A stretch of DNA of 38,944 nt, taken from a virus. Both the position numbers and the translations under genes were made by a program. The notes under the pieces are model-generated. The model was given only the letters and a program-made list of their open reading frames with translations. It had not been told where the DNA came from and did no database searches. Location: positions 1 to 38,944 of the IMG/VR virus record IMGVR_UViG_3300010885_039210. One strand, 5' to 3'. This document shows, piece by piece, positions 1-38,944 of the stretch (positions are counted from its first letter, which is position 1; each line of letters starts with the position of its first letter).

Positions 1-3000
1 ACCTGTAGTATTTGATATAGATGTGGTTGTATTTGTTATTATTAAATTACCAGTAATTGTTACATTACCGGTAATTGTACCACCAGTATTTGCATTGACT
101 GTATTGTTTGCTCTTGTATAAGCAGAGTTGGCTTGTGCAAAAGCACCATTAGCATATGAACCTGCTGGTATCGATGTATTAGCTATATCAAAAGCACCAT
201 TAGCATAAGAACTGATTGAAACCGTATTCGAACTGGCCGTATTAGCAATACCAAAAGCAGAATTAGCATATGAACTGATTGAAACTGTATTAGAACTGGC
301 TGTATTAGCTATAGCGAATGCTGAGTTGGCATAGGAACCGGCTGCTGTTACAGCAGAACCAGTATTAGCAGCAGCAAAAGCACCATTAGCATAAGAACTG
401 GCTGATCCTGCATTAGTGATGGCTGTATTTGAAGAAACAAATGCACCATTAGCATATGAACCAGCCGGTATCGCTGTATTGGCTACAGTGAATGCTGAGT
501 TAGCATATGAACTGGCTATTGTTGCATTAGTGATGGCTGTATTTGAAGAAACAAATGCACCATTAGCATATGAACCTGCTGGTATTGCTGTGTTGGCTAT
601 TAAGAATGCACCATTAGCATATGAACTAGCTGAATTAGCTATACCAAAAGCACCATTAGCATAGGAACTGATTGAAACCGTATTAGAACTGGCTGAGTTA
701 GCTGTTAAGAATGCACCATTGGCATATGAACTGGCTGTATTAGCTCCACCAAAAGCACCATTAGCATAAGAACCTGCTGGTATCGCTGTATTAGCTATAC
801 CAAAAGCTGAGTTGGCATATGAACTGGATGATGCAGCATAGGAACTGGCTGTATTAGCTCCAGCAAAAGCAGAATTAGCATATGAACTAGCTGATCCTGC
901 ATTAAAATTGGCTGAGTTAGCAATACCAAAAGCACCATTAGCATAAGAACTGATTGAAACTGTATTGGAACTGGCTGTATTGGCTGTTAAGAATGCACCA
1001 TTAGCATATGAACCTGCTGGTATCGATGTATTAGCTATAGCGAATGCGGAGTTGGCATAGGAACTGGCTATTGCTGCATTAGAACTGGCTGTATTAGCAC
1101 CAGCAAAAGCACCATTAGCATAGGAACCTGCTGGTATTGCTGTATTAGCTATACCAAAAGCAGAGTTGGCATATGAACTGATTGAAACTGTATTAGAACT
1201 GGCTGTATTAGCTATAGCGAATGCTGAGTTGGCATAGGAACTTGCTGGTATTGCTGTATTAGCTACATTGAATGCTGAGTTGGCATAGGAACTAGCTGAT
1301 GCAGCATTAGAACTGGCTATTTCTGCATTAGAACTGGCTGAGTTAGCGCCAGCAAAAGCACCATTGGCATATGAACCTGCTGGTATCGCTGTATTAGCTA
1401 CATCGAATGCAGAGTTGGCATAGGAACTAATTGAAACTGTATTGGAACTGGCTGTATTAGCACCAGCAAAAGCACCATTAGCATAAGAACCTGCTGGTGT
1501 TGCTGTATTAGCTACATTGAATGCTGAGTTGGCATAGGAACTAGCTGATGCAGCATTAGAACTGGCTGTATTAGCACCAGCAAAAGCACCATTGGCATAT
1601 GAACCTGCTGGTATTGCTGTATTAGCAATACCAAAAGCAGAGTTGGCATAGGAACTGGCTGAAGCAGCATTAGAACTGGCCGTATTAGCTCCATCAAAAG
1701 CACCATTAGCATATGAACTTGCTGAATTTGCAGTACCATATGCTGCATTAGCTTGGCTAAAAGCAGCGTTTGCTTGACGCCGCGCATATGCAGCACCTGT
1801 AAATGTGTTAGATGATTCAAACGCAACATTAGCTTGGTTGAAAGCTGCGTTAGCAAATTGCAACAAGTCGGTGCCGTAACTGGTTATTTTGTAACCAGCA
1901 ACATTTGCTATAAGTGTACCAACATTGGATTCTGTGGCTGAACCTGGACTTAATATATTCGATGATGGGTCTTCTGCTATATCTCTAAACAACAAGAAAT
2001 TATTGGAACCAGCTTGGCGAACTAATCCGTGATAAGTTGGTACAGCTGAACCGGCAGTTAATGAAGTACCATAAAAACCTATATCTAAAGTATCACTAAG
2101 AACATTATTGTTGGCTAACTTAATTAATGAATCAGTTGTTTGTATGACCGTTGTATTTACGGATATTGTCGTTCCATTAATAAACAAATTTCCAGTAACT
2201 GTAACATCACCTGTAATTGTACCACCAGATTGAACATTTAAAGAATTATTTGCTCTCACATAGGCAGAATTGGCATATGAACCTGCTGGTATTGCTGTAT
2301 TAGCTACTAAGAATGCCGAGTTGGCATAGGAACTGGCTGAATTGGAAGAAGCAAATGCACCATTAGCATAGGAACTGGCTGAATTAGCAATACCAAAAGC
2401 ACCATTAGCATAAGAACCTGCTGGTGTTGCTGTATTAGCTATAGTGAATGCAGAGTTGGCATATGAACTAGCTGAATTAGATATATCAAAAGCACCATTA
2501 GCATAAGAACTGATTGAAACTGTATTGGAACTGGCTGTATTAGCTGTTAAGAATGCTGAGTTGGCATAAGAACCTGCTGGTGTTGCTGTATTAGCTATAC
2601 CAAAAGCAGAGTTGGCATAGGAACTAATTGAAACTGTATTGGAACTGGCCGTATTAGCAATACCAAAAGCACCATTAGCAAAAGAACTTGCTGTATTAGC
2701 TCCAGCAAAAGCACCATTAGCATACAAACTCGCTAATCCTACACTAGTAATGGCCGTATTAGCTGCCACAAATGCACCATTAGCATATGAACCTGCTGGT
2801 ATTGCTGTATTTGCTACAGTGAATGCACCATTGGCATATGAACTGGCTGATCCTGCATTAGTGATGGCCGTATTCGAAGAAACAAAAGCACCATTAGCAT
2901 ATGAACCTGCTGGTATTGCTGTGTTAGCTTGTGTGAATGCACCATTAGCATATGAACTGGCTGATCCTGCATTAGTGATGGCCGTATTTGAAGAAACAAA

Positions 3001-3771
3001 AGCACCATTAGCATATGACCCAGCTGGTATTGCTGTGTTGGCTACAGCAAAAGCACCATTGGCATATGAACTGGCTGAGTTAGCTATACCAAAAGCACCA
3101 TTAGCATAGGAACTAATTGAAACTGTATTAGAACTGGCTGTATTGGCTGTTAAGAATGCACCATTAGCATAGGAACTAGCTGAATTAGCAATATTATATG
3201 CGGAGTTGGCATAAGAACTAGCTGAAGCAGCATTAGAACTGGCCGTATTCGAAGAAACAAATGCACCATTAGCATATGAACTAGCTGAATTAGCATAAGA
3301 ACTTGCCGTATTAGCTCCATCAAAAGCACCATTAGCATATGAACTGGCTGAGTTAGCAATGCCAAAAGCACCATTAGCATATGACCCAGCCGGTATTGCT
3401 GTATTAGCTACTGTATATGCTGAGTTGGCATAGGAACTGGCTGAATTGGAAGAAGCAAAAGCACCATTAGCATAGGAACTTGCCGTATTAGATCCAGTAA
3501 ATGCACCATTAGCATAGGAACTGGCTGAGTTAGCAATGCCAAAAGCACCATTAGCATATGACCCAGCCGGTATTGATGTATTAGCTTGTGTGAATGCAGA
3601 GTTGGCATAAGAACTGGCTGAGTTGGATACAATGAAGGCACCATTAGCATAAGAACTGGCTGAGTTGGCTGTTCCATGTGCTGAATTAGCTTGGATATAT
3701 GCTGAATTGGCATATCCTCCTACTATTTTTACATTTTTATTTTCTTGATTGCCAATGTATGAATATGTCAT
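1..3771 (-). CDS. Giant heptad-repeat tail fibre protein (fibre A), 3' end outside window
   Basis: The frame is open from the ATG at 3771-3769 to the left edge (1257 codons, no stop), so the C-terminus is missing. The protein starts MTYSYIGNQENKNVKIVGG and then consists almost wholly of units such as SYANGAFGIANSASSYANSAF. These have a 7-residue period with an Ala-Asn pair opening most heptads, and some units are interrupted by the 10-residue variant ANTAIPAGSY. A non-repetitive beta module of about 135 residues lies near residues 503-639 (GGTITGDVTVTGNLFINGT, then QTTDSLIKLANNN and VPTYHGLVRQAGSNNFLLF). It is almost identical to two modules in fibre B. A second copy is just starting when the window ends. 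The gene begins one base after the stop of the 108-residue gene and shows only a weak ribosome site, so coupled translation is likely. The role as a virion fibre or shaft is inferred from repeats, modules and position. Confidence 0.85.
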   Translation of the reverse strand, partial: MTYSYIGNQENKNVKIVGGYANSAYIQANSAHGTANSASSYANGAFIVSNSASSYANSAFTQANTSIPAGSYANGAFGIANSASSYANGAFTGSNTASSYANGAFASSNSASSYANSAYTVANTAIPAGSYANGAFGIANSASSYANGAFDGANTASSYANSASSYANGAFVSSNTASSNAASASSYANSAYNIANSASSYANGAFLTANTASSNTVSISSYANGAFGIANSASSYANGAFAVANTAIPAGSYANGAFVSSNTAITNAGSASSYANGAFTQANTAIPAGSYANGAFVSSNTAITNAGSASSYANGAFTVANTAIPAGSYANGAFVAANTAITSVGLASLYANGAFAGANTASSFANGAFGIANTASSNTVSISSYANSAFGIANTATPAGSYANSAFLTANTASSNTVSISSYANGAFDISNSASSYANSAFTIANTATPAGSYANGAFGIANSASSYANGAFASSNSASSYANSAFLVANTAIPAGSYANSAYVRANNSLNVQSGGTITGDVTVTGNLFINGTTISVNTTVIQTTDSLIKLANNNVLSDTLDIGFYGTSLTAGSAVPTYHGLVRQAGSNNFLLFRDIAEDPSSNILSPGSATESNVGTLIANVAGYKITSYGTDLLQFANAAFNQANVAFESSNTFTGAAYARRQANAAFSQANAAYGTANSASSYANGAFDGANTASSNAASASSYANSAFGIANTAIPAGSYANGAFAGANTASSNAASASSYANSAFNVANTATPAGSYANGAFAGANTASSNTVSISSYANSAFDVANTAIPAGSYANGAFAGANSASSNAEIASSNAASASSYANSAFNVANTAIPASSYANSAFAIANTASSNTVSISSYANSAFGIANTAIPAGSYANGAFAGANTASSNAAIASSYANSAFAIANTSIPAGSYANGAFLTANTASSNTVSISSYANGAFGIANSANFNAGSASSYANSAFAGANTASSYAASSSSYANSAFGIANTAIPAGSYANGAFGGANTASSYANGAFLTANSASSNTVSISSYANGAFGIANSASSYANGAFLIANTAIPAGSYANGAFVSSNTAITNATIASSYANSAFTVANTAIPAGSYANGAFVSSNTAITNAGSASSYANGAFAAANTGSAVTAAGSYANSAFAIANTASSNTVSISSYANSAFGIANTASSNTVSISSYANGAFDIANTSIPAGSYANGAFAQANSAYTRANNTVNANTGGTITGNVTITGNLIITNTTTSISNTTG
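1855..2262 (-). repeat. Conserved fibre beta module, copy in fibre A
   Basis: This segment of about 400 bases encodes GGTITGDVTVTGNLFINGT through QTTDSLIKLANNN to VGTLIANVAGYKITSYGTDL. It is nearly identical at nucleotide level to 5215-5622 and 8050-8455 in fibre B, for example the shared run around the codons for NNFLLFRD. A fourth copy begins at the left edge (1-105). Confidence 0.9.
2270..3715 (-). repeat. 21-bp-periodic tandem repeats coding Ala-Asn heptads (fibre A shaft)
   Basis: The DNA repeats at a basic step of 21 bases (7 codons: Ala-Asn-x-Ala-Phe/Tyr-x-x), grouped in 42- and 63-base units. Some units have a 9-base addition coding Pro-Ala-Gly-Ser-Tyr. The same pattern covers 110-1850, most of 4170-5210, and much of 5640-6020, 6580-8040 and 8470-9020. 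Confidence 0.9.
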
Positions 3772-3772
3772 T

Positions 3773-4099
3773 TTAACTTATTTCTAATGCACTCATTATA
3801 ACATCTGATGAAGATGCATCACTGGTCGAAACGGAAATATAATCTCCAGATTCTAGTACCAATTTTTGGTCACCCCCAATTGGAACTAAAGAATTTCCTG
3901 GATCTATTGGTACTTTTCTAGCCATATAATAGTTTGAACCGCCTATGTTCACAATAACATTTGCCGTTATTGAAGTTTCTAAATTATTAGATACTGTAAA
4001 ACCAATAACAGTAGTTTGTACACCCGCGCCAGCTGTATATATTGTGGTAGGACTTATTCCTACAGCTGATTGAGCATAGTTTTTAAAATTGTTTGCCAT
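3773..4099 (-). CDS. Small virion protein preceding fibre A (108 aa), possible adaptor
   Basis: This is a compact protein starting MANNFKNYAQSAVG, with alternating hydrophobic stretches (TVIGFTVSN, ITANVIVNIGG, QKLVLESGDYISV) that suggest a beta-sandwich of about 100 residues. It has no signal peptide or membrane segment. Proteins of this look occur beside fibre genes in T4-like cyanophages, usually annotated only as structural or hypothetical. An AGGAA ribosome site lies eight bases upstream of the ATG, and a CATAAATA late-promoter box sits 20 bases upstream. Fibre A follows after one base, so the two are almost certainly co-expressed. A role as fibre adaptor or attachment protein is inferred from this pairing alone; no enzymatic motif is visible. 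Confidence 0.75.
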   Translation of the reverse strand: MANNFKNYAQSAVGISPTTIYTAGAGVQTTVIGFTVSNNLETSITANVIVNIGGSNYYMARKVPIDPGNSLVPIGGDQKLVLESGDYISVSTSDASSSDVIMSALEIS

Positions 4100-4119
4100 T
4101 TGTAATTCCTAGTATTTTT

Positions 4120-4127
4120 TATTTATG
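4120..4127 (-). promoter_or_regulatory. Predicted late promoter box CATAAATA upstream of the fibre A unit
   Basis: On the minus strand the octamer CATAAATA differs at one base from the T4 late -10 element TATAAATA. It lies in the 30-base gap between fibre B and the 108-residue gene, leaving 20 bases to the ATG, which fits a start site near 4113. The same octamer is found in two other gene junctions of this window. Confidence 0.6.
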
Positions 4128-4129
4128 TG

Positions 4130-7100
4130 TTAACCTAAAGCTATAGAATATGCTAATGCATCGGATATTGCAGTGTTAGCTCGCAAAAATGCACCATTAG
4201 CGTATGAACTAGATGAAGCAGCATTTAAAGTACCTGTATTGGCTGTTAAGAATGCGCCATTAGCATATGAACTGGCTGAAGCAGCATTAGAACTGGCCGT
4301 ATTAGCTCCAGCAAATGCAGAGTTAGCATAAGAACTTACTGATGATGCATTGGAACTAGATGTATTAGCTATTAAAAATGCAGAATTAGCATAAGAACTG
4401 GCTGATGCTGCGTTGGAACTGGCCGTATTAGCTGCTACAAATCCAGAGTTAGCATAAGAACTGGCTGAAGCAGCATTAGAACTTGCCGTATTAGATCCAG
4501 TAAAAGCACCATTAGCATATGAACCTGCTGGTATTGCTGTATTTGCTACAGAAAATGCACCATTAGCATATGAACTGGCTGAATTGGATACACCATAAGA
4601 TGCATTAGCTTGAATGTAGGCAGAGTTAGCATATGAACTTGCTGAAGCAGCATTGGAACTGGCTGTATTAGCTCCAGCAAATGCAGAGTTGGCATATGAA
4701 CTTGCTGAATTTGCGGAACCATAGGATGAGTTAGCATACGAACTTGCTGAAGCAGCATTGGAACTGGCTGTATTAGCTCCAGCAAATGCAGAGTTAGCAT
4801 ATGAACTTGCTGATGCTGCGTTGGAACTGGCCGTATTAGCTGCTAAGAATGCACCATTGGCATATGAACTTGCTGAATCCGAATTCAAACTGGCCGTATT
4901 AGCTGTTAAGAATGCTGAGTTGGCATATGAACTAGATGAGTTTGCAATACCAAAAGCACTATTAGCATACGAACTTGATGATGCAGCATTGGAACTGGCT
5001 GTATTAGCTCCAGTGAAAGCACCATTGGCATACGAACTGGCTGAATTGGCACCAGCAAAAGCACCATTAGCATATGAACTGGCTGAATTGGCAGTGATAT
5101 AAGATGCATTAGCGTGTAGAAAAGCTGAATTGGCATAAGATCCAGTTGATAATACACCGGTACCAGAATTGGATGAATCAAACGCAGCATTAGCTTGCAT
5201 AAAGGCTGCATTAGCAAATTGTAACAAGTCGGTACCATAACTGGTTATCTTATAACCGGCAACATTTGCTATAAGTGTGCCAACATTGGATACACTTGCC
5301 GATCCTGCCGGCATTACATTCGATGATGGGTCCTGTGTTATATCCCTAAACAACAAGAAATTATTGGAACCAGCTTGCCTCACAAGACCATGATAAGTTG
5401 GTACACCAGAACCAGTTGTTAATGAGGTACCATAGAACCCTATATCTAAAGTATCACTGTATAAGTTGTTATTAGCTAACTTGATTAACGAATCTGTTGT
5501 TTGTATGACCGTTGTATTTACGGAGGTAGTTGTTCCATTAATGAAAAGATTACCCGTTACAGTCACATCACCTGTAATTGTACCACCTGATTGTACATTT
5601 AGTGAATTATTTGCCCGAATGAAAGATGCATTAGCATAATTAGAAGCACTATTAGCCGAATTGAAAGATAAATTAGATTGTGCAAAAGCACCATTTGCAT
5701 ATGAACTAGATGAATTGGCAGTAACATAAGCACCATTAGCATATGAACTGGATGAATTAGCTACACCATAAGCTGAGTTGGCAAAAGAACCAGCTGATGC
5801 TACACCAGAACCAGTATTTGCAGCTTCAAATGCACCATTAGCATATGAACTTGCTGAAGATGCATTGGAACTAGCCGTATTCGATGCAGCAAAAGCACCA
5901 TTAGCATATGAACTTGCTGAATTTGCAGTACCATATGCTGCATTAGCTTGAACATACGATGAATTGGCATATGAACTAGCCGTATTCGATGCAGCAAAAG
6001 CACCATTAGCATATGAACCTGATGAGTTTGCTGAATAACGTGCAACATTATCAATACCATAACCTCTAAAACCGGTAGCTTGTATTGTACTATCTGGGAA
6101 TGTTATATTGCCATTTGCATCAAAGTTCCATGTACCGCCGGTAGTTTGAATATGTGCGCCAGATGGATCAACCCATACAAAAGATTGGTCGGCATTGTTT
6201 AATCGTACATACCCAACACCAGCTTCACCATTATATAAATCTAATCCGTTAGTATAACCACTACGTCCAACTTGTCCTATTATTCCCGGTAATGTTAATG
6301 AACCATCTTTAGCAAAAGTCCAAAGAGCACCTGCCGCACCCGTATCTGTAATTATCTCTACACGACCATTGGAATATACTTGTGCAAGGCCTCCATCACC
6401 GCTCTGAGCAGCAACACCAGTTATATCATTATTGGCATTTGCTGTAATTTTTATTAAATTGTTAGCTTCATTTCCTACTAATGCAGCACCACCAGTAAAT
6501 TTTACATCACTACCCACACCAGAAAGTATCAATGATCCAATCATTGTATCACCGGATTTACTTACTTTGGTGTTTGAATTAATGTAGGCTGAGTTTGCAT
6601 ACAAACTGGATACATTAGCACCAGCAAAAGCACTATTAGCATATGAACTTACTGAGTTAACTGCACCATAAGATGCATTGGCTTGTATGTAAGCTGAGTT
6701 AGCATATGATCCTGCAATAATTACACCAACACCTGCATTAGCTGCTGCGAAAGCCGCATTGGCATGTACATAAGCGGAGTTTGCATAGTAACTAGCGGAG
6801 TTAGCATAAGAACTGGCCGTATTAGCACCAGCAAATGCACCATTGGCATAAGAACTAGCTGAGTTGGCTGTGCTATATGCTGCATTGGCTTGTATGTAAG
6901 CAGTATTAGAATAAAAGCTAGCTGATGCTGCATTGGAACTGGATGTATTTGTTGCATCGAAAGCAGCATTAGCATAAATACTCGCTGAATTGCCAACAGA
7001 TAAAGCTGAAAATGCTAATACGAAAGCACCATTGGCATAAGAACTAGCATTATTCGCAGCACCAAATGCACCATTAGCATATGAAGCAACGGAGGCTACG

Positions 7101-9790
7101 GACGCCGTAGTATTAGCCGATGTGTTAGCCATTTCGAACGCTGCATTTGCTTGAACAAAAGCACTATTAGAATAAGAACTGGCTGTATTGGCTACAGTGA
7201 ATGCACCATTGGCATATGAACTGGCTGAATTTGCTATAATAAAAGCTGAATTAGTGTGAAAATATGCCGAATTTGCATAAGAACTAGCTGAATTAGCATC
7301 ACGGTAACCTGAATTAGCATAGGAACTAGCTGAAGCAGCATTTAAAATACCTGTATTAGCACCAGCAAAAGCACCATTAGCATAGGAACTTGCCGTATTA
7401 GATCCAGTAAATGCACCATTAGCATAGGAACTGGCTGAATTGGCACTATCATATGATGAATTGGCGTGAACATATGCTGAGTTTGCATATAAACTAGATG
7501 TGTTTGCTGTTATGAAAGAACCATTGGCATATGAACTGGCTGAATTTGCAGTACCGTATGCTGAGTTAGCATATTGACCGGTTGAATTCTGTGATACATA
7601 GGCCGAATTGGCTTGTATGTAAGCTGAGTTAGCATATGAACCTGCTGAATTTGCAGTACCGTAAGCTGAATTGGCATATGAACCAACTAAGTTAGCTGCG
7701 CCGTATGCTGAATTAGCTTGTATGTAACCTGAGTTTGCATATGAACCTGCTGAGTTCGCGGTGTCGTATGCTGAATTGGCTTGTATGTAAGCTGAATTGG
7801 CATATGAACCAACTAAGTTAGCCGCACCGTACGCTGAATTGGCATGTGTATATGATGAATTGGCATATTGACCTGTTGTATTCTGTGATACATAAGCCGA
7901 ATTGGCATGTGTATATGCTGAATTGGCATAAGAACTGGCTGAATTTGCGGCACCGTATGCTGAATTGGCATATGATCCAGCAGCAACTACACCACTACCA
8001 GAATTAGCTGCATCAAAAGCTGCATTAGCTTGAATATAAGATGAACTTGAAAACTTTAATAAATCTGTACCATAACTAGTTATTGTATAACCGGCAACAT
8101 TTGCTATAAGTGTTCCAACATTTGAAACAGTTGCTGATCCAGGAGAAAGTATATTCGATGATGGGTCCTGTGTTATATCCCTAAACAACAAGAAATTATT
8201 GGAACCAGCTTGGCGAACTAATCCATGATAAGTTGGTACAGCTGATCCAGCTGTCAATGAACTACCATAAAAACCTATGTCCAAGGTATCACTAAGGACA
8301 TTATTGTTTGCTAATTTAATTAATGAATCTGTTGTTTGCACAACCGTTGTGTTAACTGTTGTTGTTGTGCCATTGATGAACAAATTTCCAGTAACTGTTA
8401 TGTCACCTGTAATTGTACCACCTGTTTGTACATTCAGTGAATTATTTGCACGAATAAAAGATGCATTCGCTTGCAGATAAGCTGAGTTTGCATATGATCC
8501 TGCAACAATTACACTAGCACCTCCATTAGCTGCTGCGAAAGCCGCATTGGCCTGAGTAAATGCTGTGTTTGCATATATGCCTGTTGTATTCTGTGCTATG
8601 TAAGATGCATTGGCGTGAATATGTGCTGTATTTGCATATACACCTGTTGTATTCTGTGATACATATGCCGAATTGGCCTTAGTAAATGCTGTATTTGCAT
8701 ATTGACCTGTTGTATTCTGTGATTCATAAGCTGTGTTGGCCTGAAAATAAGCTGAGTTTGCATAATTACCGGATGAATTCTGTGACACATATGCTGAATT
8801 GGCATGAATATAAGCTGAGTTAGTGTATTGACCCGTTGAATTCTGAGACACATAAGAAGAATTGGCGTGAATGTATGCTGAGTTAGCATATTGACCGGTT
8901 GAATTCTGCGATACATATGCCGAATTAGCATGTAGATACGCGGCATTCGCATATACTCCAGTTGTATTTTGTGAATCATAAGCTGCGTTAGCTTGTAAAA
9001 AGGAACCATTGGCACTCGAAGTAAGGTCAATAGAATCACCTGTGTTTGAGGTAATAATCAAACTACCACCTGAATTACTCAAAATAATACCGTCAATGTC
9101 AACAGACCCTGGACCAACAAACAATGATTTGAATGGTTTTAATTTAGATCCCAAGAAATAAGTATTGGCTGTTGATGGAATAATATTACCAGTTATAACC
9201 AAATCACCAAGCATTGTATCGCCATTTTTACTCAATTTAGTACCAGCTAAATTGAATGCTGTATTGGACCTAGCGAAAGCACCGTTGGCATAAGAAGCTG
9301 CTGGTATTACATTGTTAGCTTGTGCAAACGCAGCATTAGCCTGTGTGTATGCAGTATTAGCTTGTGCAAATACAATATTAGCTAGATTGTATGAAGCATT
9401 TGCTCGAGCAAAAGCAAGATTTGCGTTCGCTCTAGCTTCTGTATCTGTTACAGATACTATCAATGAATTAGCTAAAGCAAAAGCTGAATTGGCGTATGAT
9501 CCAGTTGTTATTACTGCGGATAATGCATTGTTTGAATTTTCTCTTGCAAATACATCAACACCTCCATTCGCAATTGTATTTGCTAATCTGAAGGCCGCAT
9601 TAGCGAACATCCCCACCGTATTTGAAGAAACTCTGGCAACCACTTCATTAGTGGTAATTTGAATTTGCAGATTTGCAATATTGGACGTTTGAGTTGGTCC
9701 TGTGAATTGCGTAATTGATTGCACGGCCGCAGGAGAACCTGGACCAACTCGTACACTAATCTGATTTACTGGATTTACTATAGTTGCCAT
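4130..9790 (-). CDS. Giant heptad-repeat tail fibre protein (fibre B), 1886 aa
   Basis: The N-terminus (VNPVNQISVRVGPGSPAAV) resembles the head region of cyanophage-type fibre proteins. Next come a beta module with KLSKNGDTMLGDLVITG (about residues 180-260), 21-residue units of three heptads (ANSAYIHANSAYVSQNSTGQ), and a beta module (about 443-580, GGTITGDITVTGNLFINGT). More SYANSAY heptads follow, then a second beta region (about 1073-1257) with LWTFAKDGSLTLPG and TWNFDANGNITFPDS, a near-duplicate of the first module (about 1388-1524), and a final Ala/Ser/Asn tract ending ALAYSIALG. No C-terminal chaperone domain is visible, unlike fibre C. The ATG overlaps the stop of the 122-residue gene (TAATG), so translation is coupled. 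I infer an elongated, probably trimeric fibre or whisker attached to the baseplate or tail. Receptor binding cannot be assigned to any part from sequence. Confidence 0.88.
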   Translation of the reverse strand: MATIVNPVNQISVRVGPGSPAAVQSITQFTGPTQTSNIANLQIQITTNEVVARVSSNTVGMFANAAFRLANTIANGGVDVFARENSNNALSAVITTGSYANSAFALANSLIVSVTDTEARANANLAFARANASYNLANIVFAQANTAYTQANAAFAQANNVIPAASYANGAFARSNTAFNLAGTKLSKNGDTMLGDLVITGNIIPSTANTYFLGSKLKPFKSLFVGPGSVDIDGIILSNSGGSLIITSNTGDSIDLTSSANGSFLQANAAYDSQNTTGVYANAAYLHANSAYVSQNSTGQYANSAYIHANSSYVSQNSTGQYTNSAYIHANSAYVSQNSSGNYANSAYFQANTAYESQNTTGQYANTAFTKANSAYVSQNTTGVYANTAHIHANASYIAQNTTGIYANTAFTQANAAFAAANGGASVIVAGSYANSAYLQANASFIRANNSLNVQTGGTITGDITVTGNLFINGTTTTVNTTVVQTTDSLIKLANNNVLSDTLDIGFYGSSLTAGSAVPTYHGLVRQAGSNNFLLFRDITQDPSSNILSPGSATVSNVGTLIANVAGYTITSYGTDLLKFSSSSYIQANAAFDAANSGSGVVAAGSYANSAYGAANSASSYANSAYTHANSAYVSQNTTGQYANSSYTHANSAYGAANLVGSYANSAYIQANSAYDTANSAGSYANSGYIQANSAYGAANLVGSYANSAYGTANSAGSYANSAYIQANSAYVSQNSTGQYANSAYGTANSASSYANGSFITANTSSLYANSAYVHANSSYDSANSASSYANGAFTGSNTASSYANGAFAGANTGILNAASASSYANSGYRDANSASSYANSAYFHTNSAFIIANSASSYANGAFTVANTASSYSNSAFVQANAAFEMANTSANTTASVASVASYANGAFGAANNASSYANGAFVLAFSALSVGNSASIYANAAFDATNTSSSNAASASFYSNTAYIQANAAYSTANSASSYANGAFAGANTASSYANSASYYANSAYVHANAAFAAANAGVGVIIAGSYANSAYIQANASYGAVNSVSSYANSAFAGANVSSLYANSAYINSNTKVSKSGDTMIGSLILSGVGSDVKFTGGAALVGNEANNLIKITANANNDITGVAAQSGDGGLAQVYSNGRVEIITDTGAAGALWTFAKDGSLTLPGIIGQVGRSGYTNGLDLYNGEAGVGYVRLNNADQSFVWVDPSGAHIQTTGGTWNFDANGNITFPDSTIQATGFRGYGIDNVARYSANSSGSYANGAFAASNTASSYANSSYVQANAAYGTANSASSYANGAFAASNTASSNASSASSYANGAFEAANTGSGVASAGSFANSAYGVANSSSSYANGAYVTANSSSSYANGAFAQSNLSFNSANSASNYANASFIRANNSLNVQSGGTITGDVTVTGNLFINGTTTSVNTTVIQTTDSLIKLANNNLYSDTLDIGFYGTSLTTGSGVPTYHGLVRQAGSNNFLLFRDITQDPSSNVMPAGSASVSNVGTLIANVAGYKITSYGTDLLQFANAAFMQANAAFDSSNSGTGVLSTGSYANSAFLHANASYITANSASSYANGAFAGANSASSYANGAFTGANTASSNAASSSSYANSAFGIANSSSSYANSAFLTANTASLNSDSASSYANGAFLAANTASSNAASASSYANSAFAGANTASSNAASASSYANSSYGSANSASSYANSAFAGANTASSNAASASSYANSAYIQANASYGVSNSASSYANGAFSVANTAIPAGSYANGAFTGSNTASSNAASASSYANSGFVAANTASSNAASASSYANSAFLIANTSSSNASSVSSYANSAFAGANTASSNAASASSYANGAFLTANTGTLNAASSSSYANGAFLRANTAISDALAYSIALG
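5215..5622 (-). repeat. Conserved fibre beta module, distal copy in fibre B
   Basis: It encodes the same about 135-residue module as the segments at 1855 and 8050, flanked on both sides by Ala-Asn heptads. The order of sub-motifs is unchanged and no frame disruption is visible. Confidence 0.9.
8050..8455 (-). repeat. Conserved fibre beta module, proximal copy in fibre B
   Basis: It has the same module with small changes (TVNTTVVQTTDSL). The DNA similarity to the fibre A copy is closest around positions 8170-8290 (compare 1970-2105). Duplication or gene conversion between fibres is the simplest reading. Confidence 0.9.
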
Positions 9791-10158
9791 TATGCGTTAG
9801 GACCATTGGAATTAATTACTCCGGTCACACCAGGAGAAACATATATTTGTCCTTCCAATACGCGAGTTACCAAATTAGTTACTGAATCTTTAATATTTAC
9901 ATCGTAGACGTATTTTCCATAAGGTACATTTGCAGTATTTGCTGCAGGCAACGAGAGGAATATTACACCTTCTTCTTCCGTACTGATTTGTGCAGTAAAA
10001 GTGAAAGCAACATTAGCTGTTGTGTAAGATTTCTTTGCTCTGGAATTTATAGTGAAGGTTGTTAAGTCATATGGAACTCCAGAATCATCTGTTAACGCCA
10101 GACGGGCATTAAAGGATGACCCTTGTTCCATGTATTGGTCTGAATATCCTGCGGCCAT
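9790..10158 (-). CDS. Ig-like small virion protein preceding fibre B (122 aa), likely fibre adaptor
   Basis: The protein starts MAAGYSDQYMEQGSSFNARL and continues LALTDDSGVPYDLTTFTINS. This is an Ig-like pattern (EQG, then xLTLxDxxGxPxDLT) seen in small proteins next to phage fibre genes and in the N-terminal domain of BppU-type baseplate proteins. The rest alternates beta strands and turns (GVIFLSLP, YGKYVYDVNI, EGQIYVSPG). It has 122 residues and no signal peptide. An AAAAGG ribosome site precedes the ATG, and a CATAAATA promoter box is 31 bases upstream. The stop codon overlaps the fibre B start (TAATG). I infer a baseplate-to-fibre connector role from context and resemblance; there is no direct functional evidence. 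Confidence 0.75.
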   Translation of the reverse strand: MAAGYSDQYMEQGSSFNARLALTDDSGVPYDLTTFTINSRAKKSYTTANVAFTFTAQISTEEEGVIFLSLPAANTANVPYGKYVYDVNIKDSVTNLVTRVLEGQIYVSPGVTGVINSNGPNA

Positions 10159-10189
10159 TTTGTGTACCTTTTATTTGATTCGTTAACCA

Positions 10190-10197
10190 TATTTATG
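10190..10197 (-). promoter_or_regulatory. Predicted late promoter box CATAAATA upstream of the fibre B unit
   Basis: CATAAATA on the minus strand lies in the 40-base gap after fibre C, 31 bases before the ATG of the 122-residue gene. It is the same octamer as at 4120 and 36216 and is one base from the T4 late consensus. Together with the box at 4120 it would let each adaptor-fibre pair be expressed separately from the upstream baseplate operon. Confidence 0.6.
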
Positions 10198-10198
10198 T

Positions 10199-13100
10199 TT
10201 ATTGGTTTGGTATTTTTGATTTTAAGTATTGAACTTCTTCGTTCAATTCTTTAATAGCCTCGATTAACAATCCTACTATATTACCATAGTCAACAGTTAG
10301 TGTTTCTTCTTTCGTTGTCTGATCCACATGTGACATTACAACTTCAGGCAATACTTCTAAAACTTCTTGTGCAATTACACCGACCTTTTTCGTTTCAATA
10401 TCGTCTTTTTTGTTGTAATAAACACCACGCAATTGTAAAGTTTTTTGCAATGCATTATCAATATTTGTTATATTTGTTTTAAGCTTTATGTCAGAGAATG
10501 CAACGACGTTACCTGTAGCTGTTAGGACACCTGTAGCAGTTACACCTGCATTAGCTGTAACGAGCCTATCTGCTCCGTTTATTCGATGAAATATACCTGA
10601 AGTTGCATTCTGGACCGTGTTCGTTAAATCACTTTGGAATATATTATCAGGATTAACACTTCCACTACCATTTCCATTTGTTCCAAAATATACTGCGCCG
10701 GTAGAGGTAATTCTAAATCTTTCGTTGCCTGATGTAGATATAGAAACTTCATCAGTTCTAACAGAACCAATACCTGTATAAGTTGCAGATGGCGCTTGAT
10801 TAGTCAAGAATCGCATACTGCCATATAAAGACAATTTAGGAGCAGACGCAGGTGTTGTTCCACCAATTGCTACGTTGCCTTGTAAATAATTGTCTGCGGT
10901 TCCTGAGAGATATAGATTATATTTACCTGCGCCAGCTGAAACAAGTCCTTTAATACCGTGATTAGATACTGTTCCTGTGGACAAATCGGAAATATATAAA
11001 CCCGTAGTATTAGATACAACACTTCCACCACCTGCAGCTACACTTCCGGCTATGAAATGATAAGCGTTATCCATAAGTAAACCGGCGGCGGTGTTTATAT
11101 TACTATAGAAACTTGTATACCAACCAGTCATACCACCACCGGCGGTTCCTTGCGCCAATATACCACCACCCGTGTTCGTACCTGTAACTGTTTTACCAAG
11201 AGTAAGATTCCACTGAGATACCCCTACGCCATTAAATCCAATATCACCACCAATGTTGCCTGTAAATGAAGGTGATGTTAATGAAGGTGAAGCACTCAAT
11301 ACAACTGAACCTGATCCTGTAGATGTTTTGACGCCAGTACCACCGGAAGCAACCGGAATTGCCTGTGAACTGGTTATTTGTCCTGCAGCAATATTTGTGT
11401 TTAATGTTCCATAATTTGCAAACGATATAGCACCAATGCTATTACTTGTTGGATTCGTTGTTATTCCTTGGAATAGAGTCCAATCACTCGAAGCTGTTCT
11501 TACTAGTCCTGTATATTTTGTACCTGAGTTTACATATTGGCCATAAAAACCAATATCAACCACATCTCCTAAATTGTTTGCAGCTAATTCAATTAGAGAA
11601 TCGACTGTTTGGTATGTTGCAACATTTATGTAAGTTAATGGACCATTAACAGTTAAACTACCAGTAATACCCAAATCACCTATGATTTGACCACCCGCAG
11701 TGGTTAGTGCAGTATTTGCTTTACCATATGCAGAGTTAGCATAGGAACTAGCAGATGCAGCATTTAATGTACCTGTATTAGCTTGTACATACGCAGCATT
11801 AGCGTAAAGGCCAGTTGTATTAGCTCTAGCAAATGCACCATTAGCATAGGAACTAGCAGATGCAGCATTTAAAATGGATGTATTAGCAATACCAAATGCA
11901 GAGTTAGCATAAGAACTAGCAGAAGCCGCATTTAGAGTACTTGTATTAGCTCCAGCAAAAGCAGAGTTAGCATATGAACTAGCTGAATTGGCATCACGGT
12001 ATCCTGAATTAGCATAAGAACTAGCAGAAGCCGCATTTAGAGTACTTGTATTAGCTCCAGCAAATGCAGAGTTGGCATAGGTACTGGCTGAATTTGCATC
12101 ACGGTAACCTGAATTAGCATATGAACTGGCTGATGCTGCATTTAAAGTACCTGTATTAGCTGCAGCAAAAGCGGCATTAGCATATACGGATGCTGCAGGT
12201 GAACCTGCCGTAAATTGAACTGAACCATCAGTAAAGGTGATACCATTGCCAGTACCTCTAATAACAACATTACCAGAATACACACTGCCACTTACACCAA
12301 GACCGCCTGCAATAACAACAGCACCAGTTGTGTTTGAAGAAGATGCTGTTGCATTTGAGAAAGTGTATACTGTTAAGCTGTTAGCTGTTACTGATGTGCC
12401 AGTATTAGCCAATGCATTATTAGCTACACCATAAGCTGAGTTGGCATATGAACTTCCTGCTGCAGCATTTAAAGTACCTGTATTAGCTACTAAGAATGCA
12501 CCATTAGCGTATGAACTGGCTGACGCTGCATTTAGAGTACCTGTATTAGCCTGTGCAAAACCGGCATTAGCATATACAGATGCTGCAGGTGAACCTGCTG
12601 TGAATTGAACCGAACCATCAACAAAGGTAATACCATTACCAGAACCTCTAATCACAACATTGCCAGTGTATACACTACCACCTACACCAAGGCCGCCCGC
12701 AATAACAACGGAACCTGTGACATTCGAAGTGGATGCCGAATTGTTGGCAAAAGTATACATGGTACTGCTATTAGACGTAACCATGGAACCAACATTAGCT
12801 AAAGCATTGTTAGCAGTAATAAATGCTGAATTAGCATACGAACTGGCTGAATTTGCGCCACGGTAAGCTGAATTAGCATACGAACTAGCTGAATTGGATA
12901 CACCATAGGCCGAGTTAGCATATTGACCGGTTGTATTCTGTGACACATAGGCTGAATTAGCTTGCAGGTAAGCTGAGTTAGCATACGAGCTAGCTGGTAT
13001 TGCTACATTAGCTTGCTCAAAGGCCGCGTTCGCATGAGCATAAATTGCGGTTGAAATTTTACTTGTTGGAACAGTTGAAATACTTGTAGATGTTGCACTA

Positions 13101-15370
13101 TCAGAAATCATATTCGCAGTCATAATTTGCGAATAGTAAATGCCATTATTTGAATCTAAAATATCCCAATATTTGTTTGATTCGTTCCAACGAATGGATG
13201 CATTTGCATTTGGAATACCAGTGGGTTGATTATTTGCAGTACCCCTATTAACACTAAAATAACTTGTGATTGGTGTATAAGTGTTTGCGTTTATTACAAA
13301 ATTATTTGTTGTATAAACTGTTGTTCCGTTAATTGTAAACGTACCACCAACAGTCAAACCGGCCGATGTTGTTAGAGATTGGAATGCACCTACAGCATTT
13401 GTTGCCGAAAGAAGTGTACTCGTAACATACAGTTTAGATACAGAAATATCATTATTTGCAATAAGATAACTAGTATATGTATTTCCTGTTGCTGAAATTG
13501 TAGTAGTGTTTACAGTATTATTAGATTGCAAATATCCTGTGTAACTAGTGCCAACCACAGACATTGTAACCGTATTAACTGTCGCGTTAGCTTGTAATGC
13601 ATTAGTCCAAGTATTGCCAACCACGGATAATGTGGCTGTATTTACGGAAGCATTAGCTTGAACTCTATTAGTCCAAGTATTGCCAACCACGGATAATGTG
13701 GCTGTATTTACAACGCTATTAGCTTGTAACTTATCGGTATAAGCAATGTTAGTAACAGATAATGTGGCTGTATTTACAACGCTATTAGCCTGTAACTTAT
13801 CTGTAAACGAAATATTGGTAACCGATAATGTGGCTGTATTAACAACGCTATTAGCTTGTACTTTATCGATATGAGAAATATTGGTAACAGATAAAATAGC
13901 AGTATTAACTGAACTATTAGCCTGTAATCTATCTGTATGAGAAATATTAGTAACAGATATTGTAGCCGTATTAACAGCAGTATTAGACTGAATTACTCCA
14001 GTTAAAACATTCGTATTGGCCTGAAGTGTGTTAGTATACGAAACACCTGTGACCGATAGTGTGGCGGTATTTACAACACTATTAGCTTGTAACTTATCAG
14101 TATAAGCAATGTTGGTAACAGATAATGTGGCTGTATTTACAACGCTATTAGCTTGCACTTTATCGATATGAGAAATATTGGTAACAGATAGTGTTGCGGT
14201 ATTTACTGAACTATTAGCCTGTAATCTATCTGTGTGAGAAATATTAGTAACAGATATTGTAGCCGTATTAACTGAACTATTAGCTTGTAATCTATCAGTA
14301 TGAGAAATACCAGTCACTGAAGAAGTCGCAGTATTAACTGCCGTATTAGATTGAAGTGTGTTAGTAAAACTTGCACCAGTAACGGATATTGTGGCAGTAT
14401 TAACTGCTGTATTAGATTGTAACTTATCTGTGTAAGAAATACCTGTCACCGAAGAAGTCGCAGTATTTACAACGGCATTAGCTTGTAGTTTATCGGTATA
14501 TGAAATATTGGTAACAGATAGTGTGGCTGTATTTACAGCGGTGTTAGCTTGTAAAGTATTGGTAAAACTTGCGCCTGTTACTGAAGACGTGGCTGTATTT
14601 ACGGCGGTGTTAGCTTGTAAAGTATTGGTAAAACTTGCACCAGTAACGGATATTGTGGCAGTATTAACTGCGGTGTTAGATTGTAGTTTATCTGTAAAGG
14701 ATGTGCCTGTTACAGATAGTGTTGCGGTATTTACTGAAGTGTTAGATTGAATTACCCCAGTTAAAATGTTTGTATTGGCCTGAAGTGTGTTAGTATAAGT
14801 GGTACCAAGAACTGATAAAACTGCTGCTCTGATAGCCGTATTAGATACTAATAAGTTAGTATAAGTTTCTAATGTTGCATTTAAATTACCTGTAATTATT
14901 GTGTCTTTACCAACACTCAAAGTATTTTGAAGAACTGTTGATTTAGTAACAGTTAATGTATTTGAGATTAATGTTACACCACCTACCGTTAAAGAACCTC
15001 CAATTGTAGTATTGTTTGCAACGGCTAAACTTGTTCCTGTATTGCTAGCATAAACTGTACCATTTGCAGTAACAGAACCACTTGCAACCAAGCTTTGTGT
15101 AGTGTTTGTAAAATATACTTGTTTACCTACAGTTAAATTATTGTCGATAGTTGCTGAAGAAGCTGTACCTGTAACCAGTAATTGACCTGCAACAATGACA
15201 TTATTAGCAACAGTTAAAGCAGTACCTGTACCATTTAAAGTCAATGTGCCAGAATCTTTGGTCCAATCGTATTTACCAATAGAATTGATTTCATTGGAAC
15301 CTGCATTAGTTGCAACGATCCAATCACCAAATGTGTTGGCGTAGCCTAAAATATTAACTGTATTTGCCAT
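10199..15370 (-). CDS. Giant tail fibre protein with C-terminal S74 self-cleaving chaperone (fibre C), 1723 aa
   Basis: The N-terminus MANTVNILGYANTFGDWIV is typical of cyanophage-type fibres. Residues 30-165 are beta repeats (SLTVGG, TIDNNLTVGK). Residues of about 212-642 hold 19 tandem 22-residue units (NTATLSVTNISYTDKLQANS). Then come SYANSAY heptads, two copies of a VVIAGGLGV/GNVVIRG/NGITF module, and a diverged version of the fibre A/B beta module (about 1227-1330, TVDSLIELAANN, VVDIGFYGQY). A PVASGGTGVKTSTGSG segment follows. The last 98 residues are a peptidase S74 (endosialidase-type) intramolecular chaperone: SDIKLKTNI with the Ser1626/Lys1631 spacing, KKVGVIAQEVLEVLPEVV, and a final coiled coil LLIEAIKELNEEVQYLK. 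Family knowledge says this domain helps the trimer fold and then cleaves itself off just before the Ser. The gene starts one base after the 73-residue gene; AAAGG serves as the ribosome site. Confidence 0.92.
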   Translation of the reverse strand: MANTVNILGYANTFGDWIVATNAGSNEINSIGKYDWTKDSGTLTLNGTGTALTVANNVIVAGQLLVTGTASSATIDNNLTVGKQVYFTNTTQSLVASGSVTANGTVYASNTGTSLAVANNTTIGGSLTVGGVTLISNTLTVTKSTVLQNTLSVGKDTIITGNLNATLETYTNLLVSNTAIRAAVLSVLGTTYTNTLQANTNILTGVIQSNTSVNTATLSVTGTSFTDKLQSNTAVNTATISVTGASFTNTLQANTAVNTATSSVTGASFTNTLQANTAVNTATLSVTNISYTDKLQANAVVNTATSSVTGISYTDKLQSNTAVNTATISVTGASFTNTLQSNTAVNTATSSVTGISHTDRLQANSSVNTATISVTNISHTDRLQANSSVNTATLSVTNISHIDKVQANSVVNTATLSVTNIAYTDKLQANSVVNTATLSVTGVSYTNTLQANTNVLTGVIQSNTAVNTATISVTNISHTDRLQANSSVNTAILSVTNISHIDKVQANSVVNTATLSVTNISFTDKLQANSVVNTATLSVTNIAYTDKLQANSVVNTATLSVVGNTWTNRVQANASVNTATLSVVGNTWTNALQANATVNTVTMSVVGTSYTGYLQSNNTVNTTTISATGNTYTSYLIANNDISVSKLYVTSTLLSATNAVGAFQSLTTSAGLTVGGTFTINGTTVYTTNNFVINANTYTPITSYFSVNRGTANNQPTGIPNANASIRWNESNKYWDILDSNNGIYYSQIMTANMISDSATSTSISTVPTSKISTAIYAHANAAFEQANVAIPASSYANSAYLQANSAYVSQNTTGQYANSAYGVSNSASSYANSAYRGANSASSYANSAFITANNALANVGSMVTSNSSTMYTFANNSASTSNVTGSVVIAGGLGVGGSVYTGNVVIRGSGNGITFVDGSVQFTAGSPAASVYANAGFAQANTGTLNAASASSYANGAFLVANTGTLNAAAGSSYANSAYGVANNALANTGTSVTANSLTVYTFSNATASSSNTTGAVVIAGGLGVSGSVYSGNVVIRGTGNGITFTDGSVQFTAGSPAASVYANAAFAAANTGTLNAASASSYANSGYRDANSASTYANSAFAGANTSTLNAASASSYANSGYRDANSASSYANSAFAGANTSTLNAASASSYANSAFGIANTSILNAASASSYANGAFARANTTGLYANAAYVQANTGTLNAASASSYANSAYGKANTALTTAGGQIIGDLGITGSLTVNGPLTYINVATYQTVDSLIELAANNLGDVVDIGFYGQYVNSGTKYTGLVRTASSDWTLFQGITTNPTSNSIGAISFANYGTLNTNIAAGQITSSQAIPVASGGTGVKTSTGSGSVVLSASPSLTSPSFTGNIGGDIGFNGVGVSQWNLTLGKTVTGTNTGGGILAQGTAGGGMTGWYTSFYSNINTAAGLLMDNAYHFIAGSVAAGGGSVVSNTTGLYISDLSTGTVSNHGIKGLVSAGAGKYNLYLSGTADNYLQGNVAIGGTTPASAPKLSLYGSMRFLTNQAPSATYTGIGSVRTDEVSISTSGNERFRITSTGAVYFGTNGNGSGSVNPDNIFQSDLTNTVQNATSGIFHRINGADRLVTANAGVTATGVLTATGNVVAFSDIKLKTNITNIDNALQKTLQLRGVYYNKKDDIETKKVGVIAQEVLEVLPEVVMSHVDQTTKEETLTVDYGNIVGLLIEAIKELNEEVQYLKSKIPNQ
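12185..12800 (-). repeat. Direct duplication of a fibre module in fibre C
   Basis: Two copies (about 12188-12425 and 12565-12795) encode VVIAGGLGVSGSVYSGNVVI and RGTGNGITFTDGSVQFTAGS with flanking heptads. They are similar at DNA level and separated by about 140 bases of Ala-Asn repeats. Confidence 0.8.
13445..14735 (-). repeat. Tandem 66-bp repeat array (19 copies) in fibre C
   Basis: Nineteen consecutive units each encode 22 residues of the form NTATLSVTNISYTDKLQANS, with variants at the NIS/GAS and TDK/TNT positions. One internal unit (and the segment leading into the array) carries an extra 11 residues (QANTNVLTGVIQSN). Adjacent units are similar at DNA level, which indicates growth by duplication. 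Regular spacing in frame points to a repeated beta or coiled shaft element. Confidence 0.9.
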
Positions 15371-15371
15371 C

Positions 15372-15593
15372 TTAACCTTTTATTAGTAATTGTTGCAACA
15401 GGGATTTTATTTCACACATATCCGATTTGATGCAATCTATTTCTGACTTTACTTTATTTATTTCATCTTTTTGCATCTTAACCAACCTAAGCTTAGCATA
15501 ATACTCATTTTTTTCTGTATTATCAGTAGGCATTAGAGCTCTACTTTCAATATCACGAACAAAATTTGTATTGGTAACTTTTACTAGTTGCAT
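15372..15593 (-). CDS. Small coiled-coil protein preceding fibre C (73 aa)
   Basis: The protein starts MQLVKVTNTNFVRDIESRAL, followed by KNEYYAKLRLVKMQKDEINK and a heptad-patterned helix to the end (SEIDCIKSDMCEIKSLLQQL). The combination FVRD...ALM, then YY/K-rich helix, then EIKxLL is a recurring small protein next to fibre genes in T4-like marine phages, normally annotated as hypothetical. It begins one base after the stop of the 2323-residue gene and ends one base before fibre C, so it is made with both. An oligomeric coiled-coil linker or fibre-assembly helper is plausible from the heptads and position. The function is not established. Confidence 0.75.
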   Translation of the reverse strand: MQLVKVTNTNFVRDIESRALMPTDNTEKNEYYAKLRLVKMQKDEINKVKSEIDCIKSDMCEIKSLLQQLLIKG

Positions 15594-15594
15594 G

Positions 15595-18500
15595 TTAGAT
15601 TCCTGTTCCTGCCGGTAATGCTAATGCGCGAATATCTGTTAGGAATGGAACAATGGTATTATCACTTGTTGCCAAAACTACCTTGATTGCAAATTGGATG
15701 AATGAATTATACGTCTGGCCTGTTGTGGAATTGGTGTAACTTATACTGTTATCAGCTTGATTACTTGCAAAAATTCCAGGAGCACACTCATATTCATATA
15801 GGTCAGTCCTAGATTTGGAGTATGTATTTGGATTTTGGAGAGTGGTCATTAATTGCCAATTTCCAGATTCAAATGTTGAAGTATCGTCAGCGTTTAGAAT
15901 TTTGTAGTAAACATAAACAGCTGTCCCAGGTGGTTTATAAGCTGTATAGTATACACGCAAATCACCTGAATCATTTCCTGGTGCAAGTACAACTTTCTTT
16001 GTGAAGTATTTTGCAATTGAATTACCACCTGAAGGTGAGGTTTCACCTGCAACAGTTATAACAACATTTGCATTTCCGCCGCGAGTTGCAGCATCGGAAA
16101 TTGTAATTGTTGGTGTGTTAATGTAACCAGCTCCTGATGTGATGGTATAAACTGAAGTAATTGCACCATTTGCATTTGCAGTAAATCCTAATGATGCAGT
16201 ATTGGAACCAATATCAGGACTTGAAATTGATATTGTTGTTGTATTAACATTATAACCATAACCTGGATTGCTAATTGAAATAATGTTATTACCAATACCC
16301 ATGTTGTTAATGTTATAGGAAACAGTATACAGTGTAAGACCATCATCGGAAATGATTGGAGACACATCGGAATCATTTGTAACTAATGATGCATACAAAG
16401 AGAATGAACTATTTGAGGATCTCAATAGGACTCTTTCTCCATTACCATCGGACAGATAAATGTCTTCATATGTGGGACTTCCTAATTTTCCAGGATTGAC
16501 TGATTTAACACCTGTCGGAACATTTCCGGTACTTAATGTTGTAGCATATGTATAATTAATATCAGTTCCTGAAGGTGTGAAATCTGTTGTAGTGATGTTT
16601 AATGCATGATAATTTTTATCTAGTGAATAGTTTCCAAATAGGTTTGAAGCACTATTTGCATCTAACTTATTCAAAATTTCTTGACTTCCCATTTTTCTAT
16701 ATGGTAGATTTTTAGGAATAATAAAAGGTATTGAAACTCTGTCAGTTGAGAATACACATTTTTCCATAACAAACATCATAGATTTAGTTTGGTCTGCTGA
16801 CCATGTTATACTATTTTGTGATTCAAATAGAGAACCAATATAAGGTGAAGCCGTAATTTTTGTCGGACTGGCTGGATTTGGATCAGACACTTTAGCCTTC
16901 GCTGTAGAAGGTATAGCAATTTGATTTTGTTGACCGTAATAAACCAAATAATCTTTCGAAGAAGATTTTACAATGAAAGCATACATAACACCCGATTGAA
17001 TATAAACAGGTGCAGGGAAAATAAATTCAGTATAAGAAGATGGATCCAAATAATGTGGTGTAGTTGAAACATTAACCTTACTTGGTTCTAGGTATACAGT
17101 TGAATAGTCCAACGTATCTCCTGTTGGATAACCATTAAGTGTGGGAACAACAGTAAGTCTGACTGGAGAATTATCTGTAGCTTTTGAATAGAAAAATAAT
17201 TTAACTGAATATAAGAAAATTCCATTAGGATAATTTTCTTTAGAAACAATAAAAGTCTGGGCAAGTGGATCTGAATTCTGTGGCGGCGGTGGCGGTGGTG
17301 GTGGCGGCGGCGGTGGAGGCGTCAAGTCCCAACTTCTTGTGGTGCTACTTCTATTTGAACTAATAAATTGATTTGATAACTCACTCACCTGTGTAAACAC
17401 TGAGCTGGATGAATCTAATGAAGGTGCAAAATTTACTTGTTGTGATACTGTCGATAAACCGGAAGCAACAAATGTAGCTTCAGCTATTGTTGTTGCGGTT
17501 GATGGCTGAGTTGCAACAGTTCTGTTATCTATACGAAACACTCTGCTACCTGTTTTGAATACTCCAGGTGGTATATTGAAAACAGCAACAAAATTACCAG
17601 CTTCATCTGTGGATGGTTTAGCTAGTGAAGTTCCTGCTTGAACTGCAGCATTAATTTTACTTAAATTACCACTAATTGAATAAACAGAAGTTATATCTCC
17701 ACCTATTTGTGAATTTGTTCCTAATGATAAATTAACAGGTGTGGATAATGTGACTAATTTTGTTGCGTTACTGTAGGCGGTAATAGTTGAATTGAATGTC
17801 TGAGTTTTACTGTAATATCTGTTATTGAATATATAAACATATTTTGAAGTTACACTTATAGTTGAGCCTACATAATAATCTGAAATATTGGACGCAGTTG
17901 ATGGATCTAATCTTAATTGTGTGGCATCAATGAACCATTCACCACCACCAGGCAATATAGATTTTGTACCTGCATTTACATATGAGATTGGTGGATTGAT
18001 TGTTGAATAAACAATATTACTTCCAGAATCTTTGATCGTCATACCAAAAGCTGAGGTTGTTGTACCTGAACTTGTCGCAGAAAAACCAATTCTTACTGTA
18101 GCTGGAGCAGTTGCGACTGTATATGTGAATGTTGTCGTAGATGCGGGTGTGCTTGATAAGGATGCACCAATACTTGTTCCATTTGCATAAACAAAAGCGC
18201 TGCCAGATGCACCAACTTCTATGGTATATGTTCCTGCCGTTGTGAATGTTACCGGCGAAGTGAAATTAAATGTTGTTCCGTTAGTTGCATCACCCCAAAT
18301 ACCATAATTGTTAAGTAGAGTTGAATAGTTTTGTACTACTGGTGTTCCATATAATTGAGTTGTTGTTCCACTATTTAATGTGTTAGACCAACCTCCTCCA
18401 ACACCACTGATTGATCCTGATTGACTTATGTTTACTATTGCTCCAGCCGGCACGGTTCCTGATGCAGAAGAAGAAACATAATTACCACTAACGTCGAAAA

Positions 18501-21500
18501 ATGCATTTCTTAATATTGTTGATCCTACTGCATTTGGTGCGCCAACTATATCTGCAACATATAAACGAACTTTTGATGTATTTGGATAATAATATACGTT
18601 AATTACTCGAGCAACTGGATAAAAAACATTTGCTATGTAGAAACCAACAATATCATCTTTGTTGAATGTTCCAGATACAGCAGTTAATTCGATGGTATTT
18701 GGATTAGACAAATATTTAGATACATCTACACCATCAAAATATGTTGATACATTTGAATTAACTAACATATTTGTTGCACTAATAACAATTCTTTGACTTC
18801 TAATGTATGGTAATATTGCAACATTTGTCAAATAACCATTATTCATTGCAAAAGTTGAAGATGATGGATTATAAGCACCTGAAAGAGTATTTTTTATCTG
18901 ATTAACATAAGTGTCGGTTACTATGGTTGTTGTTGCTGACCCCACAACTTGATTTCCTGTTGTACTTGTTGATGTAGTGCTTTTAAAGGTTGTTGTTCCT
19001 GGTATTGTTTGATAGTCACCTGAACTTAATAAGTTAACGCCATTACTGGATTGATAAACTTGGAAATTAGGATCAGTTATTAGAATTGCAGGAGATTCGT
19101 TGTTATCTACCCAATTATCCATTGGAGGATTTAAATTTAGAATACCTTCAGTTACTGAAACATTGAAAGGATTAACCGAAACTGTACTGCTTGCAAGTGG
19201 TTGATATGCAACATTTTCAGTTGTAAATGGTAATGTGAATAGATTAGTTTGAGCATTATTGATGCCACTAATGCTATAACTGCCTGTATTTGCTATCGTA
19301 CCTAAACCAGCAAGAACGACAGGATTTTGTAATTGAAAATTTTCAACAGTTTGCAACGCCGACATTTGATTTTTGCGTACATTAATGTTTGCAGCGTAGT
19401 CTGGATTATAAGTATCTGCTGTTCCAAATGATGAAAAATCATCAACTAAAATACCATTTTTAAATCTATTCAAACCATTAGCATCAGGAATTTGTTGAGA
19501 ACTTGCTTTCGATTCTAAAATACTTAAAGATGTATAGTATTCCAAATTATTAATACGGGTTTCTAAATCTGTAATGTCTTCTTTAGCCCAACGCTTGTGA
19601 ATAATCTTATTAATAGATAGGTTAGAAATTGTACCTGGAGTACCTTCACCTGGAACAAAAGCTGTATAAGCGTCATGTGAGAGATTTGCTATTACTAGAG
19701 AACCGGCAGGTTGATTTGGAAAAGAAGGATTGACAGAAGGTGTTCCTTGAATAATATTGAAACTCTTATCTTTTGTTAATACCAATTTATCTTTTCTAGC
19801 CAAATAATATTGATAGAATCCTGAAAAATTTGATAAATTATTCGGTATTAACATACCAATATCATTACTGGAAGTTTGAGATCCTGAATATTCCCAAATA
19901 TAGGCAGTCTGGCTATTTACACGGCAAGGCCTGAAATCAATACAATCACCTAATGTATATTTAACACCGTCATTAGCTGTGTATGTTCCAATTTGTGCAT
20001 AAGCTTCAGCTGAACTCGATACGCCACCGTATGTTGATCCTGAAGTATTGTATGATTGAATGCTAAAGTAACCATCACCAGATGAAGCTTGACTATGTGA
20101 ATAGTAGTCCACAACAACTAAGATGTTGCCTACTGGGCGAGGTGCACCTGGAATTAATGATACAGATGCATGGTCATAAAAATTGTCTCTTTGGCCGTTG
20201 TCTAATTTATAGTAGGAAGTAACATCTGTGTAATTTGACAATGAACCAGTTGGGTTTGTTCCTGCTACACCCGAATCAAAAACTTTTGTAATTTTCTTAA
20301 CGTCATTTACATATAAAGATATTTTTCCAGTTGTGGTAACATCTGAATTTTTAATTGTAATTTGACCTTTTGTTAAGTCCTGATAAGAATTTGTACCCGC
20401 AATTGATGCGAGTGTACCAACAATTGTGGTATTTCCTGTAACTAAACTCTTAGATTTTAAAACATAACTCGAAGAATCACCACTACTCACTTGAACTTGT
20501 GCGATAATTGTAACATTTTTATTTGTTCCAACGCCTGATCCAACAGTGAAGGTTGCTGTGGTTTTATCGCCTGAAATGGAAATTGTATTACCTGATGTGG
20601 TAAAATCCATAACACTTCCTGTTGAATTATCAATAACCATGAACAGTTGTTGAGCTGATGAACTGTCTAAGGTTCCAGAACCTGTAAATTTTAATGGATT
20701 GCTTGCATTTCCGGAAGTAGATTGTAGCGTTAATGTTGTACCAGTAAATGTTTTTGATCGGTATACTCTTTGTGTGTAATATGATGTTGTAATCAACTGA
20801 GCAACATAAGGATATCCAATTTGATATATTACTTCAGGTGATACTTGAGAGAATAATATTGTTTGAGAATTTGCAAGGCCGTTAACTTTTCCACTGGTGG
20901 AGTTAATATTAACATTTGCAGTTGTTGCATATGAACCTGAACCTGCGGTTTTAATAATAGACTCAACATCAGTGCCTCTGAATATTAATGAAAATATTGA
21001 ACTTGCTGTAGGTGAAACTGTAAACGGATAATCAACAGTTGCTGTTTTGGTGGAACCATTATAACTAACAATATTTCTAACATCAATTAGACCACCTGTA
21101 TTCATACTGACGGTCATATCATAATATGCATTTGCAACAGGTGAAAAAGAACCAGTTGTATCTGTAATGGTAAATGTATTTGTGGTACCTGAAGTAACAT
21201 TTCCGGTTAATTTGTTTGCGGAAAAATCTGAAATATATGCATTGTAAACATAAGATTTTGTATTTGTTCCAGTTCCTGAAGCGTATTTTAGATTGCGAAT
21301 AAAAGCTGTACCCGCCAAAGTGGCTGAATAAGTTTTGGTATTGGTCGAAATGACGTTAGCTGCAGGAACACAATGCAAATCAACTTGCGGCATTGTTGAA
21401 ATGTCGAAAACGCCATTTGCAGTATCGACAACAAAATAATTTCCATAATCAATAAAGACGGGATTATTACTAATATTTGCAACAGATTGAGCTCTGTCGT

Positions 21501-22566
21501 TTGTTAATTTAATATCAGATTGGCTCTCAACTCTATAACCGTGAACATATGCAACACCTTTACTAATGTTTAAATCATATTCCGTTGGTGATATTGAGTT
21601 TGCTGATGGTGTCAGTTTAAAATCATTAACGATATAATCACCGTTTGTTTCATAATCACGTTTTGCAAAGTAATCATCGATGGTTGAATATACTGTACCA
21701 TCAACTTGTTTTGAGATTTTACCATTTTCAATACGAACCAATTCAATAAAATTGTCATCATTACCTAGTGTTAATGGCAGTGTTACGAGTGTTAAGGTAA
21801 TAACATAACGGTCTGCACCTGGCGCTTGATAATTTGAAGCACCAACCGCCGGATCTAATAGAGAAGAATCATTTATATAATCATAAATTGTTTCTGTAAT
21901 TTGCAGACCAATTCTATAAGATGGTGTATTATCATATTTGTTTAGTATGATTGTTTGTGGATCAACTTGAACAAAATTACCAATTGAATATTTAATACCT
22001 GTGGTGTCTGAAACGGAATAACCATTAACTACATAGAAAACACCACTAGAAATTGAGGCAACAGAAGATGATCCTGTTGATATATTTGTTGTTGTAGATG
22101 TTATAACAGAAGCGAAATATGTTGGACCACTTGCTGTTGTAAGAACAACTTCATCTGTAAATTTAGCACCCGACAGATATGATATGATTAATGTTGGAGG
22201 ATCACCAGCAACGGAACCACTGGCTGTTGACTCGGATGTGGCTAAAACTCTAGCGAGAATTGTTCCACTTGCATCTTGAATTAATTGACCTGCAAAATTT
22301 TCTGCAACAACAGTTATTCCATTATATGTGTTATTCAATTTAATAAAATAACAATTTTGGTTAACCGTTACTTGGCCACCAGAAACTGGAGTATTTGTGG
22401 AAAAGATCGATGATGCAAAATTTGAAATTTGATTTTGCAGAATGGTTTGAGATTGCGTTAATTCACGAGCTTGGACCGCAGAACCTGGTTTGAAAAGTAT
22501 ACGGTGAAAGTTTTTTGATGGATCAAAATCGTCAAAATATGGGCTAACATTGAAATTTAAAGACAT
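15595..22566 (-). CDS. Very large DUF4815-like baseplate/tail structural protein (2323 aa)
   Basis: The N-terminus (VSPYFDDFDPSKNFHRILF, then GSAVQARELTQSQTILQNQI) is the signature of the DUF4815 family, giant virion proteins of T4-like cyanophages and relatives encoded just after gp8. The body is mostly beta-rich. A tract of 13 consecutive prolines at residues 1750-1762 separates it from a conserved region beginning DPLAQTFIVSKENYPNGIF and LYSVKLFFYSKATDNSPV. Two GYGYNVNT/GAGYINTPTITI repeats lie near residues 2100-2170. By position it takes the place of T4 gp9/gp10, which connect wedges to fibres, so I infer that it is a peripheral baseplate protein anchoring the fibres encoded next. The start has a good AAAGGA ribosome site. 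It is unusually long. The exact counterpart in T4 is uncertain. Confidence 0.88.
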   Translation of the reverse strand: MSLNFNVSPYFDDFDPSKNFHRILFKPGSAVQARELTQSQTILQNQISNFASSIFSTNTPVSGGQVTVNQNCYFIKLNNTYNGITVVAENFAGQLIQDASGTILARVLATSESTASGSVAGDPPTLIISYLSGAKFTDEVVLTTASGPTYFASVITSTTTNISTGSSSVASISSGVFYVVNGYSVSDTTGIKYSIGNFVQVDPQTIILNKYDNTPSYRIGLQITETIYDYINDSSLLDPAVGASNYQAPGADRYVITLTLVTLPLTLGNDDNFIELVRIENGKISKQVDGTVYSTIDDYFAKRDYETNGDYIVNDFKLTPSANSISPTEYDLNISKGVAYVHGYRVESQSDIKLTNDRAQSVANISNNPVFIDYGNYFVVDTANGVFDISTMPQVDLHCVPAANVISTNTKTYSATLAGTAFIRNLKYASGTGTNTKSYVYNAYISDFSANKLTGNVTSGTTNTFTITDTTGSFSPVANAYYDMTVSMNTGGLIDVRNIVSYNGSTKTATVDYPFTVSPTASSIFSLIFRGTDVESIIKTAGSGSYATTANVNINSTSGKVNGLANSQTILFSQVSPEVIYQIGYPYVAQLITTSYYTQRVYRSKTFTGTTLTLQSTSGNASNPLKFTGSGTLDSSSAQQLFMVIDNSTGSVMDFTTSGNTISISGDKTTATFTVGSGVGTNKNVTIIAQVQVSSGDSSSYVLKSKSLVTGNTTIVGTLASIAGTNSYQDLTKGQITIKNSDVTTTGKISLYVNDVKKITKVFDSGVAGTNPTGSLSNYTDVTSYYKLDNGQRDNFYDHASVSLIPGAPRPVGNILVVVDYYSHSQASSGDGYFSIQSYNTSGSTYGGVSSSAEAYAQIGTYTANDGVKYTLGDCIDFRPCRVNSQTAYIWEYSGSQTSSNDIGMLIPNNLSNFSGFYQYYLARKDKLVLTKDKSFNIIQGTPSVNPSFPNQPAGSLVIANLSHDAYTAFVPGEGTPGTISNLSINKIIHKRWAKEDITDLETRINNLEYYTSLSILESKASSQQIPDANGLNRFKNGILVDDFSSFGTADTYNPDYAANINVRKNQMSALQTVENFQLQNPVVLAGLGTIANTGSYSISGINNAQTNLFTLPFTTENVAYQPLASSTVSVNPFNVSVTEGILNLNPPMDNWVDNNESPAILITDPNFQVYQSSNGVNLLSSGDYQTIPGTTTFKSTTSTSTTGNQVVGSATTTIVTDTYVNQIKNTLSGAYNPSSSTFAMNNGYLTNVAILPYIRSQRIVISATNMLVNSNVSTYFDGVDVSKYLSNPNTIELTAVSGTFNKDDIVGFYIANVFYPVARVINVYYYPNTSKVRLYVADIVGAPNAVGSTILRNAFFDVSGNYVSSSASGTVPAGAIVNISQSGSISGVGGGWSNTLNSGTTTQLYGTPVVQNYSTLLNNYGIWGDATNGTTFNFTSPVTFTTAGTYTIEVGASGSAFVYANGTSIGASLSSTPASTTTFTYTVATAPATVRIGFSATSSGTTTSAFGMTIKDSGSNIVYSTINPPISYVNAGTKSILPGGGEWFIDATQLRLDPSTASNISDYYVGSTISVTSKYVYIFNNRYYSKTQTFNSTITAYSNATKLVTLSTPVNLSLGTNSQIGGDITSVYSISGNLSKINAAVQAGTSLAKPSTDEAGNFVAVFNIPPGVFKTGSRVFRIDNRTVATQPSTATTIAEATFVASGLSTVSQQVNFAPSLDSSSSVFTQVSELSNQFISSNRSSTTRSWDLTPPPPPPPPPPPPPQNSDPLAQTFIVSKENYPNGIFLYSVKLFFYSKATDNSPVRLTVVPTLNGYPTGDTLDYSTVYLEPSKVNVSTTPHYLDPSSYTEFIFPAPVYIQSGVMYAFIVKSSSKDYLVYYGQQNQIAIPSTAKAKVSDPNPASPTKITASPYIGSLFESQNSITWSADQTKSMMFVMEKCVFSTDRVSIPFIIPKNLPYRKMGSQEILNKLDANSASNLFGNYSLDKNYHALNITTTDFTPSGTDINYTYATTLSTGNVPTGVKSVNPGKLGSPTYEDIYLSDGNGERVLLRSSNSSFSLYASLVTNDSDVSPIISDDGLTLYTVSYNINNMGIGNNIISISNPGYGYNVNTTTISISSPDIGSNTASLGFTANANGAITSVYTITSGAGYINTPTITISDAATRGGNANVVITVAGETSPSGGNSIAKYFTKKVVLAPGNDSGDLRVYYTAYKPPGTAVYVYYKILNADDTSTFESGNWQLMTTLQNPNTYSKSRTDLYEYECAPGIFASNQADNSISYTNSTTGQTYNSFIQFAIKVVLATSDNTIVPFLTDIRALALPAGTGI

Positions 22567-22575
22567 TTTTTTCCT

Positions 22576-24000
22576 TTAGTATCCTAGTACAAATTTAAAT
22601 TGTTCGATGCCATCATTACTTCTTTGAACACCAACTCTATTATCAACATAGGTTATATATCCTGAGAATGGAATGAGAGAAGGTTCAGTTACATTGAAAA
22701 CAACCCTAGAAGCGCCTGTGGTTACACCAAGAATTGTTTGGCCAACAGTATAATTTCCACTTGTATTTATCAACTGTAAAATATTACTTGATGTGTTAAA
22801 ATTTAAAACTGTTCCATAGTAAGTTACATTACCATTTGCATCTTTTTGTTGCACAATCTCACCGGATGTATATACATTTCCTTGACCAGAAGAAAGTAAA
22901 AATTGTGTAGTTGTATTATAAATTGCGCCATTTGCTAACACAGGACCTGATGTTCCATAAGTTTGTGGATTGACAAGTATACCAACTTGATGATAGTTTA
23001 CACCAGTTGTAGGTAAAATTCCATTTTCTGTTCCGTTAAATTCAGCTGCGTACATAACATGGTTACATCCCAATTCAGATATTGGATCATATGCATGTCC
23101 CCCTACTGGTGAAATTGGTGCAACTGCTGTTGCTCCTGTGCCTGAGGAAGAAACCACAACCATATTTGCGGAAGTATATGCAGTTATTGTGACATTTGCG
23201 TTAGTGTAGTTTTTACCTGAAAAACCAGGTTTTACCACAATATCTTTAATTACACCAGATGTTATTTCAGAACTGGTTATATTAGCAACACATCCTGTAC
23301 CATCTCCGGTGACGGAAACAACAATGAATGTGTTTACTGCATCATAACCTGTACCACCATTTGTTACATTAATTACCTGAATGTCTCCAACACCTGCATC
23401 AGTCAAGTATGGTTGTGGTGTGTTTACACCGACAGGAATAGGCATCCAAACAGTATCCAAGAAGGTTTTCTTGAGGCCTGCATCAATGGTATAAATATAT
23501 TTCCACTTGTATAAGTCATTGCCTTGGTAAATATTATTTGTTCCATATGAACCAGGTTCAAAATATGGTTCAGATGTGGACAAACCACCGTTGTTATTTG
23601 CTAAGCATTTAAATACTTGGTCATATCTATTTTTTACATAAAAATTATACAGTGGAAAGCCATTTGCATCTTTTGCATTCAAATTCACAGTGTCGGAATA
23701 GGCAAAAAAATTCGTGTTATTTTTCCAATTGATTCTTTGGATTACTGGATGAATATTGCTGGAATTTATCAATTTAACCGCAAACATATTCTTAAATATT
23801 TTCTTTAATGATAATTGGTCTTCTTGTGGTTGTGTCGGAGTTTCTACGGAAGATATTGTTGGCCATGTATCTTCTTGGCTAAGAAATATATAAGTTGAAT
23901 TAATTGAATCGCCATTAAGTTCTAAGGACGGATTATAATAATCCGTCTTGACTCTGATTACTTTTGCTTGATTTGTAAGAATGTTTTTATTTGTAGCCAT
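22576..24000 (-). CDS. 8: Baseplate wedge protein gp8-like (474 aa)
   Basis: T4 gp8 (334 aa) is a wedge component. This protein shares its layout: the N-terminal ISSVETP/SQEDTWP region, LYNFYVKNRYDQVFKCLANN, a PGSYGTNNIYQGNDLYKWKY segment equal to the gp8 GDGYVWEYLFEIP region, VWMPIPVG, and YHQVGILVNPQTYG, which matches gp8 RQISIITNP. It is about 140 residues longer than T4 gp8. Part of the excess is a GGTGYDAVNTF/GFSGKNYTNANVTI repeat insert near residues 215-290. The position after the gp7-like gene and before the large DUF4815-like gene fits T4 and cyanophage order. It acts in the baseplate wedge of the virion. Confidence 0.82.
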   Translation of the reverse strand: MATNKNILTNQAKVIRVKTDYYNPSLELNGDSINSTYIFLSQEDTWPTISSVETPTQPQEDQLSLKKIFKNMFAVKLINSSNIHPVIQRINWKNNTNFFAYSDTVNLNAKDANGFPLYNFYVKNRYDQVFKCLANNNGGLSTSEPYFEPGSYGTNNIYQGNDLYKWKYIYTIDAGLKKTFLDTVWMPIPVGVNTPQPYLTDAGVGDIQVINVTNGGTGYDAVNTFIVVSVTGDGTGCVANITSSEITSGVIKDIVVKPGFSGKNYTNANVTITAYTSANMVVVSSSGTGATAVAPISPVGGHAYDPISELGCNHVMYAAEFNGTENGILPTTGVNYHQVGILVNPQTYGTSGPVLANGAIYNTTTQFLLSSGQGNVYTSGEIVQQKDANGNVTYYGTVLNFNTSSNILQLINTSGNYTVGQTILGVTTGASRVVFNVTEPSLIPFSGYITYVDNRVGVQRSNDGIEQFKFVLGY

Positions 24001-24010
24001 GATTTATTTA

Positions 24011-24541
24011 TTATGATTTTACAACAGAAACAAAAGTATTTGCAAGGTCTCCAGCAATACTAAAGTATTTTAAATAGATAGTGTGTCCAGCTGAGACATT
24101 TGTTGAAGTTGTTCCTGTTGTTGAATTATTTGCCAAACAACCGTGTGTCAAACTTTGGGTATTGCCTGCTGTGTTTGTTAACCACACTTCAACAACCTTA
24201 CCTGCAACATAATTTGATAATGTATTTGTTACTGTAGCTGCAAAAGTAGCACGGATCACAGAATCTGTTGCAAAATCGATTGTGATAGCTGTCTGAGCAC
24301 CTTGTAAAATTCTAGGTGTAAAAATGAATCCTTTTTGTGGAAATGTATTGCCTGTAATAGTTAAGTTCTTGCTGTTACCAACAACCAATTCAGTATTCGC
24401 AAATAGACCAGCTGCTAATGTTCCAGCAGTATAATGGAATGTTTGTGCAGACGGTATATCAACACCAACAAACAAAGTGTTTGCTGTGTTTGCATTGATT
24501 GTATTGAATTTAGGTAATTCTGAAATTTTAATTGTTGACAT
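24011..24541 (-). CDS. Virion structural protein of unknown role (176 aa)
   Basis: The N-terminus MSTIKISELPKFNTINANTA followed by NTLFVGVDIP is a recurring start for small structural proteins in T4-like environmental phages. The remainder is a predicted beta-rich domain (TAITIDFATDSVIRATFAAT, GKVVEVWLTNTAGN, HTIYLKYFSIAGDLANTFVS) ending in VVKS. It lies between the gp7-like and gp8 genes, with three bases to the former and ten to the latter, so it is an operon member and probably a baseplate or fibre-associated component. T4 has no gene at this place. The function is not known. Confidence 0.75.
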   Translation of the reverse strand: MSTIKISELPKFNTINANTANTLFVGVDIPSAQTFHYTAGTLAAGLFANTELVVGNSKNLTITGNTFPQKGFIFTPRILQGAQTAITIDFATDSVIRATFAATVTNTLSNYVAGKVVEVWLTNTAGNTQSLTHGCLANNSTTGTTSTNVSAGHTIYLKYFSIAGDLANTFVSVVKS

Positions 24542-24544
24542 TTT

Positions 24545-27500
24545 TTATCCTATTAATAACCATGCGCCTGTTTCTGAAGTTAATATATCACCGTTTTCTG
24601 TTCCTAGTTCCGAGAGATATTGTGTTCCCACTGGTCCAATAATTTGGACTTGATTGTATAATGAAGTTATACTTCTTCCCACTGAAATGTAACCGTTTGC
24701 ACCACTTGTCAGAGGACCACTTAGAGTAGCTGAAGTAAAAGGTGAACCAAATGCTGTTACTGTTTGAGCCACTCCATTAACTGTAATCTTATCTCCAACA
24801 CGAATAATATCCTTTACAGGATATGCGGTGTTGCTGTAATGGCCATTGTTGATAATGTTATAACTCCATGTCAATGACTGTATATTTATGACTTGGTTAT
24901 TACCATTTGCTGATGAACCGATAGCCACATTAGCAAAATATGTCCAAACATTATCTTCCATTGTTACAGTATTGGATGCATTATCTACCTTAACAACTAA
25001 ACCATGAAAGACATCATTAACTTCTGTTCCGTATGTGAAGACTAATTCTGTAGAATTTGCGGTAATAAAATCTGAAACATTTGCACCATACAAATTGTTA
25101 AATTTGATAATATTGTTACTTGTACTCGTTGAAGTGCCAGCTGGAATTGTTACGGTAGCAGTATTTCCTGCATAATAACCTAGTGTATATCCTGTATCCA
25201 ATGCATATTTTGTCTCAAAGTCCATATTATTATTTGAAGTCATAACAACTCGACCAAGAACTTTTGTTCCAGATGGATGTAATAGGTTTAATAGTACATC
25301 ACGATATTTTTCTATCTCTTTTGATAAAGTAATTTGATAGGTATAGTTATTATAATCTTCACTTTGCAATACATCAAACGAACTCGGTTGGCCCGTTTTG
25401 TCTAAGTATTGACCGTTTCCTATGACTAAACCTGACAAGAAAGTTGCATTCGCTTTTGCAAAACCGTCACCGTAAGTAATAACACCGTTAGCTGAATCAA
25501 ATCTTTTGTTATCAACTGAGTTATCGAAAGTTGTATTAAAATTATTTGTATAACCTCCAACTAATTTAACTGACGCGCCTTTTGAATCAATTTTCAAAGG
25601 TAATGATTTTTGTGGTATTGAATTATAATTATATACTCTTAGCTGATAGATGCTATTGGTTGCAGGAATGGAATTTTCCAAAACATTAATAGAGTCTACT
25701 AAAGCTGTATATGTTGCTGTATTAGTGTTTGCACCTTGGTAAATAATGTCACCGATTGAAGGAATTATTGAAGGAGAAACATTAGATACAATTAAATCTT
25801 GTACTTTAAGAGATACTTTAGGTGCACCAATATAATCTTCACCGTTTTCTATAATATTAAATGATGTAATTGAACCAACACGATTCAATACTTGGGAAAA
25901 TGTTGCGCCTGTTCCTAAAATACTATCAACTGATAATATTGCTGTTCCCAGATAGTATGAATTTGCATTTAACGTATAATTAGAATTAGCAGTCAATATC
26001 ATTGAATTAGAATTTACAATAGATTGAACTGTTCCAATAATAATATTAGTATTAGACACCAGTAAAGCACCATTACTAAATTGTGTGGTGAAGCTTGTTC
26101 CGTTTCCTGTAACTACATTGCTTGTGGTCGAAACGGTCACATTACCACCACCTGTTCGGCCAACTACAACTTTAGGTAAATTAAAATAACCCATTCCACC
26201 TAATGTCATTTTGTTTGTTGAATTGCTTACATAATCAACAGAAATAATTGATCCTGTACCATTGACAGTTACATTCGCAAACGCACCATAACCGGTACCA
26301 CCAATAAATACAATCTGGTCATTATTAGAATAACCTGAACCCGGTTTAATAATTTGAATTGGTGCAAGAATTGCCAAGTTTGATAGGGTTGTTTGAGAGT
26401 ATACATCGGTAGTATATTCTGAAATTGCTTGAATATCTGGTGGAACTGTGATACCACCACCTTGATTTTGAACAATAACAGAAGATAGTGGAAATGTAGA
26501 AAAACTACCAAAACTAAATGCATTAACTAAAGTTGTGTTTGCATTTGAAAAAGCTAAATTAGCAAACTGATAAGATTGTTGTGTCCAAAGTCCTGTGGAT
26601 GAATTAAAAGTATTTGCACCTGAGCTACCTGCAATGTTACCTAGATAGTGGTATCGTTTTAATTGAATACTATCTTTAGGTATAAATGTCACATTTGCAA
26701 TACCTACAGGATTTAGAGAACCAACAACAATAATAGGTGCTTGCGGACTTGTACCTACCAAATTTGTTATATTGATATAGGTATTTGATCCACCCACTTG
26801 TGTGTTAGCTTCACTGGTTGTGTAACCATAACCTTCTGTGATAACAGTAACCCTTTGTATGGAACCTGAAGTAACTGAACCAACTTCAACAGTAGCTCCA
26901 AGAGGATTTGCTACATTTGAATTTAATCCACCATAAACAACAACTGGGTCTTTTGTTTGATATGAAAGGCCCCTATTTTTTGGATCAATCTTAACTTGAC
27001 TAATTTGGCCAACAATCTGTGCTGTTAATGTTTCGGATCCTGCTGTTCCTGCCGGTACAATTTCACCGTTCAAGAAATATACAGGCTGATTTGAAGAATT
27101 TACAACTATTACTTTTTCACCTGATTCGAAAAGTCTTTCGATATTTGAAATGAATACTTCAGTTTTAAGACCATCATATATTGCAGATTCAACTGTTCCT
27201 ATAGATTTCGAGGTTTGACCAAACAATCTAAGATTCTGAATGGATAAAAAGTTTTTATCACTGGTCGCCAATTTCAAACTTTTAGAAACATACCATTTAC
27301 CTGAGGAAGCTTTAAGAACGGCGTCTTTTGTGTAGAAAAAATCCACATCAGTATTGTAAAGTGTCCTAAATAAAAACTTATAGGATGCAGGTGTACCTTT
27401 ACTTTGATACAATTCCTTTGCTATCTTGATTGCTTTTGTTTTATCTGCCAATATTTCCTGTGGGAAATATGACATAAAATCATTCACATAATACTGTAAA

Positions 27501-27697
27501 AACTGTTCTGTGGTTGTGTCCACATCCATGTAATTGAGTAAATTTTTGGAAAAATCTAATGTGTTATTTTGTTCCTCTAACCATTCATAGTATGCCTGTA
27601 TGAATAGAACAAAATTGGCGTAGTTTGGGTCCTCACTAATGAATTTAGGAAGCTGAAAGGGAACCAGTAACGATGTTTTATTGGTACTTTGTAACAT
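24545..27697 (-). CDS. 7: Baseplate wedge initiator gp7-like protein (1050 aa)
   Basis: The length is close to T4 gp7 (1032 aa), and the gene sits between gp6 and gp8 as in T4. The conserved N-terminal helical part reads FISEDPNYANFVLFIQAYYE, EEQNNTLDFSKNLLNYMDVD, then AKELYQSKGTPASYKFLFRT and LYNTDVDFFYTKDAVLKASS, which matches wedge proteins of T4-like marine phages. From residue 280 onward it is beta-rich with GYGYTTSE, PGSGYSNNDQIVFIGG and GGMGYFNLPKVVVG repeats. In T4, gp7 with gp10 and gp8 nucleates each of the six wedges and contacts gp6 and gp53. The gp7 name rests mainly on length and order, as sequence similarity to T4 is weak. Confidence 0.75.
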   Translation of the reverse strand: MLQSTNKTSLLVPFQLPKFISEDPNYANFVLFIQAYYEWLEEQNNTLDFSKNLLNYMDVDTTTEQFLQYYVNDFMSYFPQEILADKTKAIKIAKELYQSKGTPASYKFLFRTLYNTDVDFFYTKDAVLKASSGKWYVSKSLKLATSDKNFLSIQNLRLFGQTSKSIGTVESAIYDGLKTEVFISNIERLFESGEKVIVVNSSNQPVYFLNGEIVPAGTAGSETLTAQIVGQISQVKIDPKNRGLSYQTKDPVVVYGGLNSNVANPLGATVEVGSVTSGSIQRVTVITEGYGYTTSEANTQVGGSNTYINITNLVGTSPQAPIIVVGSLNPVGIANVTFIPKDSIQLKRYHYLGNIAGSSGANTFNSSTGLWTQQSYQFANLAFSNANTTLVNAFSFGSFSTFPLSSVIVQNQGGGITVPPDIQAISEYTTDVYSQTTLSNLAILAPIQIIKPGSGYSNNDQIVFIGGTGYGAFANVTVNGTGSIISVDYVSNSTNKMTLGGMGYFNLPKVVVGRTGGGNVTVSTTSNVVTGNGTSFTTQFSNGALLVSNTNIIIGTVQSIVNSNSMILTANSNYTLNANSYYLGTAILSVDSILGTGATFSQVLNRVGSITSFNIIENGEDYIGAPKVSLKVQDLIVSNVSPSIIPSIGDIIYQGANTNTATYTALVDSINVLENSIPATNSIYQLRVYNYNSIPQKSLPLKIDSKGASVKLVGGYTNNFNTTFDNSVDNKRFDSANGVITYGDGFAKANATFLSGLVIGNGQYLDKTGQPSSFDVLQSEDYNNYTYQITLSKEIEKYRDVLLNLLHPSGTKVLGRVVMTSNNNMDFETKYALDTGYTLGYYAGNTATVTIPAGTSTSTSNNIIKFNNLYGANVSDFITANSTELVFTYGTEVNDVFHGLVVKVDNASNTVTMEDNVWTYFANVAIGSSANGNNQVINIQSLTWSYNIINNGHYSNTAYPVKDIIRVGDKITVNGVAQTVTAFGSPFTSATLSGPLTSGANGYISVGRSITSLYNQVQIIGPVGTQYLSELGTENGDILTSETGAWLLIG

Positions 27698-27701
27698 TTA
27701 A

Positions 27702-29777
27702 TTAACTTCTCTTAGCTGTAATAGAAATAGTTACCGCAGATGGGTCGTATGGATCAATTGTAATTATTCTATTTAACGAAGAAGAAATGATGGTTGTCGT
27801 TGGTTCAATTGAAACAGTTAATTGTCCTAAATCATTTTCAATAGCTACTGGATTCATATTCACTAGAGAAATTACTCCATTCTCATAATCAATTGTACCA
27901 GCATTTTCAGAAACCACAATCTTACCTTTTACTGTATCATTATAGTAACTTCTAATTGTACCATATTGACCTTGTAGTTTTAAAACCACACCAGCTCCTG
28001 TTCCTGTTGCGTCTCCAGTAGCGGGAACAATTGTGGCCAATGCAGTTGTATAACCAACGCCTGCATTTGTTACGGTGACAGAATATAACTTGTTGTTGAC
28101 GATTTTGGCAGTAGCTGTTGCACCTGTTCCGTCACCATTAATTACAACGGTTGGTGTTTTGGTATAATTATAACCTGTGTTAATTACTGAAATGGAATCT
28201 ACACCAACGGTTAGAGTTGGTACTTCCTCAAAGTAAATACCTGTTAAATTTGTTGTAATGTTACTAGGATTTACAATTGTTATTCCTGGATAAGTGGTCA
28301 AAGAACTACCAAACATTCCTCGTTTCAATGAACTGTTAAAATAAAGATTATAAGTTGTTGCAGTACCTATTGTGGGATAAAACTTCTTTTGAACCTTAAT
28401 AGTGAAATCGGAAGAAAGAATAGATTTATTGTATGAGTTTATTGTATTCAAAACGTCATAAGAACTAAATGTTGAATTGAAAGTGTTTAATTTTGTAGAT
28501 GCATAATTGTAAATTGCAGTTTGTATTCCTGTTTGCATTGTACCTGAAGACAAAGTGGTTTGCGCTGAATTGTAGAGTACATTTGCAGATACTTGAATGT
28601 AAGTATAATCAGGATTTACAATCACAGGTTCAACCGTCATCATACTGATTGGTTTGAGAACCTGAGACATGATTAATTCTTTTTGTGTTGTTGTCAAATC
28701 ATAAGCACCGGCTGGTTTTAATGCAATAAACACTTGACCATAAACAGGCGGTTTATTTTCCTGACCGCCCCAAACCGAAACAGCATCAAAAGAAATACCT
28801 AAGGAGTTTTGTTGAACTGCTGTAATATAATCATTTTTACTTACTGCACGACCTTGTGATGCAAAGGCCTTTGGTGCTTGAAATTTAATAGAAGCAATTG
28901 ATTCTTTTTCTGTACCTTGTGTTGCCGCCATGATTGGATTTATGGTTAAAGCGGAATAAGAACCAATATTATCCATAAGTACGAAATTATTAGCTAATCC
29001 ACCAGCAGTTCCCGATGTTGTCAGATAAGTAACACTTATAATATTTCCATCAGACAGTTTATTTCCTAAAACACCATCACCAAAATAAATCTGATAATTT
29101 CCATTTACAGCTTCTTGAACAAAATATACTTTGTCTGTTGGACCTAATTCCAAATAACTGGTTTGACTATTGTAAATATCATAATAGGTATTTGTACTGG
29201 ACTGTTGGACTAATACTTCAATTGTGGATAAATCAATGTTGGAATCTGGAATTTCGTATGTATAATTTGGATTGTTTGTTGAGTTTACAGTGAAACTATA
29301 TGATGAAATACTTCCTTGTTTCAATTCAATAAGTGGAAATTTTGCAACAGTACCAATTACACCAACTGTCGTTTCTGAGGTTGTTACATAATTATAATTT
29401 ACACCATCCATTGGTTCTGAAAGAAAGTTTGTATATTTTGGAATTGTAAAGTTTGTAGTTGTTACACCACTAAAAATAACATTTATTTCTGCAATGGGTC
29501 CAATCGCTGACCTTGGAACATAATTCATTAATTTTGCATGAGATACAACTGAAGAACGCTGCAAGGCTGAATCTAAAAACATTTCATTTGCAACCATATT
29601 TAAATAGAAAGCGTTGTACTGTGTATTATATGCAAGAACGTCCATTAGTGTGGAAAGAGCTGAACCTGTAAAGTTGTAGTCTTTAAATGTATCTTGTGAT
29701 TTCAAATAGGTAATGAAATTTTGCTTAATATCAGCAAAATCTAGATTAGCTATTTGTATGTTTGTATTTGATGCCAT
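27702..29777 (-). CDS. 6: Baseplate wedge protein gp6 (691 aa)
   Basis: This is a clear gp6/baseplate-J homologue. It has the N-terminal MDVLAYNTQYNAFYLNMVAN and EMFLDSALQRSSVVSHAKLM motif characteristic of gp6, followed by YVPRSAIGP, a FGDGVLGNKL loop, and the DYITAVQQNSLGISFDAVSV/WGG segment of J-like wedge proteins. Its length is similar to T4 gp6 (660 aa). A GYNYTKTPTVVINGDG/GVGYTTA beta repeat occupies about residues 525-600 and looks like an insert. In the virion gp6 forms the continuous ring of the baseplate core with gp25 and gp53. The ATG overlaps the gp25 stop (TAATG), which couples translation of two partners of the same core bundle. Confidence 0.92.
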   Translation of the reverse strand: MASNTNIQIANLDFADIKQNFITYLKSQDTFKDYNFTGSALSTLMDVLAYNTQYNAFYLNMVANEMFLDSALQRSSVVSHAKLMNYVPRSAIGPIAEINVIFSGVTTTNFTIPKYTNFLSEPMDGVNYNYVTTSETTVGVIGTVAKFPLIELKQGSISSYSFTVNSTNNPNYTYEIPDSNIDLSTIEVLVQQSSTNTYYDIYNSQTSYLELGPTDKVYFVQEAVNGNYQIYFGDGVLGNKLSDGNIISVTYLTTSGTAGGLANNFVLMDNIGSYSALTINPIMAATQGTEKESIASIKFQAPKAFASQGRAVSKNDYITAVQQNSLGISFDAVSVWGGQENKPPVYGQVFIALKPAGAYDLTTTQKELIMSQVLKPISMMTVEPVIVNPDYTYIQVSANVLYNSAQTTLSSGTMQTGIQTAIYNYASTKLNTFNSTFSSYDVLNTINSYNKSILSSDFTIKVQKKFYPTIGTATTYNLYFNSSLKRGMFGSSLTTYPGITIVNPSNITTNLTGIYFEEVPTLTVGVDSISVINTGYNYTKTPTVVINGDGTGATATAKIVNNKLYSVTVTNAGVGYTTALATIVPATGDATGTGAGVVLKLQGQYGTIRSYYNDTVKGKIVVSENAGTIDYENGVISLVNMNPVAIENDLGQLTVSIEPTTTIISSSLNRIITIDPYDPSAVTISITAKRS

Positions 29778-30169
29778 TATCTGGACCTTTGAAGAATTAG
29801 GTTAACTGCCGTTGGTACTGAATTGTTTCCAACATAAAAACTCAAATATACTGAAAATGCATTTCCATCTTCATTAAGTGTTACTGTCAATTCATTAATC
29901 GCAACCCTTGGTTCATAATTTTTAATGGTATTTCTTATTTCCATATCTAAAATTGATGCGGTAATTGCTGTTGCTGGTTCAAACAGTAATTGGGTTAAAT
30001 TGGAACCAACATCTGGTTGAAAAGGCCTCTCGTAAAAATTAGTCAACAACAGATTTCTAATTGAGGCTATTACGGCATTTTCATCATAACGGAGCGCAAC
30101 ATCATTCGTACCTGGCACACGTTTGAATGTGAGGTCTAAATCTGAATATAATTTCTTTAATGTTGCCAT
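29777..30169 (-). CDS. 25: Baseplate wedge protein gp25 (130 aa)
   Basis: The size matches T4 gp25 (132 aa). It starts MATLKKLYSDLDLTFKRVPG and contains NLLLTNFYERPFQPDVGSNL followed by a conserved EPR at residues 86-88 (NYEPRVAINELTV), the signature of the gp25/TssE family. gp25 is a wedge core subunit that joins gp6 and gp53 and helps start sheath polymerisation. The gene is followed directly by gp6 with a one-base overlap, the conserved order in T4-like phages. A weak AGAAG ribosome site precedes the ATG. Confidence 0.95.
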   Translation of the reverse strand: MATLKKLYSDLDLTFKRVPGTNDVALRYDENAVIASIRNLLLTNFYERPFQPDVGSNLTQLLFEPATAITASILDMEIRNTIKNYEPRVAINELTVTLNEDGNAFSVYLSFYVGNNSVPTAVNLILQRSR

Positions 30170-30185
30170 CTTCTATTTATTACTC

Positions 30186-31007
30186 TTATTGGGAGTTTAT
30201 TCTGGTTTTTAACTTCTCGGTTCCAATATAGTTATTGACCAGTGTTTTTTCTGCGGATCCCAATTCACCTAGAGGAGAAACGGTCGAATAGTCACTTATT
30301 ACCGCTTTAGAATTTGTAAAAAAAGCATTATCTTGTGCAGGATAAGTGGTCATTAAAGTATTAATTGAACTGACAGTAGTTTGTAGAGCTTGTGTTTGTG
30401 CTAAAGAGAAAGAGGATGTATTGGGTGAACCCATTGTTATACTAGATGAAAGTGCAGTTTGTTGTGAGGACAGTGAACTACTCAGGGTACTTAATGTATT
30501 ACCTAAAGTTATACTGGTAAAATTACCCATAATTGGAGAATTGTTTTGCACCCCATCGGATTGATATGTTAAGTAAGATAGAATTTTTCCATAGCCCATG
30601 GCCATTTTATAGTGAACTGTTGTTGTATCAGTACCTGGATCAACAACATTAGATTCTCTATTTGTCACATACAAATAATTTGCAGCAGTCGATACACATG
30701 AAGCCGCACTATTACCTAAATCTCGCAAAGCTTGTGTTACTGTACCTGAAATGGTTGATTGTACATTAACACCAATAGTTGCACTATTAATGGAATTCAT
30801 AGTAGAAGATATTGTTGCGGTCACGGCTGCAACCGGATTAACAAAATAACCACCAACATTCGAATCTCCAATATCTTGAGTTTGCCATTTTTTTAATAGT
30901 GGTGGCATCAAAGCAACATTATTGGCAACAGCACTACTGTAATTTGTAATTGTTGCATTTGTGGTTGGGTCTGATGAATTAAACCCTAGTCTTCCGTAAA
31001 TACTCAT
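30186..31007 (-). CDS. Virion-associated protein of unknown function (273 aa)
   Basis: The N-terminus MSIYGRLGFNSSDPTTNATI runs into a Ser/Thr/Asn-rich protein with LMPPLLKKWQTQDIGDSNVG and VGGYFVNPVAAVTATISSTM. It has an internal helix-like tract of about 60 residues rich in Ser and Leu (TLGNTLSTLSSSLSSQQTAL) and ends NYIGTEKLKTRINSQ. It has no signal peptide, membrane segment or catalytic motif. Proteins of this kind lie between the gp5 region and gp25 in T4-like marine phages. AAGGAT lies well placed before the start, and 16 bases separate it from gp25. A baseplate hub or needle-associated role is inferred from position only. Confidence 0.72.
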   Translation of the reverse strand: MSIYGRLGFNSSDPTTNATITNYSSAVANNVALMPPLLKKWQTQDIGDSNVGGYFVNPVAAVTATISSTMNSINSATIGVNVQSTISGTVTQALRDLGNSAASCVSTAANYLYVTNRESNVVDPGTDTTTVHYKMAMGYGKILSYLTYQSDGVQNNSPIMGNFTSITLGNTLSTLSSSLSSQQTALSSSITMGSPNTSSFSLAQTQALQTTVSSINTLMTTYPAQDNAFFTNSKAVISDYSTVSPLGELGSAEKTLVNNYIGTEKLKTRINSQ

Positions 31008-31017
31008 AATATAATCC

Positions 31018-31872
31018 TTAAGCTATTTCAGATGGTATTGGTGGACTTGTTGCGCCGTTTGGTGCAATATGGAATTGCATATTACGCAAATTACCATTGA
31101 TTGTATCTAATCCTAACATCGTAGATGATAAAGATGATGTTATGTATGGCGCAGAGACCATAGTTTGTGAATTAATCGGACCTGTACAATTGATAGACAA
31201 TGGAATTGGGTACGCTAAACCGACAGCTAAACCACCAAATGGAGTTGAAAAACCAATTTTTTGACTGGTTATTCCAAGTGCGGAATCGATTCTACCGGTC
31301 GATGTTATTTTATCAGCAACAAATTCACCGCGTACCGCCAAATCACCATTAATATTGATATAACCTCCTTGGCCAGGAATAACACCTTCTCCTGTATTTA
31401 ATTCAAGACGACCAGCTGATGAAATAACTTGTTTACCTTTTGAATTTGTACTGATTTGGCCTTCGACTGCTGTTGTATAATGTCCTTTTACAGAAAGTTC
31501 ATAGTCACCTCCAACATTATGAATGTAATTACCATGTACGTTCATGTATACATCACCTTTGATTTCTACAGTTAAATTTCCTTTACCTGATGCGCCAATC
31601 AGTATGTTTTTATCTTTGATTGTAATCTCATAACCATCACCGTATACCTTATGAACCTCATCACCATTAGGATGCATTTCGATAAATGTACCTGTACGAT
31701 GTTGTAATCTGATTCTTTCTCTTGTTGGAGTGTCATCCAACTCAAATGCATGACCACTAGGTGTTGATGTTGCATTGTTAAATGGGTAAATGGGTGGAGT
31801 TCCATTCTCTAGGTCAGCGGGAGAAAAAGGTTCATTCCACAGTCGAACAAATTCTGGTTTTTGTATTGTCAT
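31018..31872 (-). CDS. 5: gp5 C-terminal half: spike beta-helix protein (284 aa)
   Basis: This aligns with the C-terminal part of T4 gp5. SGHAFELDDTPTRERIRLQH and RTGTFIEMHPNG correspond to T4 SGHIQEFDDTPGQERYRLVH and PTGTYEEVSPSG. Eight-residue VxG-type beta-helix repeats follow at about residues 100-141 (VEIKGDVYMNVHGNYIHNVG, LSVKGHYTTAVEGQIS). In T4 this part is the trimeric needle of the cell-puncturing device. The last 120 residues (GGYININGDLAVRGEFVADK onward) do not resemble T4 gp5 and may form a tip. The OB-fold half is encoded separately at 32773-33102, and no lysozyme domain is present in either. GAGGAAT serves as the ribosome site. It probably binds below the hub, with the OB-fold protein above it. 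Confidence 0.82.
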   Translation of the reverse strand: MTIQKPEFVRLWNEPFSPADLENGTPPIYPFNNATSTPSGHAFELDDTPTRERIRLQHRTGTFIEMHPNGDEVHKVYGDGYEITIKDKNILIGASGKGNLTVEIKGDVYMNVHGNYIHNVGGDYELSVKGHYTTAVEGQISTNSKGKQVISSAGRLELNTGEGVIPGQGGYININGDLAVRGEFVADKITSTGRIDSALGITSQKIGFSTPFGGLAVGLAYPIPLSINCTGPINSQTMVSAPYITSSLSSTMLGLDTINGNLRNMQFHIAPNGATSPPIPSEIA

Positions 31873-31885
31873 TATAAATTATTCC

Positions 31886-32761
31886 TCATACACTTTCTGA
31901 ATTATCTATTTTATCAGCAAAACTAACATCTGCTGTGGCAACTTGAGACTCAGCAACATTCGCGTCAATTTGTCCCGTTACCTGAGCAGTATCTAAATTG
32001 GCAGGTTCATAAACCAAACTTTCGATAAATTTTTCTACTTCTTTTGTATTTGCTTGTGGTGCTTGTTCTTCAGTTTCTAAATTAACTGTTGCAGCAGCTT
32101 GTGCGGCCGCTAAACTAGTTTTAAATTGATTTGAAACGGATTCTCCTACTTGTTGAAAATTGAATAAACAATTTAATAATATTTGCTTTACTCTACCCTC
32201 AAGTGAATTAATCCATTCTTCAATTTGTTTCAATTCTTCAATAAGAAAATAGACCATTGCAATGTCGGCTATAATTTGAGCGGCTTCTTCCAGTTTCTCG
32301 TTAATTTTTCTTGCTATGTTTTTTAGTGCAGAAAATGCAAATGATAATGTTCCTGTTGCATCAAAATTTAATGCACCTAAAATGGCATCAATTGCAATTC
32401 TAAATATTCTGTTTAGTTGAGCGATTGCGGCTCGCATGATATTAGCAGCTGCATTTTTACCATTCTTAATTGCACCTGTTATTAGACCTAAATTTGGAAT
32501 CAAAGCTGTAAGTGAAAAGTCTGTATTCAAATTAAATGTGAAATCACAAACGTGGGCGACTTGACTATTGGTGATATAAACACCTGTGTTTAGTAACGCA
32601 CCTCTAGCAATACCTGGAGTAGTTTGAACTCCTTTAGTTAAAAACTCTCCTCCCCATTTCCATTCAGCTTGTATTGGTGCATTAATTGTTCTAGTAACAG
32701 GATCATATGATCCAGGAGCACTGTTGACATAATCTAACGCAAATTGAGCTTGAATCGCCAT
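31886..32761 (-). CDS. Unassigned helical protein encoded between the two gp5 halves (291 aa)
   Basis: The N-terminal 80 residues look beta-structured (ALLNTGVYITNSQVAHVCDF). Residues of about 85-220 are strongly helical and amphipathic, with a hydrophobic stretch IIADIAMVYFLIEELKQIEE and IEEWINSLEGRVKQILLNCL. The C-terminal 70 residues are acidic, Gln/Ala-rich and probably disordered (EEQAPQANTKEVEKFIESLV). It has no signal peptide and no lysozyme-like catalytic pattern. It replaces, in position, the lysozyme part that T4 gp5 carries between its OB-fold and beta-helix. I infer a hub or needle-associated virion protein. A peptidoglycan- or membrane-related function cannot be shown. It is co-transcribed, with 11 bases from the OB-fold gene and 13 to the beta-helix gene. 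Confidence 0.75.
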   Translation of the reverse strand: MAIQAQFALDYVNSAPGSYDPVTRTINAPIQAEWKWGGEFLTKGVQTTPGIARGALLNTGVYITNSQVAHVCDFTFNLNTDFSLTALIPNLGLITGAIKNGKNAAANIMRAAIAQLNRIFRIAIDAILGALNFDATGTLSFAFSALKNIARKINEKLEEAAQIIADIAMVYFLIEELKQIEEWINSLEGRVKQILLNCLFNFQQVGESVSNQFKTSLAAAQAAATVNLETEEQAPQANTKEVEKFIESLVYEPANLDTAQVTGQIDANVAESQVATADVSFADKIDNSESV

Positions 32762-32772
32762 ACTTCCTCCTA

Positions 32773-33102
32773 TTAAGTTGAATATCCAGCTTTTTGTTCT
32801 GGTGTTATTCCCGGCATAACACCCATCATTACAGGGTATTGGCCACTCTCACCATCCAAAAAGAAACCAACAACCCAATCATTAAGTTCAGGTACACCAA
32901 ATGTTTTTGAAGCATTTATGGCGTTCATCGGCGTGGCCCAAGGTAAATGGTCATCTGGTATCAAGGTAACATTATCTGTATGCCAACCAAATATTCTAAC
33001 CCTACATCTTCCAAGACCTAATGGGTCGGTTCGGTCTTTAATAACACCTACCCACCAAACGAATCCATTCAAACCTGCAAAATTACTAGTCATCTTAGAC
33101 AT
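32773..33102 (-). CDS. 5: gp5 N-terminal half: OB-fold hub protein (109 aa)
   Basis: FVWWVGVIKDRTDPLGLGRC and RVRIFGWHTDN followed by IPDDHLPWATPMNAI closely match the T4 gp5 OB-fold (WFVGVVEDRMDPLKLGRV, RVRVVGLH, IPTEKLPWMSVIQPI). ELNDWVVGFFLDGESGQYPV and MMGVMPGI complete the domain. T4 gp5 is 575 residues with OB-fold, lysozyme and beta-helix; here the gene stops after the OB-fold. The ATG overlaps the stop of the gp27-like hub gene (TAATG), its expected direct partner: in T4 the gp5 OB-folds sit in the gp27 trimer. It is a structural part of the hub that lacks the lytic enzyme. Confidence 0.88.
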   Translation of the reverse strand: MSKMTSNFAGLNGFVWWVGVIKDRTDPLGLGRCRVRIFGWHTDNVTLIPDDHLPWATPMNAINASKTFGVPELNDWVVGFFLDGESGQYPVMMGVMPGITPEQKAGYST

Positions 33103-34460
33103 TATATAACTCCTTTAACCGCATTACTCCAACCAACTTTATCATTTTTTGGATCAGCATATGGTGTAGGAACACTTTCTTTGCATATTTCCAAAATAGT
33201 TCTATATTGAAATGGAGGATTTAATATGTGTCTTACCGCGGTAACCAAATAATTACCAGAATAAAAATCATCAAGACCTTTTTTTTCTTCAACTGGATCT
33301 TTTGAAAGTAAATTGAACTTAATGACAGTGCCAACAGTCAATGCAGGATCACCCCAAACTGAAATTTTCATTCTATTATAATTTGCCAAAGGTATTTGTG
33401 CGGTTCTATTTGGTATGTAGGTCTCTGCAAATATGTCATGTGCAACTGAACCTGGACTATTTTTAATGAGAGCAGAATCGTTTTGGTTTGAATTTGAGAA
33501 AGCCATCTTGAAAGCTGCTTCCGGGGTTTCATATAAGTTGTCACCCATACGATTCTTATAATTATTTGTTATTGGCCAAGAGTTTAATTTTTCAACTTTA
33601 TTGCTGTAACTAGCATAATTAAAATCTGTTACTTTATATCTTCTCAATAAAGGATCAAGAGACAATAAACGATTTGCAAAAATACCTTGATTAACTCCAG
33701 CCAATGTATCGAAAGAGTCCATTATCTCATATGAAAGAGCATTCGTTAGGTTATTAGCCATGTCTGTAATGTCCATATTTTTAGGAGAATAACTATACTC
33801 CCTCATTGGACTTTGTTCATATAAATTCTGCAAAGACCTAAAATTATATCCAAATTTATTTTCATAGAACAACATATCAGCTCCAACCATAGTAGTGGAA
33901 CCAAAGGCACCAGGTCTTGCATATGAAGACAACCAATTGATAGCATCAAAAGGTTTTAAGAATGGAATTATGAAATCGTAAACACCATATGTTTTATCTA
34001 TTTGCGCCATTCTATTGGCCGGCACCTTCAAATATGTTTTTAATATGTCTTTTATATTTGTGGTAATGTCTGAATTTTTATATGATTTACTTATTTTGTA
34101 TTGTTCGGAAAGAAATAGTTCTTCAGAACAAAAGTAAATTGAATACGTTTCTGTATTTCCATCAATTAACGGTTCTCTTTTCTTTATTGTGAAGATGCGA
34201 AAACTCTTTTTAATGATATTTGTGGTGTTATTATCTTTACCAATATGTAAATACATAAATTCATTGCCGGACAAACTAAGTTTATTAATATATCCCATAG
34301 AATCTTCAATCATTACATAACCAGACGTTGTGTTATTAAACAGGTCTTCATTATAAGAGATTTCTTTAACATTGAAAGATAAATCAACATCGCCTGCCGC
34401 CGAATGGACAATTACACTAATTAATTTAAAATCACCTGAATATTTTATACCTGTTGCCAT
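33102..34460 (-). CDS. 27: Baseplate hub protein, gp27-like (452 aa)
   Basis: The N-terminus (SFNVKEISYNEDLFNNTTSG, YVMIEDSMGYINKL) is typical of hub proteins of the gp27/VgrG-N family, in which a tube-fold domain describes the local stress field at the tail end. Further conserved parts are FRIFTIKKREP, YSIYFCSEELFLSEQYKISK, and the C-terminal LTVGTVIKFNLL and DDFYSGNYLVTAVRHIL. T4 gp27 has 391 residues. Its position directly before the gp5 OB-fold gene, with overlapping TAATG, supports the pair forming the hub-spike junction. One base separates it from gp53. The call is firm at family level; the gp27 name comes from position and architecture. Confidence 0.85.
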   Translation of the reverse strand: MATGIKYSGDFKLISVIVHSAAGDVDLSFNVKEISYNEDLFNNTTSGYVMIEDSMGYINKLSLSGNEFMYLHIGKDNNTTNIIKKSFRIFTIKKREPLIDGNTETYSIYFCSEELFLSEQYKISKSYKNSDITTNIKDILKTYLKVPANRMAQIDKTYGVYDFIIPFLKPFDAINWLSSYARPGAFGSTTMVGADMLFYENKFGYNFRSLQNLYEQSPMREYSYSPKNMDITDMANNLTNALSYEIMDSFDTLAGVNQGIFANRLLSLDPLLRRYKVTDFNYASYSNKVEKLNSWPITNNYKNRMGDNLYETPEAAFKMAFSNSNQNDSALIKNSPGSVAHDIFAETYIPNRTAQIPLANYNRMKISVWGDPALTVGTVIKFNLLSKDPVEEKKGLDDFYSGNYLVTAVRHILNPPFQYRTILEICKESVPTPYADPKNDKVGWSNAVKGVI

Positions 34461-34461
34461 A

Positions 34462-35121
34462 TCACATCTTCATTAAATTATAAAACTGCAATTCAAATTC
34501 TGAAACATATATTGCGTTCACCAAATAAATTGACCTTCGAGACTCATTTAAATTCATTTCATAATCATAATATGATTCTGTATACTTACTAACCGTTTGT
34601 GTTACCTGAGCACCAGTTGTAAAAGTTTTTACTATAGTATTCTCTTGAGTGGATTGATATTCATCGAAATCAATTCGGTAATTCAATATATTTTTTTTGT
34701 TTGTGCTATTGTCTAGGGTTGAAATTGATTTAACATAATATTTTATCTGGCCTTGTGTATATGATAAAATTTGAGCAGAAGTTACTGAACTTTCTGAAAC
34801 ATTATAAAATGTCGCACAATCTGAAGTATATTTATTTTTAATATAACTACCGAATACACTAGAATTCATCGGCCAATCCCATTGTGGGTCAATCATTTGA
34901 TTTGCAAACAGAACAATCCAATAACGATAAGGATTATCATAGTATTTGGTTGCAATTATTTCAGGTGAATCACCATCTTGTATATCATAAGAATAAAATA
35001 ACAAAGGATTTTTCAATAAACTAGGTAGGATTTCAGACCTAACCATCAGATTTGTCATTAATATATTATTTCCATTATAATCAATGGTTGTTACTTTAGG
35101 TAAAGTTTCAAAATAGTTCAT
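34462..35121 (-). CDS. 53: Baseplate wedge protein gp53 (219 aa)
   Basis: Conserved residues include DIQDGDSPEIIATKYYDNPY, RYWIVLFANQMIDPQWDWPM and NSSVFGSYIKNKY. This is the LysM-like gp53 core that in T4 (196 aa) clamps the gp6-gp25-gp7 core bundle of neighbouring wedges. The extra length is in the C-terminal half (TTGAQVTQTVSKYTESYYDY, ESRRSIYLVNAIYVSEFELQ). The ATG overlaps the stop of gp48 (TAATG). In T4, gene 53 neighbours gene 4; here gp48 lies between them and gp4 is on the opposite strand. Confidence 0.92.
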   Translation of the reverse strand: MNYFETLPKVTTIDYNGNNILMTNLMVRSEILPSLLKNPLLFYSYDIQDGDSPEIIATKYYDNPYRYWIVLFANQMIDPQWDWPMNSSVFGSYIKNKYTSDCATFYNVSESSVTSAQILSYTQGQIKYYVKSISTLDNSTNKKNILNYRIDFDEYQSTQENTIVKTFTTGAQVTQTVSKYTESYYDYEMNLNESRRSIYLVNAIYVSEFELQFYNLMKM

Positions 35122-36188
35122 TATCTTAATCCCCCATCTTTGCCTTCAAAACCAGATGTCAATCTATCTCTATCTAATATTTCAACCTCTTGGAATGTCA
35201 ATGTTAGATGTGTTTGTACTGGAGCACCATCACTATGTGCAGCAAAACCATTAGGTGCATAATCCACAGAAACATCTTCTAACACACAATCTGTATATTT
35301 TGGCAGATTTATGTTTTCATACTTACCATTCATGAATTTAATTTCAAAAAGACTGGGTGGAGTTAAAAACATAGCACCTTTTGCTTTTTGACCTACACTT
35401 AATGTAGGTGCTGCAAAAAATTTGAACAAATATATAATTTCCCTTACTACTTCCGCTTCGGGAGCTGATGTGGGTGTAAATAAAAATTCCAAAGAAAATT
35501 GTCTAAAATGTGATCCCCTATAAATCATCTGTAATTGTGGATTCGATGTATATCCTTGAGCTTGCAATAAAGCTTCACCTATTCCACCTCCACCACCCAG
35601 AGCGTTAACAAAAGTATCAATTGTAAATTTTATGGCTGCTGGATCGGATGCTATGGCTTGAGCAAAGGGTTCACCTGATGTTTTAATTGTATCAGCTACT
35701 GACGCGGCTGTTCTTATTGCACCCAATGTTGAACCCAATTCATCCCTTATACTAATTGAAGCATAGTCGGATTGATAGGAATCTTTCAAAGAATCTGGCA
35801 TATATAAACCGATATATGCTTTAGCTTCTTGTCTGTTGTGCTGTATTGACAAGTTTTCAGTTACAGCTCGAATAGATGTACCAAAATCACTTTGGCCTAA
35901 TGTCATTGGATCTGGTATTTCTGTTTCTTTCAATTGAGCTTCTCTAGTGATGTTATTGTAAGCATTTGAAGCTGAACTAATTTGTGCTTGTAATTTTTTA
36001 TCGAAATCTTGTGATGCAATGTCTTTAATAAAAAATATCACATAATGGTTTAAATTTTTATCACCCAACTTTAATGGATAATTGATTGTTTTGGCGCCGC
36101 CTCTCCCGTTAGCGTCTTTTAAAACGGCCAATGGACCACTACCTTTAGTGCTTGGTGTCGATGCCGGCGCTATAATTACTTCTGCCAT
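35121..36188 (-). CDS. 48: Baseplate tail tube cap protein gp48 (355 aa)
   Basis: The length fits T4 gp48 (364 aa). RQFSLEFLFTPTSAPEAEVV and YLFKFFAAPTLS match the T4 VFTWDLTPRSTEDLMAIINI region. PSLFEIKFMNG, then LEDVSVDYAPNGFAAHSDGA and HLTLTFQEVEILDRDRLTSG match the T4 C-terminus (IRFDKTPNGNF, TFTLEITMREIITLNRASLY). A gly-rich loop LGGGGGIG lies near residue 195. gp48 caps the baseplate and, with gp54, starts the tail tube. It is the first gene of the minus-strand operon. An AGGAAAAT ribosome site and a CATAAATA late-promoter box lie just upstream. Confidence 0.85.
   Translation of the reverse strand: MAEVIIAPASTPSTKGSGPLAVLKDANGRGGAKTINYPLKLGDKNLNHYVIFFIKDIASQDFDKKLQAQISSASNAYNNITREAQLKETEIPDPMTLGQSDFGTSIRAVTENLSIQHNRQEAKAYIGLYMPDSLKDSYQSDYASISIRDELGSTLGAIRTAASVADTIKTSGEPFAQAIASDPAAIKFTIDTFVNALGGGGGIGEALLQAQGYTSNPQLQMIYRGSHFRQFSLEFLFTPTSAPEAEVVREIIYLFKFFAAPTLSVGQKAKGAMFLTPPSLFEIKFMNGKYENINLPKYTDCVLEDVSVDYAPNGFAAHSDGAPVQTHLTLTFQEVEILDRDRLTSGFEGKDGGLR
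36171..36178 (+). promoter_or_regulatory. Possible rightward promoter -10 element TATAATTA before gp4
   Basis: TATAATTA lies inside the start of gp48, 42 bases before the gp4 ATG. The same octamer recurs at 37884 before the gp26-like gene. There is no clear -35, and the octamer is easy to find by chance in AT-rich DNA. An alternative is TATACATA at 36207-36214, but that would leave almost no leader. Confidence 0.25.
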
Positions 36189-36215
36189 TTATTTTCCTAA
36201 AAAGAATATACATAC

Positions 36216-36223
36216 TATTTATG
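36216..36223 (-). promoter_or_regulatory. Predicted late promoter box CATAAATA for the baseplate operon
   Basis: CATAAATA on the minus strand is placed 27 bases before the gp48 ATG and overlaps the first codon of the divergent gp4 gene. It is the third instance of this octamer at a gene junction in the window. It would drive the whole leftward baseplate operon. Confidence 0.6.
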
Positions 36224-36655
36224 GCATACTCAGGCAAATTTATCCCCAAATATCCACAGAAGTATGTGGGTGATTACACCAATATTATTTATCGCTCTTC
36301 TTGGGAGTGTAAGGTGATGTATTGGTTAGATTCAAACCCAAATATTGTCTCATGGGCTTCAGAAGAACTTATTATCCCTTATATATCACCGGTGGATGGC
36401 AGAAAACACAGGTATTTTCCGGATTTCATAGTTAAATCTAAGACAAAAGATAATAAACTAAAGACGATTATCATTGAAGTTAAACCAAAAAAACAATCTA
36501 TTGAACCTGAAAAAAAGAAAAAGGTCACAAAGCAGTACATTCAAGAAGTTATGACATGGGGTGTAAATCAAGCTAAATGGAAAGCCGCAACAGAATATGC
36601 ACTGGATCGAGGTTGGGAATTTATGGTGATAACGGAAGACCATTTAGGCCTCTAA
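36221..36655 (+). CDS. 4: Head completion nuclease gp4 (144 aa)
   Basis: This is strongly similar to T4 gp4 (150 aa; also called 50/65). MAYSGKFIPKYPQKYVGDYT, IIYRSSWECKVMYWLDSNPN and SWASEELIIPYISP match T4 motifs nearly residue for residue. A PD-(D/E)xK type nuclease core is visible: E29 in SSWE, D68 in YFPDF, and E86/K88 in IIIEVKPK. T4 gp4 acts late in head assembly, probably trimming DNA ends before tails join. The gene is divergent from gp48 with a 32-base gap; there is only a weak, distant AAAAAG ribosome site, so the leader may be short. Confidence in identity is high. Confidence 0.95.
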   Translation: MAYSGKFIPKYPQKYVGDYTNIIYRSSWECKVMYWLDSNPNIVSWASEELIIPYISPVDGRKHRYFPDFIVKSKTKDNKLKTIIIEVKPKKQSIEPEKKKKVTKQYIQEVMTWGVNQAKWKAATEYALDRGWEFMVITEDHLGL

Positions 36656-36666
36656 CTAAATAGTAC

Positions 36667-37290
36667 ATGGAATCTAAATTAACAACATTGGCAGAAGAAA
36701 AGAAACAGGCAGGTCATAAGACCATGTCGAGGGATTCTATCGCTTGGTTAAGAGAAAAGATTGTCGAAATCAAAAGACCAGATAAAATATCTGCGGCCAT
36801 TAGGGGTGAGACTTTTAGAAAAGCTAATCAATTCAGAGTAGGAATGATGTATTGTTTTTTCTATGATCCAAAAACAAAGGCAGATTTACCATATTGGGAT
36901 AAATTTCCGGTAGTTTTGGTGTTAGAGAAGTATAGTGATGGTTTCCTAGGATTAAACCTGCATTATCTGCCGGTAAAGTTCAGGATGTTATTTCTATCCA
37001 AATTGATGAAGTTTGCACAACTGACACCAGAAGATGATATTAAACGCCTGCGTATATCCTATGAGATTCTAAACTCTGCCAAGAGATATGCGGAGTTCAA
37101 ACCAATGTTAAAAAGATACCTATTTGGTCGCCTTAGGTCTAAATTACTAATGGTTCAACCAAACGAATGGGATGTGGCATCGATGTTACCTCTACAACAA
37201 TTTAAGGGGGCTAGAACCTCTACAGTGTGGAAAGATTCTATGCAACATTACAAAGACCATATGGCACACTTTAATCAGGAAGAAGAATAA
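36667..37290 (+). CDS. Conserved T4-like phage protein of unknown function (207 aa)
   Basis: The central block NQFRVGMMYCFFYDPKTKAD, LPYWDKFPVVLVLEKYSDGF and LGLNLHYLPVKFRMLFLSKL is highly typical of a protein found beside gp4 in T4-like marine phages. A second block is RLRISYEILNSAKRYAEFKP and MLKRYLFGRLRSKLL, ending near EWDVASMLPLQQFKG. The N-terminus is Lys/Arg-rich (KIVEIKRPDKI), suggesting nucleic-acid or capsid contact. In T4 the gene next to gene 4 is gene 2 (DNA end protector), and a gp2-equivalent role is possible by position. I cannot show sequence similarity to gp2. The next gene starts one base after its stop codon. Confidence 0.8.
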   Translation: MESKLTTLAEEKKQAGHKTMSRDSIAWLREKIVEIKRPDKISAAIRGETFRKANQFRVGMMYCFFYDPKTKADLPYWDKFPVVLVLEKYSDGFLGLNLHYLPVKFRMLFLSKLMKFAQLTPEDDIKRLRISYEILNSAKRYAEFKPMLKRYLFGRLRSKLLMVQPNEWDVASMLPLQQFKGARTSTVWKDSMQHYKDHMAHFNQEEE

Positions 37291-37291
37291 A

Positions 37292-37879
37292 ATGGCATCA
37301 ATAACCGACTTTTTATACAATATTAAAGATGTCGCAAGACCTAAACTTTTTGATGTTGGAATTATCCTTCCTGTTGGATTTAGTACATATTTGCAAAAAA
37401 ATGATTCTGTGTTAGATAATTTAAAATTAAATTTCAAATGTGAATCTACAAATATACCAGGAAGAACATTTGCAACCACAGAACAAAAATTTGGATCTAA
37501 CCCGGCTGAAAAACATGCATATCACACCACATATAATGATGTTGATATGACTTTTATTATTACAGAGGATTCTAGACTCATTCCCAACATGAAACGAAAT
37601 CTGCCGAGCTTCGAAGAATTTGGCCTAAAAGAAAAAAGATTATTTGATGAATGGATGAATTGGATTAATCCAGTAGATTCTTACGATTTTAGATATAAAA
37701 AAGATTATGTTAGTGACATAAAAATTAACCAAATTTCAAATTCCGGTCAAAGAGTTTTTACCTGTGAATTATTAGATGCTTTTCCAATTTCAGTCAACCA
37801 ACTAGATTTAGATTGGTCAAATGATGGTTACCACAAATTAAATGTAACTTTCGCTTTCACTCGCTGGAGAACCCGTTAA
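37292..37879 (+). CDS. Tail-tube-fold protein (gp19/gp54 family, 195 aa)
   Basis: I chose the ATG at 37292, one base after the upstream stop. An in-frame ATG at 37172 lies inside the previous gene and would add 40 residues of shadow sequence. DVARPKLFDVGIILP, KLNFKCESTNIPGRTFATTE, KEKRLFDEWMNWIN and DAFPISVNQLDLDWSNDGYH, then LNVTFAFTRW, follow the gp19 plan (ARPNLFQVEI, FQCKATALPAG, ELQLDWDSNNEIETFEVTLA). The C-terminal ISV...F-VTFAY pattern also resembles gp54. So it is either a tail tube paralogue or, given nearby gp48 and hub genes, the tube initiator gp54. I favour the latter weakly. Confidence 0.8.
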   Translation: MASITDFLYNIKDVARPKLFDVGIILPVGFSTYLQKNDSVLDNLKLNFKCESTNIPGRTFATTEQKFGSNPAEKHAYHTTYNDVDMTFIITEDSRLIPNMKRNLPSFEEFGLKEKRLFDEWMNWINPVDSYDFRYKKDYVSDIKINQISNSGQRVFTCELLDAFPISVNQLDLDWSNDGYHKLNVTFAFTRWRTR

Positions 37880-37883
37880 CTTA

Positions 37884-37891
37884 TATAATTA
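37884..37891 (+). promoter_or_regulatory. Possible promoter -10 element TATAATTA before the gp26-like gene
   Basis: TATAATTA lies in the 30-base gap between the tube-fold gene and the gp26-like gene, whose ATG at 37910 has a good AAAAGGAAAT ribosome site. It shares its octamer with 36171. The call is weak because both regions are AT-rich and no -35 box is evident. Confidence 0.25.
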
Positions 37892-37909
37892 ATGAAAAGG
37901 AAATAAACT

Positions 37910-38635
37910 ATGGCTTTACCTAAAATAGATTCACCAATCTTTGAATTGACTTTACCTATGAGCAAGAAACTGGTGCGCTTCCGTCCTTTCTTAGTGAAAG
38001 AACAGAGGAACCTAATGATGGCTATGGAGGCAAATGAAAGAGAAACAATTGAAAAGAACATTAAGCAAGTTCTACACAATTGTACCCTGACAGAGAACAT
38101 TGATATTGATAATTTACCAATCATTGATATTGAATACTACTTTATCCAACTGCGAGCACGATCCGTCGGTGAAGTAGTAGAAAACAAATACCGCTGCGAG
38201 AACATAGTAGAAGAAAAAGCTTGTGGTAATTTGATGGAAGTTAGTATAAACTTATTAGATATTCAAATTACTGAAACACAAGAAAGTAAATCTGAAATTC
38301 AACTTACAGATAAGATTATGATTAAACTATCTTATCCAAAGTTTTCTGCACTCGATTTAGTGAAGGACACACAAAGTTCTACCGATATGGCTTTTGAAAT
38401 GATTGTCAATAGTGTTGAATACATTTTTGACGGTGAACAATTCTATTATGCAAATGAAAGTTCAAAAGAAGAAATGGTTGAATTTATTGAATCTTTGAAT
38501 CAAGAACAGTTTTCAAGAATTGAAGACTTTTTTGACAATCTTCCTGTATTGAATAAGAAGATTGAAATGGACTGTAAGAAATGTGGTTTCCATCATACCA
38601 TTGATGTGGAGGGCCTTGAAAATTTTTTCGGGTAG
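37910..38635 (+). CDS. 26: gp26-like baseplate hub/tail assembly protein with four-cysteine zinc ribbon (241 aa)
   Basis: The N-terminus MALPKIDSPIFELTLPMSKK and VRFRPFLVKEQRNLMMAMEA is the mark of the T4_baseplate family (T4 gp26, 208 aa), a hub assembly factor. Residues 60-90 (DIDNLPIIDIEYYFIQLRAR) also fit. Cys96 and Cys105 with Cys222 and Cys225 (DCKKCGFHH) form a probable zinc ribbon whose second half is next to the C-terminus. The acidic stretch ESLNQEQFSRIEDFFDNLP precedes it. The gene ends LENFFG, and its last codons contain a canonical slippery run, so a 304-residue fusion with the next ORF is likely (see frameshift site). In T4, gp26 and gp51 act before the tape-measure hub is formed. 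Confidence 0.85.
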   Translation: MALPKIDSPIFELTLPMSKKLVRFRPFLVKEQRNLMMAMEANERETIEKNIKQVLHNCTLTENIDIDNLPIIDIEYYFIQLRARSVGEVVENKYRCENIVEEKACGNLMEVSINLLDIQITETQESKSEIQLTDKIMIKLSYPKFSALDLVKDTQSSTDMAFEMIVNSVEYIFDGEQFYYANESSKEEMVEFIESLNQEQFSRIEDFFDNLPVLNKKIEMDCKKCGFHHTIDVEGLENFFG

Positions 38636-38657
38636 TGATGCGGCATGATACTCTGCG
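38608..38657 (+). promoter_or_regulatory. Candidate programmed -1 ribosomal frameshift site
   Basis: Three elements line up. GGAGGG (38608-38613) resembles a ribosome binding site with no start codon at the right distance. It is followed after 6-9 bases by overlapping slippery heptamers in the gp26-like frame, A AAT TTT (38620-38626) and T TTT TTC (38623-38629). After 9-12 bases there is a weak 5-bp stem, TGCGG (38639-38643) with CTGCG (38653-38657). A -1 shift avoids the TAG at 38633, enters the frame of the next ORF without meeting a stop, and gives a fusion of about 304 residues. Confidence 0.55.
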
Positions 38658-38823
38658 AAATTATTATACAACCAATTTTGCATTGATGCAGCATCACAAA
38701 TACAGTCTAACCGAACTAGAAACCATGTTACCTTGGGAAAGAGACATTTATATTACTTTGCTTACACAATATATTGAAGAAGAAAATGAGAAAATAAAAC
38801 AACGAAACGCAACTAAGAAATAA
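38635..38823 (+). CDS. Small helical ORF in the gp51 position; probable T-like extension of the gp26-like protein (62 aa)
   Basis: As a separate gene it would start at GTG 38635 (sharing a base with the upstream TAG) or ATG 38638. Neither has a good ribosome site; only GGGT lies nearby, too close. Its frame is -1 relative to the gp26-like gene. The product is helical, with SLTELETMLPWERDIYITLL and an acidic/basic tail EEENEKIKQRNATKK. The LPWERD-Y-x-LL helix is like those in the second component of phage tail assembly chaperones and in small hub-assembly proteins after gp26 in marine T4-like phages, where T4 has gene 51. I think it is expressed mainly as a fusion through the frameshift site, possibly also alone by stop-start coupling. 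Confidence 0.7.
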   Translation: MMRHDTLRNYYTTNFALMQHHKYSLTELETMLPWERDIYITLLTQYIEEENEKIKQRNATKK

Positions 38824-38825
38824 AA

Positions 38826-38944
38826 ATGGAACAAAAAGTCTTCGACAGTATGCTTAAATCGGGAGAATTTGAGCAGATGTTCAACGAAAATAAAATCAAC
38901 GAATTGTTGAGTGTTGGAAATTTGTCTAAAAAACAGGTAGACCA
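38826..38944 (+). CDS. Start of an unidentified gene, cut by the right edge (39 codons seen)
   Basis: An ATG two bases after the previous stop opens a frame that runs to the window end: MEQKVFDSMLKSGEFEQMFN then ENKINELLSVGNLSKKQVD. It is helical and charged. Its place after a gp26-like/T-like pair is where T4-like phages encode hub or tape-measure proteins and where other tailed phages encode the tape measure after the chaperones. That identity is a positional guess; the visible part is too short to recognise. Confidence 0.5.
   Translation, partial: MEQKVFDSMLKSGEFEQMFNENKINELLSVGNLSKKQVD

Follow-up and report, generated by a model that had tools for sequence, protein, structure and literature searches.

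In E. coli dnaX, an SD-like element lies about 10 nt upstream of a slippery heptamer and a stem follows a few nt downstream, and in the lambda tail assembly genes G/GT the heptamer is G GGA AAG. For T4-like phages, Vladimirov and colleagues are said to have found frameshifting conserved in several groups, with T4 itself using the separate genes 26 and 51. The tail assembly chaperone genes of T4-like phages were identified by Vladimirov, Gautam and Davidson (2022; Virology 566:9-15). In the passages of later papers that cite this work, polyT stretches in the TAC-N genes of these phages are treated as known -1 signals (PMC12846349), and some T4-like phages are described as replacing the frameshift with two genes, a short one and a longer fused one (PMC10885494). 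A 2016 review had called the lambda gpG/gpGT-type frameshift widely conserved 'except T4' (PMC5009743). The tail chaperone frameshift with GTTTTT reported in Vandenendeviridae and Andersonviridae (PMC12846349) belongs to other phage families and uses a different motif from the locus described here.

The window, meaning the whole 38.9-kb virus record analysed (38,944 nt), carries T4-type structural genes (gp4, gp2, tail tube and gp26) on the + strand from position 36221. Its gp26-like protein has the N-terminal PF12322 domain (E 2.4e-58) and its gp51-type C-terminal domain is reached via the -1 frame, the two parts expected of a TAC-N/TAC-NC pair; as in the T4-like systems in the cited passages, a polyT slippery signal lies in the TAC-N gene, and the alternative of two genes, one short and one long and fused, occurs among the phages compared. 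The sequence-only reading knew of no earlier description of a gp26/gp51 frameshift. As far as the cited passages relay the work of Vladimirov, Gautam and Davidson (2022), the phenomenon was already published in substance, and the window is a further probable case of this T4-like chaperone frameshift. The SD-like element and stem of the window clade and the missing start codons may be additions to that work.

Table 1. Features at and around the gp26/gp51 junction, in window coordinates
Feature	Position	Strand	Basis
gp26-like tail assembly chaperone, short form (TAC-N), 241 aa	37910..38635	+	PF12322 E 2.4e-58; phrog_150 E 3.7e-64
GGAGGG, predicted Shine-Dalgarno-like stimulator within coding region	38608..38613	+	codon bias and predicted anti-SD pairing
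Slippery heptamer T TTT TTC, in frame AAT TTT TTC	38623..38629	+	invariant in sequence and position in 80/80 IMG/VR relatives and 79/80 cyanophage-type loci
-1 frame extension, C-terminal domain of the long form	38629..38823	+	phrog_634 E 5e-28; phrog_150 C-terminal end (238-278/282) E 4e-5
0-frame stop codon TAG, end of short form	38633..38635	+	sequence
5' arm of stem: GTGATGC, one unpaired G, GCAT	38635..38646	+	folding
3' arm of stem: ATGC, one unpaired A, GCATCAC	38686..38697	+	folding
Start of next gene, probable tape measure-type protein	38826..38944	+	position and composition only

Re-reading of the window sequence bore out the coordinates and the -1 frame relation first proposed for this junction. 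The gp26-like ORF ends in GTG GAG GGC CTT GAA AAT TTT TTC GGG TAG, and the -1 extension continues for 64 codons past the slip to TAA at 38821-38823, giving a predicted fusion of 240 + 64 = 304 residues with the junction ...NFFRVVMRHD..., as the sequence-only reading had anticipated. Profile phrog_150 covers both the gp26-like part and the -1 extension, and the records of relatives label the latter gp51 or baseplate hub assembly catalyst. An AlphaFold2 model of the gp26-like protein (pLDDT 85.8) matched a phage 'Baseplate hub assembly chaperone' in Foldseek with an E-value of 3e-21. Neither sequence nor fold comparison with solved structures gave a relative of the chaperone at a convincing E-value; the HK97 chaperone 2ob9 appeared in the fold-search list at a non-significant E of about 5.

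The comparative alignment that had been suggested as a check on the junction revealed a fixed heptamer in a fixed frame relation. A protein scan collected 80 IMG/VR relatives (67-100% identical in gp26), in all of which (80/80) the downstream ORF is in frame -1 relative to gp26 and T TTT TTC precedes the stop by 10 nt (once 13). When cyanophage S-SM1 gp26, which shares 35% identity with that of the window, served as the query of a second scan, 80 cyanophage-type loci were recovered, 79 of which have T TTT TTC at about -10, the one exception being a disrupted gp26; scans with Vi01 gp26 and nt-1 gp26 yielded few loci. Fourteen of the 17 isolate phages inspected carry T TTT TTC (S-SM1, ACG-2014d/e/f, S-SRM01, syn9, DSL-LC02, S-H34, P-HM1, BUCT608, Milchi, nt-1 and IG49) or T TTT TTT (phiM12), the remaining three being Ackermannviridae, and T TTT TTC is also present in Aeromonas phage AP1 and two further vibriophages related to nt-1. 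Among relatives less than 95% identical, the slip codons for Phe are TTT in 43/43 and TTC in 43/43, compared with 0.70 and 0.30 in the rest of the genes (uncorrected for shared ancestry), and the codon ahead of Phe-Phe always ends in T. The combination GGAGG-N(6-14)-TTTTTTC occurs once in the window and was present in 2 of 100 shuffles. Bare TTTTTTC has nine copies in the window, which is below expectation; since the bare heptamer is therefore not rare, the real evidence is its conservation. The sequence-only reading had named two overlapping heptamers, of which T TTT TTC is conserved; the other, A AAT TTT, is in frame in the window, but AGT, TCT, GGT or GCT replaces AAT in relatives, and it was rejected as the slip site.

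The GGAGG element ends 10 nt before the heptamer. Among relatives less than 95% identical, its codons are Val GTG in 37/41 (background 0.11) and Glu GAG in 35/43 (background 0.20), both uncorrected for shared ancestry, and the predicted pairing with the 16S 3' end (anti-SD) in the window clade is -9.4 kcal/mol versus -5.8 kcal/mol in synonymous recodings. At cyanophage-type loci the corresponding difference is small (-6.6 versus -5.9 kcal/mol), and marine cyanophages have a weak SD signal. The proposed conservation of GGAGG thus held in the window clade, where the element is kept by synonymous choice. As judged from these comparisons, synonymous codon choice reveals selection on the slip codons and, in the window clade, on the SD-like element.

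Downstream, the sequence-only reading had noted a weak stem at a distance of 9-12 bases, whereas the predicted stem, which is not weak, begins 5 nt past the heptamer and has 11 pairs (-21.5 kcal/mol, z -2.4 against shuffles). The stem region scored z -4.8 against synonymous recodings in L002, a relative whose junction is identical to that of the window, and the 16 distinct stem-bearing sequences averaged -19.6 kcal/mol versus -9.7 kcal/mol in synonymous recodings (mean z -3.9). The stem uses CGG for Arg, a codon found in 9/609 cases elsewhere in these genes. It is absent from most relatives, and the remaining 30 distinct sequences gave no stem signal against synonymous recodings. RNAalifold found no common structure across all relatives because only one group has the stem, which was revealed by splitting the groups. 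On the gp26 tree the stem requires four changes, at least two of them forced by well supported branches, although four may be too many since a strict pattern scored L017 as stemless even though it folds. No compensatory (both-side) changes were seen in the stem group, so the support for the stem is synonymous constraint only; by this measure, synonymous codon choice shows the predicted stem to be under selection in the window's subclade. The dnaX-type three-part layout claimed for the junction therefore stands for that subclade, in which SD-like element, heptamer and stem all appear selected, and fails for most relatives, which lack the stem. The gene, product and heptamer of E. coli dnaX also differ from those of the window.

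Gene content offered a second line of comparison. T4 gp51 matches PF12322 over residues 1-201, its C-terminal part matches the family of the small ORF and is homologous to the window's -1 extension, and T4 gp26 matches PF12322 alone. The small ORF had been equated with gp51, which needs correction: T4 gp51 corresponds to a whole gp26-like protein plus the small domain. T4, Cronus, Brandy and 50AhydR13PP each have two copies of PF12322, in divergent gp26 and gp51 genes, the latter encoding both parts in a single frame. One copy of PF12322 is present in each of 22 records without a separate fused gene, of which 17 (including G001 and G002) have the heptamer, four are Ackermannviridae-type and lack it, and one had a junction that was not read. 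These copy counts suggest that in most lineages one gene with a frameshift stands for the two genes of T4. T4 gp51 has been described as about five times as long as cyanophage gp51 (PMC3037559); the shortness of the latter is explained if it is a -1 extension of gp26 rather than a shrunken gene. Several records (ACG-2014e, ACG-2014d, AP1) leave out the second ORF, and annotation should join both ORFs.

Taken from sequence comparison, one gene very probably gives rise to two tail assembly chaperones through -1 ribosomal frameshifting at T TTT TTC. Most ribosomes would stop at the TAG at 38633 and release the 241-aa gp26-like protein, while a minority would slip -1 on the heptamer, where both tRNA-Phe can re-pair, aided upstream by the pairing of 16S rRNA with GGAGG, which ends 10 nt away, and downstream by the stem, which begins 5 nt away; the slipped product would be a 304-aa protein with a gp51-type C-terminal domain. 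What the comparison itself shows is the conserved signals, the frame relation, the homology and the gene copy numbers, whereas the slipping, its frequency and the chaperone role are inferred.

The small ORF could alternatively be a separate gene translated through stop-start coupling at TAGTGATG, with no fusion. The -1 ORF of the window does offer candidate starts at the gp26 stop, GTG 38635 and ATG 38638, and since the ATG sits 2 nt past that stop, a separate 61-aa protein made by coupled initiation would also be possible in the window; several cyanophage records likewise annotate gp51 as a gene of its own. However, the window GTG and ATG fall within the 5' arm of the stem, both parts are fused in T4 gp51, and the heptamer is constant where the starts are not: of 59 distinct relatives, 35 have neither ATG nor GTG between the gp26 stop and +8, and 26 lack any ATG, GTG or TTG ahead of +21, yet the RHD..NYY..NF core of the encoded product is conserved. 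The same lack of a start ahead of +21 was found in 26 of 67 distinct cyanophage-type loci. Because nearly half of the distinct relatives lack a start before the core of the second ORF, separate initiation cannot explain the layout, and we regard it as very unlikely. Least credible of all is slippage of RNA polymerase on the T run, adding one U to give fusion-encoding mRNAs: a homopolymer run does lie at the junction, but it is exactly six T, never longer and always followed by C in 126/126 distinct sequences, six T is short for transcriptional slippage, and the SD-like element kept by synonymous choice and the stem present in some relatives both fit ribosomal and not transcriptional slippage.

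Ribosomal frameshifting thus remains the preferred reading, and the comparative evidence is best read in the way proposed earlier, with the -1 fusion as the T4-family counterpart of lambda G/GT. In lambda a single gene directly ahead of the tape measure position gives a short and a -1 extended form (Xu, Hendrix, Duda 2004), as the gp26-like gene, ahead of a probable tape measure-type gene, is predicted to do, and the gp26/gp26-51 pair corresponds to G/GT in this respect, although the heptamers differ, the SD-like element is a feature of the window, and no sequence relation was found between lambda gpG/gpGT and the window chaperone. Judging by lambda G/GT, the shared N-terminal portion would bind the tape measure protein, and tail tube or hub components would be recruited through the C-terminal domain. 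The wrapping of the tape measure and the start of the tail tube are probably determined by the short and long forms.

Across lineages, we lean toward a reading in which the heptamer is fixed while its stimulators turn over, since the SD-like element is selected in the window clade and hardly in marine cyanophages, the stem appears in at least two separate branches and is missing between them, and Ackermannviridae retain the -1 layout without a canonical heptamer. The gp26/gp51 junction would then form a natural series for the tuning of frameshift levels.

The Ackermannviridae-type loci (L098, L186-L203, L095, L100, L102) keep gp26 and the small -1 ORF and have no X XXY YYZ heptamer (Ackermannviridae junction, ATTTTCATTTAA). 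At the junction, Vi01-like phages and Cygsa01 have ATTTTC ahead of the stop, and two Vibrio phages have CTTTTTC. A start codon is lacking ahead of +32 in most Vi01-like loci, and a non-canonical slip is possible in the Ackermannviridae-type phages. In Salmonella phage Vi01, about 0.5 kb past gp26 (L098:3244-3752) has no annotated gene and contains the small -1 ORF. In Aeromonas phage AP1 (L104:3214-3382), T TTT TTC is accompanied by a -1 ORF that the record leaves unannotated and that lacks a start codon ahead of +89.

The counterpart of the next gene in a 170-kb relative (G001) encodes a 978-aa coiled-coil protein, the first 769 aa of which matched no tape measure family. In that 170-kb relative (L210:1557-6287), the 978-aa gene and a 592-aa gene of similar build stand in tandem past the chaperone and end just ahead of a gp32-like SSB gene, the part tested having no family match. 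The other end of the window (1-15370) holds, on the minus strand, three very long genes (1257+, 1886 and 1723 aa) that are rich in repeated SSYANGAF-like units and probably encode tail fibre-type proteins.
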